Source of the DNA: an uncultured Draconibacterium sp.
Lineage (GTDB): Bacteria; Bacteroidota; Bacteroidia; Bacteroidales; Prolixibacteraceae
Length of the DNA stretch: 64,000 nt
Direction: 5' to 3'
Assembly: GCF_913060805.1 (NCBI RefSeq)
Contig: NZ_CAJXTC010000009.1
Span: 1 to 64,000, forward strand
Under the pieces are notes generated by a model that saw nothing but the letters and a program-made list of their open reading frames with translations, was not told the origin of the DNA and made no database searches. A program made the position numbers and the translations under genes. This document shows, in pieces, positions 1 through 64,000 of this stretch (positions are counted from its first letter, which is position 1; each line of letters opens with the position of its first letter).

Positions 1-380
1 CTTTTTAATATCTTGGTTTATACTCAAAATTAATCCTTTCCATTCCATCAAAAAATATCTTCGCAAATCTAAGGTACAAGTAGAGAGGGAGTGAGTGAGA
101 GTTAGCTGAAAGTTTGTTTTACTTTCATCCCTGTTGGTAATTCTCGTGAATCATGAATGTATTTTGTGAGTAGGTGTTTACTAATCCAAAAACACAAGGT
201 TTTGTTATTTCACGCTGATAACGCGGATTTTCTTTCACCCGTTTGTTTTCTGCGTAAATCTGCGAGATCTGCGTGACACATTATTTTCTTGCGGAAATGA
301 GGTCTGATTCAAGCTAAATTAAAAATCATTGCAACTGAACGAAATCATTATTATAAATTAGGGGATCAAAAACAATAAAA
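1..380. other. Non-coding upstream segment
   Basis: No convincing gene is visible. The stretch is AT-rich. Near 225-275 it has a phrase of repeated 'ctgcgt/ctgcga' units of the kind found scattered in Bacteroidota intergenic DNA. It should hold the promoter of the downstream glucokinase gene, but no box is clear enough to mark. Confidence 0.5.
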
Positions 381-1115
381 ATGGAAGTACTTGGAATTGA
401 TTTTGGCGGCTCGGGAATTAAAGGAGCAATTGTAGATACTAAAACAGGTGAGTTAGTTACGGAACGACACCGTATTGAAACACCGCAACCGGCAACTCCT
501 GATGCTGTGGCAGAAGTTATGGCTCAACTTACCGATCATTTTAACTGGAAAGGTAAAGTTGGTGTTGGTGTTCCGGCTGTTGTGAAAAACGGCGTGATGC
601 TGACTGCTGCAAATATCGATGACAGTTGGATCGGGCAGGAAGTCAACAAAAAACTATCAGATAAAACAGGCTGCGAAGTTGAATGTGTAAACGACGCCGA
701 TGCCGCCGGAATTGCCGAGATCCATTTTGGTGCCGGTGCTAAAGAAAAAGGTATGGTGTTTTTACTTACTGTTGGCACCGGAATTGGCACTGTGATTTTT
801 GTCGACAAACACCTGGTTCCAAACCTTGAGCTGGGACACCTTGAATTTAAAGGCAAAACGATTGAACGTTACTCAGCTGATTCGGTACGAAAAAGAAAAG
901 ACTTGTCGTGGGAAGAGTGGGGAACACGTTTTAACAAAGCTCTGGATTATTACGATAAGATGTTTAATCCGAACCTGTTTATCATTGGTGGCGGCGTAAG
1001 TAAAAAAATGGACCGGTTTGAGGATTGTATCAAGGTGGATACGCCCGTAGTACCTGCCGAAATGCAAAACAACGCCGGAATTATCGGCGCTGCTTTAAAT
1101 ATGGTTTATAAGTAA
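381..1115 (+). CDS. ppgK: Polyphosphate glucokinase (ROK family)
   Basis: A cytoplasmic sugar kinase of the ROK family, 244 aa, the usual length for PPGK. It would phosphorylate glucose to glucose-6-phosphate with inorganic polyphosphate (and often ATP) as donor. The N-terminal phosphate-binding loop DFGGSGIKG (residues 7-15) is the PPGK form of the ROK DxGGT motif. NDADAAG around residue 104 matches the catalytic-Asp region and GTGIGT around 132 the second phosphate loop. It lacks the Cys-rich zinc motif of ordinary ROK kinases and repressors, as expected for PPGK. It ends 18 bases before the stop of the convergent serine hydrolase. The function is well supported by the family; donor preference is not visible in the sequence. 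Confidence 0.85.
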
Positions 1116-1133
1116 TGTGTTAAGTATTCCTTG

Positions 1134-2186
1134 TTAGTCGTTGTGATGTTTCTTCACAATTTTCACGACGCGCCGGTAAACAATTTCCATTGTACTCCAG
1201 TGTAGTCCCTGGAAATCGGTGGTATTTACAAATTGAACAACAACAGTATCGATGTCTTTGTGGTATTTGGCAATGCTCATATAACCCGGCATTAATCCGG
1301 TATGCTCGTATACGTATATAGAGGAATATATTTCCTGTTCGCCATCGTTAAACACTGAACCATCATTTAATGCCCGCAGAAAAATGCCAACATCTTCAGC
1401 GCTGGCAACCATCGAAGTCAGTTTGGTTCCGTAATCACCGGCTTTAATGTCTTCTTCTATTCCAACGTAATAACCACTCATTACATCGTCGATATTTTCC
1501 TCGGTTACCCCACCAAAAGTGTTTTTAAGGCCGAGCGGATCCAGAATTTCTTTTTTAATGGTTTGAAAGACATCTGCTCCTGTTACTTTTTCAATCAGCA
1601 TCGAAATCAACAAATAGTTGGTGTTCGAGTATCTGTACTTTGCATCGGGGGCAAAATCGGCCGGTAAATCTAACACGCGCTCAAGCGCTTCCTTGCTGCT
1701 AGACGGTGGTTCTGCCCAAAAGTTTGGCGTGTCGGTTAAATTTGGAATTCCACTGCGGTGCTGCACCATCATTCTGAGGGTAATTTTATCGGCATTTTCA
1801 ATTCTTCCCAGCAATTCGGGGAAGTAATCGGCTAGTGTTTTATCCAGCGACAAACGTCCGTCGCTAACCAGTTTGGTAATAGCAACCGCATCGTAGAGTT
1901 TACTGATACTGGCAATTTTGAATAATGAATGCGGATCGGCCGGTATTTTGTTTTCCCGGTTTTTATAGCCGGCAGCATAAAAAGCAGGTTCTTTTCCGGC
2001 TTCGTCAACGTAAACTATTATTCCATCCAGTCCGTATTTTATGCTTTTATCGAGTTGCTCCTGAACTGTATCAGGTAGTGGAGTTAGCATGATTCTGAGT
2101 AATAGCCATGGAACAAAAAATAGTGATATGGCGGTTCCTGTCAATAGCATTATTCTGATAATTAGTATTGTGTGTTTCTTTTTCAT
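1134..2186 (-). CDS. Serine hydrolase, class C beta-lactamase fold
   Basis: An exported or membrane-anchored serine hydrolase of the penicillin-binding-protein/beta-lactamase superfamily (350 aa). An N-terminal hydrophobic segment (about residues 7-32) anchors it. The active-site SxxK is S93-I-S-K96, and RYSNTN near residue 190 supplies the Tyr-x-Asn motif. It lies 28 bases downstream of the acyltransferase on the same strand, so the two are probably co-transcribed. The substrate is unknown: relatives include D-aminopeptidases, esterases and peptidases, and true beta-lactamase activity is not implied. The classical third box (KTG) is not obvious. Confidence 0.75.
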   Translation of the reverse strand: MKKKHTILIIRIMLLTGTAISLFFVPWLLLRIMLTPLPDTVQEQLDKSIKYGLDGIIVYVDEAGKEPAFYAAGYKNRENKIPADPHSLFKIASISKLYDAVAITKLVSDGRLSLDKTLADYFPELLGRIENADKITLRMMVQHRSGIPNLTDTPNFWAEPPSSSKEALERVLDLPADFAPDAKYRYSNTNYLLISMLIEKVTGADVFQTIKKEILDPLGLKNTFGGVTEENIDDVMSGYYVGIEEDIKAGDYGTKLTSMVASAEDVGIFLRALNDGSVFNDGEQEIYSSIYVYEHTGLMPGYMSIAKYHKDIDTVVVQFVNTTDFQGLHWSTMEIVYRRVVKIVKKHHND

Positions 2187-2214
2187 CTTAGTAATATATT
2201 CTGATTGAAGTATC

Positions 2215-3303
2215 TTATACAGCTTCCTGTAACAGTTTCTTTTCTAATTTGTTGACTTTTGGTTTTAATCCAAACAGTGGTCGTAAAAAACCAATCCGTC
2301 TTATCATAAATTCATAGATACCGTAGCAGGTGACAAAAGTAAATGCGCATACTGCAACAAATTTAGCCATTGGCGGTAGCTGCGTTGGTAAAATCAGCAG
2401 TGAACCTGCATATAACGCAAACATATGAATTATGTAAATAGGATAAGCAGCCTGGCTTAAATAACTAAGTGCCGCGCTTGGTTTGTTGAGGTATTGGTAG
2501 CCCAGCCCGAAGATGCCAAATATCCAGCAGTTTGACTCGATGGCCATAAGAAAAGCCGGCGAATTGGTTTCGAATAACTGTAGGCGAATGACGTATAAAA
2601 CCACGGCTAAGCCAAAGTACAACCATTTCCATTTCGATACGGTTTGCCAAAATTGTTGTCCGCTGTACACAAACAGAAAACCAAAGAAGAAAGCCAGCAA
2701 ACCCAAGAAAAAGCCGTGCCATGTTTCGGCGTACACCGAAAATATTTGAGGTTTCACCAACAGCGCCTCTGCAACAAAAAATACTGATAATGCCAAAGGT
2801 CCAAACGGATTTTTCATAAAAACAGACAGTGCTTTTCTGAATTTACCTTCACTGTTTTTCATCAGGAAAAAGAACAGCGGAGTTAATACCAACACATAAA
2901 TAAAGATGTTTCCGAGGAACCACAAATGTCCCACATGCGGATAATAACCTAAAGGCAAATTGTAGAATTTCTGAAAAATGATGAAATGCAGTGGGGCAAT
3001 GGCCAGCGCCCCAAAAATCAGCGGGATCAGAATCCGGCGTGTACGTTCGGTAAGTAATTGTGCATAGTTGCGTTTTCGCATGGCAAAATATAAACCCATT
3101 CCCGATACGTAGAACAAAAGCGGAATGCGCCAAACGTTCAGCAATGTCATGGGTTTCCATAAAGTTTCAAGGCTTTCGTTGCTTTTAATAAAGCCAACAA
3201 ACATGGCCCACGGTTGAAAAACAATGGCAATATGGTAGATCAGTAATAAGCCAATTGCCAACACGCGCAACCAATCAATATCGTATCTTCTTTCTGTTTT
3301 CAT
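2215..3303 (-). CDS. Acyltransferase 3 family integral membrane protein
   Basis: A polytopic inner-membrane O-acyltransferase (362 aa, about ten hydrophobic segments). The family moves acyl groups, usually acetyl or succinyl, onto extracytoplasmic glycans. The family start is seen in DIDWLRVLAIG followed by His24 in the first membrane segment, the conserved Arg/His region of Acyl_transf_3 proteins. A basic tail (about residues 335-362) lies in the cytoplasm. It is the first gene of a likely two-gene unit with the serine hydrolase just downstream. The glycan acceptor cannot be read from the sequence. Confidence 0.75.
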   Translation of the reverse strand: MKTERRYDIDWLRVLAIGLLLIYHIAIVFQPWAMFVGFIKSNESLETLWKPMTLLNVWRIPLLFYVSGMGLYFAMRKRNYAQLLTERTRRILIPLIFGALAIAPLHFIIFQKFYNLPLGYYPHVGHLWFLGNIFIYVLVLTPLFFFLMKNSEGKFRKALSVFMKNPFGPLALSVFFVAEALLVKPQIFSVYAETWHGFFLGLLAFFFGFLFVYSGQQFWQTVSKWKWLYFGLAVVLYVIRLQLFETNSPAFLMAIESNCWIFGIFGLGYQYLNKPSAALSYLSQAAYPIYIIHMFALYAGSLLILPTQLPPMAKFVAVCAFTFVTCYGIYEFMIRRIGFLRPLFGLKPKVNKLEKKLLQEAV

Positions 3304-3341
3304 TTTCTTTTTGTTTTAATGGATGATTTGGGATGTTTCTT

Positions 3342-3484
3342 TACCCCTCTGTCTTCCGACATCTCCCCTTAACAAGGGGAGAACGCTTTAGGCGAATATT
3401 TCAGGCGTTTTAAAATTTTATCTTAATGCCTGATTTAAACTGCTTCCCCTTTTTTAGGGGAAGTGCCGACAGGCGAAGGGGTAA
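3342..3484. repeat. Pair of inverted GC-rich palindromic repeats
   Basis: Two related units face each other. One, near 3342-3382, has a CCCC...TCCGACATCTCCCC pattern. The other, near 3445-3484, reads AGGGGAAGTGCCGACAGGCG and then AAGGGG. Each can fold on itself and they can also pair with each other. The same family recurs at 28.95, 36.2-36.55, 45.5-45.67, 51.5 and 54.1-54.4 kb. It may act as a transcript 3' end for the acyltransferase upstream spacer, but its role is unknown. Confidence 0.6.
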
Positions 3485-3520
3485 TGATTTGATACCGTAC
3501 AGATTATAACATTATTTCGC

Positions 3521-4120
3521 CTACTGCAACATCATGGCAACTACAGGGCGGTTCTTTTCCACTTCTGCCAGATCGATTTTAATACCAAGTGGCTCAAGTT
3601 GTTGCTGCATCATTTGGTAAATGGGTTTCATATCGGCAAACGGAGCCAAAACTGATTCGCGGGCAGTTGCGCCGTAATTGTTTTTTAAGGTTTTGTCAGC
3701 TTTTGCGTCAATAAGCATTTGCACAATTTCAAGGTGGCAAAAGAATGCTGCTGAATGTAAGGCAGTCGATCCGTCGTTGTTTTTCAGGTTCAGATCGGCA
3801 CCGGCATCAATAAGCGCTTTGGCAATTGCTGTTTTATTAAACGATACAGCTGCAATTAGCGGCGTTGATCCACTCATCTGTTCTTTCTTATTAATATCTG
3901 TCCCGGCTTCAATGTGTTGTTTTACGGCTTCGAGGTTACCCGACATAATTGCGGTGTGCAAATCAACATTTGGTTTTTCAACGCTCGATTTTACTTTGGC
4001 AGCATTTTCCGAACTAACACTTTTATTACTGCCTGAATTAGAACACGCGGCTAATAATACCAGGAGAATAAGTGCAAAATTTACTACTACTTTAAACGAA
4101 TTTCTTTTTAATGTTTTCAT
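3521..4120 (-). CDS. Ankyrin-repeat lipoprotein
   Basis: A 199-aa exported lipoprotein. The start at 4120 is chosen because it gives a clean lipoprotein signal (MKTLKRNSFK, then a hydrophobic run ending LLAAC with the lipidated Cys26); the open frame extends further upstream but that part looks non-coding. After a Ser-rich linker come three ankyrin repeats (about residues 55-155), including the typical DGSTALHSAAFFCHLEIV. The last 40 residues are unassigned. Ankyrin repeats bind protein partners, here probably in the periplasm. It is divergent from the AraC-TPR regulator across 212 bases, which suggests shared control or function. Confidence 0.8.
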   Translation of the reverse strand: MKTLKRNSFKVVVNFALILLVLLAACSNSGSNKSVSSENAAKVKSSVEKPNVDLHTAIMSGNLEAVKQHIEAGTDINKKEQMSGSTPLIAAVSFNKTAIAKALIDAGADLNLKNNDGSTALHSAAFFCHLEIVQMLIDAKADKTLKNNYGATARESVLAPFADMKPIYQMMQQQLEPLGIKIDLAEVEKNRPVVAMMLQ

Positions 4121-4332
4121 AATTCTAAATTTTAATGTTTTTGTTTTTGAAAATTGTTTGTACAAAGATGAGGGTTTCGTAAACGCTTGATTTAAACCAT
4201 ATGCAGCGATAAGTGTTAAGTTTGAATCGGGTATGAAAATTATGATGCAATAATGCCACATTTGAAGCAAGTGGGCTTTTTTAGGCCTGCATTTTGGTAA
4301 ATTTTCCTACTTTCGTTTTATTAAGAATTAGC

Positions 4333-6387
4333 ATGTCAGACACATCAATTTTTGGAGCAGATTTTATCGAAAAAGCGGAAGCGATCATTCTGGAGAATAT
4401 CGCGAATGAGCAATTTGGCGTTTCCGAGTTGGCCGATCTCATGAATATGAGTCGTTCAAGTTTGCTCCGAAAAATAAAAACACATACACAGCTTTCGGCA
4501 AGTCAGTTTATTCGTCAGGTGCGTGTTACAAAAGGCATGGAAATGTTGAAGCAGACCTCGCTAACGGTTGCCGAGATTTCATACCAGGTAGGTTTTGGAA
4601 ACACCTCGTATTTTATAAAATGTTTTCGCGAACAATATGGTTATTCTCCGGGCGAAGTGCGGAAAGGAGTAATGCCGGAAGAGGAAGTTGCGGAAAAGGA
4701 AAACGTTTTCAAAAAATACAAATGGCTGGTATTCGAGGCGATGGCTATTATCGTAATTGTGCTGTCCGTTTTACTTCTCAGTAGGGAAAAGGAAACTCCG
4801 GTTGAGTTAGAGAAATCGATTGCTGTGTTGCCCTTTGTAAACGAAAGCAGTGATTCGCTGAACCTGTATTTTGTAAACGGACTCATGGAATCGACCTTGA
4901 ACAACCTGCAGAAAATTAGTGATCTGCGTGTTGTTAGCCGAACTTCAGTGGCAAAATATCGCGATACGGATTTAGGCATTCCGGAAATTGCTGAAGAGCT
5001 GAATGTGAATTATCTGGTGGAGGGGAGTGGACAACGTTTTGGCAACCAGGTTTTGCTTAATATTCAGTTGATTGAAGCGGCTACTGACCGGCCGATTTGG
5101 GGCGAACAATACAGCCGCGAAGTGGATGATGTATTTGCGCTTCAGAATGAAGTGGCCCGAAAAATTGCCAGTGCAATTGAAGCGGTTGTTACGCCTGCTG
5201 AGTTAAAACAGATTGAGAAAATACCGACAGAAAATCTGGAGGCTTACGACTATTATCTTCAGGCGCTTAATTTGTATTATAACCGAACGCAGGAGAATTT
5301 AGAGAAAGCGATTTCCTTGTTTGAGAAAGCGATAGAAGAGGACGATCAGTTTGCGTTGGCTTACGCCAATGTGGCTATCGCGTATTACTTTCTCGATGTC
5401 AACCAAAAGGAAAAACAATACACCGAGCGAATCAATAATTTTGCAGATAAAGCGCTGCTTTACGATTCGCGCTCTGCCGAAAGTCTGATTGCCAAGGCGC
5501 TGTATTACATCCAAATGGAGGAGTACAATCTGGCTTTGCCTCATTTAGAAAAGGCGCTGGAATACAACCCCAACTCGTCGGCGGTGGTGCAGATGCTCGC
5601 CGATTTATACGCCCGTGTAATTCCGAACACTGCGAAATATTTGGAGTATGCGTTAAAAGGTATTCAGCTCGATATTGCAGCGAACGATTCTATCGGCAAA
5701 AGTTTCATCTATTTGCACCTGAGTAATGCGCTCATTCAAAATGGTTTTATTGATGAAGCGGCTACTTATATCGATAAATCGCTGGATTTCAATCCTGAGA
5801 ATTATTATTCGCCGATGGTGAAAGCTTATATTTTGTATGCTAAAAACGGCGATGCAGAACAGATAAAAAAATTAATGCTTAAGGAGTGGCGCAAGGATAC
5901 TACCCGCCTGGATCTTTTGCAGGATGTGGCAAAAGTTTATTATTTCCAGGAAGATTATGACAGTGCGTTCTACTATTTCCAAAAATTTGTTGAAGCCCGC
6001 GATAAATACGGACTGGATATTTACCCGCAGGAGGATGTGAAAATTGCCTGGGTATATCAAAAAATGGGTTTGCAGGAGCAGGCCGCTAGGTTTTTCGATA
6101 GTTATAAGGCGTATTGCAATAACGACCAATCGATTTATAAAAGTGCGAGTATGGCTGTAATGTATGCTTATGAAGGGAAATACGATGAAGCGATAGAGCA
6201 GCTGAAAATCTTCGCAACTCAGGATAATTATCAATATTGGATTTTAGTTTTTCAGGGTATCGATCCGATTTTGAAACCTTTGGAAAACAATCCGGAATAC
6301 CGGAAAACGCAACAAAAAATTAAAGATCGGTTTTGGCGACAACATGATGTTTTGAAAAAGCTCTTGGAGGAGAAAGGATTGATATAG
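4333..6387 (+). CDS. Membrane-anchored AraC-type regulator with FlgO-like and TPR domains
   Basis: A 684-aa one-component regulator. Residues about 10-112 form an AraC/XylS double helix-turn-helix (LADLMNMSRSSLLRKIK, then ISYQVGFGNTSYFIKCFREQ). Residues about 129-150 form a transmembrane helix. Residues about 160-275 resemble the TolB/FlgO-like domain (SIAVLPFVNESSD..VVSRTS), and the rest are TPR repeats. The layout puts the DNA-binding part in the cytoplasm and the sensor repeats outside. The ATG at 4333 is preferred over an upstream in-frame start because the AraC fold begins right after it. This architecture is common in Bacteroidota; the ligand and regulon are unknown. The divergent ankyrin lipoprotein is a candidate target or partner. 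Confidence 0.8.
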   Translation: MSDTSIFGADFIEKAEAIILENIANEQFGVSELADLMNMSRSSLLRKIKTHTQLSASQFIRQVRVTKGMEMLKQTSLTVAEISYQVGFGNTSYFIKCFREQYGYSPGEVRKGVMPEEEVAEKENVFKKYKWLVFEAMAIIVIVLSVLLLSREKETPVELEKSIAVLPFVNESSDSLNLYFVNGLMESTLNNLQKISDLRVVSRTSVAKYRDTDLGIPEIAEELNVNYLVEGSGQRFGNQVLLNIQLIEAATDRPIWGEQYSREVDDVFALQNEVARKIASAIEAVVTPAELKQIEKIPTENLEAYDYYLQALNLYYNRTQENLEKAISLFEKAIEEDDQFALAYANVAIAYYFLDVNQKEKQYTERINNFADKALLYDSRSAESLIAKALYYIQMEEYNLALPHLEKALEYNPNSSAVVQMLADLYARVIPNTAKYLEYALKGIQLDIAANDSIGKSFIYLHLSNALIQNGFIDEAATYIDKSLDFNPENYYSPMVKAYILYAKNGDAEQIKKLMLKEWRKDTTRLDLLQDVAKVYYFQEDYDSAFYYFQKFVEARDKYGLDIYPQEDVKIAWVYQKMGLQEQAARFFDSYKAYCNNDQSIYKSASMAVMYAYEGKYDEAIEQLKIFATQDNYQYWILVFQGIDPILKPLENNPEYRKTQQKIKDRFWRQHDVLKKLLEEKGLI

Positions 6388-6431
6388 CCCGCCTGTTAAA
6401 ACCGAATGAAAACAAGCAAGATTTAACAAAG

Positions 6432-6902
6432 ATGATTCAATTAACAATTGCCGGAAATACTACCCATTTGAAATCTGCTGAAGAGAAACAGCCCGAAACA
6501 ATTTTAACGCTGGGTGAGCAATTAATTGCCGACCGTTTTTTTAGCGAATTTCCACCAACAAACGATGAAATTGACCATGCGATAAACTTTACCGAAGAAA
6601 CACTTGCTCCAATACAGCATTTGTTCGATGCCGAAACTGACTTATACTCCAGCGACTCAATGGCCATTGAAATTGCACAACTGGCTTTTAATACTGCCAA
6701 AGAAGAGCAACAGATCAACGTGCCGGTAATTGAACTGGAGAATGTTTTTTACCGCCTATCCGAAATTGTAAATGGACTACCGGCCAGTCAGGATGTTCTT
6801 CCCGACAGTAATCAGTTTGCTGCATATTTGCTAATAATTCGTGAAGTGATGCACCATTTGGGATTTGATCGACTGGTCGTGGAAGAGGGTAGTAACGTTT
6901 AA
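6432..6902 (+). CDS. Conserved hypothetical protein
   Basis: A 156-aa protein of unrecognised family. It has no signal peptide or membrane segment. It looks soluble, acidic and mostly helical (LTLGEQLIADRFF, TNDEIDHAINFTEE, IAQLAFNTAKEEQ), with one possible helical hairpin toward the C-terminus. It lies 44 bases after the AraC-TPR gene in the same direction and may share its transcript. Codon use matches the neighbours and the length is well beyond chance, so it is probably real. No function is proposed. Confidence 0.6.
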   Translation: MIQLTIAGNTTHLKSAEEKQPETILTLGEQLIADRFFSEFPPTNDEIDHAINFTEETLAPIQHLFDAETDLYSSDSMAIEIAQLAFNTAKEEQQINVPVIELENVFYRLSEIVNGLPASQDVLPDSNQFAAYLLIIREVMHHLGFDRLVVEEGSNV

Positions 6903-6921
6903 TTTTAATCTTTGAAACGGT

Positions 6922-7521
6922 TTATTTTATCCAACCAACCTTTATTTTCCACTCCTTCAGTTCCTGTTGCCTTTTTTCAAAATCGGGCGGCGGTTGATGA
7001 TTTTCATTTCGAGCTTGTTCCCTGATTTTTTCGGTTTGTTCTTCCAGTGTATTTAATCCGACTGATTTTCTTCTTTCGTTTACCAGTGTTAGATCGTCAA
7101 AAGGATTTGGACTTAATTCACCGTTTTCATCCCAGTCGAATTGCGTTCCGTACAATTGCGGTTTTTCTTCGAATACAGCAATTCTGTCCGTTAGGTAGGC
7201 CAAATCTTTTGGGTTTGCTTGCTTTTCTGTTACAGCTGTTTCCAGTAGTTGCATGCACTGCTTCATAAACTCAGGCCGACTGATAGAATGTTGGATGATT
7301 AACCAGCTGGCTTCGCATGCTTCTTTGCCAACTTTATCGATGGTTGGATAACCAATTGTGTCGATTATTTCATCTAATTGCTGGGCATTGCTAATATGCA
7401 GATCTTCCATTTGCTCGTTATAACCTTTGCCAAGTTGCCCGGTTTCAACAAGTTGCTGCCGAAATTCCAAATCCGCATTTTTTAGCTCGATTATTTTATT
7501 TGCAATGCTTTTATAATCCAT
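6922..7521 (-). CDS. DUF6624-like protein
   Basis: A 199-aa protein resembling the DUF6624 family, widespread in Bacteroidota and Actinomycetota. Family-like features are an early helical section (LKNADLEFRQQLVETGQLGKGYNEQM), IGYPTIDKVGKEACEASWLIIQHS near residues 57-80, and a central LYGTQFDWDENG followed by NERRKSVGLNTLEEQ. It has no signal peptide, so it is probably cytoplasmic. The biochemical role of the family is unknown. It follows the DUF169 gene on the same strand by 18 bases, suggesting one transcript. Confidence 0.7.
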   Translation of the reverse strand: MDYKSIANKIIELKNADLEFRQQLVETGQLGKGYNEQMEDLHISNAQQLDEIIDTIGYPTIDKVGKEACEASWLIIQHSISRPEFMKQCMQLLETAVTEKQANPKDLAYLTDRIAVFEEKPQLYGTQFDWDENGELSPNPFDDLTLVNERRKSVGLNTLEEQTEKIREQARNENHQPPPDFEKRQQELKEWKIKVGWIK

Positions 7522-7539
7522 GCTTTTGCCACCAGAGAG

Positions 7540-8298
7540 TTACTGGCGTTCCTGTAACTTTTCCCAAACGTGCATCCGCAGAAAACTTTCCTCAACATTA
7601 CTTTCCATTTCCTGATACAGTTTGAATGGAACGGTGAACGACAATATTTCCCTGTCTACAACCGAACGTTTTGAGATATCGAAAAAGCCAATTACACCCT
7701 TTGGATTTTCCTTTTTAGCTTCATCAAAAGCATAAAGAATGGGTTGACATGCTGCACCAAAAGGCGCTGTTACACTTTGGTTGGTTCCACGGTTAAAATC
7801 GGCCATTACCACCAGTGCTGATAACTGATCGGCATTGGCAAAAAATACCAGCAATTCGGGTTTATCATTTTCTGTAAGCATTTCCCAGGGTTTAAACACC
7901 ACATATTCGGCAGGCACATCGGTCATTGGTAGCGAATCCACCCATTTTCGTGCCTCTTCCGGGCTTTTGTAAAAACGTTCTCCATCTCGCATAAAATCTC
8001 CCGCCGGGCCCATTTGAGCAGCCATTTCTTTATTGCCGGTTGAAAGGAGACATTCTATGGGAAATTTGCCATAACAGTCGCCAAATCCAAGGCCAACACC
8101 ACCGCCCGGGCATCCAAAAGTTTTACGATCAAAATAGGCTATGCGGTTTTTCTTGCTCGACGAAACCAACATAGAAGCAACACATCCGCGTATATTTCCT
8201 TCTTTAAAGTGTAGTCCGGCTTCCGGTTTATCGTCGGTAAGCACAACTGCCACCGGTTGCATTTTAAGTTTCAGTGCTTTAATTAGTTCGCTATTCAT
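7540..8298 (-). CDS. DUF169 family protein
   Basis: A 252-aa protein of the DUF169 family, found in many bacteria and archaea and with no settled biochemical role. It has the family's opening (ALKLKMQPVAVVLTDDKPEAG), a central Gly/Cys cluster (KTFGCPGGGVGLGFGDCYG, near residues 60-78), and a later Cys-containing segment (TAPFGAACQPILYAF). The conserved cysteines may bind a metal or cofactor, but that is inference. It is soluble, with no signal peptide. It is probably co-transcribed with the DUF6624 gene downstream. Confidence 0.75.
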   Translation of the reverse strand: MNSELIKALKLKMQPVAVVLTDDKPEAGLHFKEGNIRGCVASMLVSSSKKNRIAYFDRKTFGCPGGGVGLGFGDCYGKFPIECLLSTGNKEMAAQMGPAGDFMRDGERFYKSPEEARKWVDSLPMTDVPAEYVVFKPWEMLTENDKPELLVFFANADQLSALVVMADFNRGTNQSVTAPFGAACQPILYAFDEAKKENPKGVIGFFDISKRSVVDREILSFTVPFKLYQEMESNVEESFLRMHVWEKLQERQ

Positions 8299-8394
8299 AT
8301 ATCAGGTTTTTTGTTTGTAATTCAGTCTTTCAGGTTTGTGTAAAGCTGCTAAAATTTTAGGACTTTAAATCTAACGAAATTGTAGAAAACAAAA

Positions 8395-8426
8395 ATGGAT
8401 TCCATCTTTTAACTGATGAAATCCAT
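8395..8426 (-). terminator. Rho-independent terminator of the azoR-MFS operon
   Basis: Arms of 12 bases, ATGGATTCCATC (8395-8406) and GATGAAATCCAT (8415-8426), pair with one mismatch. On the minus strand they are followed by a T-rich tract. The site sits just after the last gene of the minus-strand operon ending at 8497. Confidence 0.65.
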
Positions 8427-8496
8427 TAACCAAAATAATAATATTTAGTGAGCAACCACTAAATGGAATTTTTGTAGATATGTAGTAAATGTAAAT

Positions 8497-8709
8497 TTAG
8501 CTTTGAGCCTTTTTCTTTTTTTGCAGCATTAAATAACCTACAATTCCCATAAAACCTCCCATAAATCCGCTTATGGCGCCACTAATTCCATGTCCCATGG
8601 CGTGATCCATTAAAGTTTCGGGTAGTGGGGTCATCAGGTAGTTCATAATAAAACTCATTATAAATCCCATAATTCCACCAATAAGTCCTTGTTTTATAAA
8701 GTTTTTCAT
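8497..8709 (-). CDS. Small two-helix membrane protein
   Basis: A 70-aa inner-membrane protein with two hydrophobic Gly/Met-rich segments (about residues 5-30 and 42-63) joined by a short His-containing loop (DHAMGHG) and ending in a Lys-rich cytoplasmic tail (KKKKAQS). It lies 29 bases after the MFS transporter gene. It is probably the last gene of that operon and perhaps an accessory protein of the transporter. No family was recognised with confidence. Confidence 0.6.
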   Translation of the reverse strand: MKNFIKQGLIGGIMGFIMSFIMNYLMTPLPETLMDHAMGHGISGAISGFMGGFMGIVGYLMLQKKKKAQS

Positions 8710-8738
8710 AATTCTCTTATTTTACGTTTTATGATTTT

Positions 8739-9911
8739 TTAATTTGACGCTGCCACGCTTTTTCGGATGAAAAAATACAATACCGACAGAACGGCCAGTG
8801 CCACACCAAGCACAACAAAGCTTGAATTTATTCCTACTAAATTCTGGATGGGTTGAATAATAATTGGAGAGATAAACATGCCTAAAAAGGTGGCTGTAGT
8901 TAAAAAGCCAACATATTTTCCGCGCACCTGAACCGGAACCAGGTTGATCATCCATAAGTTACCGTTCGGAATCAGGGTTCCTACGCCAAGCCCGATGAGT
9001 AAAACTCCGGCAACGGTTTGCAGGTAGGTGTGGCTAAAACCGATCACCAGAAAACCAATTGCCATTGGAACAAATCCCAGGCTGTAAATGGTTACAAAAT
9101 CGAGTTTCCTTTTTACTTGTTTGTAAAAATACGAAGCTATTGCCTGCGCAAAAGGCATACTTCCCAGTGCCAGCCCCATTTTATTGCCGTTAATACCTTC
9201 CAGTTTTTGCAGGAAGAAAGGCAACTGAACGGGAATCATATAAAAACTAACCGTTGTGATAAAAGCACTTATAAAAACCAGCCAAACAACGGGCGGAACT
9301 GCAACCCTGTTTTGCGTTTGAGCTTTTGTTTCGTGGTGCGCCATTTTAGGCTCGTGCAGAGAAAAAGGAACCAGCACCATAACAATGGCCGAAAAACCGT
9401 AAATTAAAAATGCCAGTCGCCAGTTGATATCCGTTAAAACACCTGCGGCGGTGATAAAAATCAAACCTCCAAGTGCCACAAATGCTCCCTGCAGTCCCAT
9501 AAAGTGTTCGCGTTTGGCACCAGTAAAATAGTCGCCGATCAATGTTGTTGAAACGGTCATAATTCCGGCAACACCAAGCCCGAATGCCACACGACCAACC
9601 AAAATAGAGAAGAGGTTGCCTAACCAAAATCCCGATGTTCCTGCCAGCAAATAAATCAGCAACGAAATGTATAACACTTTAATTCGTCCGACTTTATCGA
9701 GCAAACGGCCTGCCAGCGGCGCAACAATGGCAATGGTAAGTGCCGGCAGCGTTAACATCAGTTTGGTTAATATTTCAACGTTATTTACGTCATTAAAAGT
9801 ACTGCTGATTAATGGCAGCGAAGGCGCTATAATAGCATTTGCCAAAATAGTGAGCATGCTTGCCAGTAGCAGTGTTAACTCAAGTAGTTTTGTGTTTTTT
9901 GTACTTTCCAT
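8739..9911 (-). CDS. MFS transporter (drug/quinone efflux type)
   Basis: A 390-aa inner-membrane protein with the 12-helix pattern of the major facilitator superfamily. The motif-A loop GRLLDKVGRIKVLY (about residues 67-80) links helices 2 and 3. The length and lack of large loops fit the proton-driven efflux (DHA1-like) group. Its operon context (azoreductase and outer-membrane protein upstream, Crp/Fnr regulator before them) suggests export of a toxic aromatic or quinone compound. That substrate is inferred from neighbours only. Confidence 0.8.
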   Translation of the reverse strand: MESTKNTKLLELTLLLASMLTILANAIIAPSLPLISSTFNDVNNVEILTKLMLTLPALTIAIVAPLAGRLLDKVGRIKVLYISLLIYLLAGTSGFWLGNLFSILVGRVAFGLGVAGIMTVSTTLIGDYFTGAKREHFMGLQGAFVALGGLIFITAAGVLTDINWRLAFLIYGFSAIVMVLVPFSLHEPKMAHHETKAQTQNRVAVPPVVWLVFISAFITTVSFYMIPVQLPFFLQKLEGINGNKMGLALGSMPFAQAIASYFYKQVKRKLDFVTIYSLGFVPMAIGFLVIGFSHTYLQTVAGVLLIGLGVGTLIPNGNLWMINLVPVQVRGKYVGFLTTATFLGMFISPIIIQPIQNLVGINSSFVVLGVALAVLSVLYFFIRKSVAASN

Positions 9912-9948
9912 TCTTTAATTTATTTGACGTAAATACTCCTCAAAAAAA

Positions 9949-10623
9949 CTATTGCAACAATACACCCAGGAAGATACCAAACTGGTTATTGGTAATTTTG
10001 TGCGGACCATAGCAGTCGTAGTTGTATGCGCCACCAAACGAATAGTTTTTGTAGCTAACACCCAGTCGAGCGTAAAAATGACTTCTGTCGTGTGCGTCAA
10101 TCTCTGAGTTATAGCTATAAAGCCCTTGTGCGCGTGAGTACAACGACCAGGCACCTTTAATTGGCGGACGGTACTCAAGAATGGCTAACGATTCGAAGTT
10201 TTTTGTCTCAGTAAGATGAAATCCCGAATTAACAACACCCATAAACGTTCTGCTGTGATATCCGTACTGGGCACCCGCGTAAGGTCTGAATCCCCACTGA
10301 GAATTCATGATCGCACCCGACATTAGGCTCACTCCTTTAAAAATATCGTATTTCAGGAATGCCAGGTTGATCGACTCTCTCAAAAATTCAGCATTGTCGT
10401 AATCGGCTTTCAGATATGACAGACCAAAAAATCCAAACTTACTTTCGGGCGCAAATTTTTTGTCGATAATCATTTGCGAAACCCATCCATCGCCACCTAA
10501 AACAATTTCTAACGGAATAGGTGCCGATTTAGGAGCCGGAGCTTCACCCGGCTGAGCGTAAACCCCGATTGAGGTAAAAACGGCAAACGTAAATAATAAC
10601 AGGCTAAAAATTTTTCTTTTCAT
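9949..10623 (-). CDS. Predicted outer-membrane beta-barrel protein
   Basis: A 224-aa exported protein with a signal peptide (residues 1-23, ending VYAQ) and a Pro/Ala-rich linker. The rest is short amphipathic beta-strands rich in Tyr, Phe and Gly (WGFRPYAGAQYGYHSRTF, FYARLGVSYKNYSFGGAY), ending in a strand-like hydrophobic residue pattern typical of outer-membrane barrels. It sits between the azoreductase and MFS genes with short gaps (52 and 37 bases), so it is likely part of that operon. The specific family is not recognised. Confidence 0.65.
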   Translation of the reverse strand: MKRKIFSLLLFTFAVFTSIGVYAQPGEAPAPKSAPIPLEIVLGGDGWVSQMIIDKKFAPESKFGFFGLSYLKADYDNAEFLRESINLAFLKYDIFKGVSLMSGAIMNSQWGFRPYAGAQYGYHSRTFMGVVNSGFHLTETKNFESLAILEYRPPIKGAWSLYSRAQGLYSYNSEIDAHDRSHFYARLGVSYKNYSFGGAYNYDCYGPHKITNNQFGIFLGVLLQ

Positions 10624-10675
10624 TATGCTTTCTTTAAAAATTAAAAATCATGACTTTGAGGCTTTTGAAGCGCTT

Positions 10676-11281
10676 TTAGAATGCCAAAGCAAGTTCTTCT
10701 GCTTCTTCAATAGCTGTATGTAGAATTTCTTCTGTGTTTTCTGTAATTACATCAAGCCGATCAGCGGCAACAGTAGTAAAATCAGTAATTCCCATAAAAT
10801 GGAAAATGTTGCGCAGGTATTTGTCGGCCATTTCAAGCGACTCCATTGGCTCCGACGAATAGTCGCCACCACGGGTGATAATATTCACTGCTTTTTTGTT
10901 TTTGCACATTCCCACAGGGCCGTGTGCGGTGTAAGTGAAAGTAATTCCGCCAACTGCTACATAATCGATGTAAGCTTTCAGGATAGCAGGAATTCCAAGG
11001 TTCCAGATCGGCTCCGAAATAATATATTTGTCGGCTTCAAGAAACTGGTACGCATACTTTAAAATCGGGTGGTTTCTACCTTCTTCGCCGGTTACGTTGC
11101 GCAATTCCTGCAACTTTCCTTTGGGTAAAAACTGTAGATTCTCTTCATACAAATCAAGCACGGTAATTTCATCTTCCGGATGTATTTCCATGTACTTGTG
11201 AATCAAACGGTCTGAAATACGAAAGGTTCTTGATTCGCCTTCCGGTTTGGCGTTGGCTTTAATGTACAATACTTTGCTCAT
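10676..11281 (-). CDS. azoR: FMN-dependent NADH-azoreductase
   Basis: A 201-aa flavodoxin-fold oxidoreductase that uses NAD(P)H and FMN to reduce azo bonds and, physiologically, quinones by two electrons. It carries the AzoR hallmarks: an N-terminal phosphate-binding segment after a first beta-strand (VLYIKANAKPEGESRTFRISD), the EPIWNLGIPAILKAYIDYV stretch near residues 92-110 that builds the flavin site and dimer interface, and the TRGGDYS segment near 137. The length equals the family norm. It is the first gene of an operon lying downstream of the Crp/Fnr gene, consistent with an electrophile or quinone response. Confidence 0.88.
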   Translation of the reverse strand: MSKVLYIKANAKPEGESRTFRISDRLIHKYMEIHPEDEITVLDLYEENLQFLPKGKLQELRNVTGEEGRNHPILKYAYQFLEADKYIISEPIWNLGIPAILKAYIDYVAVGGITFTYTAHGPVGMCKNKKAVNIITRGGDYSSEPMESLEMADKYLRNIFHFMGITDFTTVAADRLDVITENTEEILHTAIEEAEELALAF

Positions 11282-11532
11282 CGTTGTGTTTTTTTAATTG
11301 TTAGTCGCAATAAATCAGTTATTTAATCTCTAATCTCATTCACTTCTCTTCGATAAAAAAGCCGATTGTAACCTCAGTTTTTTGGCATACAAATCCTCTT
11401 AAAGCATGATTGTTCAGCTTTGCTACAAATCGACTTTTAAAGTCTTTTTGTCAATCGATATCGAATTTTGAAAAGACTATGATGCAAATATATTTGCGGG
11501 GGAGAAGAAAACTTTTTACAAATGTTAAAATC

Positions 11533-12096
11533 CTACTTTTTCGATCGGATACGGCTCAACTGTACCTGCGAAATGCCCAGAAAACCAGCTGTATCGCCTA
11601 AACTAATACGCTGCTGAAGATGCCCGTATTCCTTTATAAACTTGGCGTAACGCGCGGTGGCATCTAGGTAGAGCAGGCCTTTTAGGTTTGATATGGCCGT
11701 GTAGGCAACAATGGAAACAAACTTGCGGGCAAAGCTTTCAAACGAGTGGTATTTTTGGCAGAGACGCTCAAAATCGTCATACTCCAAATGGGTGATCACC
11801 GATTTTTCAAGTGCTGTTGTAGAATATCCGGCCGGCAGATCATTAAAAAAACTATCGGTGGCAATAAAGAAATCGTTTTCCTCGAAAAAGCGAAAAACGT
11901 ACTGATTTCCATCGTGGTAGTAAAAATGTTTCACCAGCCCCGATTCAACAAAAAACAGGTTTTTGTTCACTTTTCCTTCGGTATGAATAAGCTCACCTTT
12001 TTCGTAGGTCGTTGTCTGAATACACTGCAATAACTCAACAATCGCATCATCTGCCAACGGCGAAATCAAGTTCAGCTTATTTATAAATTCACTCAT
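11533..12096 (-). CDS. Crp/Fnr family transcriptional regulator
   Basis: A 187-aa regulator with an N-terminal cyclic-nucleotide-binding-type beta-roll (YEKGELIHTEGKVNKNLFFVESGLVKHFYYHDGN) and a C-terminal winged helix. The recognition helix is at the very end (GDTAGFLGISQVQLSRIRSKK), typical of the short Bacteroidota Crp/Fnr proteins. No Fnr-type cysteine cluster is visible, so an iron-sulfur sensor is unlikely. It is on the same strand as azoR with about 250 bases between, which probably holds the azoR promoter; control of that operon is inferred from adjacency. Confidence 0.82.
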   Translation of the reverse strand: MSEFINKLNLISPLADDAIVELLQCIQTTTYEKGELIHTEGKVNKNLFFVESGLVKHFYYHDGNQYVFRFFEENDFFIATDSFFNDLPAGYSTTALEKSVITHLEYDDFERLCQKYHSFESFARKFVSIVAYTAISNLKGLLYLDATARYAKFIKEYGHLQQRISLGDTAGFLGISQVQLSRIRSKK

Positions 12097-12315
12097 TCTT
12101 TTTTACTTTTTACGAAAATAGAACAACAGGGCATAAAAGCAAGTTCAACGTGGACTTTTATTTATTTTTTTGAGAATCTTAATTGTCTCTTTTCAGTTGA
12201 TGAAATTATCCGGGTTTCTGATTTTGTGTGGTTTTATTGTTCTTAAAATCAGTGAAATATGAAAAAATTACTGGCCCGATTAAAATTTTTCGCCAAATGA
12301 TAGTCTATACACTAA

Positions 12316-13575
<1,260 letters not shown>

Positions 13576-13614
13576 ACTTTTATCAAAAATACGAGGTATT
13601 GATTTACCTGAAAT

Positions 13615-13655
13615 AAAAACGGTAGTTCTGAAATTTAATCGGAACTACCGTTTTT
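13615..13655. terminator. Bidirectional terminator between convergent genes
   Basis: A perfect 14-base stem: AAAAACGGTAGTTC (13615-13628) pairs with GAACTACCGTTTTT (13642-13655) around a 13-base loop. An A tract on one side and a T tract on the other let it work for both the esterase gene and the convergent phosphoesterase gene. Confidence 0.85.
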
Positions 13656-13697
13656 AAGTTTATAAAAGCTGTGAATTACTTTAAAATCACAATCAGC

Positions 13698-15542
13698 TTA
13701 ATTGTATTCTAAGCATACAACTTTTCCGTCGAGTAATGAAACCAGCACGCGTTGGTTATCGATGGGGAGAATGTGGTTTACCAGCGCATTTGATAGTTTG
13801 TATTTCCAGGCTACCTGGTGCGTTGTTTTGTTTATGGCGCACACAATTCCTTCGGTGGTAGGCACAAATACCAGGTTTCCGGCCTCGGTAATCGGCGAGG
13901 GGGCAATTTCGTAATCCAATTCGGCATTACATTCCCATGCCAGCTTTTGTTCGTTGGCAGAAGTATAAAAAGCATCTACATTTCCTTCGATCATATTTTT
14001 AATGTAAACCAGTTTGCCGTCGTTTGAAATGCCGATCGATTCGCGGCACGTGTATTCTTTCGAATGCCAGATTTCTTCTCCGGTTTTCGCGTCGAGAGCG
14101 GTCATGTATCGATCGGGAGCTACAATAAATATTTTACCGTTGGCGGCTACCGGCCAAACGGCTGCCGGCGATAACATCCGGTTACTGTATTTTTCGCGTT
14201 TCCACTCCAGGTTCCCGGTTTTGGCGTTGAGGGCATAAAAGGTATTTCCCCACGAGCCAAAATAAACCGTACCTTGGTAAACCAGTGGTTTGCTTTCCAC
14301 AAAATTATTCACTTCTTTGAACGCCCAATTCAGCTTGCCCGATTTTAAATTGATGGAACGAAAAATCCCTTCCGATGATCCGATGAAAACCGAATTTTTG
14401 TGAATTACAGGCGAGGCGACAATCGATTTTCCGGTTGCGAAACTCCATTCTTTCCGGCCGGTTTTCAAATCCAAACAGTAGATATTATTATCGGTTGAAG
14501 CACATACTACCTTGTCTTTTGCAATGGCGGGTGTGGAATAGATTTTCCCTTTTGTTTGGAATTGCCAAAGGTATTCTCCGCTGTTCTCATCCAAAGCAAC
14601 AATGGCGCCGGAAGCATTTCCGTATACGGTAATTCCGTTTTTGCTGGCTAATCCTGTTCCGATATCGCTGACATCCTGCAGTTCCCACACTTTTTCTATT
14701 TCAGGATGCTCCTGGTTTAATGAATAGTCAGGGCGTGGATAGTCGTTTTCTTTTTCACTGAACTGATGATTTACCAGTGGTATTTTGCACCATTCTTCGT
14801 GCGTTTTTACTCCCGGAGTGCGTTCGGCGTAAAACATCGTATCCTGTTTGATGGTGACAATATTGTATCCGCCAATTTCGTCTTTAGCTCTCAGGTTCGA
14901 CCGACTCATTACACCCGGAATTCCTTCAAAATCGAACAATTTGTTGGTGTGTCCGTGGCCCAGTAAATCCGCCTGAATATTACGTGTTTTTAGCAGATCG
15001 ATGATCTTGTACCAGTTCGATAGTGTACTGTCGAGCGGATAATGGTTAACAAAAATAATGGGCTGTTCAGGATTTTTCATGTTCTGCAAAACTGAGTCGA
15101 GATACACGAGTTGTTCGTGCGGAACCAACCCGGGAGCCATTCGCATGTTTGGTCCGCTGGCCGTTCCGATAAACAAATAACCACCGGCTTCGAACGAAAA
15201 TTCCTCGCAGCCGAAAATGCGAACAAAACTGTTGTTACCGCTTTCCGACCATTTTGAATCGTGATTGCCGGGAACAACATACCACGGTTTATTTAACTTT
15301 GAAATGATCGATTTTGCTTCGTTCAATTCTTCATCGGAGCCAAATTCGGTAATGTCGCCCGATAAAATAACAAAGTCGATATCGCTCTGATTATTGATAT
15401 CATTTACCGTGATTGATAAATCTTCTGCTCCGGTAGCCCCGCCAACATGTGTGTCGGTAATGTGGGCAAAGCACAGTTGCTGCGCCTGTGCACAGGGCAT
15501 TAGCAAAAGAAATAAGCTTGCCAGAAAGAGTGTTTTCTTCAT
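13698..15542 (-). CDS. Secreted metallophosphoesterase fused to a PQQ-like beta-propeller
   Basis: A 614-aa exported two-domain protein. After a signal peptide (1-20, ending AQAQ) comes a calcineurin-type metallophosphoesterase. Its metal-binding blocks are in order: ITDTH (Asp30, His32), LSGDITE, VPGNHDSK, NHYPL and GHGHTN. The C-terminal half (about residues 290-614) is a PQQ/WD-like propeller with repeated 'LDAKTG..W' units (ALDENSGEYLWQF, CLDLKTGRKEWSF, ALNAKTGNLEWKRE). The propeller probably binds a ligand or partner rather than PQQ. It follows namZ by 20 bases and ends the minus-strand run of the peptidoglycan-salvage locus. The substrate is unknown; a sugar- or muropeptide-phosphate is possible. 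Confidence 0.8.
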   Translation of the reverse strand: MKKTLFLASLFLLLMPCAQAQQLCFAHITDTHVGGATGAEDLSITVNDINNQSDIDFVILSGDITEFGSDEELNEAKSIISKLNKPWYVVPGNHDSKWSESGNNSFVRIFGCEEFSFEAGGYLFIGTASGPNMRMAPGLVPHEQLVYLDSVLQNMKNPEQPIIFVNHYPLDSTLSNWYKIIDLLKTRNIQADLLGHGHTNKLFDFEGIPGVMSRSNLRAKDEIGGYNIVTIKQDTMFYAERTPGVKTHEEWCKIPLVNHQFSEKENDYPRPDYSLNQEHPEIEKVWELQDVSDIGTGLASKNGITVYGNASGAIVALDENSGEYLWQFQTKGKIYSTPAIAKDKVVCASTDNNIYCLDLKTGRKEWSFATGKSIVASPVIHKNSVFIGSSEGIFRSINLKSGKLNWAFKEVNNFVESKPLVYQGTVYFGSWGNTFYALNAKTGNLEWKREKYSNRMLSPAAVWPVAANGKIFIVAPDRYMTALDAKTGEEIWHSKEYTCRESIGISNDGKLVYIKNMIEGNVDAFYTSANEQKLAWECNAELDYEIAPSPITEAGNLVFVPTTEGIVCAINKTTHQVAWKYKLSNALVNHILPIDNQRVLVSLLDGKVVCLEYN

Positions 15543-15562
15543 CGTAAAATTGTTTTCAGAGG

Positions 15563-16747
15563 TTAATATAACAAGTATTTTTTACGCATTTGCTTAAAAC
15601 TATCGAGATCCGCTTGCCACGACTCACGAATTTCTTCTTCGCTCATTCCTGCAATTATTTGCTTTCGTAATTGGTCGGATCCTGCCAGTTTGTCGAAAAA
15701 CGGCGTGAAAAAATTCTCCTTGTCATCCGATTTATTGTAAAAATCGATCACGTATTTTATCTCAAGCTGTTTTATGTTCTGAAGCTCGGACATTGGTGTT
15801 TCCGACAAGTCGTATCCGTAACACGTTTCGCCTTCAAACTTTGGATGCAGCGCCAGCACCGGAATCGACTTAGGCACATACGAAACATCTTTTGGTGTGT
15901 AATAGGGCGCTCCGAATACCTGAAAAGGAGTATCGGTTCCCCGGCCTTCGTTAACGTCGGCACCTTCGAACAAACAGATGGAAGGGTACAGGTAAATCGA
16001 TTTCATATCGGCCAGGTTGGGAGAGGGAAGTACCGGAAGCTGGTATTTGGTTTCGTGGGTGTAATTTTTCATTTTTACCACCTCCAAATCGCATTGAATA
16101 CCGTCCTTTAGCCAGCCTTCGCTATTCACCATTTGGGCATATTCGCCAACCGTCATTCCGTGGATAACCGGAATAGGGTATAACCCTACACCGCTTTCAA
16201 AACCCGGTTTTAACATTGGCCCATCAACGTAGTATCCAAGAGGATTTGGGCGATCGAGAACAATAACTTTTATCCCATTTTCGGCCGACGCTTCCATTAC
16301 CCGGGTCATTGTGTTGATATAAGTAAAGAACCGAACGCCAACATCCTGCATATCAAAGATCATCACGTCGATGCCTTCGAGCATTTCCGGCGTAGGTTTG
16401 CGGTACTGGCCGTACAATGAATACACAGGAATTCCGGTGTCAGGATCAGTTGTTCCATCAACGTGTTTTCCGCGTTCAACGTTGCCTTTGTAGCCATGTT
16501 CGGGCGCATAAATTCCTTTTATGGAAACACCTTTATTAAAGAGATAATCGATAAGGTGAACCGAATCGATAACAGAGGTTTGATTGACAACGAGGCCAAC
16601 ATTTTTGTTTTCGAGGAGGGGGAGATACGAATCTGTGAGCTCGGCACCAACAACTACCTCTTTTGGCTGAGTTTGAGTTGTGGTTCCACAACCTGAGAAA
16701 AGGATATACGAAAGAAGAACGATACCTGATATAAGAAACTGTTTCAT
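15563..16747 (-). CDS. namZ: Exo-beta-N-acetylmuramidase NamZ (DUF1343), lipoprotein
   Basis: A 394-aa lipoprotein (signal ending LFSGC, lipidated Cys20) of the DUF1343 family. Characterised members from Bacillus subtilis (YbbC) and Tannerella forsythia release MurNAc from the non-reducing end of peptidoglycan fragments. The family signature APEHGYKG (residues 81-88) contains the conserved Glu-His, and FDMQDVGVRFFTYI and RPNPLGYYVDGPM are also present. It lies just downstream of susCD on the same strand. A terminator-like hairpin separates it from susD, so it may be read at a lower level. Pairing with a NagZ-type GH3 nearby strongly supports a muropeptide role. Confidence 0.88.
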   Translation of the reverse strand: MKQFLISGIVLLSYILFSGCGTTTQTQPKEVVVGAELTDSYLPLLENKNVGLVVNQTSVIDSVHLIDYLFNKGVSIKGIYAPEHGYKGNVERGKHVDGTTDPDTGIPVYSLYGQYRKPTPEMLEGIDVMIFDMQDVGVRFFTYINTMTRVMEASAENGIKVIVLDRPNPLGYYVDGPMLKPGFESGVGLYPIPVIHGMTVGEYAQMVNSEGWLKDGIQCDLEVVKMKNYTHETKYQLPVLPSPNLADMKSIYLYPSICLFEGADVNEGRGTDTPFQVFGAPYYTPKDVSYVPKSIPVLALHPKFEGETCYGYDLSETPMSELQNIKQLEIKYVIDFYNKSDDKENFFTPFFDKLAGSDQLRKQIIAGMSEEEIRESWQADLDSFKQMRKKYLLY

Positions 16748-16774
16748 TCCTGATAATTTTATTGATTAAAAAAA

Positions 16775-16804
16775 AGAGGCTGCGATATAAATATGGCAGC
16801 CTCT
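16775..16804 (-). terminator. Terminator after susD
   Basis: Nine-base arms AGAGGCTGC (16775-16783) and GCAGCCTCT (16796-16804). On the minus strand they are followed by a run of about eight T. It lies between susD and namZ and probably reduces transcription of the downstream enzymes. Confidence 0.8.
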
Positions 16805-16829
16805 AAAGTATTAAATCCAGGCTATATTT

Positions 16830-18662
16830 CTAGTTCCATCCTGGTGTTTGACTCAATGTGTAGCCTTTGTCAGCGTATTCACTGATTTGTGCATTTCCTA
16901 CAGGAGCAAGATATACACGGTCGGTAAATTCGTCACGTTCGGCAATACTTTCAGGAACAAAGTAACCCACCATTTCAGCGGCGTTTGTACCATCGTAGGT
17001 AACAACTGTTCCATTTTCGTTTTCAACTCTTAAAACGCCTTCTTTTTCGGCAACCAGCCATTCAGGGAATTCTGCCTGGAAATCAATCCATAAACCACGC
17101 ATGATATCCGGATTTTCAGAAGCACGCATGTAGTCGATTTTATTCCAGCGTTTGATGTCGAGCAGGCGAGAGTGTTCGTACACAAATTCCATACGGCGTT
17201 CGCGTCTGATTTCCCAGATCAATGCAGGTACATCTATGTCGCGGGCTGGATCGTCGGGCAATGCGCTAAGCAACAACGGCGCTGTTTGTGTAATGCCTTT
17301 CTCAATGGCAACATCATCCAACGGACGCTGGCGGATTGCATTGATAGAAGCATCAATATCAGACTGTGTAACTGCTGCGCCACCCATTGTTGCCAGTTCG
17401 GCTTTTGCTTCAACCCAGTTCAAAACAACCTCTGCCAAACGCATTACCGGAGCATCGTTGGTGTTGGTGTTTGAACCATACATTGGAGGGTAGCCCGAAC
17501 CATAGTAAGTTGGACCAACTCTGTCGATAAATTTATCGGCATACAACAAGGTAGCCGATTCTTTCTTTGGAGTATCCCAGAAAGTAGCTTCAAAACGTGG
17601 ATCGCGGGTGGCAACCATGCTTTGAATATCTAGCTTGTCAGCATTTTCAACCGACGAAAGCTGGTAAGGTTTTGCATCGGTGCAAATAAATGCCTTTGCC
17701 AATGCGAGGTTTGGGGCAGTACCCTGACCTTCAGTTGTATTTGAGTAAGAAGCCACAGTGTGTGTTACACCCAGTGCTGCATCGTAGTGACGGTACATAA
17801 TAACTTCGGCATTTCCGGCCAAATCCTGAGATCCGAAAAGCGAGCGGAAATCACTTGAGAAAGAGTATTTACCCGATTCCATTACGATTGCTGCTGCATC
17901 AACAGCCATTTGTAAATATTTGCTTGCTTTATCCGTGTTATTCAGGTGGTATTTTTGCCAGGTTCCTTCGAACAACATAAAGCGCGAAATAAATCCGGCA
18001 GCGGTGTAACGGTTAAGATACTGCGCATCGCCATCCGACAATCTCATGTTGGCTAAAACATATTCAAAGTCTTCGTAAACCTTGTCCATTACCTCGGTAC
18101 GGTCGTCGCGGTCTTTGTATAAAATATCCAGTTCAGTGTCTTCAATAACGCTTCCGTAATAAGGAACATCGCCAAAAACACTTACAAGGCGGCTGTACTC
18201 ATAACCTCTGAAAAAACGGGCAACCGCTTTCCAGTGGTTTTGTGCATCTTCGGTAAGAATTCCGGCATCCATATTTTCAATTCTGTCTAAAAACAGGTTC
18301 GATTTTCTTACCCACGAAAAGTTCCAGCTTGGTCCGGCATAAGTTGTCATCATGCTTGGAGTAGAACTAGTACTGGCTCTCGACGATGGAGCTTGTGTTT
18401 CAAAACCTCCCTGCTTTCCGCGAGAAGTAAAATCATCAGAGAAATAGTAACTGCGAAGTGGGGTGTACGACGAACTCCACGATGCGTTATATCCAACAAA
18501 GTAATTTTCGTAAAAACCGTTGGCAAACAAACGAAGGTTGTTTTCCGAGGTCCAGTAGGTCTCGTCGTTCATTTCGGTAAGCGACGGTCTGTCAAGAAAA
18601 TCGTCGCAGCTGGTAAATGCCAGTAAGACCAGTGTTATTAATATTAAACTATATTTTTTCAT
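16830..18662 (-). CDS. SusD/RagB-like outer-membrane glycan-binding lipoprotein
   Basis: A 610-aa SusD-family surface lipoprotein (signal ending LAFTSC, lipidated Cys19, followed by DDFLDRPS). The early helical TPR-like region (NDETYWTSENNLRLFANGFYENYF) and the C-terminal family block with LIWEIRRERRMEFVYEHSRLLDIKRW (about 480-505) are diagnostic. It forms the lid of the SusC transporter and captures the glycan. It is 13 bases downstream of susC. The ligand is inferred to be peptidoglycan-derived from the enzymes on both sides. Confidence 0.93.
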   Translation of the reverse strand: MKKYSLILITLVLLAFTSCDDFLDRPSLTEMNDETYWTSENNLRLFANGFYENYFVGYNASWSSSYTPLRSYYFSDDFTSRGKQGGFETQAPSSRASTSSTPSMMTTYAGPSWNFSWVRKSNLFLDRIENMDAGILTEDAQNHWKAVARFFRGYEYSRLVSVFGDVPYYGSVIEDTELDILYKDRDDRTEVMDKVYEDFEYVLANMRLSDGDAQYLNRYTAAGFISRFMLFEGTWQKYHLNNTDKASKYLQMAVDAAAIVMESGKYSFSSDFRSLFGSQDLAGNAEVIMYRHYDAALGVTHTVASYSNTTEGQGTAPNLALAKAFICTDAKPYQLSSVENADKLDIQSMVATRDPRFEATFWDTPKKESATLLYADKFIDRVGPTYYGSGYPPMYGSNTNTNDAPVMRLAEVVLNWVEAKAELATMGGAAVTQSDIDASINAIRQRPLDDVAIEKGITQTAPLLLSALPDDPARDIDVPALIWEIRRERRMEFVYEHSRLLDIKRWNKIDYMRASENPDIMRGLWIDFQAEFPEWLVAEKEGVLRVENENGTVVTYDGTNAAEMVGYFVPESIAERDEFTDRVYLAPVGNAQISEYADKGYTLSQTPGWN

Positions 18663-18675
18663 GATTGTGTCGATT

Positions 18676-21600
18676 TTAGAAATTTAACTGAAGACCAATT
18701 GACGCACTTTTGAAGGTTGGTGTTCCAATACCTGTGCGACTTAAGTTGTAGTTGCTGCTGTTCCACATTGAGTAACCTGAAATTTCTTCCGGATCGATTG
18801 GCAGGTCGCGCAAATTATCGAAAGTGAAGAAGTTTTCGAGCGATACATAAACACGCAGGCTGCTCAGGCTGGCTTTTTCAACAAGCTGAGCCGGCAACGT
18901 ATAACCAAACGTGATGTTTTTAATTCTCAGGTACGACATGTCGAGCAAATAGCGTGATTGTCTAACCATGTTTAAAGCATTATTACCATTGGCCATGTTG
19001 TATGGGCGAGGGTAGAAGGCATCGGTGCGGTCTTCTCTCCAGAAATCAGTCGCCATTGCTTCTGGCATTGCACCGTCTGATGCGTTAAATCCTGGAATAG
19101 CAAAGAATCCGTTACCCCAAACATCGCGTTTGCCAACACCTTGAAGAAATACCGAGAAGTCGAAACCTTTATAGTCGGTATTAATTCTGAAACTGTATTC
19201 GTAACGAGGAGTGCTGTTACCGATTTTTTTCAAATCACCATGGTCATCCAAAAGACGGCTTCCATCGTTGATAACTCCGTCACCATTCAGGTCTTTATAT
19301 TTAACATCGCCGGGGCCAAACATAAAGTTACCCGATTGCAGGTATCCTTGTGTTGGTGCATTCGGATCAGAAAGTTGGTAAACGTTTCTGTCGTCAGCTG
19401 ATGTTACAGTAACCAGTTCGCCATTGTCGTAAACAAAGTCTTCGGCTTGGTACAAACGGTCTGTTTCATAACCCCAGATCTCGCCGTAAGTTTTTCCTAC
19501 ATACCAGCTGTCAACAACTTGTGTCGATCCGTATTTGGTAATTTTGGTTTTAGCATCGGCTACTGTAGCAACAACATTTAATCCCAAACCATTGCGGAAA
19601 CGGTGGTTATAGTCTAACTGCAATTCAAATCCGTTGGTACGCAACGAACCAAAGTTGCCTTTTGGTGCCGATGTTCCGTAAGTAGTTGGAAGTCCTTCCT
19701 GAGGAACGATCATGTTTTCGGTATCGCGCTGGTACCAGTCGAACGAAACTCCCAGTTTGTTATCGATAAAACGTGCGTCGAAACCTAAGTCGAGTGTTGT
19801 AATATCTTGCCAGGTAATGGCAGCAGCTACCGAAGCAGGCGTTCCGAAATCATATAGTTGTGAACCGCCAATAATCCAGTTGTTGTATCCGCCCGACATG
19901 GTTGGGATGTACAGTGAATTGTTTACAGTCTGGTCGCCAATTGTACCCCACGATCCGCGCAATTTTAACGAGCTAAGCACAGGCTGCAAACCTTGCATCC
20001 AGTCTTCTTCGCTAACACGCCATCCGGCAGAGAACGATGGGAACCAACGCCACTGAAGATCGGTTGGGAATTTAGAAGTACCGTCGTAACGCAGGTTAGC
20101 TTCCAATAAGTATTTGTCTTTCAGGCTGTAGTTGATACGGCCAAAAAATCCAAGTTGCGACTCCCAGGCTTCACTACCTCCGGCAGTTTGAGTCCCGGTA
20201 GCCAAATCGAACTGAGGATTGTTATAGTCGATCAGTTCCGTTTTTTGCGACCAGTTTGAAGCAACGTCGTAAGCTACGCGGTTCATACCGGCCATAAAAT
20301 TGAACTTGTGAATTTCGTCTAAAGTAAGATCGTAAGTAGTGTTGAGGTTAATTGTTGACCACTTTTTGTTTTGAGCAAAACGGTAAACGCGGTCGGGGTT
20401 GGCACCAACTCCTGTGTATGTAAGCAGGTTCAGTTCGTAAGCTTCCATTGCACCATCGGCAGTTGAAGCCACTTGCTCGCCGGCATTGTTTACATAAATG
20501 CGGCTGCCGCTTTCGTCGTATTTTGGCAACGCCGAACTCCAGCTGTTACGCGCAGTGTAACGTGTTCCCGGGCGTTTGTTAATGTACTCCTGGTTGGCAT
20601 ACGTATAATCGAAGTTAATATTCCAGTCATCAACCGGAGTAATAACAAAACCACCGTTCATGCTGGTGTAGTTGGTTTCCTGAAATGCTGTGTTAGCCTG
20701 CGCAACTTCCGAAACAGGGCTCCTGATCGGGTCTCCCTCTTCAGTTGTTAACGGATAAATAGGGCTCCAGCGGTAAAGGTACAACCATGGGTCGGCAGTG
20801 GTAGAAGCTGTTGCAAACGGATATCTTTTTACACGTTTCGAGAAGATCGATCCTCCGTGAACTTTCAACCAGCTGTTCACTTCAGTTCCAACTTTTACCG
20901 AACCGTTGTAACGTTTAAAATCATCTTCTTTGGCTGTTTTCATCATACCATTTTGGTCGAGGTAACCAAAACCAATGTTAAAGTCGGTTTTACCGGTTTT
21001 ACCGTTAACCGAAAGGTTGTGTTGCTGACTTGGAGTCCATTCTTCGATCATATAATCATAAGGATCATACGTACGCAACCCCAATTTGTAACCGTTGGCA
21101 TCAACATACCAGTCGCGTCCGTAAAGCATTGGGTCGCCGGGTTTTACTTCATCGCCCCATTGTTCTTCCCACTGTGCTGCTCTTTCGTAGCTGTCGCGGG
21201 TAACTTTCCAGAAAGCACCGGTAGCAGTTGCACCAACTCTTTCGGCTGCCAAAATTGAATACTCCAACGCTTCAACTCCACCCATTTCAATTTTTTTCGA
21301 AATGTTCTGGAACGAAAGGTTGGCAGAATAAGAGATATTTACGCTTTCGGTTGAAGCTCCTTTTTTAGTGGTAATAAGGATTACTCCAAAAGCACCTTTT
21401 GCTCCGTAAATCGATGCTGACGCAGCATCTTTCAGAACAGAAATAGAAGCAATGTCGTCGGGGTTAACCAGCTGGATAGAAGGGATCTCAACGTTGTCGA
21501 GCAAGATAAGAGGAGCGGTACCACCTTCGAAAGATGCCAGCTGACCACGAATTTTTAAAATCGGGTCGGAGCCAACTTCACCACTTGGTACAACAACGTT

Positions 21601-22041
21601 CAAACCCGGGGTAAGACCTTGCAAACCACGACCTACGTCGGGAATTGGTCTTGCTTCCAGTTCTTTAGTGTCGACCGATGCAACGGCACCTGTTAAGTTG
21701 GCTTTTTTCTGGATTCCGTAACCCACAACAACAACCTCGTCAAGTTCTTCCGACGAAGGTTTTAGCGCGAAATTGTAGGTAGTTGCATCACCAACAACAA
21801 CCTCTTGTGGTTCCATACCAATAAAACTAACTTTTATGGTGGCGTTCTCACTAACGGAAAGTTGGTACTGTCCGTCAATATTAGTAACAACACCATTGGT
21901 GGTGCCTTTTTCAAGGACCGACACACCAGGTAGTGGTTCGTTTGTCGACTCTTCCCGAATTACTCCGGAAATTTGACGTTTCTGCGCAAAAACCATAATG
22001 CCCATGCACAGAAAAAGAATAAATAATAAGCCTTTCTTCAT
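18676..22041 (-). CDS. SusC/RagA-like TonB-dependent transporter
   Basis: A 1121-aa outer-membrane transporter. In order: a signal peptide (1-19), a CarboxypepD_reg-like domain (about 20-95; QISGVIREESTNEPLPGVSV), a plug domain (VVVGYGIQKKANLTGAVASV, then GLTPGLNVV and the ISVLKDAASASIYGAKGAFGVI block), and a beta-barrel ending GLQLNF with the terminal Phe. It imports oligosaccharides captured by SusD using TonB energy. No anti-sigma-interacting N-terminal extension is seen, so regulation is not by a classical SusC/anti-sigma route. It starts 138 bases after the GH3-hydrolase gene; that gap holds its promoter or leader. Confidence 0.95.
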   Translation of the reverse strand: MKKGLLFILFLCMGIMVFAQKRQISGVIREESTNEPLPGVSVLEKGTTNGVVTNIDGQYQLSVSENATIKVSFIGMEPQEVVVGDATTYNFALKPSSEELDEVVVVGYGIQKKANLTGAVASVDTKELEARPIPDVGRGLQGLTPGLNVVVPSGEVGSDPILKIRGQLASFEGGTAPLILLDNVEIPSIQLVNPDDIASISVLKDAASASIYGAKGAFGVILITTKKGASTESVNISYSANLSFQNISKKIEMGGVEALEYSILAAERVGATATGAFWKVTRDSYERAAQWEEQWGDEVKPGDPMLYGRDWYVDANGYKLGLRTYDPYDYMIEEWTPSQQHNLSVNGKTGKTDFNIGFGYLDQNGMMKTAKEDDFKRYNGSVKVGTEVNSWLKVHGGSIFSKRVKRYPFATASTTADPWLYLYRWSPIYPLTTEEGDPIRSPVSEVAQANTAFQETNYTSMNGGFVITPVDDWNINFDYTYANQEYINKRPGTRYTARNSWSSALPKYDESGSRIYVNNAGEQVASTADGAMEAYELNLLTYTGVGANPDRVYRFAQNKKWSTINLNTTYDLTLDEIHKFNFMAGMNRVAYDVASNWSQKTELIDYNNPQFDLATGTQTAGGSEAWESQLGFFGRINYSLKDKYLLEANLRYDGTSKFPTDLQWRWFPSFSAGWRVSEEDWMQGLQPVLSSLKLRGSWGTIGDQTVNNSLYIPTMSGGYNNWIIGGSQLYDFGTPASVAAAITWQDITTLDLGFDARFIDNKLGVSFDWYQRDTENMIVPQEGLPTTYGTSAPKGNFGSLRTNGFELQLDYNHRFRNGLGLNVVATVADAKTKITKYGSTQVVDSWYVGKTYGEIWGYETDRLYQAEDFVYDNGELVTVTSADDRNVYQLSDPNAPTQGYLQSGNFMFGPGDVKYKDLNGDGVINDGSRLLDDHGDLKKIGNSTPRYEYSFRINTDYKGFDFSVFLQGVGKRDVWGNGFFAIPGFNASDGAMPEAMATDFWREDRTDAFYPRPYNMANGNNALNMVRQSRYLLDMSYLRIKNITFGYTLPAQLVEKASLSSLRVYVSLENFFTFDNLRDLPIDPEEISGYSMWNSSNYNLSRTGIGTPTFKSASIGLQLNF

Positions 22042-22179
22042 GATAGATAAGGATTTGAATTTAAATTAAATTAATGTTTGTCTTCATAATTTTTACATTC
22101 ATCGCGTATAACTCAAGATTTTGTAAATCAAAGCATTAGTGTTTGTGTGGTTAATTAATACCGTGTAATTGATTTTGTG

Positions 22180-25100
22180 TTACTTACTTTCAATTTCATC
22201 ATAAAATGCCTGTAAAATGTTGGTTCTAACATTCAGTTTTCCAAGCATATTTCCTTCGCGGGTTGGGTAAACACGATTGCTCAGGAAGATGTAAACCAGC
22301 TTGTAAGTAGGATCGGCCCATACAAATGTTCCGGTAAACCCGGAATGCCCGAAACTTTCGGGGCTCGCTCCCGGACATGGATAACTCTGTTCCGGGCTAA
22401 GTTCCTTGTTGTTCAGAAGTGGTTTGTCGAAGCCCAATCCCCGGCGGTTGTTATTTTCCGGAAACTGAACACGTGTAAATTCTTTCATGGTGGCTTTGCT
22501 CAAATACTGCTCGCCGCCGTAGCTTCCCATTTGCATGTACATGGCAATTAGTTTGGCCAGATCGTTGGCATTGGCAAAAAGACCGGCATTACCAGCCACG
22601 CCGCCAAAAACGGCAGCCGCTTCGTCGTGTACCGTGCCCTGAACCTGCTGCTTGCGGTAGTACGAATCGTATTCTGTTGGAACGATGCGGCTTTTCGGAA
22701 ATTTATTTAGCGGATTGTAGGTAATATTATACGCCCCAAGCGAGTGGTAATAATTGGCGTCTAAAAATTCGGTGTAAGCTTGTCCCGACAGGTTTTCGGT
22801 GATTTGCGGAATAAGAAGAAATGATAAACCGCTGTACACATATTTACCCGGAGGATTCAACTCCGATTTCCGGATATCTTTGTAAATCCTTTTCTTGAAA
22901 TCGTTTTTTAGGAACAGGTTCGGAGCAACTTCCAACTGATAATCGTCTGTTTTTTGAACCGAATACCAACGGTCTTTTAACTGCCCGTCTTTTGCTGTTT
23001 CCGACCAGTAATTGATATAGGGGATCAGGCCTGCCTGATGTGCCAGAATTTCACGCCAGCCCAAGTCTTCTTTGTCCGACGAGTGGAATAAACGTTTTTT
23101 CCAATCGGGCCAGTAGTCTGAGAATTTATCATCGATATTGATTTTGCCTTCATCAGTAAGTTTGAGTACGGCAGCCAGCGCTCCTGAAACTTTGGTTACT
23201 GAAGCGAGATCGTACAAATCGTCTTCCGAAACCGGAATTCGTTCGTCGTAAGTGTGATAACCGTAGGTTTTTCTGAATATTATCTTGCCATCTTTTGCCG
23301 CCAAAACGCTACAGCCCGGCGTTGCCCGTTTAGCAATGGCATCGCTAACTAACGAATCGATTCGGTGATTCAAACGAGTGCTGTTCATTCCAACTTCTTC
23401 AGGAATGGTATATTTCATACGAACAGCCTTGTTGATATTAAGCCCGTCGCCAATTTTATAGTAGTTGCCAAGCGTAACCGGAAGTTTCCCCGATGCGCCA
23501 ATACCGCCAAAAATTTGCTGAGCAGCTAATTCCTGCACCAGCGAATCTTTCTGGTAGGCCATGATCAGGCCGGCCGGAGGAGTGAAATCGCGCACTTCGG
23601 TTAAAGCATACGGGCTGGAAAAGAATACAACAATCGACTTCTTATTATTCGATAAATAGTGCAGAAGATTTTCGGTTTCATCGCATAAACCATAAGGCCG
23701 TTTGGGGCGTACCTTTTGCAGGCTGCCCACCTGCATCGACCGCCTTGTTTTGCTTTCGTATAAATGCAAGCCGGCAATTACCAGGTTGTAATCCTGAAGT
23801 TTTGATTTTACGACATTTAAATCTTCTTCCGAAAACTGCTCAGGAAGGAAAAATTTATCCGTTTTTGTGTACTTCGAAAGCATCGATTGGAACGGCGTTT
23901 CTGAAGTTTCTCCAACGGTAAGGCAGGCGATTTTTAAGGTGTCGAGGCGTTTTAGCGGAATTAAATCGTTTTGGTTTTCGAGCAGTGTCAACGAAGCTTC
24001 AATCAGTTTCCTTTTTATCAGTTCGGCTTCAGGGCTGTTTACATCCTTCATGAGGTTGACACGCGAAATCGGAGCCAGTTTGTTTAAACCTGCATCGTAT
24101 TTTGCAGCCAGTACCTTTTGGCATTTAAAATCAATTTCGTCCTGTGTTAGCAGTCCCGATTCAATGGCTCTTTTGATTCCGGCAATGGTTTGTTCCACAT
24201 CTTTCGGAAATTCAACCACATCGTTACCGGCTTTTAGTGCCAGCGCTTCAATCTCGCCTGGTGCGCCAAAACTTTTGGCACCGGCCATATTCATGGCATC
24301 GGTAACCACCAGCCCCTGGTAATTCCACTCATCACGAAGAATCCCATTGAGTATTTTCGTCGATAGGCTGGATGGAATTCCTTTTATACTGTCGAGTTGC
24401 GGAACATTTAAGTGCGCACTCATCACTCCGGCAACACCGTTTTTGGTCAATTCTTTAAACGGATACAATTCAACTGAATCAAGGCGTTCGCGCGAATACG
24501 GAACCAGCGGAAGGGTAAGGTGCGAATCGGTTTGTGTATCACCATGTCCGGGGAAATGTTTGGCAATAGCGAGGATGTTATTTTCCTGCAAGCCCTGCAT
24601 ATAAGCAATACCGCACGCCGCAACTTGTTCGGGCGATTCGCCAAACGAGCGCATCCCGATAATTGGATTTAGTGGTTGTGTATTTATGTCGACAACCGGG
24701 CCAAGGCTAATCTGAACGCCCAAACGTTTCATTTGTTTGGCCATTTCTGTGGTGGCCTGTTTTATCAATTCCGGATTGTGCGAGGCGCCCATCATCATAT
24801 TGTACGGGAAAGGCATTACTCCGGGAAGTCGCATTCCGGCTCCCCATTCGGCGTCCATCGCTACAAAAAGCGGCGTTTGTGCCGAAGACTGATAGAAGTT
24901 GGTAAGTTCGGCTTGTTTTACCGGATCGCCGGTAAAAAAGATCACACCTCCGAGATTATATTTTTTTATCAGCTCGGCTACTTTTAACTGTCCGGCAATG
25001 TTTTTATCGGCCGCCGTATTAATCCATACCAATTGTGCGATGCGCTGTTCTGCCGACAATGATTGAAATACAGAATCTACCCAATGATTTTTGTCGGTTT

Positions 25101-25188
25101 CAGCAGGCTGAGTTTGTGCCATTGCAGTCCTGCCGATTGCAAAAAATACAAGTAGTAGTAAGACAGTTTGTTTTATGTTCCAGATCAT
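22180..25188 (-). CDS. NagZ-type GH3 beta-N-acetylglucosaminidase fused to a serine hydrolase
   Basis: A 1002-aa exported fusion (signal 1-25, ending AMAQ). Residues about 35-390 are a GH3 domain of the NagZ group: KHFPGHGDTQTDSH (210-223) carries the Asp221-Ser-His223 acid/base dyad specific to GlcNAc-removing members, and Asp297 in VVTDAMNMAG is the expected nucleophile. Residues about 390-600 resemble the second GH3 domain. Residues about 610-1000 form a class C beta-lactamase-fold domain with S663-V-T-K666 as SxxK. In B. subtilis the equivalent activities are separate proteins, NagZ (YbbD) and AmiE (YbbE), which strip GlcNAc and then the peptide from MurNAc. The fusion therefore suggests sequential muropeptide trimming in the periplasm. 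It is 36 bases after the acyltransferase gene. Confidence 0.88.
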   Translation of the reverse strand: MIWNIKQTVLLLLVFFAIGRTAMAQTQPAETDKNHWVDSVFQSLSAEQRIAQLVWINTAADKNIAGQLKVAELIKKYNLGGVIFFTGDPVKQAELTNFYQSSAQTPLFVAMDAEWGAGMRLPGVMPFPYNMMMGASHNPELIKQATTEMAKQMKRLGVQISLGPVVDINTQPLNPIIGMRSFGESPEQVAACGIAYMQGLQENNILAIAKHFPGHGDTQTDSHLTLPLVPYSRERLDSVELYPFKELTKNGVAGVMSAHLNVPQLDSIKGIPSSLSTKILNGILRDEWNYQGLVVTDAMNMAGAKSFGAPGEIEALALKAGNDVVEFPKDVEQTIAGIKRAIESGLLTQDEIDFKCQKVLAAKYDAGLNKLAPISRVNLMKDVNSPEAELIKRKLIEASLTLLENQNDLIPLKRLDTLKIACLTVGETSETPFQSMLSKYTKTDKFFLPEQFSEEDLNVVKSKLQDYNLVIAGLHLYESKTRRSMQVGSLQKVRPKRPYGLCDETENLLHYLSNNKKSIVVFFSSPYALTEVRDFTPPAGLIMAYQKDSLVQELAAQQIFGGIGASGKLPVTLGNYYKIGDGLNINKAVRMKYTIPEEVGMNSTRLNHRIDSLVSDAIAKRATPGCSVLAAKDGKIIFRKTYGYHTYDERIPVSEDDLYDLASVTKVSGALAAVLKLTDEGKINIDDKFSDYWPDWKKRLFHSSDKEDLGWREILAHQAGLIPYINYWSETAKDGQLKDRWYSVQKTDDYQLEVAPNLFLKNDFKKRIYKDIRKSELNPPGKYVYSGLSFLLIPQITENLSGQAYTEFLDANYYHSLGAYNITYNPLNKFPKSRIVPTEYDSYYRKQQVQGTVHDEAAAVFGGVAGNAGLFANANDLAKLIAMYMQMGSYGGEQYLSKATMKEFTRVQFPENNNRRGLGFDKPLLNNKELSPEQSYPCPGASPESFGHSGFTGTFVWADPTYKLVYIFLSNRVYPTREGNMLGKLNVRTNILQAFYDEIESK

Positions 25189-25224
25189 TTCTGTATGCTG
25201 TTAAAGAATTGAAATTGTGACGGT

Positions 25225-26334
25225 TTAAACTTTAATGAATATTTTCTTTTGATAAAGGATTCGTGCAATCAGCCAGAAAAAGGCAACATGCGTAAGAGCG
25301 AATAGTAGCGAGCCGTTTAGCGGCCCCGCCAGTGGTTCGAATACCGAGTGGTAAAACCAGCTGTATCCGTTGGTTACTTGTCCTTCGCTGTTCGTGAATT
25401 TTATTATACGTGTAAGGGTATTAGCCCATAATCCGGAAAGGGCAAAAATGAACAGTGGATTCATTCCGAAAACCACAAAAAAGGATGTCCATTTTTTGTA
25501 GGATTTTATGTCGATGATCCAGATAAGTGCTGCCAGTACAACGGAAGCCCAGCCAGCCGTGTACAACACATAAGAACTTGTCCATAACGGTTTATTGATC
25601 GGGAAAACCAATCCCCAGATCAGTCCTGCGGCAATACCTGTCAGGCCTGCAAGAAATAGCTGCTTTGTAATTTTTGTTTCTTCGGTTTTATGGATCAGGG
25701 CGCCGGCCATGTAACCCGATAATGCAGTAACAATTGCCGGAATGGTGCTCAGCAGACCTTCCGGATCGAACGGAATACCAAAACCATGATACATGTGGTT
25801 TTCTCCCAAAATTGCCCGATCGAAAGGAATTGTTGCATTTCCTTCCAAACTAAAAGGAGCCTCGTTGCCAAAGTAGAAGAGAATGCCCCAATACAATAAT
25901 AGTATGGCTCCGGAAATATACGGCAACCACGATTTTTTTGCCGAGAGTACGATTAAGGATGTTATGCCGTAAACGATTGCTATTCGCTGAAGGACACCAA
26001 GGATTCGAAGTTGTGATAAATCTCTGGCCCATTGCGGAAATGAGTTAAGAAACAGACCGATGGCGAAGATTAAAATCGTTCGTTTTGCCAATCGTTTAAA
26101 CGACTCCTTGTTTAATGTATTTCCATACTTTGAAAATGAAAAATACATGGAAACTCCCACAATAAACAGGAAAAAAGGAAAAACAAGGTCGGTGGGAGTG
26201 CATCCGTTCCATTCCGAATGTTTTAGCGGTGCATAAATAAATGACCAGCTGCCGGGATTATTTACCGTGATCATGGCGACTATGGTTAAGCCACGCAGAA
26301 CATCAAGAGCCAGATACCGTTTTGCTGTTTTCAT
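25225..26334 (-). CDS. HGSNAT/NagX-like inner-membrane acyltransferase (DUF5009-type)
   Basis: A 369-aa polytopic membrane protein of the heparan-alpha-glucosaminide N-acetyltransferase/NagX group. The start at 26334 is chosen because the family signature begins right there (RYLALDVLRGLTIVAMITVNNPG), followed by the conserved segment CTPTDLVFPFFLFIVGVSMYFSF. About ten membrane helices follow. NagX-type proteins occur in amino-sugar utilisation loci and are thought to acetylate glucosamine-type sugars or assist their transport, but the bacterial activity is not firmly established. It is the first gene of the minus-strand salvage locus. Confidence 0.8.
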   Translation of the reverse strand: MKTAKRYLALDVLRGLTIVAMITVNNPGSWSFIYAPLKHSEWNGCTPTDLVFPFFLFIVGVSMYFSFSKYGNTLNKESFKRLAKRTILIFAIGLFLNSFPQWARDLSQLRILGVLQRIAIVYGITSLIVLSAKKSWLPYISGAILLLYWGILFYFGNEAPFSLEGNATIPFDRAILGENHMYHGFGIPFDPEGLLSTIPAIVTALSGYMAGALIHKTEETKITKQLFLAGLTGIAAGLIWGLVFPINKPLWTSSYVLYTAGWASVVLAALIWIIDIKSYKKWTSFFVVFGMNPLFIFALSGLWANTLTRIIKFTNSEGQVTNGYSWFYHSVFEPLAGPLNGSLLFALTHVAFFWLIARILYQKKIFIKV

Positions 26335-26834
26335 TGATCGTTTTTTAGGTAACCAGGTTTGTTGACTTTCTTCGATTTTTTTCAAAAGAAGGTCTTCAAA
26401 TATAAAGTATTTTTGTAATATGTATGACAAAAATGCAAAAAATTACAAGATTGTAATTCTTTACAAAAATCTGTAATTGAATTTTAATGATGTCAATATG
26501 TTATGAAATTGCTTTTATGTGGGGCTAAAAGGCCGTTTTGAGGTGTTTGTAGAATGGTTGTACTTTGATTTTTTGCGCGATTTACGCTATTTGTGACAAT
26601 GTATAATATAATATGTATTACAAATTGATTGTGTCACTAATACATATAGTTTGTCAGCTTTGATTTTTGGTGTGTTTTAATCCATATTATGGTTAGATTT
26701 TCATGTTTTAAATAGAAAAATATAAATTGAAGTTCAATTCAGTATTAAATCAAAACCGGGTGTTGCATTAAACATATTGCAAAAACATGATTATTGACAA
26801 TATTTTATAATTTTCTATCCTTAAATCTAATCAA
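26335..26834. promoter_or_regulatory. Divergent 500-base AT-rich promoter region
   Basis: There is no gene here. The stretch is very AT-rich between the salvage locus (minus strand) and the metallo-hydrolase gene (plus strand), so promoters for both must lie here. Repeated phrases such as 'aatataatatgtattaca' and 'taatacatatag' near 26605-26648 form a weak dyad that could be an operator. No clear -33/-7 pair can be assigned. Confidence 0.45.
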
Positions 26835-28829
26835 ATGAATAAACCAAAACTAAGAACAACTTTCCTCCTTGTTATTTCTGTATTCCTGTTAAACGCTTGT
26901 GGCACATCCGACAGCATCTCTAAAGCTGAGTTTGTGGCGATGGTTTCTGACTATTTTGAGTGGCCGCACCCTGATGATTACAACGATATCTGGAAAACGC
27001 CAATTGATGGTTTTAACGATGTTTCATCTGCCGATCCTAATGGAAAACAGATAGAAGTTGCGCTGGAGCAGGGAATAATCACCAAAGATGCTTCGGGCAA
27101 TTTTAATCCGGATGCAACAATAACACGTGGCGAAGCAGCACAAATACTTCAGGCAGCTTTTCTGCTTGATAATATTGTTGCAGGGGGATTTATGGAAGAA
27201 GGAAAAAACAGTGCTCCGTTATCGAAAGAAGAGGCCAAAGCAGTTTTCGATAAGATAACTTCAAGTGTAGTTGCACCGGTCCAGGCGGTTCCGGTAACCA
27301 CTGCAGTGGCTCCGCGCCGTTACATAAAATTGTGGTGTCCTACCGAGGGAGCAACCATTCATTTTACAAAAGACGGCTCTGAACCGACACTGGAAAGCGA
27401 AGTTTATAACCTGGCACAAATGGGGCACATTGCAGAAATGATCGGTTTTCGCGATGGTTCGGGCTCTGCAACAGGTCGTAGAGAAGTGGTGTACAAAGCC
27501 TTCGCCGTAAAAGGTGGTTTGGAGCAAAGTGCAACACACACAATGAAGTGGAATCTTTACCGGCCTTTGGATGATGAGTTTCAAAGCGATTTAATTGTTG
27601 AAGGAGATGATAAAACGCCTCGTGTTTTCAGGGTTTACAACGATTCTGAGTCGGTACGGGCCATGTGCTGGTATATTGAAGGACCGGAAAAGGGAATTGT
27701 ATTCGATGCTTTGCAAACCACAGTTGACAAGCACAATCTGAAAGATTTTATTGATAAAATTGCAACGAAACCTTACATCCTGGTAATTGGCCACGAACAC
27801 GGCGACCACGACGCGCAAATGCCAGCTTTTTTGAATGCCGGAATTGAAACTTACCTGAATAAACGAGGTTGGGCGTCGGTTGGCAGAGTAGGGGGCTTTG
27901 GTGCCGTTGTTACCGAGCCTGAAAAGCAAAAGCTGGTTAAGGATGTGGAAGAAGGTGACTCGTTTGATCTTGGTGGTGGCTGTGTTTTTGACGTTTATGC
28001 CATGCCGGGTCACGCCAACGGAAATATTGTTTTGAACGACAAGCAAAGCGGAATGGTTTTCGGCTCGGATATTTACAGTTGTACACGTGCCGGATCAGCC
28101 GATAATGTTGGTGTTTCGGGATTAAAAGTTGACCGGCTTCTGTCGTTTACCCAACAGGCTTACAGCAATTATACAAAAGGCGGAGCGGATGTGACGATGC
28201 TGTTTACCGGGCACGACGAACAAATGCTGGCCAATAATAATCTGCTTTTATTTGAGCAGGCCTTGCAGCAGGTTATCGACAAGGGAGAAGCCGGATGTTC
28301 GCCATCGTTACGTGGCCGTGGTAGCCGGGTAACAACTATTGGCGATATGTGGAAAGACGGAACTGACTGGATTTCGTTGTCGATCGGAGGAACGCTTGGC
28401 GATGATTATGAATACCTGACCAGCAATTCAACGGCGAATTACAATGCCGGCGGTTTTGTTAAATATTCAGTTTTGTCGAATATTGAAATTGGCGGTGGTG
28501 ATTTGGTTGGAACAGCTGTTGAATGGGCCGAGCCAAGGTCATTTGACTGGGCCGGCAAAAAAATGACTGTCCCCAATTCGTTAAACGATAAGTTTGATCC
28601 GTGGACGTATAATTACACTATAAAAGTTCCGGCTGAAAACAGTAAAATTTCTTTAACTCCTGTAACTATGTCAACGCAGGTTAAGGAGATTTTATTGGAT
28701 GGAAAGCCGGTTGATTATCGTTCTGAAAATGAAGTGGAAGTTTCCAATGGTCAGGTGATTGATATTACCGTTACAGCTCCGGATGGAACGACAAAAAGCA
28801 CTTATTCGTTTACTATTGAAAGTGTGTAA
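26835..28829 (+). CDS. Lipoprotein with SLH-like, chitobiase-like and metallo-beta-lactamase domains
   Basis: A 664-aa exported lipoprotein (lipobox LLNAC, Cys22). The N-terminal part (about 28-120) resembles an S-layer-homology module (GFNDVSSADPNGKQIEVALEQGII, TITRGEAAQIL). Residues about 150-240 resemble a chitobiase C-terminal/Fn3-type domain (GATIHFTKDGSEPT). A metallo-beta-lactamase fold follows, with GHEHGDHD near residue 317 as the zinc HxHxDH motif, GHANGNIV and GSDIYS. The C-terminal 100 residues are an Ig-like tail. It is a single-gene unit closed by a strong terminator. The hydrolysed substrate is unknown, and the SLH-MBL combination is unusual. Confidence 0.75.
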   Translation: MNKPKLRTTFLLVISVFLLNACGTSDSISKAEFVAMVSDYFEWPHPDDYNDIWKTPIDGFNDVSSADPNGKQIEVALEQGIITKDASGNFNPDATITRGEAAQILQAAFLLDNIVAGGFMEEGKNSAPLSKEEAKAVFDKITSSVVAPVQAVPVTTAVAPRRYIKLWCPTEGATIHFTKDGSEPTLESEVYNLAQMGHIAEMIGFRDGSGSATGRREVVYKAFAVKGGLEQSATHTMKWNLYRPLDDEFQSDLIVEGDDKTPRVFRVYNDSESVRAMCWYIEGPEKGIVFDALQTTVDKHNLKDFIDKIATKPYILVIGHEHGDHDAQMPAFLNAGIETYLNKRGWASVGRVGGFGAVVTEPEKQKLVKDVEEGDSFDLGGGCVFDVYAMPGHANGNIVLNDKQSGMVFGSDIYSCTRAGSADNVGVSGLKVDRLLSFTQQAYSNYTKGGADVTMLFTGHDEQMLANNNLLLFEQALQQVIDKGEAGCSPSLRGRGSRVTTIGDMWKDGTDWISLSIGGTLGDDYEYLTSNSTANYNAGGFVKYSVLSNIEIGGGDLVGTAVEWAEPRSFDWAGKKMTVPNSLNDKFDPWTYNYTIKVPAENSKISLTPVTMSTQVKEILLDGKPVDYRSENEVEVSNGQVIDITVTAPDGTTKSTYSFTIESV

Positions 28830-28856
28830 CTACAGTTGATGTAACATACATAAATT

Positions 28857-28886
28857 AAAAAAGGAAGTGAGATCACTTCCTTTTTT
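28857..28886 (+). terminator. Rho-independent terminator
   Basis: A perfect 14-base stem, AAAAAAGGAAGTGA (28857-28870) with TCACTTCCTTTTTT (28873-28886), followed by T. It lies 27 bases after the stop of the metallo-hydrolase lipoprotein gene. Confidence 0.88.
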
Positions 28887-28949
28887 TATGTCTGAATAAA
28901 TGATAACAATTCAGTAGTCTAACAATTTGTAGATAATTCTAACAGTTTA

Positions 28950-29012
28950 TGGACCCCCTTTAATCCCCCAAAGGGAGAAAATTCCTCCCCTTTGGGGAGG
29001 TTAGGAGGGGTT
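28950..29012. repeat. GC-rich palindromic dispersed repeat
   Basis: Nested inverted blocks: CCCCCAAAGGGAG, then CTCCCCTTTGGGGAGG and AGGAGGGG, with a partner ACCCCC upstream. It belongs to the same composition class as the repeats at 3.35-3.48, 36.2, 45.5 and 51.5 kb. It sits at the 3' ends of two convergent units. Confidence 0.6.
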
Positions 29013-29028
29013 GTAATCAACAAGCTCG

Positions 29029-29478
29029 TTAATCCTCACTCAATTCAAATGTAGCCTTTACATTTTTCGAGCCGGTTAAAGCACTCATGTCTCCGTCAAT
29101 TTTTCCCAGATTTATCAGTCCGCTGGCAAAGCCAAAATTCTTGTAGAAAATGGCGATGTCACCCCAGGGAGCGTAATAAGTTATATCGCCAGCCGATGGT
29201 TTGTAGCCAGATGGAGCACCTGCGGTTGATAGTTTTGGATCAGGATAAAATATCTTTTCTGTGCTGGCGTAATCTTCCAGCGTAACAGTTAGTGGAAACT
29301 GTGCTACAAGATCTTTTGCTGTTTCATTATTTTCCAAGGTAGCAGTCAGCACTTTATCGCCGACAGTGATTTTAATCTTCATTGTAGTTGTATCTTGATT
29401 TTTAGTTTCGTTTTTACCACTTCCCAGTATGTTGCCCACAAGAGCAAACGAAAGAAAGAACAGTAGTAACTTTTTCAT
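29029..29478 (-). CDS. Exported cyclophilin-like domain protein
   Basis: A 149-aa protein with a signal peptide (about 1-19). A cyclophilin-like (TM1367/DUF-type) beta-barrel follows: MKIKITVGDKVLTATLENNETAKDLVAQFPLTVTLEDY, then the Gly-rich ITYYAPWGDIAIFYKNFGFASGLINLGKI. Proteins of this small group lack the prolyl isomerase active site of true cyclophilins and their role is unknown. It is the third gene of a unit with the cupin (6 bases upstream) and CMD proteins, all predicted to be exported, which suggests a periplasmic oxidative or detoxifying function. Confidence 0.75.
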   Translation of the reverse strand: MKKLLLFFLSFALVGNILGSGKNETKNQDTTTMKIKITVGDKVLTATLENNETAKDLVAQFPLTVTLEDYASTEKIFYPDPKLSTAGAPSGYKPSAGDITYYAPWGDIAIFYKNFGFASGLINLGKIDGDMSALTGSKNVKATFELSED

Positions 29479-29484
29479 ATTGAA

Positions 29485-30012
29485 TTATTCAGCTAATACA
29501 CTTTTGTAATCCTCGTCCGAAACCGGATCGCCCCAGGTAACATTCTGGCCATCTATGTAATTGGTAAGCGCAACATGTACAAATTCGCTGTTGGCAGCAG
29601 CTCCGTGCCAGTGGTTTACGTGTGGTGGAATATTTACCACGTCACCTTTTTTTATTCTCTGTACAGGTTCGCCTTCTGCTTTGTAAAAACCTTCTCCGGC
29701 CAACACGAGCAAAACTTGTCCTTTTGGATGCGAGTGCCAGTTGGTGCGCGATTCAGGATCGAAAATTACATTGGCGATTGAATATTCATTGTTTTCGTCG
29801 TTTTGTAACATCATGCGAACGCCAACCTTGCCGGTGAAGAATTTTGATACAAACTCTTCCGGAGCAGGATTTTGTGTAAATATTGGATCGATAGCTTTTA
29901 CAGCCTCTTCAACAGTTGCCGTTTCCTGCGTGTCTTTTGTTGGCTGATTACACGAATAAGCCATGAATAAAATACTAAATACTAAAAGGGTGTTCGAAAT
30001 AATTCGTTTCAT
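29485..30012 (-). CDS. Exported single-domain cupin lipoprotein
   Basis: A 175-aa cupin with a lipoprotein signal (FMAYSC, Cys21). The beta-barrel has both cupin motifs: RTNWHSHPKGQVLLVLAGEG (His-x-His and downstream Glu/Gln pattern near residues 90-110) and the second motif VNIPPHVNHWHGA (near 127-140). The histidines would bind one metal ion. Such proteins are often found beside carboxymuconolactone-decarboxylase-like proteins, as here (22 bases upstream). A dioxygenase- or isomerase-like activity is possible, but the substrate is unknown. Confidence 0.82.
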   Translation of the reverse strand: MKRIISNTLLVFSILFMAYSCNQPTKDTQETATVEEAVKAIDPIFTQNPAPEEFVSKFFTGKVGVRMMLQNDENNEYSIANVIFDPESRTNWHSHPKGQVLLVLAGEGFYKAEGEPVQRIKKGDVVNIPPHVNHWHGAAANSEFVHVALTNYIDGQNVTWGDPVSDEDYKSVLAE

Positions 30013-30033
30013 ATATAATTGTTTAAATGTCTA

Positions 30034-30783
30034 TTAATTGGAGTTTCTCATTTTTAGTACATTGTTTAGGATGGTTCGTCCACTTTCTGCTTCTTCTTTT
30101 CCGACAGTTTTTTCAATAATAGCAAACATGTCGTTCAATTGACCTTCGGTAATTCCAACGTTCATTCCAAAATGAATGTGAGCGCCTAACTGCGATCCTG
30201 TGCCGGTCATTGACGCCAAAGCTGCATTGGTTACCAGTTCTCGTTGCTGATAATTTAGTACATCGCTTTCAAAAATATCGGCAAATAAATGCTCCTTTAA
30301 AAAGGCATCGATACGTGGCGAGAATTCGCCAAATCCGGGAGCCGGTTTCTGTTGTGGCATATTTGTCAGTTCTTCCAATACTTTACGGCCTCTTTCGTAA
30401 CGGTCGCCAGTTTGGCTGTGCATTTTTATTTCCTTGCCTTGCTTATCGGAAATTCCTTTGGCTTTTCGCTCGTCTACAACTTTTCGGAAAGCGTTAATGC
30501 CATTCAGACTTCGCGGGAAACCGCAATAAGCGTACAATTGCACAATGGCTTCGTTAATTTCATTAATAGACAATCCGGCATCCAAACCTTTGTTTAAAGC
30601 TTCGTTTAACTCCGCAATTTTCCCTTGTGCTGTGTAGCTCGAAATGGCCACCAAACTTTTTTCCTGTTTGTTTAGTGATTCAGCCCGGGTAACCGAACTG
30701 TTGGCGTTTAACGAAATGAAAAGGCTGAAAATAAATACAGCCGGAGTAATAAGTTGTTTTACAGTTGTTTTCATGCTATTCAA
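30034..30783 (-). CDS. Exported carboxymuconolactone decarboxylase-like protein (two CMD domains)
   Basis: A 249-aa protein with a signal peptide (start at 30783, or Met4 at 30774) and two alpha-helical CMD domains. The first (about 50-110) contains QLYAYCGFPRSLNGINAF. The second (about 175-245) contains AALASMTGTGSQLGAHIHFGMNVGITEGQL. The redox CxxC of AhpD-type members is absent, so peroxidase support through disulfide exchange is unlikely. It heads the CMD-cupin-cyclophilin-like unit. A periplasmic location for this usually cytoplasmic family is notable and is predicted from the signal sequence only. Confidence 0.8.
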   Translation of the reverse strand: MNSMKTTVKQLITPAVFIFSLFISLNANSSVTRAESLNKQEKSLVAISSYTAQGKIAELNEALNKGLDAGLSINEINEAIVQLYAYCGFPRSLNGINAFRKVVDERKAKGISDKQGKEIKMHSQTGDRYERGRKVLEELTNMPQQKPAPGFGEFSPRIDAFLKEHLFADIFESDVLNYQQRELVTNAALASMTGTGSQLGAHIHFGMNVGITEGQLNDMFAIIEKTVGKEEAESGRTILNNVLKMRNSN

Positions 30784-31449
30784 TAATTGTTATTGTTCAT
30801 TTTAAGTTTTTTAAAGCCGCCGGGATTTTACGGGAAAATACCGGCGGACTTTTGCCTTATACTAACACCGATCAAACACTTCTTGTTTACCTTGACCTTT
30901 ATTATCAGATACTTAAAATATGTTGGGTGTGTTGAACCCGAAATTTTACTTTACAAATGTGGAAAGAAAAGGGGATGAAAAACTACCCAAAATACAGAGC
31001 TACTTACCAAGATTACGGATTTGTGTTTGAAAGCTATTTGGGTGGGGATTAGGAATCGGGATTACATGAAATTTCCGGTGGAGAAAAAGTTTCAAGATCG
31101 GATCAAATCAAGTAGCCAAAAGAAACAAACTTTTGTTCTATCGAACCGATTCTACTTTTTGGCTTAGCCCAAACAGTAGACAAAAAACCCAAGGCTGCGC
31201 CCGCTTCACTCGGAAAAGCTACGTGGTGCCCGCTAAAATTCCTGAAACTCGTCGTTCCTCCTCAAACAACAGTAATTTTTTAACGCTGTCACCACTTGTT
31301 TTCCGGTTCATCGACCGAGGCCGGGCTACGTTGTAACTGACTTTGCATCCGTGGGCGGCAGCCGGCTGGTAGAAAGTGAAAATTATCTTGAGGCGTTTCA
31401 AAATTAAATCCACCGGATTATTCGGGTGATTAGGTAAAGAATAAAAACA
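30784..31449. other. Non-coding stretch with a dispersed-element-like segment
   Basis: No gene is supported over about 670 bases. A hairpin pairs CCGCCGG (30817-30823) with CCGGCGG (30841-30847). From about 31120 to 31400 the sequence has the mixed-frame look of an old dispersed element: short reading frames on both strands, none with a ribosome site or family match. The phrase 'acccaaggctgcgcccgcttc' is familiar from other Bacteroidota intergenic regions. Confidence 0.45.
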
Positions 31450-31483
31450 AAAATGGCTGTAAGATTTATCCTACAGCCATTTT
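31450..31483 (-). terminator. Terminator of the GH2 gene
   Basis: A perfect 12-base stem, AAAATGGCTGTA (31450-31461) with TACAGCCATTTT (31472-31483). Read on the minus strand it ends in TTTTTGTTTTT. It lies 20 bases after the stop of the beta-galactosidase-like gene. Confidence 0.87.
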
Positions 31484-31502
31484 CGTAATATAATATCTTT
31501 TT

Positions 31503-34304
31503 TTACTCAGCTCTGAAATCGAACCATAGTTTTATCGGGTAACTGTCGTCGCCCCAGCGTTCGAAGAACATTCCTTTTTTAGCGGTTGGTCCCAGTCTGT
31601 CGATTTGGAAGAACTTGGTTCCAATGGCCGGAATCTCGTACAAGAACGAAATATCTCCTTCAGGAAATGCAGGGAACGTGCCACCTGCCACATGTTGTGG
31701 TTTGCCCGGCTTAAACAGCTGGAAATACAGGTTTGGCGTTTCCGAGATTATGGTAATCGGACTTTCGGTAGTTTCCAGGGTTGCCCAGAACAGGTTGCCG
31801 TGGTAACCTTTAAACTCCGGATAAACCATATTTTCAAAACTTTCGCCAGTGATAGTGTTGTTGTAATCTTTTTCCCAAACACCAATTTCGCTGCCTTTTA
31901 ATCGGTTTTTCCAAACACGGTACGGCCCGCGTCCCATCCATTTTACTCCGGTACATTTTGTCTCAGGATAGTTAAATGAAATACCCACAAAATCAACATC
32001 AAAAACGCCGTCGCGAAGTGGATTGGCTACAAGTTTTAACAGACCACTTTTTTCGAGTGTCCAGGTAATTTTGCGAGGATAGGTTTTGGTAGTAATTTCA
32101 AACTGGAAACTGCCATCTTCATTCTTTTTCCATTCCGTTCCGGTAACTTCGTGTTCAACGCCGGTTGCAACCGGCCCGCCTGTAAACGACACATTTCCTT
32201 TAGCGTTTTTCACTGATAATAATGTTCCGTCGGCTTTGCTGAATTCAATGGCTACATCGGCTACCGAAGCGGTTACAGCCTCTTCCGTTTCCTGAATTGA
32301 AATATCAGAGTCTCCGGTGTTGAGTTCGGCCAGCAATTCTTTTGCTTTGTCTTTTGGCTGAATAACCGGCCAGCTCCAGGTGTAAAGTTCTTCGCCATGT
32401 GGACCGATAGCTGTAAAACGGAACAAGTCAGCATTTTCAAGTGCGTTGTTCAGTTCTATTTCTACCTGAGCGGTTTCGCCCGGTTTTGCATCAGGACTTT
32501 CAACGGTTCCCGAACCAACTTGTTTTTCATCCTCAGGATCGAGACCGGTCTTTACCGCCTCCCATTTAAACGAACACTGGTTGAGGTTGGTGTAAATATA
32601 TTCGTTCGACAAAAACAAGCGGCCATTCCAGCTTTTTACAATGGCTACCGGCTCAACCTGCACTGGTGACCAGATTTCTTTTATGGTGTAAAAGCTGCCT
32701 TCTTTTTCGCGGTGAGGCCCCAGAATTCCATCGGGAGCGTGGTTGCCATCGCCATCGAAAACAGTGCCCGGTTTGTCGGTGCGCAAAAGAGCTTCGTCAA
32801 CAAAAACCCATAAAAATCCTCCGGCATGAAGCGGCGAAGTTTGGTAGTTTCTCCAAAAATCTTCCAATCCGGCACCATGACCACCGTCGTACAATCCGTG
32901 CAGAAATTCGGTTGGCATAAACGGATCGTTGCCGAAAATACTGCGGCCAATGGCGTATTCAAATTCAGGGTAGTGGTGGGTGTCAACGCCGTTGCGCAAC
33001 AACCACGGGTAAATTATCGGGCGGTGCTGAATATCGTATTCAGGGAACGTTTTTTCGTTTCTGAAATCCCAGCCACCTTCATTACCATGGTCGAGGATAA
33101 CAACACTCGCGTGATTTTCGTCTTTCAGAATGGTTTCTTTAATCAGTTTCGGGCCAACAATGGTATCGTAACCTTGTTGCCACCCGGTAACTTCGTCGAG
33201 CACAAAAAGCCCTAGTGAATCGCAAAGATCGAGGAAACGTTTGTCGGGAGGGTAGTGCGAGCTGCGAACGGCATTCATATTCATTTCTTTCATCAGTTCG
33301 ATGTCCATGATATGATGTCTGTCACTCAACGTGCGACCGGTTTCCGGCCAGAAAGAGTGACGGTTCACTCCTTTAAACAACACTTTCTCTCCGTTAACGT
33401 AAAAGCCGTCGTGTTTACGTAACTCAACCGTGCGGAATCCGATCCGTTCGGTAACTTCATGCAAAACATCGTCGCCTTTTTTAAGCGAAATTTTCATGTT
33501 GTACAAGGTTGGCCACTCCGGATTCCAGGCTTTAATATTGTCGAATTTGCCCGATACCCAGGCTTCTGTATTTCCTTTTTCAATCTCAGCCTGAACCGGT
33601 GATCCGATTTGATTTCCTTCCAGATCGAATAATTCAACCGTGGCTGATAAATCTGATTTTGATTCGTTCAGGTCGATCAGAACTTTAAACGAACCATCGG
33701 CTTTTGGATCGATAGCTGTGCGGCTCATGTGCACTTCAGGAAGCACTTCGAGGAAAACCGGGCGGTAAATTCCACCGAAAATCCAGAAGTCGGCCTGACG
33801 CTCGGCACGGTTTATCGATTCATTTGCCGAATGTTTGGCTACGTCAACTTCCAAAACGTTGGTTTGCCCGAATTTTAGCAATTTGCTGATGTCGTATTTA
33901 AAGCGGTAAAAACCTCCCTGGTGCATTTCGCCGGCCGATTTACCATTGATTTTAACTTTGGTGTCGGTCATCGAACCATCAAATACAATGTTGATGGTTT
34001 TGCCTTTCCAGCTGCGCGGCACTTCAAATTCGTGTTTGTAAAGGCCGTGCTCTTTTCCCAGCTTAATATTTTCGTTGGCCCAGTCGTGGCCGTAGTTGTA
34101 GGTGCCAAAACCCTGAAGTTCCCAGTTTGATGGTACAGGTATTTTTGTCCAGGTTTCACTGTTTCTGCCATCGGTGCAGAAAAAGTCCCATTCAACCGTG
34201 TTATCGGCATCGGTTCCCGACAGATAAACGATTTCAGTAGTTTGGGCAAATCCGGAAAATGTGGTAATTAATGTGATTGCAATAAGTAAGAATAACTGTT
34301 TCAT
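31503..34304 (-). CDS. Glycoside hydrolase family 2 (beta-galactosidase-like)
   Basis: A 933-aa secreted enzyme (signal 1-20, ending GFAQ). In order: a GH2 sugar-binding jelly roll (about 40-190; VPSNWELQGFGTYNY), an immunoglobulin-like GH2 domain, the TIM barrel (KGVNRHSFWPETGRTLS), and a C-terminal galactosidase-type small-chain beta-sandwich. Glu409 in the HGNEGGWD block is the expected acid/base and Glu466 in MPTEFLHG the expected nucleophile. It cleaves non-reducing beta-linked sugars; galactosidase is the common activity, but glucuronidase or others cannot be excluded. It stands alone on the minus strand next to the prophage insertion. Confidence 0.88.
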   Translation of the reverse strand: MKQLFLLIAITLITTFSGFAQTTEIVYLSGTDADNTVEWDFFCTDGRNSETWTKIPVPSNWELQGFGTYNYGHDWANENIKLGKEHGLYKHEFEVPRSWKGKTINIVFDGSMTDTKVKINGKSAGEMHQGGFYRFKYDISKLLKFGQTNVLEVDVAKHSANESINRAERQADFWIFGGIYRPVFLEVLPEVHMSRTAIDPKADGSFKVLIDLNESKSDLSATVELFDLEGNQIGSPVQAEIEKGNTEAWVSGKFDNIKAWNPEWPTLYNMKISLKKGDDVLHEVTERIGFRTVELRKHDGFYVNGEKVLFKGVNRHSFWPETGRTLSDRHHIMDIELMKEMNMNAVRSSHYPPDKRFLDLCDSLGLFVLDEVTGWQQGYDTIVGPKLIKETILKDENHASVVILDHGNEGGWDFRNEKTFPEYDIQHRPIIYPWLLRNGVDTHHYPEFEYAIGRSIFGNDPFMPTEFLHGLYDGGHGAGLEDFWRNYQTSPLHAGGFLWVFVDEALLRTDKPGTVFDGDGNHAPDGILGPHREKEGSFYTIKEIWSPVQVEPVAIVKSWNGRLFLSNEYIYTNLNQCSFKWEAVKTGLDPEDEKQVGSGTVESPDAKPGETAQVEIELNNALENADLFRFTAIGPHGEELYTWSWPVIQPKDKAKELLAELNTGDSDISIQETEEAVTASVADVAIEFSKADGTLLSVKNAKGNVSFTGGPVATGVEHEVTGTEWKKNEDGSFQFEITTKTYPRKITWTLEKSGLLKLVANPLRDGVFDVDFVGISFNYPETKCTGVKWMGRGPYRVWKNRLKGSEIGVWEKDYNNTITGESFENMVYPEFKGYHGNLFWATLETTESPITIISETPNLYFQLFKPGKPQHVAGGTFPAFPEGDISFLYEIPAIGTKFFQIDRLGPTAKKGMFFERWGDDSYPIKLWFDFRAE

Positions 34305-34490
34305 TTCGATGTTTTATTGTCCTGTTAGTGTAAATTCCGCAAATGCTTCTTGTGCCAGAAGCCGATCTTGATGTTCACAGGATCGAGCGAATAATATGTG
34401 AAGCAAAAATAAAGAATTTAAACGGGTGAATTGTGGACGATTTTGATTTTTGGGTGGACAAAACGATAAGAAGTTGTTTCACTGTGAAAG

Positions 34491-34528
34491 AAAAAGAGAT
34501 TTCAATAGAATCCATGAAATCTCTTTTT
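34491..34528 (-). terminator. Terminator of the displaced ssrA 3' end
   Basis: The arms AAAAAGAGATTTCA (34491-34504) and TGAAATCTCTTTTT (34515-34528) form a perfect 14-base stem. Read on the minus strand a T tract follows. It lies directly downstream of the tmRNA-type acceptor end, as expected for the native ssrA terminator. Confidence 0.8.
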
Positions 34529-34529
34529 T

Positions 34530-34544
34530 GTGGAGCTGGCGGGA
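34530..34544 (-). other. Displaced 3' end of ssrA (tmRNA); prophage attachment site
   Basis: On the minus strand this reads TCCCGCCAGCTCCAC. The CAGCTCC part is the 3' acceptor strand that pairs with the universal tmRNA start GGGGCUG, and CCCGC is a T-stem arm. The rest of the gene is not found upstream in the window: the sequence changes to unrelated DNA right before it. The simplest reading is that an element integrated at the ssrA 3' end and pushed the original tail here, with an intact copy rebuilt at the other junction beyond 64 kb. Confidence 0.7.
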
Positions 34545-34665
34545 AACGCAATCAACCCATATTCATCTCGGTGTCAGTTATTAATGTTTATGTATTTCGT
34601 GTTGTAATGCAACCTTTATGTATTTATGTATGTATTTCGGTCCGCTTTGTGTATCTCATCCCGTT

Positions 34666-34684
34666 GGGAGTCGAACCTTCGTCC
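34666..34684 (-). other. Degenerate tmRNA/tRNA T-arm-like fragment
   Basis: The minus strand reads GGACGAAGGTTCGACTCCC, nearly the tmRNA consensus that precedes the acceptor end. Here, however, it is followed by unrelated bases and the T-stem cannot close. It lies about 120 bases inside the element from the ssrA tail. It may be the phage's own attachment arm or a scar of an earlier integration at the same site. Confidence 0.5.
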
Positions 34685-34769
34685 TTAACTGCTTATCTCT
34701 TAAAAGGATTATTAACTTTTTTAAACGGGTTCATCTCCTTCTCAACCGCCGGAAATGGATTTTTCCACG

Positions 34770-35144
34770 CTACCCTAAGCCTTTCTCTTTTTTGGGGCGG
34801 TAATTTTCCAGTAGCTCATTTTGCAAGGCAATAGTTTGGCGTAAGTCGCTTATTGTTTTTTCTTTTTCAATACAATCGGGGCAATTATAAAGAGTCACAT
34901 TACTACTCGTTTTAAACAGTAGTTCTGGTTCGTTCGCAGAATCATGCGAGTCTTCATCGTTAAAAAAGTACTCCATTGGCTTATTAAAAAATCGCGCAAA
35001 ATTCCACAAGTCATTGGGTGTTAAATTTTCTTTTTTAAGCCGGTCTCTCAGTGTGCTTTCGCTGATTTCAAGATGCTTTGCTATCAAGGTTTTCGGGGTT
35101 CGATCCTTATTGATACACGAATGGATTTTGTCGTAATTAAGCAT
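34770..35144 (-). CDS. Phage repressor-like helix-turn-helix protein
   Basis: A 124-aa protein with an N-terminal XRE-like helix-turn-helix (about 17-55; TLIAKHLEISESTLRDRLKK, then TPNDLWNFARFFNKPMEYFF), as in Bacteroidota phage and island repressors. A CPDC pair (near residue 93) precedes a C-terminal coiled coil (KEKTISDLRQTIALQNELLENY), probably for dimerisation. It is transcribed away from the early genes and sits first inside the element, the usual place for the lysogeny repressor. Palindromes in the 105-base gap to the divergent gene are likely operators. Confidence 0.75.
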   Translation of the reverse strand: MLNYDKIHSCINKDRTPKTLIAKHLEISESTLRDRLKKENLTPNDLWNFARFFNKPMEYFFNDEDSHDSANEPELLFKTSSNVTLYNCPDCIEKEKTISDLRQTIALQNELLENYRPKKEKGLG

Positions 35145-35185
35145 TAAGAATGATTCTAAATAAGCATTATATTCCGAAATAGTTG

Positions 35186-35229
35186 TCGCAAAATATTGCG
35201 ATTATTCGCAGAATGTTGTACAATTGTAC
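35186..35229. promoter_or_regulatory. Candidate repressor operators in the divergent switch
   Basis: Two dyads lie between the repressor and the first rightward gene: TCGCAAAATATTGCGA (35186-35201), with 6-base arms around AATA, and the perfect palindrome GTACAATTGTAC (35218-35229). Their place between divergent start codons suggests the phage immunity operators. Confidence 0.55.
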
Positions 35230-35249
35230 TAACAAAGTAGATATTATAG

Positions 35250-35432
35250 ATGAAATCAACAACAGTAAATAGTATGAATTTTCTGGCTTTAAAGGATGAT
35301 AAAAGGATTGGGCTTCGAATTCCTTCTGCGATGAAGATTAAAATTGAAGAAGCATCGGATAAGGCAGGAATAAAGCCGGCAAAATTTGTCAAGTTGGCTA
35401 TTATCGAAAAATTAGATAGAGAAAGTCTGTAA
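35250..35432 (+). CDS. Small ribbon-helix-helix-type protein
   Basis: A 60-aa protein with the look of a short ribbon-helix-helix DNA-binding protein: a beta-strand (RIGLRIPSAMK) followed by two helices (IKIEEASDKAGIKPAKFVKLAIIEKL). It is the first rightward gene opposite the repressor, so it may be a Cro-like or excision regulator. An in-frame Met at 35274 is an alternative start. Small size limits certainty, but the fold pattern is good. Confidence 0.65.
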   Translation: MKSTTVNSMNFLALKDDKRIGLRIPSAMKIKIEEASDKAGIKPAKFVKLAIIEKLDRESL

Positions 35433-35492
35433 AAAATAAAAGCCCGGATCAACGGTGTACCACCACCTCCCCGGGCTTCTAAACAAATAAAT

Positions 35493-36062
35493 ATGGAAAC
35501 AAAGTTAGTGAAAAGAAACCGGATCGCCTTAGTACCATTTGGTATTATCGATGGCATTGATCCGTTTTGGTTTAACAACGAAAAATGGGTTCGAATGAAT
35601 GGTAACCAATTCCTGAAATTCCACGAAACAAGCGGCCAAACGCAACGATTAATCGCCGATGCTTGCCGGAATGACAAACGCAGCCTTGCTTACATCAACA
35701 ACAAAATGGGAATTACCGGCATTAGTGGCGAGTTCGATACCTGGTACAAATGTGTAGTAGGTGGGCTCGATGAAGTTCCCGACATTCTTAAAGGTCGCTT
35801 CACTCCCGATGCTTATAACAATATGTGTCACGATTACGATTGTCCGCATCGTGGCAAATTATGTGGTGTGGCCAGCGGTTTAAAATCGGATGATGTAAAA
35901 ACCATCAACGCACTAAAACAAGGGAAGAGCATAGCAGCTACTGCCGAAGATATATACCTGAGTACTGCAGGTATGAAGAGTAGGGTAGAAAGGGTAAAAG
36001 AAAAGCTAGGTGCACCCAACATGGCCAGCCTTATGGCACGAGCTACAGAGATAGGAATTTAG
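35493..36062 (+). CDS. Phage transcription regulator with C-terminal LuxR-like HTH
   Basis: A 189-aa protein. The middle contains a Cys/His cluster (CHDYDCPHRGKLCG, about residues 113-126), compatible with a zinc site. The C-terminal 50 residues resemble a LuxR/FixJ-type helix-turn-helix (IAATAEDIYLSTAGMKSRVERVKEKLGAPNMASLMARA). Similar proteins accompany other Bacteroidota phages and integrative elements, where they are annotated as hypothetical regulators. It is the second rightward gene in the switch, 60 bases after the RHH-type gene, and is followed by a terminator. Confidence 0.65.
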   Translation: METKLVKRNRIALVPFGIIDGIDPFWFNNEKWVRMNGNQFLKFHETSGQTQRLIADACRNDKRSLAYINNKMGITGISGEFDTWYKCVVGGLDEVPDILKGRFTPDAYNNMCHDYDCPHRGKLCGVASGLKSDDVKTINALKQGKSIAATAEDIYLSTAGMKSRVERVKEKLGAPNMASLMARATEIGI

Positions 36063-36148
36063 CGTTCCCCAACGTAGAAAAAAAGGGAGGCAAAATTGAA
36101 ACGATGGTTTAAGTTGATTTTAGTTTAAAGGTTGAAAGTCGAGTCAAA

Positions 36149-36175
36149 AAAAAAGGCCAGCCTCCCGCCTTTTTT
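36149..36175 (+). terminator. Terminator after the switch regulator
   Basis: Stem AAAAAAGGC (36149-36157) with GCCTTTTTT (36167-36175) around a 9-base loop. It closes the short rightward transcript of the switch, about 90 bases past the stop of the LuxR-like gene. Confidence 0.7.
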
Positions 36176-36181
36176 ATAATG

Positions 36182-36560
36182 GCTGTTCCCTCACCATTCA
36201 GGGGGAGGTGTCCGGCAGTTGACGGACGGAGGGGGTCAAACAACGTTCTGTGAAAAACCTAGAGTGCAACATCCCGGGAGAATCCCGGCCACAATACCGG
36301 CTCCCGGGTTTGCAAAAAAAATATCATGTCTGCAGGGATACAGACAGTGTGAGAAGAGGGACAAAAGCGGCCGGAGCATTTTTTATTAACGAGACGATAC
36401 AAAACAATTTCCCGCTCCGGCCAGCTTTTAATAAAAAAAGTCCGCTTTGTTTCCCCCTTCAGGGGGAAATGCCAGGGTAAGGAAAGTGCGAAAGCCGGCA
36501 AAGGGGGTTAGAAAGTCCGCTTTGGTTCCCACTCCATGGGCAGAGGGGGTCAGTCCTTTC
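36182..36560. repeat. Non-coding cluster of hairpins and palindromic repeats
   Basis: Several foldable blocks occur in less than 400 bases. Dispersed-repeat copies lie at about 36182-36240, 36448-36508 and 36520-36552. A long hairpin has CCCGGGAG/CTCCCGGG arms around 36272-36307. GTCTG/CAGAC arms lie near 36330-36347. Another stem pairs GGCCGGAGC (36369-36377) with GCTCCGGCC (36414-36422). There is no credible gene. It may act as transcription stops and processing sites before the early operon, or encode a structured RNA. Confidence 0.55.
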
Positions 36561-36684
36561 CAAAACAAAATTTTAGCTAGAAATTGAAACGTAAATATTA
36601 ATCAAAATCTGGAAAAGCAATCATTAATTCCCCTGGTCATTGTGCCGGGGGTTTTGTTCGCAAACGAAATTAAGACAACCAATT

Positions 36685-36930
36685 ATGAATAAAGTAATTA
36701 CCACCGATAGTAAAGGCAAAGAGGTTGAAATACCCGAGGCCAATTTTCAACGAGCAATTATAAGTTACTTACGCGAATACTCACCCGACCGGGTGAAGAT
36801 CATAGCCGAAATGCAAAACAATACCGGCAAACCCGAAGCTGTTCCGGTAGCCATTATTATGCTGGCTAAAAACCCTTCAGAGGTGATGTCATATACCGAC
36901 CTGCTTTCACTTGAAGTTGAACTTGAATAG
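36685..36930 (+). CDS. Small phage protein
   Basis: An 81-aa soluble protein of unknown family. The start at 36685 is preferred to an in-frame upstream ATG because the latter adds a Cys-rich, non-coding-looking extension. Visible features are two helices (ANFQRAIISYLREYSPDRVKIIAEMQ and AVPVAIIMLAKN). It is the first gene of the long early operon, with gaps of a few bases to the next genes. Confidence 0.55.
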   Translation: MNKVITTDSKGKEVEIPEANFQRAIISYLREYSPDRVKIIAEMQNNTGKPEAVPVAIIMLAKNPSEVMSYTDLLSLEVELE

Positions 36931-36932
36931 CC

Positions 36933-37304
36933 ATGGCCGGAATAATACCACTGGCCATCCTGTTTACCATTGGACTGGCGGTGCGCTTTGCCAGGCATCG
37001 ACGCGCCAAAAAACAACTCCGCAAATCGAACCCAATTATTTACCTGCACTATAAAAAAATTCTGATCATGAAAAAGCGATTCTTCAAAATAGGCACAAGC
37101 TACCTCGCTGTCGACTACGATAAGAAAACGGTACATATAGTAGTAAATAAAGTAAGCGAGCTGGAGGTAAAAATGTGGACCGGAGATAAAGAAGTTAATT
37201 CCATAGCCAAATACCGAAATAGGGTAGAAATCGACGAGGCTACATTCACAGAAAAATTTTCTACAGCAGTTTATCGCCTTCACACCGAATCTCCGTACGC
37301 ATAA
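36933..37304 (+). CDS. Phage hypothetical protein with possible N-terminal membrane helix
   Basis: A 123-aa protein if started at 36933, two bases after the previous stop: an N-terminal hydrophobic helix (IIPLAILFTIGLAVRFA) and basic stretch (RHRRAKKQLRK), then a small soluble domain. A second start at 37068 gives a 78-aa soluble protein (MKKRFFKIGTSYLAVDY...). Both could be used. No family was recognised. It is part of the early operon. Confidence 0.5.
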   Translation: MAGIIPLAILFTIGLAVRFARHRRAKKQLRKSNPIIYLHYKKILIMKKRFFKIGTSYLAVDYDKKTVHIVVNKVSELEVKMWTGDKEVNSIAKYRNRVEIDEATFTEKFSTAVYRLHTESPYA

Positions 37305-37324
37305 TTCTATAAAACCAAACAATA

Positions 37325-37879
37325 ATGAAAGAAATTGATCCTAAAAAATTGAATGGCTGTATGACAACCGTTTCCGGAATACAGTTTAATCTACTCAATC
37401 CTACCATTGAAATGGTAAACGAGCACGATATAATTACCGGACTTTCAAACAATCCGCATTTTAATGGCCAGTCGCCAAAGTTCTTCTCTGTGGCCCAGCA
37501 CAGTGTACTGGTTTATTACCATGTTAAAAAAACATTCAATCGTCCCGGACTGTCGTTGGCTGCCCTGTTGCACGATGCTGCCGAAGCTTACACAGGCGAT
37601 ATTATTGCACCACTAAAGGTATTGTGGCCCGGGTTTAAACAAATCGAGCGACGCATAGAAGAAGTAATCTTTATGGCCTTCGGACTCGATCCGGATCTCA
37701 TTGCCCAGGTGAAACCTTTCGACTTAAAAATTCAGCAAATGGAATACGATCAGTTCTACAAAGGCGCTAATCATTTTCCTTACCAGGGATCGCACCAGGC
37801 TTATCGCAGTTTTATGGTAAACCTGAATGAAGCCAAAATGAATTACGAACATCTACTTGGAGTAAATAAATCTAATTAG
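37325..37879 (+). CDS. HD-domain phosphohydrolase (YfbR/5'-nucleotidase-like)
   Basis: A 184-aa metal-dependent hydrolase with the HD signature: VAQHSVLV (His59), LLHDAAEAYTGD (His83-Asp84), and a downstream Asp in the helix near residue 136 (FDLKIQQMEYDQFY). Phage members act on nucleotides, including deoxynucleoside monophosphates, to adjust pools during replication or to make modified bases. The substrate here is unknown. It precedes the P-loop protein and the primase-helicase in the early operon. Confidence 0.8.
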   Translation: MKEIDPKKLNGCMTTVSGIQFNLLNPTIEMVNEHDIITGLSNNPHFNGQSPKFFSVAQHSVLVYYHVKKTFNRPGLSLAALLHDAAEAYTGDIIAPLKVLWPGFKQIERRIEEVIFMAFGLDPDLIAQVKPFDLKIQQMEYDQFYKGANHFPYQGSHQAYRSFMVNLNEAKMNYEHLLGVNKSN

Positions 37880-37881
37880 TT

Positions 37882-38271
37882 ATGAATAAATCAATTATCA
37901 TTTCAGGGCCTATGGCCAGTGGTAAAAACTGGATTGCTTCGGCAATAGCTTCTACCCATCCTAAAGAGCGAGTTTTAAATACCTATAGCCATGTTGCCAA
38001 CAAAAAGGTAGATGATTTGGCAGCATTGAGAAATCTAGATGTGTTCTACGATCTGATTATTGTGGATGAATGCAAAGATTATGATGATATATTCTGTTTA
38101 AACGATTCTTTCATGTTTACCCCTTCTCGCTACCAGGGGTGGAAAGGTACTGAGCCCCATATTGTAGGAGGGCCAAAATATACTGTCGTCTACCTTACTC
38201 AACAAGCCATTCAGTTAAAGGATGTTGATCAGAAAAAATTCACTGTAATCAATTGTCGTAATCAATTTTAG
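37882..38271 (+). CDS. Small P-loop NTPase-like protein
   Basis: A 129-aa protein with a short Walker A-like loop (GPMASGKN, residues 9-16) after a beta-strand and a Walker B-like strand LIIVDECKDYDD (near 58-70). It is far shorter than a full AAA+ protein, so it is a minimal NTPase or a truncated one. It may assist the replication protein encoded two genes later. The last 50 residues (VGGPKYTVVYLTQQAI) complete a small alpha/beta core. Confidence 0.65.
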   Translation: MNKSIIISGPMASGKNWIASAIASTHPKERVLNTYSHVANKKVDDLAALRNLDVFYDLIIVDECKDYDDIFCLNDSFMFTPSRYQGWKGTEPHIVGGPKYTVVYLTQQAIQLKDVDQKKFTVINCRNQF

Positions 38272-38276
38272 AACTT

Positions 38277-38705
38277 ATGGAACTGCATTACAAAGGCCGT
38301 TATCTAAAACTCATCCCGCGAAAATTCTTCGAGATTGAAAATATTACCGATTACCTGGAGGATGAATTTGACAAGCGACTTACCGACACGGAGCGCGAAA
38401 ATCTTTCTGCAGCATTATTTCAGCAACGGGTTGAACGCAGTTTCCTTTCGGGGTTAAAAGAGCGCGAGCCACTGGTTGCCGAACAAATTGAAGGGGCAAA
38501 ACCCATAATTACCTATCGGGTTATTACCAACGATGGCCAGCGCTACTATGTTCTAAAACTCGACAATGGCCGCTCGGTACGTTGCTCAGAAGCCGTTTAC
38601 CGCATTTCTCCAAACAAAGGGCGCATTAGGTATGCTAACGGTCTAAACAGTGGTAAAATACCCCCCCCGGTGCCGAGCAGCTCCAAATCTATTTTCAATA
38701 ATTAA
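38277..38705 (+). CDS. Phage hypothetical protein
   Basis: A 142-aa basic protein of unknown family, starting 5 bases after the previous stop. The N-terminal part is helical and charged (FFEIENITDYLEDEFDKRLTDTERENLSAALFQQRVERSFL). The middle is a beta-rich segment (ITYRVITNDGQRYYVLKLDNGRSVRCSEAVYRI), followed by a Pro/Ser tail. No function is proposed, but position suggests early replication or regulation. Confidence 0.55.
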   Translation: MELHYKGRYLKLIPRKFFEIENITDYLEDEFDKRLTDTERENLSAALFQQRVERSFLSGLKEREPLVAEQIEGAKPIITYRVITNDGQRYYVLKLDNGRSVRCSEAVYRISPNKGRIRYANGLNSGKIPPPVPSSSKSIFNN

Positions 38706-38729
38706 TAACCATACAAATCCTAGCTTCAC

Positions 38730-41615
38730 GTGTCAGATCCAAAAACGTTATACGATAAGTACCTTAAAAATAAAAAGTACGCCTTCTTTTTAAAACAAAT
38801 ACTGGAGGTTGGGCTTCCGCTCGAACAAAACGAATTCTCGTACCGGCGCGATGGTCAGGCCGGAACCGGAGCCTACATGACTCCCGATGCCGATGGCAAC
38901 GTTCGTTTTTACGTGCCCGATATCCTAACCGGCGACATTGAAACATACACCTATGGCCAGGCACCTCACATAAAAATTCGCGACTGGTACCTTACCCGAT
39001 GGATGGTGCCAAAACAAACCACTACCGGTCCGGCAAAATACACACCGGTTAAAGGTGGCGGAACACGTATTTTATGCACGCCACCGGTGGCTGATGCCTT
39101 CCGCGCAAAAGAAACCATTCCTATTCTGTACGTTATCGAGGGGTTTAAAAAAGCCCTGTCGCTGTGGTTAAACACCGGTTTACCTGCCGTTGGTATGAAC
39201 GGACTTACCGGCTTTAAAGAACCCGAAAAACCAGGCGAACAGGAAGATGTGGTACGTTTGCGTAAAGAGCTAAAAGAAATACTAAAAGGCTGCAACGTGC
39301 TAAAGGTGGTTGTTGTTCTCGATTCCGACCTGTTCGACCTGGGGAAAAGTAAAGACAAACCCGAAACCACCCGGCCAAACGTATTCTACCGCGCATCGTT
39401 AATGGCCAAAACATTGTTCGAGCCCTTTGCCGATGTATACCTGGCGCATCCACATATTCAGCCCGATAAAAAACACGGTGTCGACGATCTTCTACTCGAA
39501 TACCGCTCGGTATCGGCAATTAGCAGCCCGCTACCAAAGCCGAAAAAGAAAATTAAGCCGGTTTGTAAATTCAAAAACTACGACAAACAGCACGAAATTG
39601 GCCGCGACCTGGAACGTGCTGTCCGCGAAAATAAACCAGGTAAGTATTTCGGCATTTATAAACTAAGTGCCCTCTCGGATTATAAAATTAAAGAGGTATT
39701 CCACATCGAAAACGTACAGTCGTTTTACGATTATTACCGGCAGCAGCTGCACCAAAAGCCCGACAAAAAATTCAGGTTCTACAAGTACACCTATAAAATA
39801 AATGCCGACAGCACCATTTCGCAGGCCGAAGACGATAGCGCCCGCCATATTAACCTGGAAGAAATTAACGGACGTCTGTACACCTACGACAGCAACCACA
39901 AAGCAAAAGAGGTAGCCAATTTTACCATGATGGTGCTGTTTCAGATCGATAGCGAGAAGGATCCGAAACGTATTGTGCAAATTAAAAACTACGAAAACGT
40001 TACCCGGGTAATCGAGGTAACTTCAAAAACATTTGTGTCGCTATCCGACTTCCAGGCGCGACTGATCGACTTCGGAAACTTTATTTGGAAAGGCAGCAAA
40101 GAAAACCTGCTCGATCTTATGACCGTTCTTTTCCGCCACGAAAAACCGGCCATTCTGCTTCCGACTTTAGGATGGAGCCCGCTCGATGGTTTTTACGCAT
40201 TCAGCAATGGCGTGGTAACAAGCCAGGGATTTCACCCGGTAGATGAACACGGCATTGTTAGCCTGAACGAAAAATCGTATTATTTCCCCGCCTGGAGTAA
40301 GTTTAATGCCCGGAATACCGAGACCTACAAAGACATTAAAAAATTCAGCCACTTACCCGGCAGTAAAGCCGTTAACTTTTCGCGCTGGAAAAAGCAGTTT
40401 ACCACTTGTTATGGCCGCAACGGACACATAGCAGCTACCTATTTTATATCGTCGCTGTTTTCCGATATCGTCTTCCACCATAAATCGGGTTTGGGCTTTC
40501 CATTACTTTGGGCTGCAGGCCGGCCAAAAACCGGAAAAAGTACCATTTGCGAAAGCCTGTTGCACTTGTTTGGCGAAAAAAGCGATGCCATTGGATTGGC
40601 CGGAAAAAGCACTATTAAATATTTTATTACCCGCTTTGCCCAGGTGCGCAACGGACTGGTGCATCTCGATGAATATTCGAACACCAAAGTAAGTAAAGAC
40701 ACCAAAGAAACGCTGAAAAACATTTACGACCGGCACGGTTATGGCCGTAAGTCGTTTAGTAACGATAACCGCACCGAGAGTACACCAATACTGTCGGCCG
40801 CATTGGTGTCGGGCGAAGAGATACCAACCGATAACTCGGCCCTGTTTTCGCGTTCCATTCTGTTGCTGTTTAATAAAGATAAGTTCTCGCCCGAAGAGCG
40901 CTCAGAGTTCCGCAAATTGCGCGATATGGAAGAGCAGGGCCTTACCAGCGTTACAGTTGAGCTGCTTTGCCACCGGCAACTGATTGAAGATAATTTCGAC
41001 GATACCTACGACCAGGTATTTGCCGATTTTTACAGCCACTATAAAACCCGGGCAATCGACGACCGCATGCTAAAAAATGCCGCCTGGATGGTTACACCGG
41101 TGAAGATCCTGCTCGATAAACAAAAAATAGAGCTCGACATTTCGTACAACGAATTGCTGGCGGTGTTTTACGACAACATCGACCGCCAAAGCGGATATCT
41201 GGCAGCCAATACCGATATCGCCAAATTTTGGGATATTATTGAAATACTGTATGGCCGCAAAGAGCTCACCGAAAAGAATGGCGACTTTAAATTTATCGAC
41301 GATACACTGGCCATTCGCGTTAACCGTTTCCACCACCTGTACAGTTTAGAAGCCCGGAAATTGGGTTACGAGAAGATCCTCGACAAATCAACCCTCGAGA
41401 ACTACCTCAGTAACGAGAATTACCACATTGATATGACCGACAAAAAGGGCCGCAAAAAGCAGATACGATTTAACGGTACAACTCCGCTGCCGGCACTGTT
41501 TTTTAAATACGATGCTTTGGGTATCGATTTAAAAGGAGATCCGGAGCCGCTATCGGATGAAGATAAACTCCGCGAAGCCGATATGGACACCAAAGGCGAT
41601 GATAAAGTATTTTGA
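38730..41615 (+). CDS. Large phage primase-helicase (DUF3854/TOPRIM-like plus P-loop)
   Basis: A 961-aa replication protein with a GTG start. Residues about 90-260 match the DUF3854 TOPRIM-like domain: YVIEGFKKAL with the catalytic Glu137, then VVVVLDSDLFD (Asp198, Asp200). The C-terminal half has a helicase P-loop AAGRPKTGKST (595-605; Lys603) and Walker B GLVHLDEY about 45 residues later, then a sensor-like region. It probably combines primer synthesis and unwinding at the phage origin. It is the largest early gene. Its usual relatives occur in Bacteroidota phages and plasmids. Confidence 0.8.
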   Translation: MSDPKTLYDKYLKNKKYAFFLKQILEVGLPLEQNEFSYRRDGQAGTGAYMTPDADGNVRFYVPDILTGDIETYTYGQAPHIKIRDWYLTRWMVPKQTTTGPAKYTPVKGGGTRILCTPPVADAFRAKETIPILYVIEGFKKALSLWLNTGLPAVGMNGLTGFKEPEKPGEQEDVVRLRKELKEILKGCNVLKVVVVLDSDLFDLGKSKDKPETTRPNVFYRASLMAKTLFEPFADVYLAHPHIQPDKKHGVDDLLLEYRSVSAISSPLPKPKKKIKPVCKFKNYDKQHEIGRDLERAVRENKPGKYFGIYKLSALSDYKIKEVFHIENVQSFYDYYRQQLHQKPDKKFRFYKYTYKINADSTISQAEDDSARHINLEEINGRLYTYDSNHKAKEVANFTMMVLFQIDSEKDPKRIVQIKNYENVTRVIEVTSKTFVSLSDFQARLIDFGNFIWKGSKENLLDLMTVLFRHEKPAILLPTLGWSPLDGFYAFSNGVVTSQGFHPVDEHGIVSLNEKSYYFPAWSKFNARNTETYKDIKKFSHLPGSKAVNFSRWKKQFTTCYGRNGHIAATYFISSLFSDIVFHHKSGLGFPLLWAAGRPKTGKSTICESLLHLFGEKSDAIGLAGKSTIKYFITRFAQVRNGLVHLDEYSNTKVSKDTKETLKNIYDRHGYGRKSFSNDNRTESTPILSAALVSGEEIPTDNSALFSRSILLLFNKDKFSPEERSEFRKLRDMEEQGLTSVTVELLCHRQLIEDNFDDTYDQVFADFYSHYKTRAIDDRMLKNAAWMVTPVKILLDKQKIELDISYNELLAVFYDNIDRQSGYLAANTDIAKFWDIIEILYGRKELTEKNGDFKFIDDTLAIRVNRFHHLYSLEARKLGYEKILDKSTLENYLSNENYHIDMTDKKGRKKQIRFNGTTPLPALFFKYDALGIDLKGDPEPLSDEDKLREADMDTKGDDKVF

Positions 41616-41639
41616 TTTACCACTTAAAAACAAATAAAT

Positions 41640-41999
41640 ATGAAACATTACTATTTAGACATTCGGCTATGGCAGCCAAAAAACAGAGCAAATGAAGCAA
41701 TGCAGCAAGTTGTTAAAGATTACTCATGCTGTGTTGTGGATGAAGGTAAACTTCAGGAAATTAAAGAGAGCCTGAAAGAAATTACCACGATCATTAATGA
41801 ACAGTACCCACGCTGTTCGGACATGAAATTTCATTATATCGATCATCGGAAAATGCACGGCGGTCAGTTAATGGGAATCGAGGATAATTTTCAGATTAGT
41901 ATAACCGATATCCGCGATTTTATTCTGATGCATGATCATCCGGCATCAGACATCCTGAATCCAGCATCCAGTATCAAGCATCAAGAATCCAGCACCTAA
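41640..41999 (+). CDS. Small phage protein with repeat-derived tail
   Basis: A 119-aa protein of unknown family. The first 95 residues look like a compact alpha/beta domain (DIRLWQPKNRANEAMQQVVKDYS, SDMKFHYIDHRKM). The last 20 residues (HPASDILNPASSIKHQESST) are encoded by short direct repeats of 'catcca/catcaag' and may be a late extension. It is in the early operon directly after the primase-helicase. Confidence 0.55.
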   Translation: MKHYYLDIRLWQPKNRANEAMQQVVKDYSCCVVDEGKLQEIKESLKEITTIINEQYPRCSDMKFHYIDHRKMHGGQLMGIEDNFQISITDIRDFILMHDHPASDILNPASSIKHQESST

Positions 42000-42003
42000 C
42001 ACC

Positions 42004-42276
42004 ATGGCACTTCCATTCGAGGCATATAAAAACAAGGTTTGGGCATTCCTGAACAACATGAAGCCCGGCGACCGGTATTTGATTTCTGAAATCTGTGAAA
42101 AGGAGAATGAAACCAAATTTATTGCCTGCATAAAGGCATGGATGGACCAAATGCCCTGGCAGGGCGGACTCAGCTTTAATGCCGATTATACCCAGTTTTA
42201 TATGACGCATATTCCTATGGTTTTTACATCACTGCAAAACTCACCCGAAAATGAAGCAATACACCATTCCGCTTAA
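42004..42276 (+). CDS. Small phage protein, winged-helix-like
   Basis: A 90-aa soluble protein with a helix-rich first half (FEAYKNKVWAFLNNMKPGDRYLISEICEKENETKFIACIKAWMDQM) and a short beta-like end. The layout is reminiscent of small phage DNA-binding proteins but no family match is certain. It overlaps the next gene by 26 bases in another frame, a tight arrangement typical of phage early operons. Confidence 0.5.
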   Translation: MALPFEAYKNKVWAFLNNMKPGDRYLISEICEKENETKFIACIKAWMDQMPWQGGLSFNADYTQFYMTHIPMVFTSLQNSPENEAIHHSA

Positions 42277-42544
42277 AGTACTTATAGCCGATAATTTGGA
42301 AGTCGACACCTGTGTTCGGTTCGTACTACCAAAAGGGCAGGCACGATACACGGTTGAGCTCGATCACGAGCTCGGAGTAAAAGATAAACAGATTGTGGCC
42401 AGCTGTAACGGCCGCGAATACTTCTTTCATCCCGATCAGCCGGTTACTTATCCCGGAAGGTATTTGCGCCAGGTGTGGAAAGACTGGAAAGACCATGGCC
42501 GCGAGGCTTTTGATAATTGGTTTAACAACAAAAAAGAACAATGA
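42251..42544 (+). CDS. Small phage protein
   Basis: A 97-aa protein of unknown family with a beta-rich centre (KVLIADNLEVDTCVRFVLPKGQARYTVELDH) and a helical, aromatic end (YLRQVWKDWKDHGREAFDNWFNN). Its start overlaps the previous gene by 26 bases and its stop overlaps the next ATG, so translation of the three is probably coupled. Confidence 0.5.
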   Translation: MKQYTIPLKVLIADNLEVDTCVRFVLPKGQARYTVELDHELGVKDKQIVASCNGREYFFHPDQPVTYPGRYLRQVWKDWKDHGREAFDNWFNNKKEQ

Positions 42545-42813
42545 AAGCTATACTATTTCGCGATATAAACGAGGCCGACCGGGAGCTCTTCGAACAGATT
42601 ATGAATTTAACCGGCAACCAGGTTGCAACAACAGCAATAAAAGAAGCTTTGGCCAGGTGGCTCGAAGATCGGAAGAAGCTGGACAAAATCTTTGTTAAAA
42701 ACAGGGAGCTCAAAGATGAGATTCACGAACTGCAGATGAAACTGGCCAATCAGGACGCTCGGGCGAAAAACTTAAAACAAGCATTAATCAAATTTTTAGA
42801 CCTCGATAGTTAA
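42541..42813 (+). CDS. Small coiled-coil phage protein
   Basis: A 90-aa protein whose first 45 residues resemble a ribbon-helix-helix-like or helical DNA-binding segment (RDINEADRELFEQIMNLTGNQVATTAIKEALARWLEDRKK). The remainder is a coiled coil (KNRELKDEIHELQMKLANQDARAKNLKQALIKFL). It starts at the overlapping ATGA of the previous gene. Probably a dimeric regulator; target unknown. Confidence 0.55.
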   Translation: MKAILFRDINEADRELFEQIMNLTGNQVATTAIKEALARWLEDRKKLDKIFVKNRELKDEIHELQMKLANQDARAKNLKQALIKFLDLDS

Positions 42814-42948
42814 CACTCCGGGAACGGATCCGGAGCGATCGAAGATCCTGCAGCTGTAAAATCGTTAACACTTCCAGCTGGCCAGCTCCGCTTCCGGAAA
42901 CAAAAATGTTAACACAGCAATCAGTAATAATTACTAAAACAAATAAAT

Positions 42949-43419
42949 ATGCAAGTCAAATTAAGAACAAAAAGAGTAATAGTCGGGTATTCCGAGCTGT
43001 TTGGAGTTTCCCACACCCGGATAAAAGCCAGGGGAAGGAAACCGAATAATAACTGGCATTGTAATACAATCGATTATTTGAGAAAAACAAATGGAAGTTA
43101 CACCTCTGAATGGCGTTTGGTAAAGGAGCCATGCGGGTACATATTCCGTGAAGTACTTGGCGATTCAGGAATAAGTGGGCACCATAAAACGATGAAAGCT
43201 GCAATTGTTTCGGCATTGCCTTTTGCCACCATTCATGTCGATGAACCTTTCGAACACGAATTACTACCTGATTTTTATCGATATAAAAAGTTCCACGAGG
43301 CCAGAAATAACGGTTGTAAGCATAACAATGTTAAGCGCCACAATCGGTATACTTTCTGGGTATGTCCGGATTGCAACGAAACATGGGATTCTGACACCAA
43401 AATGGAGGATATAAAATGA
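42949..43419 (+). CDS. Phage protein with C-terminal zinc ribbon
   Basis: A 156-aa basic protein. It ends in a Cys4-type or Cys/His zinc-binding region (NGCKHNNVKRHNRYTFWVCPDCNETWDS, with CxH and CxxC knuckles near residues 122-145), which suggests nucleic-acid binding. The N-terminal 100 residues are of unknown fold (RTKRVIVGYSELFGVSHTRIKARGRKP). A 135-base gap before it carries a short GC-rich spacer. It is part of the early region. Confidence 0.55.
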   Translation: MQVKLRTKRVIVGYSELFGVSHTRIKARGRKPNNNWHCNTIDYLRKTNGSYTSEWRLVKEPCGYIFREVLGDSGISGHHKTMKAAIVSALPFATIHVDEPFEHELLPDFYRYKKFHEARNNGCKHNNVKRHNRYTFWVCPDCNETWDSDTKMEDIK

Positions 43420-43478
43420 CACAAACGCAACTCGCCAATAATACCTTGTACGGCTACAAATATGCAAAGCCTGTTTAA
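43416..43478 (+). CDS. Possible 20-aa peptide
   Basis: An ATG overlapping the stop of the zinc-ribbon gene (ATGA) opens a 20-codon frame (MTQTQLANNTLYGYKYAKPV). The overlap favours coupled translation, but nothing else supports it. Confidence 0.25.
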   Translation: MTQTQLANNTLYGYKYAKPV

Positions 43479-43499
43479 TCAAGGAAACAATAGGGAACT

Positions 43500-43682
43500 A
43501 TGAAAGAAAAAGGAATTTCACTGCAAGATGCCATTGATCGGGATATACCGAAAGGCACAAAAGAACGAGATGAGTTTGATAAAAAACTCATGGAAGAACT
43601 CAGCAAGCAAGACACATATCAAAAGTGTACAACTTGTGGAACAGAACACCTTATCGGCACAATGTGTCCGAAATGCTTTTAA
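43500..43682 (+). CDS. Small zinc-ribbon protein
   Basis: A 60-aa protein with an acidic helical first half and a C-terminal CTTCGTEHLIGTMCPKC, two CxxC knuckles forming a single zinc ribbon. Such mini-proteins in phages bind DNA, RNA or host polymerase. It stands alone in a loosely spaced part of the early operon. Confidence 0.6.
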   Translation: MKEKGISLQDAIDRDIPKGTKERDEFDKKLMEELSKQDTYQKCTTCGTEHLIGTMCPKCF

Positions 43683-43711
43683 ATTAAACTTGTCGAACTA
43701 AAATTAAAACT

Positions 43712-43945
43712 ATGATTGACAAAAATAAAATAAAAGAGGGTGACTTCTTTAAGTTAAAAAGTGGTTACTCAGGAAAGGCAACAAACAAAGCAATGCAAGT
43801 AATGGAATTGTGGCCTAAGTCAATGACTGTTAAAACTAAAGGCGGCTGTTTAACCAAACCATATTCAGAATTTGAAAAGGTTAATGATGTTAGCAAATTC
43901 AAAGAAGTACACTACGCCACTTGGTTTGAAAATAATCTTAACTGA
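43712..43945 (+). CDS. Small phage protein
   Basis: A 77-aa protein with a compact beta-rich pattern (KEGDFFKLKSGYSGKATNKAMQVMELWPKSMTVKTKGG), reminiscent of an SH3-like or small barrel fold, but no family is recognised. It lies 29 bases after the zinc-ribbon gene. Composition here is more AT-rich than the replication genes, hinting at a recently acquired accessory gene. Confidence 0.5.
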   Translation: MIDKNKIKEGDFFKLKSGYSGKATNKAMQVMELWPKSMTVKTKGGCLTKPYSEFEKVNDVSKFKEVHYATWFENNLN

Positions 43946-43992
43946 TTTGTTTCAACAAGGAGAATTTTCCAAAACCAATTAAATAAAACACA

Positions 43993-44499
43993 ATGGAAAT
44001 TACAATCAGAGAATTAGTTATGCGAAGCAACTTCGCATTTCCCGAGAACCAGGAAGATACAAACTGGTTTAACGAGGGGCGCACCCCCGAATTTATGCAA
44101 AACCTGCTTCAGCAATTAAACCTTGGTAACGATGAATCATTAACTGCCGTTCCGTCAATTATTCAAACAGCCCAATTCGCCGAGCCGGCCATTGCCGTAA
44201 CCGCCAATGTTGGATCTGATATCGTGGAGATCGATAGCGCCAATATGGTTGTAGCAAACCAACAACACGTACAGGCACTTTATGCGCTTGTTAATCCGGC
44301 TCAAATAACAGAGCATTGCCAGGTCGACCGCGAAAACCTGATAATGAGCTTGGGCACATTCCATAAAGAAAAGCAATTCGAAACCCGCGAGCAACTGGAA
44401 GCCGCTATTACAAAATACCATGTCGATTGTTACGAGTTTGCAATAAAACATGGCGATTTAGATAGCTGGACAATTGAAGACAACTGTTTCCCTGATTAA
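43993..44499 (+). CDS. Phage hypothetical protein
   Basis: A 168-aa acidic soluble protein of unknown family. The N-terminal part looks helical (EFMQNLLQQLNLGND). The centre is rich in Ala/Val/Ile, and the C-terminal part is a helix (LEAAITKYHVDCYEFAIKHGDLDSW) ending with DNCFPD. It heads a tightly packed set of three genes (gaps of 2 bases each), so they are co-translated. Confidence 0.5.
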   Translation: MEITIRELVMRSNFAFPENQEDTNWFNEGRTPEFMQNLLQQLNLGNDESLTAVPSIIQTAQFAEPAIAVTANVGSDIVEIDSANMVVANQQHVQALYALVNPAQITEHCQVDRENLIMSLGTFHKEKQFETREQLEAAITKYHVDCYEFAIKHGDLDSWTIEDNCFPD

Positions 44500-44501
44500 T
44501 T

Positions 44502-44747
44502 ATGAAAGAACTATTGCACACCCATCCGAAATACGAAAAAGAAGTATTGATGGATAATCAGCATTGTATTGTTGATCGGAAAGATGTTGAGCAGGCTCTT
44601 AGCCTTATTACAGAGCTAAGGGAGCAGATAAAACAAAAAACCTTACAGAAACTTCAGCTGGAAGAAATGTACAACGAAGCCAATGATTTGCTTGTACAGG
44701 AAGGATTGAGAGAACCGGCAGTTAAACCAAATTATAAAGGAGCTTAA
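44502..44747 (+). CDS. Small coiled-coil phage protein
   Basis: An 81-aa protein dominated by one long helix with heptad character (VDRKDVEQALSLITELREQIKQKTLQKLQLEEMYNEANDLLVQEG). It starts two bases after the upstream stop. Probably oligomeric; function unknown. Confidence 0.5.
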   Translation: MKELLHTHPKYEKEVLMDNQHCIVDRKDVEQALSLITELREQIKQKTLQKLQLEEMYNEANDLLVQEGLREPAVKPNYKGA

Positions 44748-44749
44748 TT

Positions 44750-44932
44750 ATGAAAGAACTATTTGAATTTTTAAACCAACAGAATGGCAACCGGCTGTTC
44801 TGGTACGGTATAATTTTTATTATCACCGTTATCTGTATAACTTCTATGTTCGAAGGAATATTCGAATCGATATTCAAGCGCAGAAAACCGGACAAGAATA
44901 AGGAGAAAGAAAAAACTGAACTTAACAATTAA
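44750..44932 (+). CDS. Small single-helix membrane protein
   Basis: A 60-aa protein with one transmembrane helix (RLFWYGIIFIITVICITSMFEGIF, about 16-39) and a basic cytoplasmic tail (KRRKPDKNKEKEK). It starts two bases after the coiled-coil gene. It could be a superinfection-exclusion or membrane-anchoring protein. Too small to classify as a holin, and it is in the early region. Confidence 0.5.
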   Translation: MKELFEFLNQQNGNRLFWYGIIFIITVICITSMFEGIFESIFKRRKPDKNKEKEKTELNN

Positions 44933-44944
44933 AACATACACATT

Positions 44945-45397
44945 ATGAATCAATTTGCTTACGTAGAAATGGATATGCCAACGCCATGCATACATTGCGA
45001 TGCTATATTCGACTTAAACGATGGGTACCCGTCAAATAAATGGCACAAAAACACGGTAATTTGTCCTAACTGCCACGAAGAAGAAGCAGCGGAAGTGGAA
45101 GAAGACGAAAGACTGGAAGACCTGAATATCGAGCTCAGCAATGCGCTGTACAATGTAAAATGGGAAGAGCTGACCCAAGAAAACAAAAATACGCTCAGAA
45201 AGCTTATACCTGTCGATCAGGAAATGCTCAAAAACGTTTTCCCCGTAAAAGCAAAGCACAAAACTTTTGGCGAGCTTAACTTGCTCGGAATGCGAACCGA
45301 GTGCCCAAGTAACAACAACACCATGTTCCTGGTTAAACCCGACGGACAATATTACTGGGTGTACGATTACGAAACGGAGATCCTTCCACAGAAATGA
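44945..45397 (+). CDS. Zinc-finger-containing phage protein
   Basis: A 150-aa acidic protein. The N-terminus has CIHCDAIFDL and, 35 residues on, CPNCHEEE, two CxxC knuckles that can form one zinc ribbon. A long Glu-rich helix follows (EEEAAEVEEDERLEDLNIELSNAL), then a mixed C-terminal part (LLGMRTECPSNNNTMFLVKPDGQYYW). It is the last gene of the early operon and is followed by a terminator. Confidence 0.55.
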   Translation: MNQFAYVEMDMPTPCIHCDAIFDLNDGYPSNKWHKNTVICPNCHEEEAAEVEEDERLEDLNIELSNALYNVKWEELTQENKNTLRKLIPVDQEMLKNVFPVKAKHKTFGELNLLGMRTECPSNNNTMFLVKPDGQYYWVYDYETEILPQK

Positions 45398-45421
45398 ACG
45401 CTAACACCAAAGCAAGTAATG

Positions 45422-45445
45422 AAGCCTGACTTTTAAGTCGGGCTT
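45422..45445 (+). terminator. Terminator of the early operon
   Basis: A hairpin of AAGCC-GACTT and AAGTCGGGCTT (45422-45445, one mismatch), followed by TTTTTTATTT. It lies about 25 bases past the last early gene. Confidence 0.75.
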
Positions 45446-45519
45446 TTTTATTTGCTGACTGTTAGCGTTTGTTTCAACCACCGGGCAAACCGCCGCCAGG
45501 CGTTAACTCTATGAGCGAA

Positions 45520-45672
45520 GCGAATACCACTTTGTTCTCCCTTCCCGGAAGGGAGATCCCGACGTGTCGGGAGAGGGTAGGTAAACGCTATGATCCGTCA
45601 ACTGACGGAGAATACCATATCTATTCCCCTTAATAAGGGGAAATGTCGAGGCACGAGACAAAGGGGTACAGC
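45520..45672. repeat. Two copies of the GC-rich palindromic repeat
   Basis: About 45533-45585 has CCCTTCCCGGAAGGGAG followed by ATCCCGACGTGTCGGGA. About 45622-45669 has TTCCCCTTAATAAGGGGAA and then GACAAAGGGG. They are of the same family as the chromosomal copies, placed in the non-coding stretch (45398-46379) that separates early and late phage genes. Confidence 0.6.
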
Positions 45673-45966
45673 ATAATTATGTAGGAAAACAGCTATAGAT
45701 ATATAGAAAAACGAAATAAAAACAACTTACCTTTTTTACAAAATCCCCCGGACCCCCTAAACGAGAATTTTAGGACCATCCCCGGCTCATATTCACCACA
45801 CAGCGTCACAGCAGCACTGTAAAAACTACACATTTATAACTAAAAACTTAGGTCATTTGTAGGAAAATACTACTTTTGAAATTGTTTATTCTTCTGTCTG
45901 TCAGAACGTTAACATATTTTATGTTTTGGTTTGTATAAATACTGATCGGGTACACACAAAAAAGCT

Positions 45967-46243
45967 ACCTACATTACCTACAAATTGTAATTAGAATAAT
46001 ATAAATACTTATAAATTAATAGTTTATAAAACCAATATCATTTTGTTACTGTAGGTTGGTGTAGGTAAAAACCCATATTTTGTAGGTAAAAACAGTGGTT
46101 TTGTAGGCTGTTTTTGGTGTAGGTAAAAAAAGCTACCTACATTTGCCGTTTGTAGGTAGTAAAAACCTACACTTAACAATCATTGTATCAGTTGGTTACT
46201 AGTAATGTAGGTAATGTAGGTAACTTTTTTACAGGTCGTAGGT
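45967..46243. repeat. Dense GTAGGT repeat array (iteron-like)
   Basis: Twelve exact GTAGGT hexamers occur in 277 bases: eight on the plus strand (from 46051, 46061, 46082, 46119, 46152, 46208, 46216 and 46238) and four on the minus strand (ACCTAC from 45967, 45976, 46135 and 46165), plus a GTAGGC at 46103. Many extend to TGTAGGTAAAAA. At random about 0.1-0.2 copies would be expected. The array is AT-rich between copies and lies just upstream of the 46380 gene, so it may be the phage replication origin or a multi-site operator. Confidence 0.7.
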
Positions 46244-46379
46244 TTTTCTTTTCGCCAAACATAAAAGATGTATTATATTTGTTACTGATTGCTTTTCCGG
46301 GTTTGTGTAACAAGCCTATTATGAGATTGTATTTTATTTCCCCTGCTGATTTTTGTCGAACCTTAAACACACTTTGCTT

Positions 46380-46928
46380 ATGACGACAAAAACAATCACC
46401 AAAACCAAAACCGCTGTTATTGTTGTTCAGCTCGATCCGTTTTATCAAAACTTTCTGCGAAGCTTTTACCACTGCAAAAAGCCGTTTATGGAATTTCCCG
46501 AAGGCGACGACCTGGAATACTGTATTTCGTCGCTGATAAAAGAGGTGCCTGCCGAAATGCTTGCAGAAATTGAAGAATCGGAACCTGGCGAATCAGATTT
46601 TAAAGTAGAAATTAAACTCCGCTCCTGGCAGTTTAATGCCGACAATTGGTACCTAAACCGGCATGGCCTTAAATTCTTCGCCTCAAGGGTAGCCGAAATG
46701 TTTCAGTTCCAGTTTCACGAAGAAGTAAAAAAGAAGGTAAACTCGAAAAAAATGCGCTGGCTGCAGAAAGATGCCATCGAACATTTTATGATCATGTACA
46801 ACATCCCGATAACCACTACCAATTACGAACGGCTGGCAAAAGAATTTCAGCGATGGAAAAATCGCGGATATGTAAAAAAACACCGTAAAAAGATTATCCG
46901 AAAGAACTCTCGTTTGTCCGGTATGTAA
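46380..46928 (+). CDS. Phage protein downstream of the repeat array
   Basis: A 182-aa strongly basic protein of unknown family; the ATG at 46380 is preferred over one 27 bases upstream. After a Thr/Lys-rich start there is an alpha/beta portion (AVIVVQLDPFYQNFLRSFY). The C-terminal third is a basic helical region (MRWLQKDAIEHFMIMYNIPITTTNYERLAKEFQRWKNRGYVKKHRKK) that looks DNA-binding. Its place directly after the GTAGGT array makes it a candidate array-binding initiator or late activator. That role is inference. Confidence 0.55.
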   Translation: MTTKTITKTKTAVIVVQLDPFYQNFLRSFYHCKKPFMEFPEGDDLEYCISSLIKEVPAEMLAEIEESEPGESDFKVEIKLRSWQFNADNWYLNRHGLKFFASRVAEMFQFQFHEEVKKKVNSKKMRWLQKDAIEHFMIMYNIPITTTNYERLAKEFQRWKNRGYVKKHRKKIIRKNSRLSGM

Positions 46929-46980
46929 TAAATGTTAAGTAGCTGTAAGAATAGTAAGAAACTGTAATACACCGTAAGAA

Positions 46981-47463
46981 ATGATAAAAAAACAAGTCTC
47001 AGAATCAGCAATAGGAGGGTTTAATAGTCTCCAGTATTGCAAAGTTTCAAATATCGCCTGGTTTCCATATATAACTACAAAAATCGAGGTCGACGCATCG
47101 TCAATTGTAGTTACCGGCGATGGCTGGCAGGATATTGATGCGGTAGCCGGAACCATTTCGCCCGATTTTGAAAAAAAGGATTCCGATGCCGGACCTTATT
47201 TCGCCAATAAGCTGCAGTGCCGGGTGCACGAAAACAACCCCGATGTAATAAACGAGCTAAATGCCCTGCGCGAAAAAGTAATTCTGCGCTACAACAACAA
47301 CCGGGGCCGTACCATTATAATGGGTACCAAAGAGCATCCATTAAAACAGCTGTTTAACCAACCTGCCGCTCCGGGCATACAAGATTTTTCGGGTGTGGTA
47401 ATCACCTTCAGCGGCCAATCGCTTACCCCGCCACTACAAATTAAACTCGCCGAAGAAGAATAG
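46981..47463 (+). CDS. Phage hypothetical protein
   Basis: A 160-aa protein of unknown family with no signal peptide, mostly beta-structure (IEVDASSIVVTGDGWQDIDAVAGTISPDF, VVITFSGQSLTPPLQIKLA) and an internal helix (NPDVINELNALREKVILRYNN). It lies four bases before the methylase gene and probably shares its transcript. It might be a minor structural protein, since the late module follows, but this is a guess. Confidence 0.5.
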   Translation: MIKKQVSESAIGGFNSLQYCKVSNIAWFPYITTKIEVDASSIVVTGDGWQDIDAVAGTISPDFEKKDSDAGPYFANKLQCRVHENNPDVINELNALREKVILRYNNNRGRTIIMGTKEHPLKQLFNQPAAPGIQDFSGVVITFSGQSLTPPLQIKLAEEE

Positions 47464-47466
47464 TAA

Positions 47467-48018
47467 ATGGGGAAATACCAGGTAATATATGCCGATCCGC
47501 CATGGGATCAGAAAGGCGGCAAAAAGTGGAGAAGCGATAAAAACGGATCGCTTAATTTACCCTATCCAACAATGAGTGTTGAAGAAATTGCCAATCTTCC
47601 TGTGGTAGATATCGCTGCCAGCGATGCTTTTCTTTTCATGTGGACCACCAATAAATACCTACTTCAGGCCAATAGGGTTATTGAGCAATGGGGGTTTAAT
47701 TATTCTACCTGCATAACATGGAAAAAGAAACGAATGGGCGGCGGACTTGGTGGTACCGTTCGTATTACTTCCGAATATTTATTATTCTGCCGGAAAGGAA
47801 ATTTAAAAGCTACAGGTATAATTCCGGAAAGTGTAATCGAAGCCAAAAGACCTTATGTAAATGGCTATCCGTGTCATTCAAAAAAACCGGATAAGTTTTA
47901 CGAACTCATTGAGCAAGTGTCTGATGGATATTCAAAACTAGAGCTGTTTGCCCGTAATAAACGCGAAAACTGGCACGCCTGGGGAAATGAAGTAGAAAGC
48001 GATATCTGCCTACTGTAA
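47467..48018 (+). CDS. MT-A70 family DNA N6-adenine methyltransferase
   Basis: A 183-aa phage methylase. The catalytic motif is YADPPW (residues 8-13) at the N-terminus, with a SAM-binding region toward the C-terminus (KLELFARNKRENWHAWGNE), the arrangement of the MT-A70/phage adenine methylase group. It would methylate adenine in phage DNA, protecting it from host restriction or marking replication. No restriction partner is adjacent, so it is a solitary methylase. The recognition site is unknown. Confidence 0.85.
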   Translation: MGKYQVIYADPPWDQKGGKKWRSDKNGSLNLPYPTMSVEEIANLPVVDIAASDAFLFMWTTNKYLLQANRVIEQWGFNYSTCITWKKKRMGGGLGGTVRITSEYLLFCRKGNLKATGIIPESVIEAKRPYVNGYPCHSKKPDKFYELIEQVSDGYSKLELFARNKRENWHAWGNEVESDICLL

Positions 48019-48037
48019 ACTGCTACTGAAAACTGTC

Positions 48038-48062
48038 ACCCTGAGCGAAGTCGAAGGGTGTC
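48038..48062. repeat. Small dispersed hairpin repeat
   Basis: CACCCTGAGCGAAGTCGAAG followed by GGTG folds into a hairpin (CACCCT/AGGGTG). The same unit recurs near 60967-60990. This unit is very common between genes in Bacteroidota genomes. Confidence 0.6.
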
Positions 48063-48121
48063 TTTTCAGCATTTAACCCCCTTTCATAGGTTTGCTCTGA
48101 ACGTAAATTTCAGCGCAAATT

Positions 48122-49138
48122 ATGAAGCTTCCCTATCTTATCGATCTTACATTAAACGGCTCCTGGGCCATCGAACCCAATTTCTCAATAGAGCTGTTTA
48201 ATGCCTACTTACCCTATTTTCAACCCGTTTCTTCATTCGTAGAACTCGAACAGGCTCCCGAACCCGAAGAAAATTTACCTTATGCCTTTGGAATGCCGGT
48301 AAATGTTAATTTGCAAAGTGCAGCGCAAACCGGTAAAGGAAAATTTGCAGCTCGTTCAAACACCAACCAGAACAAATCTATTTACGACGATGCTCCCCCG
48401 GGATCAGTAGCCATTATTCCTGTTCGCGGAGCCATGACAAAATACACGCAACTTTGCGGACCCGCCGGAACAACAATAGCCGCCAACAGAATTGCGGAAG
48501 CCGACAGGCATAAAAATATTGTAGGAGTAATTGTTTTTGTCGAATCAGGAGGTGGTCAGCTCGAATCGATGCCACCAATTTTTAATGCCATAAATGCCTG
48601 CAACAAACCGCTGGCTGCTTTATACGAAGATTTTTCAGCATCGGCAGCATTAATATCAACTTCAGGCTCCGACCTGGTTGTTGCTTCAAATCCAATGGTC
48701 CGCATCGGATCTATGGGGGTTATGGGCCAGTTTCAGAACAACGAAAAAGCACTTAAAGAACGTGGATGGGTGATTTACACCTACAAGTCAACCTATTCAT
48801 ACAATAAAAATAAAAATACCATGGAGGCCATCCAGGGCGATGGTAAAAACATTACCAAACAAGTGCTCGATCCCTTCGCCAGGTATTACCTGAAAATGGT
48901 GGCCGATAACCGTGGCGCCAAGCTGCGCGACAATTTCGATGCTTTTATAAAACTGGTCGATCAGGATAAAATCGACAAAGTTAACGCCGACAATGTATTC
49001 TCTGCCGAAATGTTCTTTGCCAAAGATTGCCTGCCCGGGAATAATGGTAACGGATTAATCGATCGCATAGGGTCGTTGGCGCAAACCGTTGAGTGGGTGA
49101 AGGAAATGGCTAAAAAACAAGTAAAAATAAATTTCTGA
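48122..49138 (+). CDS. Head maturation protease (S49/SppA-like)
   Basis: A 338-aa serine protease of family S49 in the phage capsid position. The fold shows VAIIPVRGAMTKY near 96-108, a Gly-rich VESGGGQLESMPPIFNAI near 140-157, the likely nucleophile Ser174 in SASAALISTSG, and the general base Lys222 in TYKSTY. Phage S49 proteases cut scaffold and capsid proteins during head assembly. It is directly upstream of the capsid gene, as expected. The long N-terminal stretch (1-90) is probably a targeting region. Confidence 0.85.
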   Translation: MKLPYLIDLTLNGSWAIEPNFSIELFNAYLPYFQPVSSFVELEQAPEPEENLPYAFGMPVNVNLQSAAQTGKGKFAARSNTNQNKSIYDDAPPGSVAIIPVRGAMTKYTQLCGPAGTTIAANRIAEADRHKNIVGVIVFVESGGGQLESMPPIFNAINACNKPLAALYEDFSASAALISTSGSDLVVASNPMVRIGSMGVMGQFQNNEKALKERGWVIYTYKSTYSYNKNKNTMEAIQGDGKNITKQVLDPFARYYLKMVADNRGAKLRDNFDAFIKLVDQDKIDKVNADNVFSAEMFFAKDCLPGNNGNGLIDRIGSLAQTVEWVKEMAKKQVKINF

Positions 49139-49179
49139 CAGTGATAATTAATCAGAGTAATAACTAAAAATTTTATTCA

Positions 49180-51462
49180 ATGGACCCAAAATTAATTCCT
49201 ATTCTAATGGCAATACTTGGCGTTGATAAGCTTGAAGCTAAAGACGGAAAAGTTGACTTGTCGGAAGAGCAGGTAAACTCAATTAAATCGGCCTACAAAA
49301 CACGGTTCAGCAAAGATCTGAATCTGAAAGGCCTGAAGTTCGAAGAGGGATACGCTTCTGTTACTACAGATAATATCCAGGCTATCGAAAAAGCGTTTAA
49401 TAAAGCTGTTATGGCTAGTTTCTTTACCGGTAACGATGGTGGTTCTGGCGATGGTCAGGGATCAGCATCTGGCGACGGCGACGGAGCCGGTGATGGTGAT
49501 GGATCTGGTGATGGTGATGGCGACGGATCGGGCGACGGTGATGGTGCCGGCGACGGCGACGGATCGGCAGCTGGTGATGGCGACGGAGCCGGCGATGGAT
49601 CTGCTTCTGGTGATGGCGACGGAGCTCAGGCAGCCTCAAACGATCAACTGTTAGCTCGTTTTAACGCGCTCGAGACTCAAAACAAGGCTTTGCAACGCCA
49701 AATTGCTGCCCTTGGTAACAAACCCGAATCAGTAACCCTTAATCTTGGTAACGAAATGAGTACCTTCAATGCACTCGCTACCGGCTTAAATGCCTCAAGC
49801 GATATCCGTTTTTGGAACAAAGCTGCTTTGTTAATTGCCAACGATGGTAATCACTCAATGGCGCATGCTCTTGTAGCTGCTTCAGAGATCGACATCGCGC
49901 AGATCCAGGACGACCTCGGAAATTATTTCCGCGAACGTCATTCCGAGATCCAAACGTTTATGACCCGCACTCCGTCGCTCGACGCAATTTTCCCTCCTTA
50001 CGGAACCGGAATAAAAGACGAGCTGGTGGTTACCGACCTGTTTACAGGCGAATTCCTGCAGGCTTACAATCCGGAGTGGACCGAAAAAGGTTCGTTCGAA
50101 TTTAAACCTGAGATTATTAAAGTACGCGATTACAAAGTAGATCACCGCTTTAAAGCTACCGAGCTTCGCGAATTTATCTACAGCTGGTTGGCACCAATGA
50201 CTCAGGGAACAAATCCGTTCCAGGAACCGCTGGTTTCATTCCTGCTTACCAAAATGAAGGAAAAAATTACCCAGGAAAAAACCAAAGCTTTGGTACAGGG
50301 TGTTTACCTTCAGAGTGCCGATGGTGTTGCCGGTCCGGTAATGCAGTCGGTTAACGGTGTGCTTAAATCGTTACAGTCAATCCGCGAAGGATTGCGTATT
50401 AAGCCTTTTAACTTAGGCGAGTGGGATGTGGCTTTCGATTCGGATAACCACATTTATAAAATGATTGCCAGGGGAACCCAAATGATCCCGCGCGACATTC
50501 GCGATTCTGTCGACAAAATGTATGTGCTTACATCAAAAGATGGTGCCGATGCTTTTAAAGCATATAAAGATGCGCTGGGTAAAAACACCAACGTTTCGGA
50601 AAAAGATACCGTTGCCATTCCCGATTTTATCGAGGTAAAAGGTGTGCCTTACTGGAATTCGAAAACCTTGGTTTGGGTAGTTCCTGGTTTAATCCGTCAG
50701 TTCTATCGTCAGCGTGGCGAAGATAACCGTTTTAATACTCAGAAGGAAAAACGCGACACCATCGTTTTTATGGACGGTGCTGCCGGTATTGCTCCTATTA
50801 AATCGGGTTACGAGTATGCTTCAAAAGACGAGCAGACTTACGACAACCAGATCATCTTCCTGTCCGACGAGTTCGACGACTTTACTTACATCCTTAGCGA
50901 TGCTAATGATACTACGCCATCGGTAAAAACACACAACTGCTTAAAGTTGGGCGACAATACCCAGGCAACAGCTATCACCAACATCGACGATGCTACCGAA
51001 GGCCAGGTAATTTATTTACTGGGTACCGGATCGAGCAATGTTTCAACCATTGCCAACGCTGGTAACTTTGTTTTAGAAGATGCCTGGACTGCCGAGAAAA
51101 ATGCCAAACTGGTATTGGTTAAAGTAGGCGATAAATTCATTGAAATTGATCGCGAACTGGCTTCTAACGGTACTGCAGTACTTGAATTTACTGCCGACGA
51201 TGCTACGCCTTCAGTAGCCAACGGTTTTAATTTCATTACTTCGGATGCTAACACCGGAGCGCTTGAAATTACTGACCTCGACGATGCCGTGGCCGATAAA
51301 ACCTACACCATTAACGGTGGCGGTGGTGCCAACGCAACTACCATTACCAACGGAGGTAACTTTGTTCTTACTGGTGGCGACTGGACAGGTGCAGCAGCCG
51401 CATGGATTAAATTCTACTACACTAAATCCGGCCTCTTCAAAGAAATCGGACGCAGTGCCTAG
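49180..51462 (+). CDS. Major capsid protein with Gly-Asp linker and C-terminal decoration-type domains
   Basis: A 760-aa protein assigned as capsid from its place after the head protease. Residues 1-85 look like a scaffold-type helical domain. Residues 86-149 are an almost pure Gly/Asp/Ser/Ala linker (repeated GDGDG). Residues about 155-178 are a coiled coil (LLARFNALETQNKALQRQIAAL). About 185-575 is the putative HK97-like shell domain (VVTDLFTGEFLQAYNPEWTEKG; FRERHSEIQTFMTRTPSLDAIFPPYG). Two related beta domains follow (about 579-660 and 676-758, each with an 'ITNxxxA..GNFVL..WT...KFIEIDR' pattern). The protease probably cuts off the scaffold part near the linker. The same domain is found at the end of the next gene product. 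Confidence 0.75.
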   Translation: MDPKLIPILMAILGVDKLEAKDGKVDLSEEQVNSIKSAYKTRFSKDLNLKGLKFEEGYASVTTDNIQAIEKAFNKAVMASFFTGNDGGSGDGQGSASGDGDGAGDGDGSGDGDGDGSGDGDGAGDGDGSAAGDGDGAGDGSASGDGDGAQAASNDQLLARFNALETQNKALQRQIAALGNKPESVTLNLGNEMSTFNALATGLNASSDIRFWNKAALLIANDGNHSMAHALVAASEIDIAQIQDDLGNYFRERHSEIQTFMTRTPSLDAIFPPYGTGIKDELVVTDLFTGEFLQAYNPEWTEKGSFEFKPEIIKVRDYKVDHRFKATELREFIYSWLAPMTQGTNPFQEPLVSFLLTKMKEKITQEKTKALVQGVYLQSADGVAGPVMQSVNGVLKSLQSIREGLRIKPFNLGEWDVAFDSDNHIYKMIARGTQMIPRDIRDSVDKMYVLTSKDGADAFKAYKDALGKNTNVSEKDTVAIPDFIEVKGVPYWNSKTLVWVVPGLIRQFYRQRGEDNRFNTQKEKRDTIVFMDGAAGIAPIKSGYEYASKDEQTYDNQIIFLSDEFDDFTYILSDANDTTPSVKTHNCLKLGDNTQATAITNIDDATEGQVIYLLGTGSSNVSTIANAGNFVLEDAWTAEKNAKLVLVKVGDKFIEIDRELASNGTAVLEFTADDATPSVANGFNFITSDANTGALEITDLDDAVADKTYTINGGGGANATTITNGGNFVLTGGDWTGAAAAWIKFYYTKSGLFKEIGRSA

Positions 51463-51497
51463 TGCAGCATAATATAATTCTTCTTTTCGTTCGGGAA

Positions 51498-51541
51498 TTT
51501 CTCCCCCTTCAGGGGGAGTACCCGAAGGGGGAGGGGGTTCT
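51498..51541. repeat. GC-rich palindromic repeat
   Basis: TCTCCCCCTTCAGGGGGAG, then TACCCGAAGGGGGAGGGGG. A copy of the dispersed palindromic family between two head genes. Confidence 0.6.
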
Positions 51542-51579
51542 AATTAATCATTCATCCTTAATCATTAATATTTGATACA

Positions 51580-52389
51580 ATGGATTTTACACAAGACAAT
51601 CAACTCGATAGTATACAAAGCGATCCTATTATGGGAGGTGGTTTCACCAATTTTCGTTTTGCTTTTAAATCGTGGTTATCGCACATCCCCGATGTAGATT
51701 CGGATAACAAGGCTAAAATTTCCGACTCTTTCCTGTTTAACGCAGGCAAAAGCTGGCAAAGCCTGTATGTTACTTCCGATCAGAACGATCTTTCGGAAGA
51801 AGGAAACGACCTGCGCGACCACGACGGACACACTTCAAACCTGAAGGTTTATGTTCCCGGTTCTAAAATGACTGTTCGCCAATTGATCAACGATCATGGC
51901 CGCGAAGAGTGGTTTATCCTGTTCGACGAAATTACTACAGGTATTACCTGGTGTTTCGGTTGGAAAGGAATGCCGGCAACCCTGCAGGCGCAATTTGCTT
52001 CTGGTATGGCAGCGGGCGACCGCAAAGGTTATACCCTGAACTACAAAACAGAGTGGGCCGGTTTAATTCCACAATACGTGGGCTCCGGTGCATTCTTAAA
52101 AGAAGTTCTGGTATTGGCCGATGCTACCAGCTACGACCTGTCGCAGGGAGCCAAATTTGTTATCCCCGAGAATACCGCTGCCACTACACTGGCCGGTTTT
52201 ACCAATGCAATACCGGGTACCCGCGTAGTATTGGTAGGTGGATCAACAGTAAATCTTACCACAATTGAAGCTACCAACGTGAAGTTTAACCTCACCGCCG
52301 ACTGGACATCGGAAGAAGGGGCCGAACTGGAGCTCTTTATTCGTGGTGCCGACGATTATGTAGAACTGTCGCGTACAGCAGCAGCATAA
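51580..52389 (+). CDS. Phage structural protein sharing the capsid C-terminal domain
   Basis: A 269-aa protein. Residues 1-175 are of unknown fold (PIMGGGFTNFRFAFKSWLSHIPDVDSD; KGYTLNYKTEWAGLIPQYVGS). Residues about 182-267 repeat the domain that ends the capsid protein twice: here TTLAGFTNAIPGTRVVLVGG..NVKFNLTADWTSEEGAELELFIRGADDYVELSR. It probably binds the head surface or forms a minor head protein; a tail-tube role is an alternative. It is in the late region, 118 bases after the capsid gene, and a terminator follows. Confidence 0.65.
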   Translation: MDFTQDNQLDSIQSDPIMGGGFTNFRFAFKSWLSHIPDVDSDNKAKISDSFLFNAGKSWQSLYVTSDQNDLSEEGNDLRDHDGHTSNLKVYVPGSKMTVRQLINDHGREEWFILFDEITTGITWCFGWKGMPATLQAQFASGMAAGDRKGYTLNYKTEWAGLIPQYVGSGAFLKEVLVLADATSYDLSQGAKFVIPENTAATTLAGFTNAIPGTRVVLVGGSTVNLTTIEATNVKFNLTADWTSEEGAELELFIRGADDYVELSRTAAA

Positions 52390-52420
52390 CCGCCCCTTAT
52401 TTAATTAATTCTTTTTTCCC

Positions 52421-52454
52421 AAAACCTTCGGAGAATTCTCTTCGAAGGTTTTTT
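52421..52454 (+). terminator. Terminator after the head genes
   Basis: AAAACCTTCG (52421-52430) pairs perfectly with CGAAGGTTTT (52443-52452), with a GAGAATTCTC core and a T run after. It separates the head module from the next small genes. Confidence 0.85.
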
Positions 52455-52460
52455 GTATAT

Positions 52461-52811
52461 TTGGGTATGGGAATATTGGATATAAATAACAGGTTTCGGG
52501 TAGTTTGCGAAGATACTTTTAGCCGTTGCGAGGTGTTTGACAGGCCCGGTAGGATTCATTTTTATGCCGAACGTAACGGCAATATAGTTGAATTAAGTTT
52601 TAGTTTTTCGGAGTATGAAAGTACCTTAAAAAAGGTTGGACTGGCAAGATTACTTACCGATATAAAAACAAAATTCGACGATGAAATTACCCGAAAAGAA
52701 AACGAACCAACCACAGTAACAGCTCCGCCACTTTTTAAGGCAACTTATGCACAGCACCGAATATTAACAACGGACAGAAATCAAAAACTAAAAATTATCG
52801 GCAGAAAATGA
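52461..52811 (+). CDS. Accessory phage protein
   Basis: A 116-aa protein of unknown family. It has a beta-rich first half (RFRVVCEDTFSRCEVFDRPGRIHFYAERNGNIVELSFSFSEY) and a helical, charged second half. It starts soon after a terminator and is more AT-rich than the structural genes, so it may have its own promoter, as a moron (accessory cargo) gene does. The stop overlaps the next start (ATGA). Confidence 0.5.
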   Translation: MGMGILDINNRFRVVCEDTFSRCEVFDRPGRIHFYAERNGNIVELSFSFSEYESTLKKVGLARLLTDIKTKFDDEITRKENEPTTVTAPPLFKATYAQHRILTTDRNQKLKIIGRK

Positions 52812-53011
52812 ATGAGCTTGACAGATTTATGGAGTTTTACGGAAAAAGACTAGACGAAAAACAAAAGGCTGTTCTTAAATTATATTGTGATAATTTTCCG
52901 AACTTAAAGATTATTTCAATACAAACTGTTTCGAAACTTGGTCCCACAATTGCCAATTTCGATTTTGAGTCAGATGGTTACGAAGGAACATTGAAACTTT
53001 CTTTTGATTAA
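52808..53011 (+). CDS. Small accessory phage protein
   Basis: A 67-aa protein, unknown family, with the pattern helix (MNELDRFMEFYGKRLDEKQKAVLKLYCDNFP) then strands (LKIISIQTVSKLGPTIANFDFESDGYEG). It is translationally coupled to the previous gene by a four-base overlap. A small immunity- or inhibitor-type protein is possible. Confidence 0.5.
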   Translation: MNELDRFMEFYGKRLDEKQKAVLKLYCDNFPNLKIISIQTVSKLGPTIANFDFESDGYEGTLKLSFD

Positions 53012-53012
53012 G

Positions 53013-53420
53013 ATGGATAAAAATAATGTATGGCACAATGAAAGGGATTTCGGTAAAAGTTCAGCGTATATCGAAAATTTAATGAAATCTGTTTCTTATC
53101 AGGATTTTTATAACCAGGTATGTAATGTTCCGGATTCTCGTGTTTTTGCAGTTAAATCGTTACCAGATTTGATTAAAGAAGAAGGAAAAGAGTATATGGT
53201 TTCTGCCGACGTTGAAATTATGTACGGAAAGGAAATTTTCTGTTTTATTGTAGCTGAAAAAACCAATAGCGGTCTTCATTTTGTTATGGACGGCAAGATA
53301 TGTAATACTTTTTATAACTATCGTAATTCTCCGGTGCTAGACTATCTTAACCGGCTTTCTGATTTTTACGATACTGAAGTTTTAATTGATAAACGTGATC
53401 TTAGAAACTATGCCAGGTAA
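53013..53420 (+). CDS. Accessory phage protein
   Basis: A 135-aa protein of unknown family; ATG at 53013 is preferred to an in-frame TTG three codons upstream. It has mixed alpha/beta character (FYNQVCNVPDSRVFAVKSLPDLIKEEGKEYMVSADVEIMYG; IFCFIVAEKTNSGLHFVMDGK). It starts one base after the previous stop and is the third gene of the small accessory set. Confidence 0.5.
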   Translation: MDKNNVWHNERDFGKSSAYIENLMKSVSYQDFYNQVCNVPDSRVFAVKSLPDLIKEEGKEYMVSADVEIMYGKEIFCFIVAEKTNSGLHFVMDGKICNTFYNYRNSPVLDYLNRLSDFYDTEVLIDKRDLRNYAR

Positions 53421-53751
53421 AATAGAAATGGATTATCCACATAAACAGGAAAGCGACTGGCTTATTGTTAATGATAAGGGCGAAAAATTTGGAAGGCCTG
53501 CCTGGCATGCCGCATACGAAGCTGCTTATTCGGATAAAGAGCTGATCCGGTTAAAAGACCGCCTGCATGAATTGATTATGAACAATCCCCGATTCTTTTT
53601 ATTGCCAGGTTGCCAATTTGTTCCGCAAAATTCAATACTGGACCATGCCATCCGTGAGACTCAAAAACAAATTGATCATCGATTTAAAGAAGTTGTAGAT
53701 TACTACCTGAAAGAATGCTCGACGCCACCGGTACCTGATAACTGCGACTGA
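53410..53751 (+). CDS. Phage hypothetical protein
   Basis: A 113-aa protein. The ATG at 53410 overlaps the previous gene by 11 bases; Met at 53428 is also possible. It is aromatic and charged (YPHKQESDWLIVNDKGEKFGRPAWHAAYEAAYSDKELIRLKDRLHELI), with a second helix (ILDHAIRETQKQIDHRFKEVVDYYLKEC). Family unknown. It may be part of the structural set again, since the next gene resumes the late composition. Confidence 0.5.
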   Translation: MPGKIEMDYPHKQESDWLIVNDKGEKFGRPAWHAAYEAAYSDKELIRLKDRLHELIMNNPRFFLLPGCQFVPQNSILDHAIRETQKQIDHRFKEVVDYYLKECSTPPVPDNCD

Positions 53752-53841
53752 AAACTCAATCCTTCACTCCCTCAATCCCTCTGTCCTTTAGTGTTCGGCA
53801 ATGCAATTGCAATTTTGTAAGCATAATAAAAGAATTTTACC

Positions 53842-54900
53842 ATGGAAAATTTGAATGCTTATAACGAATTGAACAATTGGATTGAAAAAAATCCGAACTG
53901 GGATGCCGGTATAACCCTGTTAAATAAATACGGCAAAAAACAGCTGGTGGCCACTGTACTTAGTAAAGGTCAGTTTCCGGCCAACAAAAAGCTGATGCTC
54001 TCAACCATTCGCAATTTGCGCGATGAATTCAAACCAAAAGACATCACCATTTCTAAGAATTTGTCCACCTCTCAGGGGGACGGGAGCGAAGCGACAGGGG
54101 GTGTAGTTAAAACAACCGAATTCGATCCAGAGAATTTCGATATTCTGAAATTTGATATCGAAAAGGCCGATTATTATGCCAAAAAAGCCGCTTTTGAGCA
54201 CCTTGAGTTAACTGCGCCAAGCAAAGGTCAGAAAGACATTACAATTGCACTTCTGGCAGCTCAGGAAGCTGCAAAAGCCAGTGATGAAACGAAGGAAAAT
54301 GAAGATCCGGAACCAGGAGATAATCCTGATAGCACGAAAATTGTCCCCCTCCAGGGGGACGAGCGAAGCGGAGGGGGTCAGACTGGTCCAAAAGACGCCA
54401 AAAACCACCCTGTTTTCTCGCTAAAAACGATGTACCCTAATCTTCTCCTGGATACAGCGCCAGACAGCATTAAAATAATGTTTGCCGATGTCATTGCTTC
54501 GTGGAACAAACTGTGCGAAGCGCACGACACCGAGCTGGAAGCTGCTACCACCGACGAGGAACGTGCCGCTGTTATGGCTAAAATTGTAGCTGCCGACGAA
54601 ACAAACCGTGCTGCTCATGCCGAGCTGAAACATTATAACGATACACAAACGGTTTTGGGTAAACACCCGAAATTATTGGCCGACAAAGAAGAAAAGGAGC
54701 TAAAGGAGCTGCTCGATACAAAGGGAGCCCTGGCCCTGAATAAAAAGCGCGATGCCGCTTACAATAACTTTGCCCGCTACCGCAAGTGGTGCGAAGAACA
54801 CCCCGGCGACGAAAAATATGCGGCTAAAGAAAAGCTCCGCGACAAGTGGGCAAACACACTTGCCATCTGCGATAAGTTACTAAAATCCCAAGAGCAGTAA
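53842..54900 (+). CDS. Phage protein containing two in-frame palindromic-repeat insertions
   Basis: A 352-aa hydrophilic, helical protein of unknown family. Unusually, two stretches of its coding sequence are copies of the dispersed GC-rich repeat read in frame (NLSTSQGDGSEATGGVVK near 74-90 and KIVPLQGDERSGGGQTGPKD near 167-185). Both lie in linker-like parts, next to acidic Pro/Asp segments. The C-terminal half (about 190-350) is strongly helical (WNKLCEAHDTELEAATTDEERAAVMAKIVAADE; RDAAYNNFARYRKWCEEHPGDEKY). It may be a scaffold, adaptor or tail-assembly protein; the evidence for any one is thin. Confidence 0.6.
   Translation: MENLNAYNELNNWIEKNPNWDAGITLLNKYGKKQLVATVLSKGQFPANKKLMLSTIRNLRDEFKPKDITISKNLSTSQGDGSEATGGVVKTTEFDPENFDILKFDIEKADYYAKKAAFEHLELTAPSKGQKDITIALLAAQEAAKASDETKENEDPEPGDNPDSTKIVPLQGDERSGGGQTGPKDAKNHPVFSLKTMYPNLLLDTAPDSIKIMFADVIASWNKLCEAHDTELEAATTDEERAAVMAKIVAADETNRAAHAELKHYNDTQTVLGKHPKLLADKEEKELKELLDTKGALALNKKRDAAYNNFARYRKWCEEHPGDEKYAAKEKLRDKWANTLAICDKLLKSQEQ
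54065..54102. repeat. In-gene palindromic repeat copy 1
   Basis: CCACCTCTCAGGGGGAC, GGGAGCGAAGCGAC and AGGGGGT: the recurrent unit, read here as coding sequence. The next copy lies 280 bases on. Confidence 0.7.
54344..54378. repeat. In-gene palindromic repeat copy 2
   Basis: The unit CCCCCTCCAGGGGGAC, GAGCGAAGCGGAGGGGGT; its arms CCCCCTC and GAGGGGG pair outside an inner CCC/GGG stem. It is read in the same frame as the rest of the gene. Confidence 0.7.
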
Positions 54901-54979
54901 TAAAACCAGCCAAAAGGGCAGACTCGTTCTGCCCTTCATTTTATCATTAAAGCATTGTCGCATTAAAGCATTTTCCAAA

Positions 54980-55321
54980 ATGGCAAAAAATCTCATCACC
55001 ATAAAAAACTACTCCGATGCCGATTACCAGGAAATTTTCGAGCTGGCAAAATCGGGCCGTACCATGGACCAGGTGGCTCGTCATTTGGGGATCAGTTTTC
55101 GCCGTTTTTGGATCGACTACAACAACCCTGCCCTCGGTGTAAAAGAAAACTACGACGATGGCCGCGATGCACTGGATGAAGAGCGTTTTGTGAACCTGCA
55201 AAAAGAATCCAGTAATCCTAAAAACGGAAAGGCGCTGATTGCTTTTAATCAAAAGCTCGACGAGATCCACCTCCGTAATAAAATTCACCAAATACGTGAA
55301 CAAAATAACATTTGGGACTGA
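54980..55321 (+). CDS. Phage helix-turn-helix protein
   Basis: A 113-aa protein with an N-terminal helix-turn-helix (DADYQEIFELAKSGRTMDQVARHLGISFRRFWIDYNN, about 12-48), like small terminase DNA-binding domains, and a charged helical tail (NQKLDEIHLRNKIHQIREQN). It lies one gene upstream of the larger terminase small-subunit candidate, so it may be an accessory DNA-recognition protein of packaging. Confidence 0.6.
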   Translation: MAKNLITIKNYSDADYQEIFELAKSGRTMDQVARHLGISFRRFWIDYNNPALGVKENYDDGRDALDEERFVNLQKESSNPKNGKALIAFNQKLDEIHLRNKIHQIREQNNIWD

Positions 55322-55338
55322 ATTTAAAATCAACTGAG

Positions 55339-55662
55339 ATGAACCAGGTAAAACGAAAAATACATTGTAACGAATGCGAAAAGTTTCTGTTTGAAACGGA
55401 GAAATCGGATGGTGCAGCAGGTGCCCAGGCTCAGCGCTTGGGATTTGTGTTTAAAATGCCATTTCTGTTTACCGGGAAATATTCGGCGCTGTTTTTCTGT
55501 GATTCTGCCTGCAGTAAGGAATTTTATCGAAAAAACATACCTAAGAACGCGGAAGCCAGTAAAAAGCTTGCTGAGTTTAAAGAGAACATTCCTGCTTATG
55601 CAAAAGAATGTGCCCGGGGAGTAAGCCAGTTGAGTAGAGCATTAAAACAAACCCGCAAATAA
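55339..55662 (+). CDS. Small phage protein with zinc-binding cysteines
   Basis: A 107-aa protein; ATG at 55339 is chosen over an in-frame TTG nine codons upstream. CNECEKFLFETE (CxxC near residues 10-13) and FFCDSACSKEF (CxxxC) about 45 residues on could bind one zinc. A helical C-terminal region follows (AEASKKLAEFKENIPAYAKECARG). Its stop overlaps the next ATG, so it is coupled to the terminase genes. Confidence 0.55.
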   Translation: MNQVKRKIHCNECEKFLFETEKSDGAAGAQAQRLGFVFKMPFLFTGKYSALFFCDSACSKEFYRKNIPKNAEASKKLAEFKENIPAYAKECARGVSQLSRALKQTRK

Positions 55663-56327
55663 TGACCAACATTCAAAAACACGAACAATACCACGACTAC
55701 GAACTTGTTCTCGAATGGTTTAAAACCGATGGGAAAGGGGAGCTGCCAGCCCAGTACCAAAACTGGTTAAAGCTGTGGAAATTTGCCGACCAGCTGGTGT
55801 GTGTGGGTCATCTCGATATGGAAACCATTGCCAAAATGATGGTAAAAGAGTTTCCCGAAGAAAAACTCACTTTCCGATCGGCATTAAAGCATGTGGTAAA
55901 CGCTCAGAATTATTACAATTCAAGTCAAAACCTGTCGCGCAAAACAGTGCGCAGGGTATTAGCCCGTCAGATCGATAATCTGATAGCTATTTTGTACGAA
56001 GTGCTTCCCAGCGATCCAATTAACGTAACAAAGCAGATAGGCGCTCTAATCAAAGAAAAACGCGAAATCCTGCAACTTCATTTAAAAGACGAGGATGTTG
56101 GCGAAAAAGAGATACCTGAAACCGTTGTGATTTTCGATACCGATCATAAAAAACACGGCTATCCGGGTATTTCCGAGAAAGACCTTAAAAAGATGTTCCG
56201 CGAATGGGAAGAGGCTGAAATTATAGACGAAAGCGAACGCAATCAATTAGAACAGGAAGTTGGAATCGAACAAAAAAATAGTAAAGCTATACCTCAATCC
56301 GGTACAGGAAGAAGCGCTAAGGGTTAA
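55662..56327 (+). CDS. Candidate terminase small subunit
   Basis: A 221-aa protein, mostly helical: an N-terminal region (HDYELVLEWFKTDGKGELPAQYQNWLKLWKFADQLVCVGHL), then a regular helix-turn-helix-like block (LDMETIAKMMVKEFPEEKLTFRSALKHVVNAQNYY), and a charged C-terminus. It is directly upstream of, and overlaps, the large terminase gene by 68 bases, the normal place for the small subunit that recognises phage DNA. The assignment rests mostly on position and composition. Confidence 0.6.
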   Translation: MTNIQKHEQYHDYELVLEWFKTDGKGELPAQYQNWLKLWKFADQLVCVGHLDMETIAKMMVKEFPEEKLTFRSALKHVVNAQNYYNSSQNLSRKTVRRVLARQIDNLIAILYEVLPSDPINVTKQIGALIKEKREILQLHLKDEDVGEKEIPETVVIFDTDHKKHGYPGISEKDLKKMFREWEEAEIIDESERNQLEQEVGIEQKNSKAIPQSGTGRSAKG

Positions 56328-57948
56328 CCCGCGCGAGCTTGCCGGTTTATGGGGGCGTGGTTTGGGTAAATCGCCGGTGCAGGCAAAACGCTCATACGAT
56401 GCCATTACAAGTATGCCCGGTGCCAGTATTGCGGCAATAGGCCCGTCGTATGTAAACATTATGGAGCGTACCCTGCCGCCAATGGAACAGTTTTGGCAGC
56501 AGTTTTTTGGCTGGCGCGAATGGGATGGCGAAACCGGCGACTACATCAAGTTCCGGAAACCGCCCGATCACTGGCCACAACCATCTACGCCGCCATCTAG
56601 CTATAAGCATGCCATTTCAACACGCTGGGGAACCATTATGTACCTGGGCTCGCTCGATCGTCCCGGTATTCTTAACTCACTTTCGTTACAATACTACGGA
56701 CTCGACGAGGGCCGTTTTGCCGATTACGAGCGCGTAACCAAAGACCTTACGCCTGCCGTGCGTGGCGATTTGCTAAAATTTGGAAACTGCCCGCTATACC
56801 GGGGCCGTACCATCACCTCCGATTTACCTTACATTGAAGACAATGCCGAATGGATGTACGAGCTGCAAAGCAAAATGAATCCAAAGGATGTAATGATGAT
56901 CCTCCAGTTTCAGGATAAAATAGATAAACGCCGTATGCAATGGTTGGAAGCAAAAACCAAACAGCGCCGCCTGTCGCTCGAAAAAAAGATTGCCGAACTG
57001 GAATACATGGCAAACCGGGTACGAAAGAAAACCACCTATTTCAGTATGGCATCCAATCTGGTTAACCGTCACGTACTGGGCCTCGATTATTTCCGCGAAA
57101 ATGCCGATCCGCGTGTAAACCCGAAACATGTATTCCGTACCTCATACCTGTCCATCCGCCCGCGATCTGTCGAAAGCATGTTCTACGGCAAAATGGGGGC
57201 AAGACACTGGTACATTGGCGAGTTTAACTACTCCGCCCTCGATTCGCTTTACGAAACCTATGGCAGCCGCGCCAACCTGTTCCGTACCTGCACTTCCGAT
57301 ATGGATATTGATACTTCTGCCGGCCTCGTTGCAGGTATGGATTTCGGGAATATGGTTTCACTGTCGATCGGGCAAAAAAATCCCTTTGGCCGCAAAGAGT
57401 TTCGTACTGTAAACTTTATGTACGCCCTGGTACCCGACGATATGGATAACGTAGCCGATAAGTTTTGCCGCTACTACGAAGCGCATCCCACAAAAAAGCT
57501 CCGCCTGCATTACGATCGCACCGGCAACACCAAGCTCGAAAACAGCAAGCAAACCAAAGCCGAGCACTTTGCCTCCCGCCTCCGCGCAAAAGGCTGGAAC
57601 GTAAGCCTCATGTCGGTTGGCATGGGTATTATCCCGCATCCGCTGAAGCACCTGCTTTTCTCGCGCATGTTCGCCGAAGAAGAGCTGGAGCGTTTCCCCA
57701 TCCTCCGCATGAACAAACAAAACTGCAAAGAGCTTTACGCCAGCCTCAATCTCGCGCCCGCCATCCCTAAAGGCGACGACATTTTCAAAGACAAGCGCTC
57801 CGAAAAACTGGCCATTCACCGCCTCCCCATGGAATCAACCAACCCCTCCGACAGTTGGGACTATATGATATGGGGAGAATACCATCACCACATCGACAAA
57901 CGAGGTGTTCAGCAAGCCTGGAAGCCCACAACCAGCAAGAAAAAGTAA
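56260..57948 (+). CDS. terL: Terminase large subunit
   Basis: A 562-aa packaging motor. Its Walker A-type loop is GLWGRGLGKS (residues 29-38, Lys37), with a Walker B-type acid in YYGLDEGRF (near residue 150). Its C-terminal nuclease domain shows AGMDFGN (Asp361) and the later HYDRTGN and SDSWDYMIWGEY. It cuts and pumps phage DNA into heads. A TTG start at 56260 is used because no ATG lies before the Walker loop. It overlaps the small subunit gene, which implies coupled translation. Confidence 0.85.
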   Translation: MESNKKIVKLYLNPVQEEALRVNPRELAGLWGRGLGKSPVQAKRSYDAITSMPGASIAAIGPSYVNIMERTLPPMEQFWQQFFGWREWDGETGDYIKFRKPPDHWPQPSTPPSSYKHAISTRWGTIMYLGSLDRPGILNSLSLQYYGLDEGRFADYERVTKDLTPAVRGDLLKFGNCPLYRGRTITSDLPYIEDNAEWMYELQSKMNPKDVMMILQFQDKIDKRRMQWLEAKTKQRRLSLEKKIAELEYMANRVRKKTTYFSMASNLVNRHVLGLDYFRENADPRVNPKHVFRTSYLSIRPRSVESMFYGKMGARHWYIGEFNYSALDSLYETYGSRANLFRTCTSDMDIDTSAGLVAGMDFGNMVSLSIGQKNPFGRKEFRTVNFMYALVPDDMDNVADKFCRYYEAHPTKKLRLHYDRTGNTKLENSKQTKAEHFASRLRAKGWNVSLMSVGMGIIPHPLKHLLFSRMFAEEELERFPILRMNKQNCKELYASLNLAPAIPKGDDIFKDKRSEKLAIHRLPMESTNPSDSWDYMIWGEYHHHIDKRGVQQAWKPTTSKKK

Positions 57949-58243
57949 AAATCGAAGTGCGCTTTTAGCCAATTTCCAGGCATAAAACACACTTCATTTT
58001 CAAAAACTGTTGATTTTCAGCGTCAAAAAAAATATTTTTTGCGGCAAAAACGTTCGCTCACACAGCGAACCCGGACCCACCCTGCGCTCGTTTTGCAATT
58101 GCATACCCCCTCCGGTGGTGATATCTGTAATTGAAATTATGTAAAATTGAAAAATCGTGACAGGTTGGCAGTTCTGCCGCCGGTGGTGGGCTTGCATTTC
58201 TCGAAAGTGCGCCATACTTTAGCATCATAATTAATAATTGAAC
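57949..58243. other. Intergenic spacer with hairpins
   Basis: About 300 bases without a gene. A small hairpin reads TTCGCT...AGCGAA near 58051-58067. A short CCGCCGGTGGTGGG segment lies near 58178-58191. It ends at the first hairpin leader of the accessory island. Confidence 0.45.
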
Positions 58244-58256
58244 AGGCAGGCCGCCT
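58244..58256 (+). promoter_or_regulatory. GC-rich hairpin leader 1
   Basis: AGGCAGGCCGCCT, an inverted repeat with one mismatch, followed by TGGATAAAAAAGGCCTC, ends 23 bases before the ATG of the ArdA-like gene. Nearly the same sequence precedes the next gene (from 58923), and a related hairpin precedes the third (from 59205). Confidence 0.65.
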
Positions 58257-58279
58257 GGATAAAAAAGGCCTCCAATAAG

Positions 58280-58855
58280 ATGAAACTATTTTTAACAGAT
58301 TACGCGAGTTATAACGAAGGTACTCAGTTTGAATTTGGCCACTGGGTAGAACTTGAAGGTTTTAGTAGTGCTGATGATTTTATAGATTATATTAAAGATC
58401 ATTTTGCCGAGTGTGACGAAAAGCGGCCTTTATTGTGTGGAACGCCACGCGAAGAAACAATGTTTACAGATTATGAGGATATGCCTTCCGGTCTTTATTC
58501 TGAGTCGATGAGTTTTAAAGAAATTGAAACGCTGTTCAATTTGATTGATTTTATGAATGATAACGGCCTGGACAATCTAAACAATGAAGGAGACAACCTT
58601 TTGTTTTTATGGAATGAGTATTGTCAGGAAAACGGATACGAAAACGAAATATATAATTTTGACGACGATTTTTTTAATACATTTCTATCTGATAATCCTA
58701 TGGAAGCGTTTCGGCTGGGTTGTTTCTCAGATATAAACTGGAATGATGACTATATATATTTTAATGGTTACGGTAATCTAGAAAGCGTTTCAGATCCTTC
58801 TGGCGAAATAGATGAAACGGCGCTAATTGATTGGATTATTGAAACAAAGATATAA
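58280..58855 (+). CDS. ardA: ArdA-like antirestriction protein
   Basis: A 191-aa very acidic protein: by count 44 Asp/Glu against 8 Lys/Arg. The N-terminal half has the ArdA pattern: FLTDYASYNEGTQFEFGHWVEL, then FTDYEDMPSGLYSESMSFKEIETLF. ArdA proteins mimic B-form DNA and block type I restriction-modification enzymes, which protects incoming phage or plasmid DNA. The C-terminal half (LLFLWNEYCQENGYENEIYNFDDD..) is also acidic and likely continues the mimic. The ATG at 58280 is chosen; an in-frame TTG 14 codons upstream would read through the hairpin leader. It belongs to a three-gene set, each with a hairpin leader. Confidence 0.78.
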   Translation: MKLFLTDYASYNEGTQFEFGHWVELEGFSSADDFIDYIKDHFAECDEKRPLLCGTPREETMFTDYEDMPSGLYSESMSFKEIETLFNLIDFMNDNGLDNLNNEGDNLLFLWNEYCQENGYENEIYNFDDDFFNTFLSDNPMEAFRLGCFSDINWNDDYIYFNGYGNLESVSDPSGEIDETALIDWIIETKI

Positions 58856-58875
58856 ACCAATACGCACCACAAAAC

Positions 58876-58902
58876 AAGCGGCTACCAGCAACGGGGCCGC
58901 TT
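58876..58902 (+). terminator. Hairpin after the ArdA-like gene
   Basis: AAGCGGC (58876-58882) with GCCGCTT (58896-58902), followed by TT and embedded in an outer ACCAC/GTGGT pairing. A weak terminator or processing site. Confidence 0.5.
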
Positions 58903-58922
58903 TTCGTGGTATAAAACAAAAC

Positions 58923-58935
58923 AGGCGGGCCGCCT
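58923..58935 (+). promoter_or_regulatory. GC-rich hairpin leader 2
   Basis: AGGCGGGCCGCCT (perfect inverted repeat), then TGGATAAAACCGGCCT, ends 20 bases before an ATG. It is nearly identical to leader 1 over about 30 bases (TGGATAAAA..GGCCT). The two copies share reading frame with the downstream genes. Confidence 0.65.
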
Positions 58936-58955
58936 GGATAAAACCGGCCTATAAA

Positions 58956-59195
58956 ATGATGAAAAAATTACGTTTCTTTTTCCGTCGTCAGCTTACACTA
59001 GCCGACTTTTCACCCGCTCAGCAGGATTTCATAAAATCAATCTGCGGACATATCGACCCGTTAACCATTCGATTTAAGCGCACATTTAATAATGTCATTT
59101 ATGGTAAAAATTTCGAGTTTATTGGCATGTATCCCGTGTTTTTCTCTGCCGAAATTGGCTATTGTTACTTTTCCAAATCAAATGAAATCGATTAA
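58956..59195 (+). CDS. Small accessory protein
   Basis: A 79-aa protein of unknown family, starting at 58956 or the ATG three bases later. It is basic at the start (MMKKLRFFFRRQLT) and ends with hydrophobic aromatic segments (FEFIGMYPVFFSAEIGYCYF). It is the middle gene of the three leader-associated genes. No function is proposed; by neighbours an anti-defence or modulator role is possible. Confidence 0.5.
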   Translation: MMKKLRFFFRRQLTLADFSPAQQDFIKSICGHIDPLTIRFKRTFNNVIYGKNFEFIGMYPVFFSAEIGYCYFSKSNEID

Positions 59196-59204
59196 TAATT
59201 AACC

Positions 59205-59219
59205 CCGGCGGACCGCCGG
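59205..59219 (+). promoter_or_regulatory. GC-rich hairpin leader 3
   Basis: CCGGCGGACCGCCGG, a perfect inverted repeat with 7-base arms, then CACCCGGTCAAT and the ATG at 59238, 18 bases beyond the hairpin. Position matches the two other leaders, although the tail of the sequence differs. Confidence 0.65.
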
Positions 59220-59237
59220 CACCCGGTCAATAACAAA

Positions 59238-59885
59238 ATGAAAAATTCATTCGAAACATTCGCTCCACTTTTTAATGGTTTTTATTGCACCGTTTGGGAC
59301 CTAGACCAAAACGGAGAGATTGAAAGCGAGTTAGAGTATATAAACGAGCAAAGAGATAAAAAAGGACTCCCGCCTGTTGATTCCGATCAATTACAAATCA
59401 ACTATAAAGGCTATCATTTAGCTTTTTGTGAAAAATTTTGTGACTGGCTGCACTCAGAATTGAGTTATGAATTTGAGAGCATTGAAATTGATTTTCAGAG
59501 CCTGCAAAGTCCCCGGTTTTATAACTTTTCAACCGACTCAATAAACTGTGAGGTAAAACTATTAAATGAAGATTTGCAGAAAATTAGGGAGATTATATAC
59601 AATAATCGGTCCGAGTTTGAAAGCTGGATAAAAGATCATTTTTCCAGTTGCGACGGTTTTATTTCATTTTTCTCAAATGATTTTAACGTCTGGAAGGCCG
59701 AAACAAACGATTTTTTTAACTATCCAGAAGATAAACAGTATTTTGGGCATGTTTTACAGTTCGTTTTATCTGAATGCCTGGGAATGTCAGAGTTTGATTT
59801 TTACGACTACAAAGAGCTTTATATCTCAGAGTTTATAGAAAATTTTGACGAATTAACAGAAGCCCTGCAGACTTCAGCGGCTTGA
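59238..59885 (+). CDS. Strongly acidic accessory protein, DNA-mimic candidate
   Basis: A 215-aa protein of unknown family, with 42 Asp/Glu against 15 Lys/Arg by count, so its net charge is about -27. Aromatic residues are frequent (FDFYDYKELYISEFIENFDELTEAL). Acidic, compact and next to an ArdA-like gene, it could be a second DNA-mimic antirestriction or nuclease inhibitor. No ArdA/ArdB/Ocr family motif is seen, so this is inference. It has its own hairpin leader. Confidence 0.55.
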   Translation: MKNSFETFAPLFNGFYCTVWDLDQNGEIESELEYINEQRDKKGLPPVDSDQLQINYKGYHLAFCEKFCDWLHSELSYEFESIEIDFQSLQSPRFYNFSTDSINCEVKLLNEDLQKIREIIYNNRSEFESWIKDHFSSCDGFISFFSNDFNVWKAETNDFFNYPEDKQYFGHVLQFVLSECLGMSEFDFYDYKELYISEFIENFDELTEALQTSAA

Positions 59886-59898
59886 AACCTTTATAAAT

Positions 59899-59973
59899 AT
59901 GTTTTATCTAATCCTTATTATCGCCTTCATTTTCTACATAATCCGCGAATACAACCGAATCAAACCCCCATAA
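59899..59973 (+). CDS. Very small membrane peptide
   Basis: A 24-aa open frame (MFYLILIIAFIFYIIREYNRIKPP), one hydrophobic helix with a basic tail, starting 13 bases after the acidic gene. Its stop lies inside the downstream terminator arm. Such mini membrane proteins occur in phages; expression is uncertain. Confidence 0.4.
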   Translation: MFYLILIIAFIFYIIREYNRIKPP

Positions 59974-60010
59974 AAAAACCAGCTCAAAGGCTGGTTTTTT
60001 TATGGGGGTT
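59963..60010. terminator. Strong bidirectional terminator
   Basis: A perfect 21-base stem: arm 59963-59983 (containing ATAAAAAAACCAGC) with 59990-60010 (containing GCTGGTTTTTTTAT) around a 6-base loop. It ends the plus-strand accessory genes and the convergent minus-strand pair. Confidence 0.9.
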
Positions 60011-60026
60011 ATCTAGTTCATTTTTT

Positions 60027-60320
60027 CTAGGGCTTGTTCTTTGGTTTAATTTCAATCTCAAGTTCTAGTGGCATTAAGAACTCATTAAGCCAGTTTAATT
60101 TGTTTTGAACCGTTCGCAGCTTGTTCCCAAAATCTCCAAATCGATATCCCTGATCTTTGCAAAAGGTTTCCTTTTTTCCAAATTTGGTTTTTATTTCGCT
60201 TTCAATAGTTCCTATATAATCAAACCATTCTTCTGTGGCTATTTCTCCGCAGGAATCACAAAGGTTACTATTTTTTGTAGTAACCTCTGCACCGCAATTG
60301 ATACAATTATTTTTTTTCAT
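60027..60320 (-). CDS. Zinc-ribbon protein
   Basis: A 97-aa protein with an N-terminal CINCGAEVTTKNSNLCDSCG, two CxxC pairs (residues 6-9 and 21-24), a zinc ribbon. A helical charged rest follows (NKLRTVQNKLNWLNEFLMPLELEIEI). It overlaps the end of the upstream gene by one base. The pair is transcribed opposite to all nearby phage genes. Confidence 0.6.
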   Translation of the reverse strand: MKKNNCINCGAEVTTKNSNLCDSCGEIATEEWFDYIGTIESEIKTKFGKKETFCKDQGYRFGDFGNKLRTVQNKLNWLNEFLMPLELEIEIKPKNKP

Positions 60321-60727
60321 TAGTTTAGTTTTATTTCGTCACACACCTTTTCCCCAAATTCGTTAACAACGTTGGCCTTTATTTCTGAATTAATATCAGA
60401 AAATTGAATTTCCATTTTGTCAGTTAATTGCCCCCATACTTCGCCACGATCAATCAAATCGTAGAAAATCTTTTTTACTTTTTTAATTTCATTCTTATTA
60501 TTGCCGCTGTGAGCTTCAATAATATTGAAATTACAACCAAATATCATTAATTCATAAGCTTTTGAAGCTACTTGAATTAACGATTCTGTATTTGATTTGT
60601 CGCACCTTAACAATAAGCTATTTGCTTTTTGTGCATCATTCGAACAGTTTACGCCTTCAGTTTCCCAGGCCTCTTTGCAGTCAGATAGAAAATCATTCCA
60701 TTTTTTCATTTTGTTTTGTTTTTTCAA
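60320..60727 (-). CDS. Accessory protein under a dyad operator
   Basis: A 135-aa protein of unknown family, mainly helical (WNDFLSDCKEAWETEGVNCSNDAQKANSLLLRCD; KSNTESLIQVASKAYELMIFGCNFNIIEA), with a charged C-terminal half. Met7 at 60709 is an alternative start. It is the first of two minus-strand genes. Their promoter region holds an 18-base dyad (60765-60808) 38 bases upstream, a strong sign of a dedicated regulator. It may be a cargo module expressed in the lysogen. Confidence 0.55.
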   Translation of the reverse strand: MKKQNKMKKWNDFLSDCKEAWETEGVNCSNDAQKANSLLLRCDKSNTESLIQVASKAYELMIFGCNFNIIEAHSGNNKNEIKKVKKIFYDLIDRGEVWGQLTDKMEIQFSDINSEIKANVVNEFGEKVCDEIKLN

Positions 60728-60764
60728 AAGGTTGCTTAATTGCTTCCTTGTTGATACAAATATA

Positions 60765-60808
60765 CGATATTATATCGGATAACACACCATTTATCCGATA
60801 TAATGTCG
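60765..60808 (-). promoter_or_regulatory. Long dyad operator upstream of the minus-strand pair
   Basis: The arms CGATATTATATCGGATAA (60765-60782) and TTATCCGATATAATGTCG (60791-60808) match at 17 of 18 positions around the spacer CACACCAT. The inner TATCGGAT/ATCCGATA parts are perfect. A dyad of this length in a promoter position is a likely repressor site. Confidence 0.75.
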
Positions 60809-61199
60809 TTTTTTTTATTTCAAAATAAAAAAGTGTGTAATTATTGTTTTAATGGTGACCAACCCTCGCCAACCCCCCCCCGCCCCCTTCAAAAAAAAAA
60901 TCACCCTTTTCTGCAATTTAGAACCATTCTAAATAGCCACCCTGTCAGCCCCAGGTCAGCCCCAGGTCACCCTGAGCGAAGTCGAAGGGTTTACCCCTCA
61001 AAACACTTATTTATGTTTTCATTTTTGTGGGGATTTTTTTCACTTTTTTCTCCGTGTTTACTTTTTCAAAAACGTTTCAAAAACCATTTTTTTTTCAAAA
61101 ACAAAATTCATTTTTTAACCTTTTGCCTTTTGCCTTTCCACTTTTTCCTTACATTTGATCCCGGTTAGCGTAACCACATAACAACAAAAACAGTACGCC
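60809..61199. other. Non-coding spacer with homopolymer tracts
   Basis: About 390 bases without a supported gene. It holds a run of nine C then CGCCCCC near 60875-60888, an A10 run after it, and a dispersed hairpin near 60967-60990 (CACCCTGAGCGAAGTCGAAG). A T/A-rich stretch with repeated 'ttttcaaaaac' phrases follows to 61110. Confidence 0.5.
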
Positions 61200-61538
61200 A
61201 TGGCAAAAATTCCACCTTTTATTTATTCAAAGTACAACGATTCTCATTTTATAGTCGATACCAAATCAGGCATAACCAACCAGGTACACATATTCGATAA
61301 TCTTCCCGATACCATCGAGTTCGAGCACAACTCAATGGGTAAAGCACAGAGCAAAGGATGGCCTGCTTTAGGTAGTCGCACATCACATCAAGGTAAATTC
61401 TATGTATTAGTTCCGGTACGTTATGCAGTTCCGGTAGTACTCGAAACACAAGCCGATGCCGACAATGCAGCCAAACACTTCCGCCGCATGGCCGACTGGT
61501 TTCTGTACTCCATCCTCCGCGAAAACAAACTGCAATAG
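61200..61538 (+). CDS. Small phage protein
   Basis: A 112-aa protein of unknown family. The first 45 residues are beta-rich (FIYSKYNDSHFIVDTKSGITNQVHIFDNLPDTIEFEH). A basic, glycine-containing loop (GKAQSKGWPALGSRTSHQGKF) and a C-terminal helix (DADADNAAKHFRRMADWFLYSI-like) follow. It comes after the accessory island and before the portal region, so it may be a head- or tail-related protein. Confidence 0.5.
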   Translation: MAKIPPFIYSKYNDSHFIVDTKSGITNQVHIFDNLPDTIEFEHNSMGKAQSKGWPALGSRTSHQGKFYVLVPVRYAVPVVLETQADADNAAKHFRRMADWFLYSILRENKLQ

Positions 61539-61594
61539 CATTCTTTCAAATATTTAAGCAATAACGCATTTAAGCATTAACGCATTTTTTGAGG

Positions 61595-61658
61595 CGTATC
61601 CCATTTTTTTGCCGTATCCCACGTATCCCCAACGTATCCCCATTTTTTGCCGTATCCC
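61595..61658. repeat. Five direct repeats of CGTATCCC
   Basis: CGTATCCC at 61595, 61613, 61622, 61633 and 61651, spaced 9-18 bases apart. It lies in the untranslated stretch before the 61768 gene. Function unknown. Confidence 0.6.
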
Positions 61659-61767
61659 CAAATTTTCCATTCTAATATTCCAATACTCTAATATTCCATC
61701 CTTCCCCGCGCTGTCCTTTCCGTATCATCACCCACTCATTATACTTGCCTGTATAAAATGCAATAGC

Positions 61768-62040
61768 ATGCCAACAATTAATTTATTCGAAGCACTGAGG
61801 GAGATGCGTTCATCGCAAAAACCATTTACAGTTACGGTGGTAAAGTACTCCGTATCCCGCAAAACTGGTGGCCAGGTAGAAACGCTTATCGATGTGCTCG
61901 AGGCCGGCCAGGTAAAAGCTGCGGGTACCGAAAACCTTATTGCCTTCCGTGCTGAAGGGTCTGACATTGTTCGCCGCTACAACATTTACGGAATCCGCCG
62001 CTACAACGGAATGACAGTAACCATGAAACGTAATTCTTAA
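61768..62040 (+). CDS. Small phage protein upstream of portal
   Basis: A 90-aa protein; the ATG at 61768 is chosen since the longer frame starts in a non-coding repeat region. It is basic and beta-rich (KPFTVTVVKYSVSRKTGGQVETLIDVLEAGQVKAAG; SDIVRRYNIYGIRRYNGMTVTMKRN). It ends four bases before the portal gene and may be a small head or tail component. Confidence 0.55.
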   Translation: MPTINLFEALREMRSSQKPFTVTVVKYSVSRKTGGQVETLIDVLEAGQVKAAGTENLIAFRAEGSDIVRRYNIYGIRRYNGMTVTMKRNS

Positions 62041-62044
62041 TACT

Positions 62045-63418
62045 ATGATACGTCGAACACCATCCGGAATCTACCGATCGCAAAGTGCAGCCATACTGCC
62101 AAAATCAGGCGGAATGTTCCTGCTCGATACCAACCCACGCGACACCTATTACGAAGAACAGTCGCTTGTTCCCCAGTATGTAGAAGAAACCCGAAAGGAT
62201 TTCTACATGCTCATTAACGGGAATAAAATAATTCCTAACGGACCAAACAACCTGTTTCCACAGGATCTGAAACGCCTGCTCGATCGCGATAACGATATGC
62301 ACGGATTGTTGCGTACTAAAATCGATTTATTGCTTTCCGGAGGCTGGTACCTGTACACCGAACGGCTCGATAAAGATGAAAAAGGCCAGACTAAACTTGT
62401 TAAAGACGAGGTACTCGATCCCGAAATAGAAGATTACCTCGAGAGTTATGATCTCGACAACTACCTGGCCGAAGCTGCTACCGATATGGTTTATGTGGAA
62501 AACAATACACCGGTGTTCCGTCGTAACATTTATTCCCGGTCCAATCTATTCCGCGAAAAATGGCGCCTGCTACCTATGTTGGTAGGATCTGAAGACAGCC
62601 GCCTGGAAGCATACGATGAAAATAACCGGATAAACCACATTTTTGCAGCCGACTGGACCGATCCCGAATCATCGCGGAAACCATCGAAAATACCGATGGT
62701 AAACACCGACGATCCTTTCTCACAACCCGTATCCGCAAAATTTATCTGCTTCCCGTCGTTCGCCAGTAAATACTACGGCCGCCCTCCGTTTATTGGTGCG
62801 GTAAACTATATCGAGCTGGCCACACTTATTCCGTACTGGCATAAGGATAACATTAAAAATGCCGCCTTCAACTGGCATATACAGTCGTCGTTCGAGTACT
62901 GGCAAAAAATGTACGAAGAAAACAACATCACTCCCGGATCGAAAGAAGCCGTAGAATTAGAAGACGAGATACTTGCCGAATTCGACAGCATCCTGTATTC
63001 CGAAACCGCCGAAAATGCACAAAAGCGCATTCATACCAAGTTTTCGTACAGTGCCGATGGTAAGCCATTGCCAGGAATAACCATTACGCCATTGCAGGAT
63101 AACACAAAAGAGCGTTCAACAGCTTACACCGATCTGTTTAAAATCGTTAACCAGGCTAAAATCAGTGGCGTTCATCTCGATCCTACGCTGGCCAATACCG
63201 TTATCGATGGTAAACTCTCATCCGGAAGCGAAAAAATGCACGCCTTCAACCTACACAACAAAGTAGTTACACCCATGCCGCGCCGCTTAATATTGTGGGC
63301 TCCAAACTTCGCACTAAAACACAGCTTCCCAAACAAAAACATAAAAATAGGCTTCCGCGAAATCGAACTCGTTACCCAGGATAATACCACCACCGGAACA
63401 AAAGAACCGAAGGAATAA
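62045..63418 (+). CDS. Phage portal protein
   Basis: A 457-aa protein with the composition and layout of Bacteroidota phage portals: an early helical segment about binding of the ring (LLRTKIDLLLSGGWYLY), a central domain (RSNLFREKWRLLPMLVGSED; FICFPSFASKYYGRPPFIGAVNYIELATLIPYWHKDNIKNAAFNWH), and a C-terminal helical region (RSTAYTDLFKIVNQAKISGVHLDPTLANTV). The portal forms the 12-fold ring at the head vertex through which DNA passes. It lies about 4 kb after the large terminase, with the accessory island in between, an unusual spacing. Confidence 0.78.
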   Translation: MIRRTPSGIYRSQSAAILPKSGGMFLLDTNPRDTYYEEQSLVPQYVEETRKDFYMLINGNKIIPNGPNNLFPQDLKRLLDRDNDMHGLLRTKIDLLLSGGWYLYTERLDKDEKGQTKLVKDEVLDPEIEDYLESYDLDNYLAEAATDMVYVENNTPVFRRNIYSRSNLFREKWRLLPMLVGSEDSRLEAYDENNRINHIFAADWTDPESSRKPSKIPMVNTDDPFSQPVSAKFICFPSFASKYYGRPPFIGAVNYIELATLIPYWHKDNIKNAAFNWHIQSSFEYWQKMYEENNITPGSKEAVELEDEILAEFDSILYSETAENAQKRIHTKFSYSADGKPLPGITITPLQDNTKERSTAYTDLFKIVNQAKISGVHLDPTLANTVIDGKLSSGSEKMHAFNLHNKVVTPMPRRLILWAPNFALKHSFPNKNIKIGFREIELVTQDNTTTGTKEPKE

Positions 63419-63456
63419 TTTAAGCATTCAAGCATTTAATCATTAAAGCATTGCTC

Positions 63457-64000
63457 ATGGAACTCATTCTAAACAAATCCAACAACGGAATACAAGAGGT
63501 AAAAACAGTAGCCGGTGGTACCGTACTTAATTTCGGATACGAAAACCTCGAACCCGATTTTCGCCGTGCAATTGGCTTTGTAACCGGCACCATTTCCGGA
63601 GCCGTTTACACCGCTGCACTCACGCATTATAAGTCCGAACGATTTCAGGATGCCGATGCAACAGATGAAGAAAAAGTACTCGACGGGTTAGTGCTCCTTA
63701 TCCAGGAGGCAATAATTTGGAAAGGCATTTACGAGTATGTTCCCGAAGGAAATGTCATCATCGATAACTCCGGTTTCCATCATCAAAAATCAAACGACAA
63801 CCAGGTGCAAGCCTTCCAGTGGGCTGTAAATGCTGTGGCTGCAAAATATCTCCGCAATGCGTACAACACCATCGAGCAACTGTTGAGCTACCTCGATAAA
63901 AAGCGCGATAATATTGCTTCGTGGAAGGATTCAGATGCCGAAAAAGCTTCTCTCGAGCTATTTGTCCCTACTGCAGCAGTATTCCAGGAATCCGTGTATA
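63457..64000 (+). CDS. Phage head-completion-like protein (DUF6712-like), partial
   Basis: At least 181 codons from an ATG at 63457, cut by the window end. The helical pattern and the ending NAVAAKYLRNAYNTIEQLLSYLDKKRDNIASWKDSD recall the DUF6712 group of Bacteroidota phage proteins that follow the portal gene and probably complete the head. The family call is tentative. The reading frame is open to the last base. Confidence 0.6.
   Translation, partial: MELILNKSNNGIQEVKTVAGGTVLNFGYENLEPDFRRAIGFVTGTISGAVYTAALTHYKSERFQDADATDEEKVLDGLVLLIQEAIIWKGIYEYVPEGNVIIDNSGFHHQKSNDNQVQAFQWAVNAVAAKYLRNAYNTIEQLLSYLDKKRDNIASWKDSDAEKASLELFVPTAAVFQESVY

Follow-up and report, generated by a model that had tools for sequence, protein, structure and literature searches.

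Three consecutive genes of a Draconibacterium prophage start behind GC-rich palindromes that may form a co-regulating leader

Introduction

Why should three consecutive small genes of a prophage each start behind a similar GC-rich palindrome? We investigated this question in an uncultured Draconibacterium species, in a stretch of 64,000 nucleotides (contig NZ_CAJXTC010000009.1) that is called the window here. An earlier note had described the three genes as an ArdA-like gene, an unknown gene and an acidic gene, and had suggested that they form a modular island of anti-defence genes with a common leader as its mark, with shared control, perhaps at the RNA level.

Results

Three start-associated palindromes

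As had been described, each of the three consecutive prophage genes lies behind a GC-rich 15-bp palindrome and starts 18-22 nt downstream of it. All three leaders are on the plus strand. Leader 1 occupies 58243..58271, and its palindrome (58243-58257, CAGGCAGGCCGCCTG) has one arm mismatch. Leader 2 (58922..58950; palindrome 58922-58936, CAGGCGGGCCGCCTG) and leader 3 (59205..59228; palindrome 59205-59219, CCGGCGGACCGCCGG) carry perfect 7+1+7 palindromes, and for leader 3 this perfection had been claimed. A GGCGGnCCGCC hairpin type had been assigned to all three leaders, and it is broken once in leader 1, which reads GGCAGGCCGCC. The palindrome is separated from the first ATG by 22 nt in leader 1, 19 nt in leader 2 (22 nt if measured to the second ATG of gene 2) and 18 nt in leader 3, and the sequence directly to its left is AT-rich. 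The likeness reported for leaders 1 and 2 is strong (ungapped, 82% identity over 50 nt), and the two are copies of one ancestor; leader 3, which has little in common with them beyond the hairpin, is probably a diverged copy.

We compared these occurrences with chance. Three sites matched GGCGGNCCGCC with at most one mismatch in the window, against a mean of 0.90, and 6 of 100 shuffles reached three; by itself, this window count is only marginal. The exact GGCGGNCCGCC was present in two copies in the 5.48-Mb genome, both at this locus, and CNGGCNGNCCGCCNG occurred without mismatch at four places genome-wide, namely the three leaders and one intragenic site within a 292-codon open frame on contig C5. 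Scanning 104 kb of the contig for 7+1+7 palindromes with GC-rich arms and at most one mismatch gave 19 sites, and only the three leaders were located 5-40 nt upstream of the start of a kept ORF on either strand. The strong part of the observation is the placement and clustering of the palindromes, not their count in the window. Leader 1 is also within range of a minus-strand ORF (58000-58215), which probably is no gene.

The genes behind the leaders

Gene 1 (58280..58855, plus strand) encodes a 191-aa protein with a pI of 4.05. Its N-terminal domain (residues 4-95) matched the ArdA family PF07275 above the Pfam cut-off (33.8 bits, cut-off 27, E 6.2e-8) over profile positions 2-80 of 155; positions 81-155 found no counterpart, so the match is not full-length. 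The PHROGs matches were phrog_2059 and phrog_4534, with alignment A2 as a further basis, and the latter module, which stands alone in many large Bacillus phages, covers residues 119-172. The ArdA-like assignment thus stands for the N-terminal domain but not for the C-terminus: gene 1 resembles ArdA in this domain and in its strong acidity, and differs in that the second half of the profile is replaced by another phage module. A structural model of moderate confidence (pLDDT 67) had no fold match in the PDB (best E 1.4), nor did the profile of gene 1 match a PDB entry. Gene 1 may have anti-restriction activity. It is followed by a probable intrinsic terminator on the plus strand (58876..58904), read from the sequence, with a 7-bp stem (AAGCGGC/GCCGCTT), a 13-nt loop and a short T run; the terminator scanner has a loop limit of 8, and this hairpin is not in its list.

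Gene 2 (58956..59195, plus strand; 79 aa, pI 9.3) may start at a second ATG at 58959. The middle gene had been called unknown, and this basic orphan had no match in Pfam, PHROGs, PADLOC or NCBIfam, no match in phages at E values up to 1 and no relative in IMG/VR. Among 37 genomes of the genus, its own included, the best match besides itself had an E of 0.027; the same stretch, in genome G056, reached E 0.008 when only the fetched loci were searched.

Gene 3 (59238..59885, plus strand; 215 aa) is about as acidic as gene 1, as stated before (pI 4.21 versus 4.05). It belongs to the phage family phrog_37559, which has no assigned function (E 5.4e-16), and its relatives were found in 14 phage records (Cellulophaga, Bacteroides and others); its structure prediction was poor (pLDDT 45). 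Gene 1 is the only cassette gene with anti-defence homology, genes 2 and 3 having none in Pfam, PHROGs, PADLOC or NCBIfam. Between gene 3 and a minus-strand gene pair lies a perfect 21-bp inverted repeat with a T-rich arm (59963..60010), a probable bidirectional terminator.

Pairing capacity of the leaders

We examined whether the leaders could fold as RNA. On alignment A1 of the three leaders, an H-type pseudoknot had all 27 of 27 cells paired, and sliding the alignment by 1 to 3 columns lowered the pairing to 11-56%. The possible stems 1 and 2 are 58243-58247/58253-58257 and 58249-58252/58267-58270 in leader 1, 58922-58926/58932-58936 and 58928-58931/58946-58949 in leader 2, and 59205-59209/59215-59219 and 59211-59214/59225-59228 in leader 3. 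Stem 1 is a 5-bp hairpin (CAGGC/GCCTG or CCGGC/GCCGG), and the alignment contains paired changes in stem 1 (A-U/C-G) and stem 2 (G-C/A-U). The observed pairing and covariation were reached in 46 of 500 shuffles, with a sample of three sequences.

In each leader, the segment from the hairpin to the ATG contains a 5-bp complement of the six-base loop region (p = 0.0036, 0.0035 and 0.0029 by shuffling for leaders 1-3, of which leaders 1 and 2 are not independent). For the five-base loop alone, the values were 0.0023, 0.024 and 0.030, with the same dependence, and GGCC, being self-complementary, pairs more easily. Under a 4-bp stem 2 model, the loop between the stems measures 9, 9 and 5 nt, and 9 nt separate the end of the distal strand from the ATG in each leader; this constancy follows from the choice of the 4-bp stem and of the second ATG of gene 2, since the longest 5-bp helices and the first ATG give 8, 6 and 9 nt instead.

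Plain folding of the leaders was ordinary (z -0.28 to -0.98), and in the minimum-energy prediction for leader 1 the loop side pairs with GGCCT and the hairpin is left unclosed. Rfam had no match in the window at the gathering score. At E values up to 10, the matches overlapping the leaders were all on the minus strand and far below the cut-off, namely the ALIL pseudoknot for leader 1 (12.4 bits versus 50) and STnc50 for leader 2 (19.3 versus 55). A SAM-II- or preQ1-like topology was considered and dropped, Rfam giving it no support. The leaders were also considered as coding sequence. Read in the frame of the following gene, leaders 1 and 2 contain no stop, and a start at the TTG at 58238 would take in leader 1; leader 3 is closed by a stop at 59196. 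The leaders do not look coding, because each of the five codon differences between leaders 1 and 2 in the gene frame changes the amino acid.

Search for further copies of the leader

The recurrence of the leader next to other accessory genes, which the earlier note had anticipated, did not materialize in 140 genomes of the family or 395 of the class, and IMG/VR yielded one candidate, L076, which is possibly coding. With at most two mismatches, GGCNGGCCGCCTGGATAAAA was found at 13 places in 11 of the 140 family genomes (own included). Two of these are leaders, and 8 of the other 11, the ones read with their surroundings, are inside open frames of 230 to 556 codons. We took these extra matches as chance because a reversed control reached 12, and a family-wide element was rejected. 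The 395 class genomes (own included) held only the two copies of this genome.

IMG/VR contained no exact GGCNGGCCGCCTGGATAAAA, and GGCGGNCCGCCNGGATAAAA had one match, L076, where 26 of 28 nt match in an unrelated viral contig of 67% GC and the complement of its own loop is again present. The L076 element adjoins neither an ArdA gene nor a start codon. It is located between the two nearest likely genes, yet inside a mechanical 121-aa TTG frame, and may be coding. All 67 loci with CAGGCNGNCCGCCTGGAT, L076 among them, lie within stop-to-stop frames of 76 codons or more, and this measure therefore does not single out L076. An exact 4-nt loop complement within 12 nt was present at 9 of the 67, and the ATAAAAC.GGCC continuation at L076 only. 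The GGCGGNCCGCCNNNATAAAA pattern gave seven loci, L143-L148 and L076. Three of them (L143, L144 and L147) are inside ORFs, and L145 precedes an ATG of a 511-aa frame by 20 nt, or falls inside that frame if its start is at 7295. The intergenic L146 (TTGGGCGGTCCGCCCAA) is a palindrome of 8+1+8 located 33 nt upstream of a 143-aa ORF, and inspection by eye showed no distal complement. At L148, the hairpin is followed by AATAAAA, GGCC and then ATG; since a 217-aa coding frame ends with this hairpin, chance can produce a leader-like layout. Neither leader 2 nor the L076 element had a whole-element BLAST match in phages and plasmids (best E 0.5), and the stretch around the L076 element had no phage match.

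The variable slot and its relatives

The cassette is located between a terminase-like gene (56260..57948, plus strand) and a portal-like gene (62045..63418, plus strand), which form the left and right edges of a slot. The terminase-like gene had no convincing family match in Pfam or PHROGs, and its role is suggested by position and by synteny with three related prophages (31-32% identity). The portal-like gene, whose putative role derives from position, belongs to phrog_22277, a family with no assigned function. In the three related prophages, the slot contains mostly other genes and no 7+1+7 palindrome of the leader kind; in two of them, L165 and L166, inspection by eye showed a T-run hairpin ~20 nt before an accessory gene of the slot.

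This leader was absent from all 23 loci that encode relatives of gene 1 or gene 3. In the 110 nt upstream of the gene relative, L150 shows a GC hairpin of 5 bp that is unrelated, and L025 a weaker imperfect palindrome. Across the examined relatives, the leader accompanies neither genes nor slot. The notion of a modular anti-defence island marked by the leader mostly fails the test set in the earlier note: the slot contents differ, no relative has the leader and genes 2 and 3 have no PADLOC match. A mobile anti-defence module remains hypothetical.

Discussion

We tentatively favor a cis-regulatory leader that could well act at the RNA level, at the 5' end of the message, to co-regulate the three genes of the cassette. 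It is favored because three palindromes, almost unique genome-wide, precede the gene starts at such short distances, because leaders 1 and 2 match so closely and all three have loop complements, and because the L076 match also holds the complement of its own loop. In the proposed mechanism, the prophage holds a small accessory cassette in its variable slot, with a start-associated leader of one type before each of the three plus-strand genes. In the leader RNA, the loop of a short GC hairpin would pair with a downstream GGCC or GGTC, giving a compact H-type pseudoknot that ends just before the start codon, within the ribosome landing zone. The folded leader would restrict ribosome access, or shield the 5' end, and this state would last until a factor of phage or host origin opens or binds the leader. 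Shared control has a basis in the common leader, the possible distal stem near the ATG and the two paired changes, all drawn from three sequences; transcription, folding, control and a trans-acting factor are what we infer. In Flavobacterium johnsoniae, structure near the start tunes initiation, and the phylum is described as without Shine-Dalgarno sequences in the part of PMC6847099 consulted. If this applies to the host, a folded leader near the ATG would offer a simple and testable model of how start sites are controlled.

Several results weaken the RNA leader. The gene homologues are without it, L148 shows that chance can yield such a layout, the slot hairpins in L165 and L166 look like terminators, and the perfect symmetry of leaders 2 and 3 suits a DNA-binding site equally. 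The same palindromes could alternatively be read as DNA operators, bound by a dimeric phage repressor that would keep the three genes silent in the lysogen and release them upon infection or induction, as for acr/Aca and Reg576. We consider this possible, if rather doubtful. The near-perfect, odd-length palindromes with a free central base and the AT-rich flank would fit it, and repressor-controlled anti-defence genes are documented (portions consulted of PMC8708921 and PMC11065993). Toward the left end of the prophage, genes at 34.8-36.1 kb gave sub-threshold HTH and CopG-like matches. By Pfam, NCBIfam and HTH searches, no regulator gene was evident in the cassette itself. An operator would have no need of the distal complementary segment and the paired change, the symmetry is broken in leader 1, and the promoter signal is at background (10 sigma-70-like sites versus 8.3 expected, in a scan that does not cover Bacteroidota promoters).

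Hairpins that merely end a preceding or antisense unit, with no role for the following gene, are unlikely. On the minus strand, T-rich sequence follows the hairpins of leaders 2 and 3, which score as terminator-like, the region has 9 terminator-like sites versus 3.0 expected, and L165 and L166 provide the parallel already mentioned. However, the scanner lists these two hairpins on the minus strand only, where there is no gene to terminate, and the plus strand continues with GATAAAA or CACC and no T run. Moreover, separate terminators already follow gene 1 and gene 3, and no cassette gene precedes leader 1. It is also improbable, and marginally more so, that the leader is a recombination seam, like the end of a PeSL cassette, that shuffles single genes into the slot, with regulation secondary. 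Leaders 1 and 2 do form direct repeats bracketing gene 1, the slot content varies among the three related prophages, and promoter early stem loops are reported to mediate shuffling in T4-like phages (cited in the part consulted of PMC4503421). Against such a seam, the searches gave no second locus where the leader accompanies another accessory gene, apart from the isolated and possibly coding L076, leader 3 shares little except the hairpin, and no locus was found that lacks gene 1 and has a single fused leader.

A co-regulating leader would make genes 2 and 3 candidates for a counter-defence or host-takeover role, and repeated leaders before small phage genes can flag co-regulated anti-defence genes without protein homology. 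We regard it as unlikely, although conceivable, that the leader represents an undescribed class of compact, start-associated pseudoknot RNA, common to unrelated phages (this prophage and the 67%-GC contig) and turning on accessory and host-takeover genes soon after entry. No Rfam family matched, and none was met in the literature searched. The possible coding nature of L076 and the chance layout illustrated by L148 count against such a class. Further members would be expected as non-coding CAGGCGGNCCGCCTGGATAAAACNGGCC copies that precede a start codon and whose central and distal bases match.

By analogy, the leader most likely functions like SAS/ESAS, EGeRS or acr/Aca sequences without belonging to them. 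SAS/ESAS of Cluster K mycobacteriophages are short repeats just upstream of the starts of unrelated genes, some of them with inverted repeats, and of no assigned function according to the text consulted of PMC3203893. The leader is likewise a start-proximal repeat before unrelated phage genes. However, as that text describes it, SAS is asymmetric, 13 bp long and contains an SD core, with 11-19 copies per genome, whereas the leader is a palindrome rich in GC that carries a distal complement and has three copies; by eye, the leaders do not match the SAS consensus quoted there (the 13-bp GGGATAGGAGCCC before starts). In pLS20-family plasmids of Bacillus, EGeRS1 and EGeRS2 place one regulatory sequence, with inverted repeats, before several operons including anti-restriction genes. 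In the sections consulted of PMC8708921, EGeRS1 measures 400-600 bp and EGeRS2 combines a strong promoter with TTATCCC dual-motif operators, and comparison by inspection rather than alignment showed no likeness to the 29-nt leader. A common upstream sequence, in some cases with inverted repeats, also marks otherwise unrelated anti-defence genes of archaeal viruses; these sequences are TATA/BRE promoters of many genes per virus, whereas here three genes with a putative role are concerned (PMC11065993, in part). In PeSL cassettes of T4-like phages, which contain an early promoter, the junctions between shuffled accessory genes carry stem-loops; a 2014 title names them promoter-terminator motifs (as cited in the part consulted of PMC4503421). 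The leaders are potential stem-loops, in a region where the promoter scan stayed at background, Bacteroidota promoters being outside its range. For acr genes, an Aca repressor site is located upstream of the start of the anti-defence gene (PMC8708921, in part). Such a system needs an HTH repressor gene in the operon, whereas genes 1-3 had no HTH match in Pfam, PHROGs or NCBIfam. Aca2 also binds RNA.

A hairpin leader precedes each of three prophage genes

Three consecutive plus-strand genes at 58.2-59.9 kb each lie behind a 15-bp palindrome: CAGGCAGGCCGCCTG (58243-58257) ahead of gene 1 (58280-58855), CAGGCGGGCCGCCTG (58922-58936) ahead of gene 2 (58956-59195) and CCGGCGGACCGCCGG (59205-59219) ahead of gene 3 (59238-59885). 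The first ATG follows after 22, 19 and 18 nt, in agreement with the earlier note, and for gene 2 the gap is 22 nt if it starts at the second ATG (58959). The proposed likeness of leaders 1 and 2 was also confirmed, with 82% agreement over 50 nt, first codons included.

We examined whether the leaders exceed chance. Three copies of the core motif in the window were reached in 6 of 100 shuffles, an excess that is marginal by composition alone. The longer pattern AACAGGCRGGCCGCCTGGATAAAA, which was derived from leaders 1 and 2 themselves, matched these two in the window with up to 3 mismatches and gave zero matches in 100 shuffles. By position, the answer was clear, since exact GGCGGNCCGCC occurs twice in the 5.48-Mb genome, both times in this cassette, CNGGCNGNCCGCCNG without mismatch occurs in four places (the three leaders and one site inside a 292-codon open frame), and only leaders 1-3 among 19 comparable palindromes in 104 kb sit 5-40 nt ahead of a kept ORF start, positions amounting to about 3.8% of the sequence. 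The leader is a real, local, three-copy, start-associated element on a small accessory cassette.

Products of the cassette

Gene 1, described earlier as ArdA-like, scored above the ArdA cut-off, but its match is limited to the first half of the profile, and its C-terminus (58628-58852) matches phrog_4534. Bacillus phages account for 56 of the 61 phage records matching gene 1, and among the Bacillus phage matches listed only residues 111-191 are covered. Many large Bacillus phages carry the phrog_4534 module as a small gene of its own, some of them inside the terminal repeat, and one other genome of the order (L151) likewise has it alone; in gene 1 it is fused to the ArdA domain, and only two of 14 aligned relatives (L017 and L018) have this C-terminus. 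Gene 3 is a member of phrog_37559; its relatives occur in 14 phage records, every one annotated as hypothetical. Like gene 1 (pI 4.05), it is very acidic (pI 4.21), as had been noted, and gene 2 is a basic orphan (pI 9.3). A three-protein comparison found a 19-residue stretch common to genes 1 and 3 (42%, E 0.006), which is too little for a claim. The same prophage encodes an MT-A70 adenine methyltransferase at 47467-48018, possibly giving one phage two answers to restriction.

The leader may act as RNA

The hairpin loops of leaders 1-3 (AGGCC, GGGCC and GGACC) have complements ahead of the ATG (GGCCT, CGGCC and CGGTC, the next G counted). The chance expectation of a 5-bp complement is, per leader, about 0.003 from shuffles and 0.013-0.020 against 462 other 20-nt pre-ATG stretches of the region; restricting the shuffle test to the five-base loop gave 0.002, 0.024 and 0.030. 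In an H-type pseudoknot layout all 27 of 27 cells were paired, the unpaired central base of the palindrome covaried with its distal partner from G-C to A-U, and sliding the partner strand lowered the pairing to 11-56%. Since there are three sequences only and 46 of 500 shuffles were equally good, the putative pairing and covariation are suggestive only. Given a 4-bp distal stem and the second ATG of gene 2, the distal strand ends 9 nt ahead of the ATG in all three leaders, and the intervening loop shortens from 9 nt to 5 nt; taking the longest helices and measuring to the first ATG gives 8, 6 and 9 nt instead.

Most likely, the leader would be a cis-regulatory element of the small accessory cassette, acting as RNA. 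The main rival reading is a DNA operator. The layout gives a hint, and no more, that the leader may be read as RNA and not as DNA alone. For F. johnsoniae, whose phylum is described as being without Shine-Dalgarno sequences, a study reports that initiation is tuned by structure around the start (PMC6847099). Other phages and plasmids have shared start-associated or establishment sequences, and the leader would act in a similar way without being a sequence member of them.

Recurrence of the leader in other loci

The leader was absent upstream of the relative of gene 1 or gene 3 at all 23 loci, a set that includes L022 and L071, the same phage by length, and L021 and L067, apparently the same prophage, and from which L029 was excluded because it lacks upstream sequence. 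At one locus (L150) an unrelated GC hairpin of 5 bp lies in the 110 nt before the relative, and another locus (L025) has a weaker imperfect palindrome. Among 395 genomes of the class, own genome included, no copies beyond its own were found. The expectation that the leader recurs with its genes was not borne out at the loci compared, and a modular anti-defence island marked by a common leader was not demonstrated.

A single leader-like element was found elsewhere, on the 52-kb viral contig L076 (fetched part 67% GC), where CAGGCGGCCCGCCTGGATAAAACGGGCC lies in the space between two probable genes; a dCMP deaminase frame begins 73 or about 145 nt further on, depending on the start chosen. The element shares 26 of 28 positions with leader 2, and as the scan pattern fixed 18 of these, about one chance match is expected; the further agreement (CA..T and C.GGCC) is unlikely by chance, on the order of 1e-3 by a rough estimate, but comes from one case. 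The element's own loop is complemented by its distal strand, with the register shifted by one. The element also falls within a mechanical frame of 121 aa and has no start codon near it, and no phage matches to its surroundings were found. A looser scan of viral contigs gave six further matches. One, on the minus strand of a 36%-GC contig (L146, oriented position 782), is a perfect palindrome (8+1+8, TTGGGCGGTCCGCCCAA) in intergenic sequence; ATAAAA comes next, and a 143-aa ORF starts 33 nt downstream. This palindrome lacks the distal complement, and as a GC palindrome before a start it mildly favours a wider hairpin-before-start habit among phages. Another (L148) shows hairpin, AATAAAA, GGCC and ATG in the expected order, yet its hairpin is coding, a warning that the entire leader layout may be coincidence.

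The cassette lies in a variable gene slot

The prophage occupies the window from about 35-37 kb onwards, continues beyond the window end and carries genes for an MT-A70 methyltransferase, an S49 peptidase, a portal-like phrog_22277 protein and a tail tape-measure protein. GC content is 37.6% at 58-60 kb, lower than the 49% of 56-58 kb and the 45% of 62-64 kb. We compared seven stretches from related prophages for synteny of the terminase-like (56260-57948) and portal-like (62045-63418) genes. Both were present in three (L165, L166 and L167), at 31-32% and 26-27% identity, respectively. The interval 57948-62045 is a variable gene slot, because in these three prophages the small genes between the edge genes take up 1.6 to 2.9 kb and include no relative of genes 1 and 3. 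By eye, the final small gene ahead of the portal seems to be shared. A comparable 7+1+7 palindrome was absent from all three intervals. In L165 the end of a GC hairpin, with TTT after it, lies 22 nt upstream of a 114-aa ORF. In L166 a hairpin and T run (by eye) precede a similar 107-aa ORF. Both resemble terminators of the gene before them, a caution against taking every hairpin ahead of a gene as a leader.

Other repeats were observed in the prophage. A tandem pair of GC hairpins of another sequence type, CCCTTCCCGGAAGGG and TCCCGACGTGTCGGGA, lies at 45539-45570, and many copies of the TGTAGGTA/TACCTACA motif lie in the non-coding stretch (46000-46250) upstream of the phage gene at 46353. An inverted repeat, ATATCGGATAA/TTATCCGATAT (60765-60808), lies upstream of a minus-strand gene pair (60727-60027) encoding products of 135 aa and 97 aa, the latter with zinc-ribbon matches below threshold, and is perhaps the operator of this pair.
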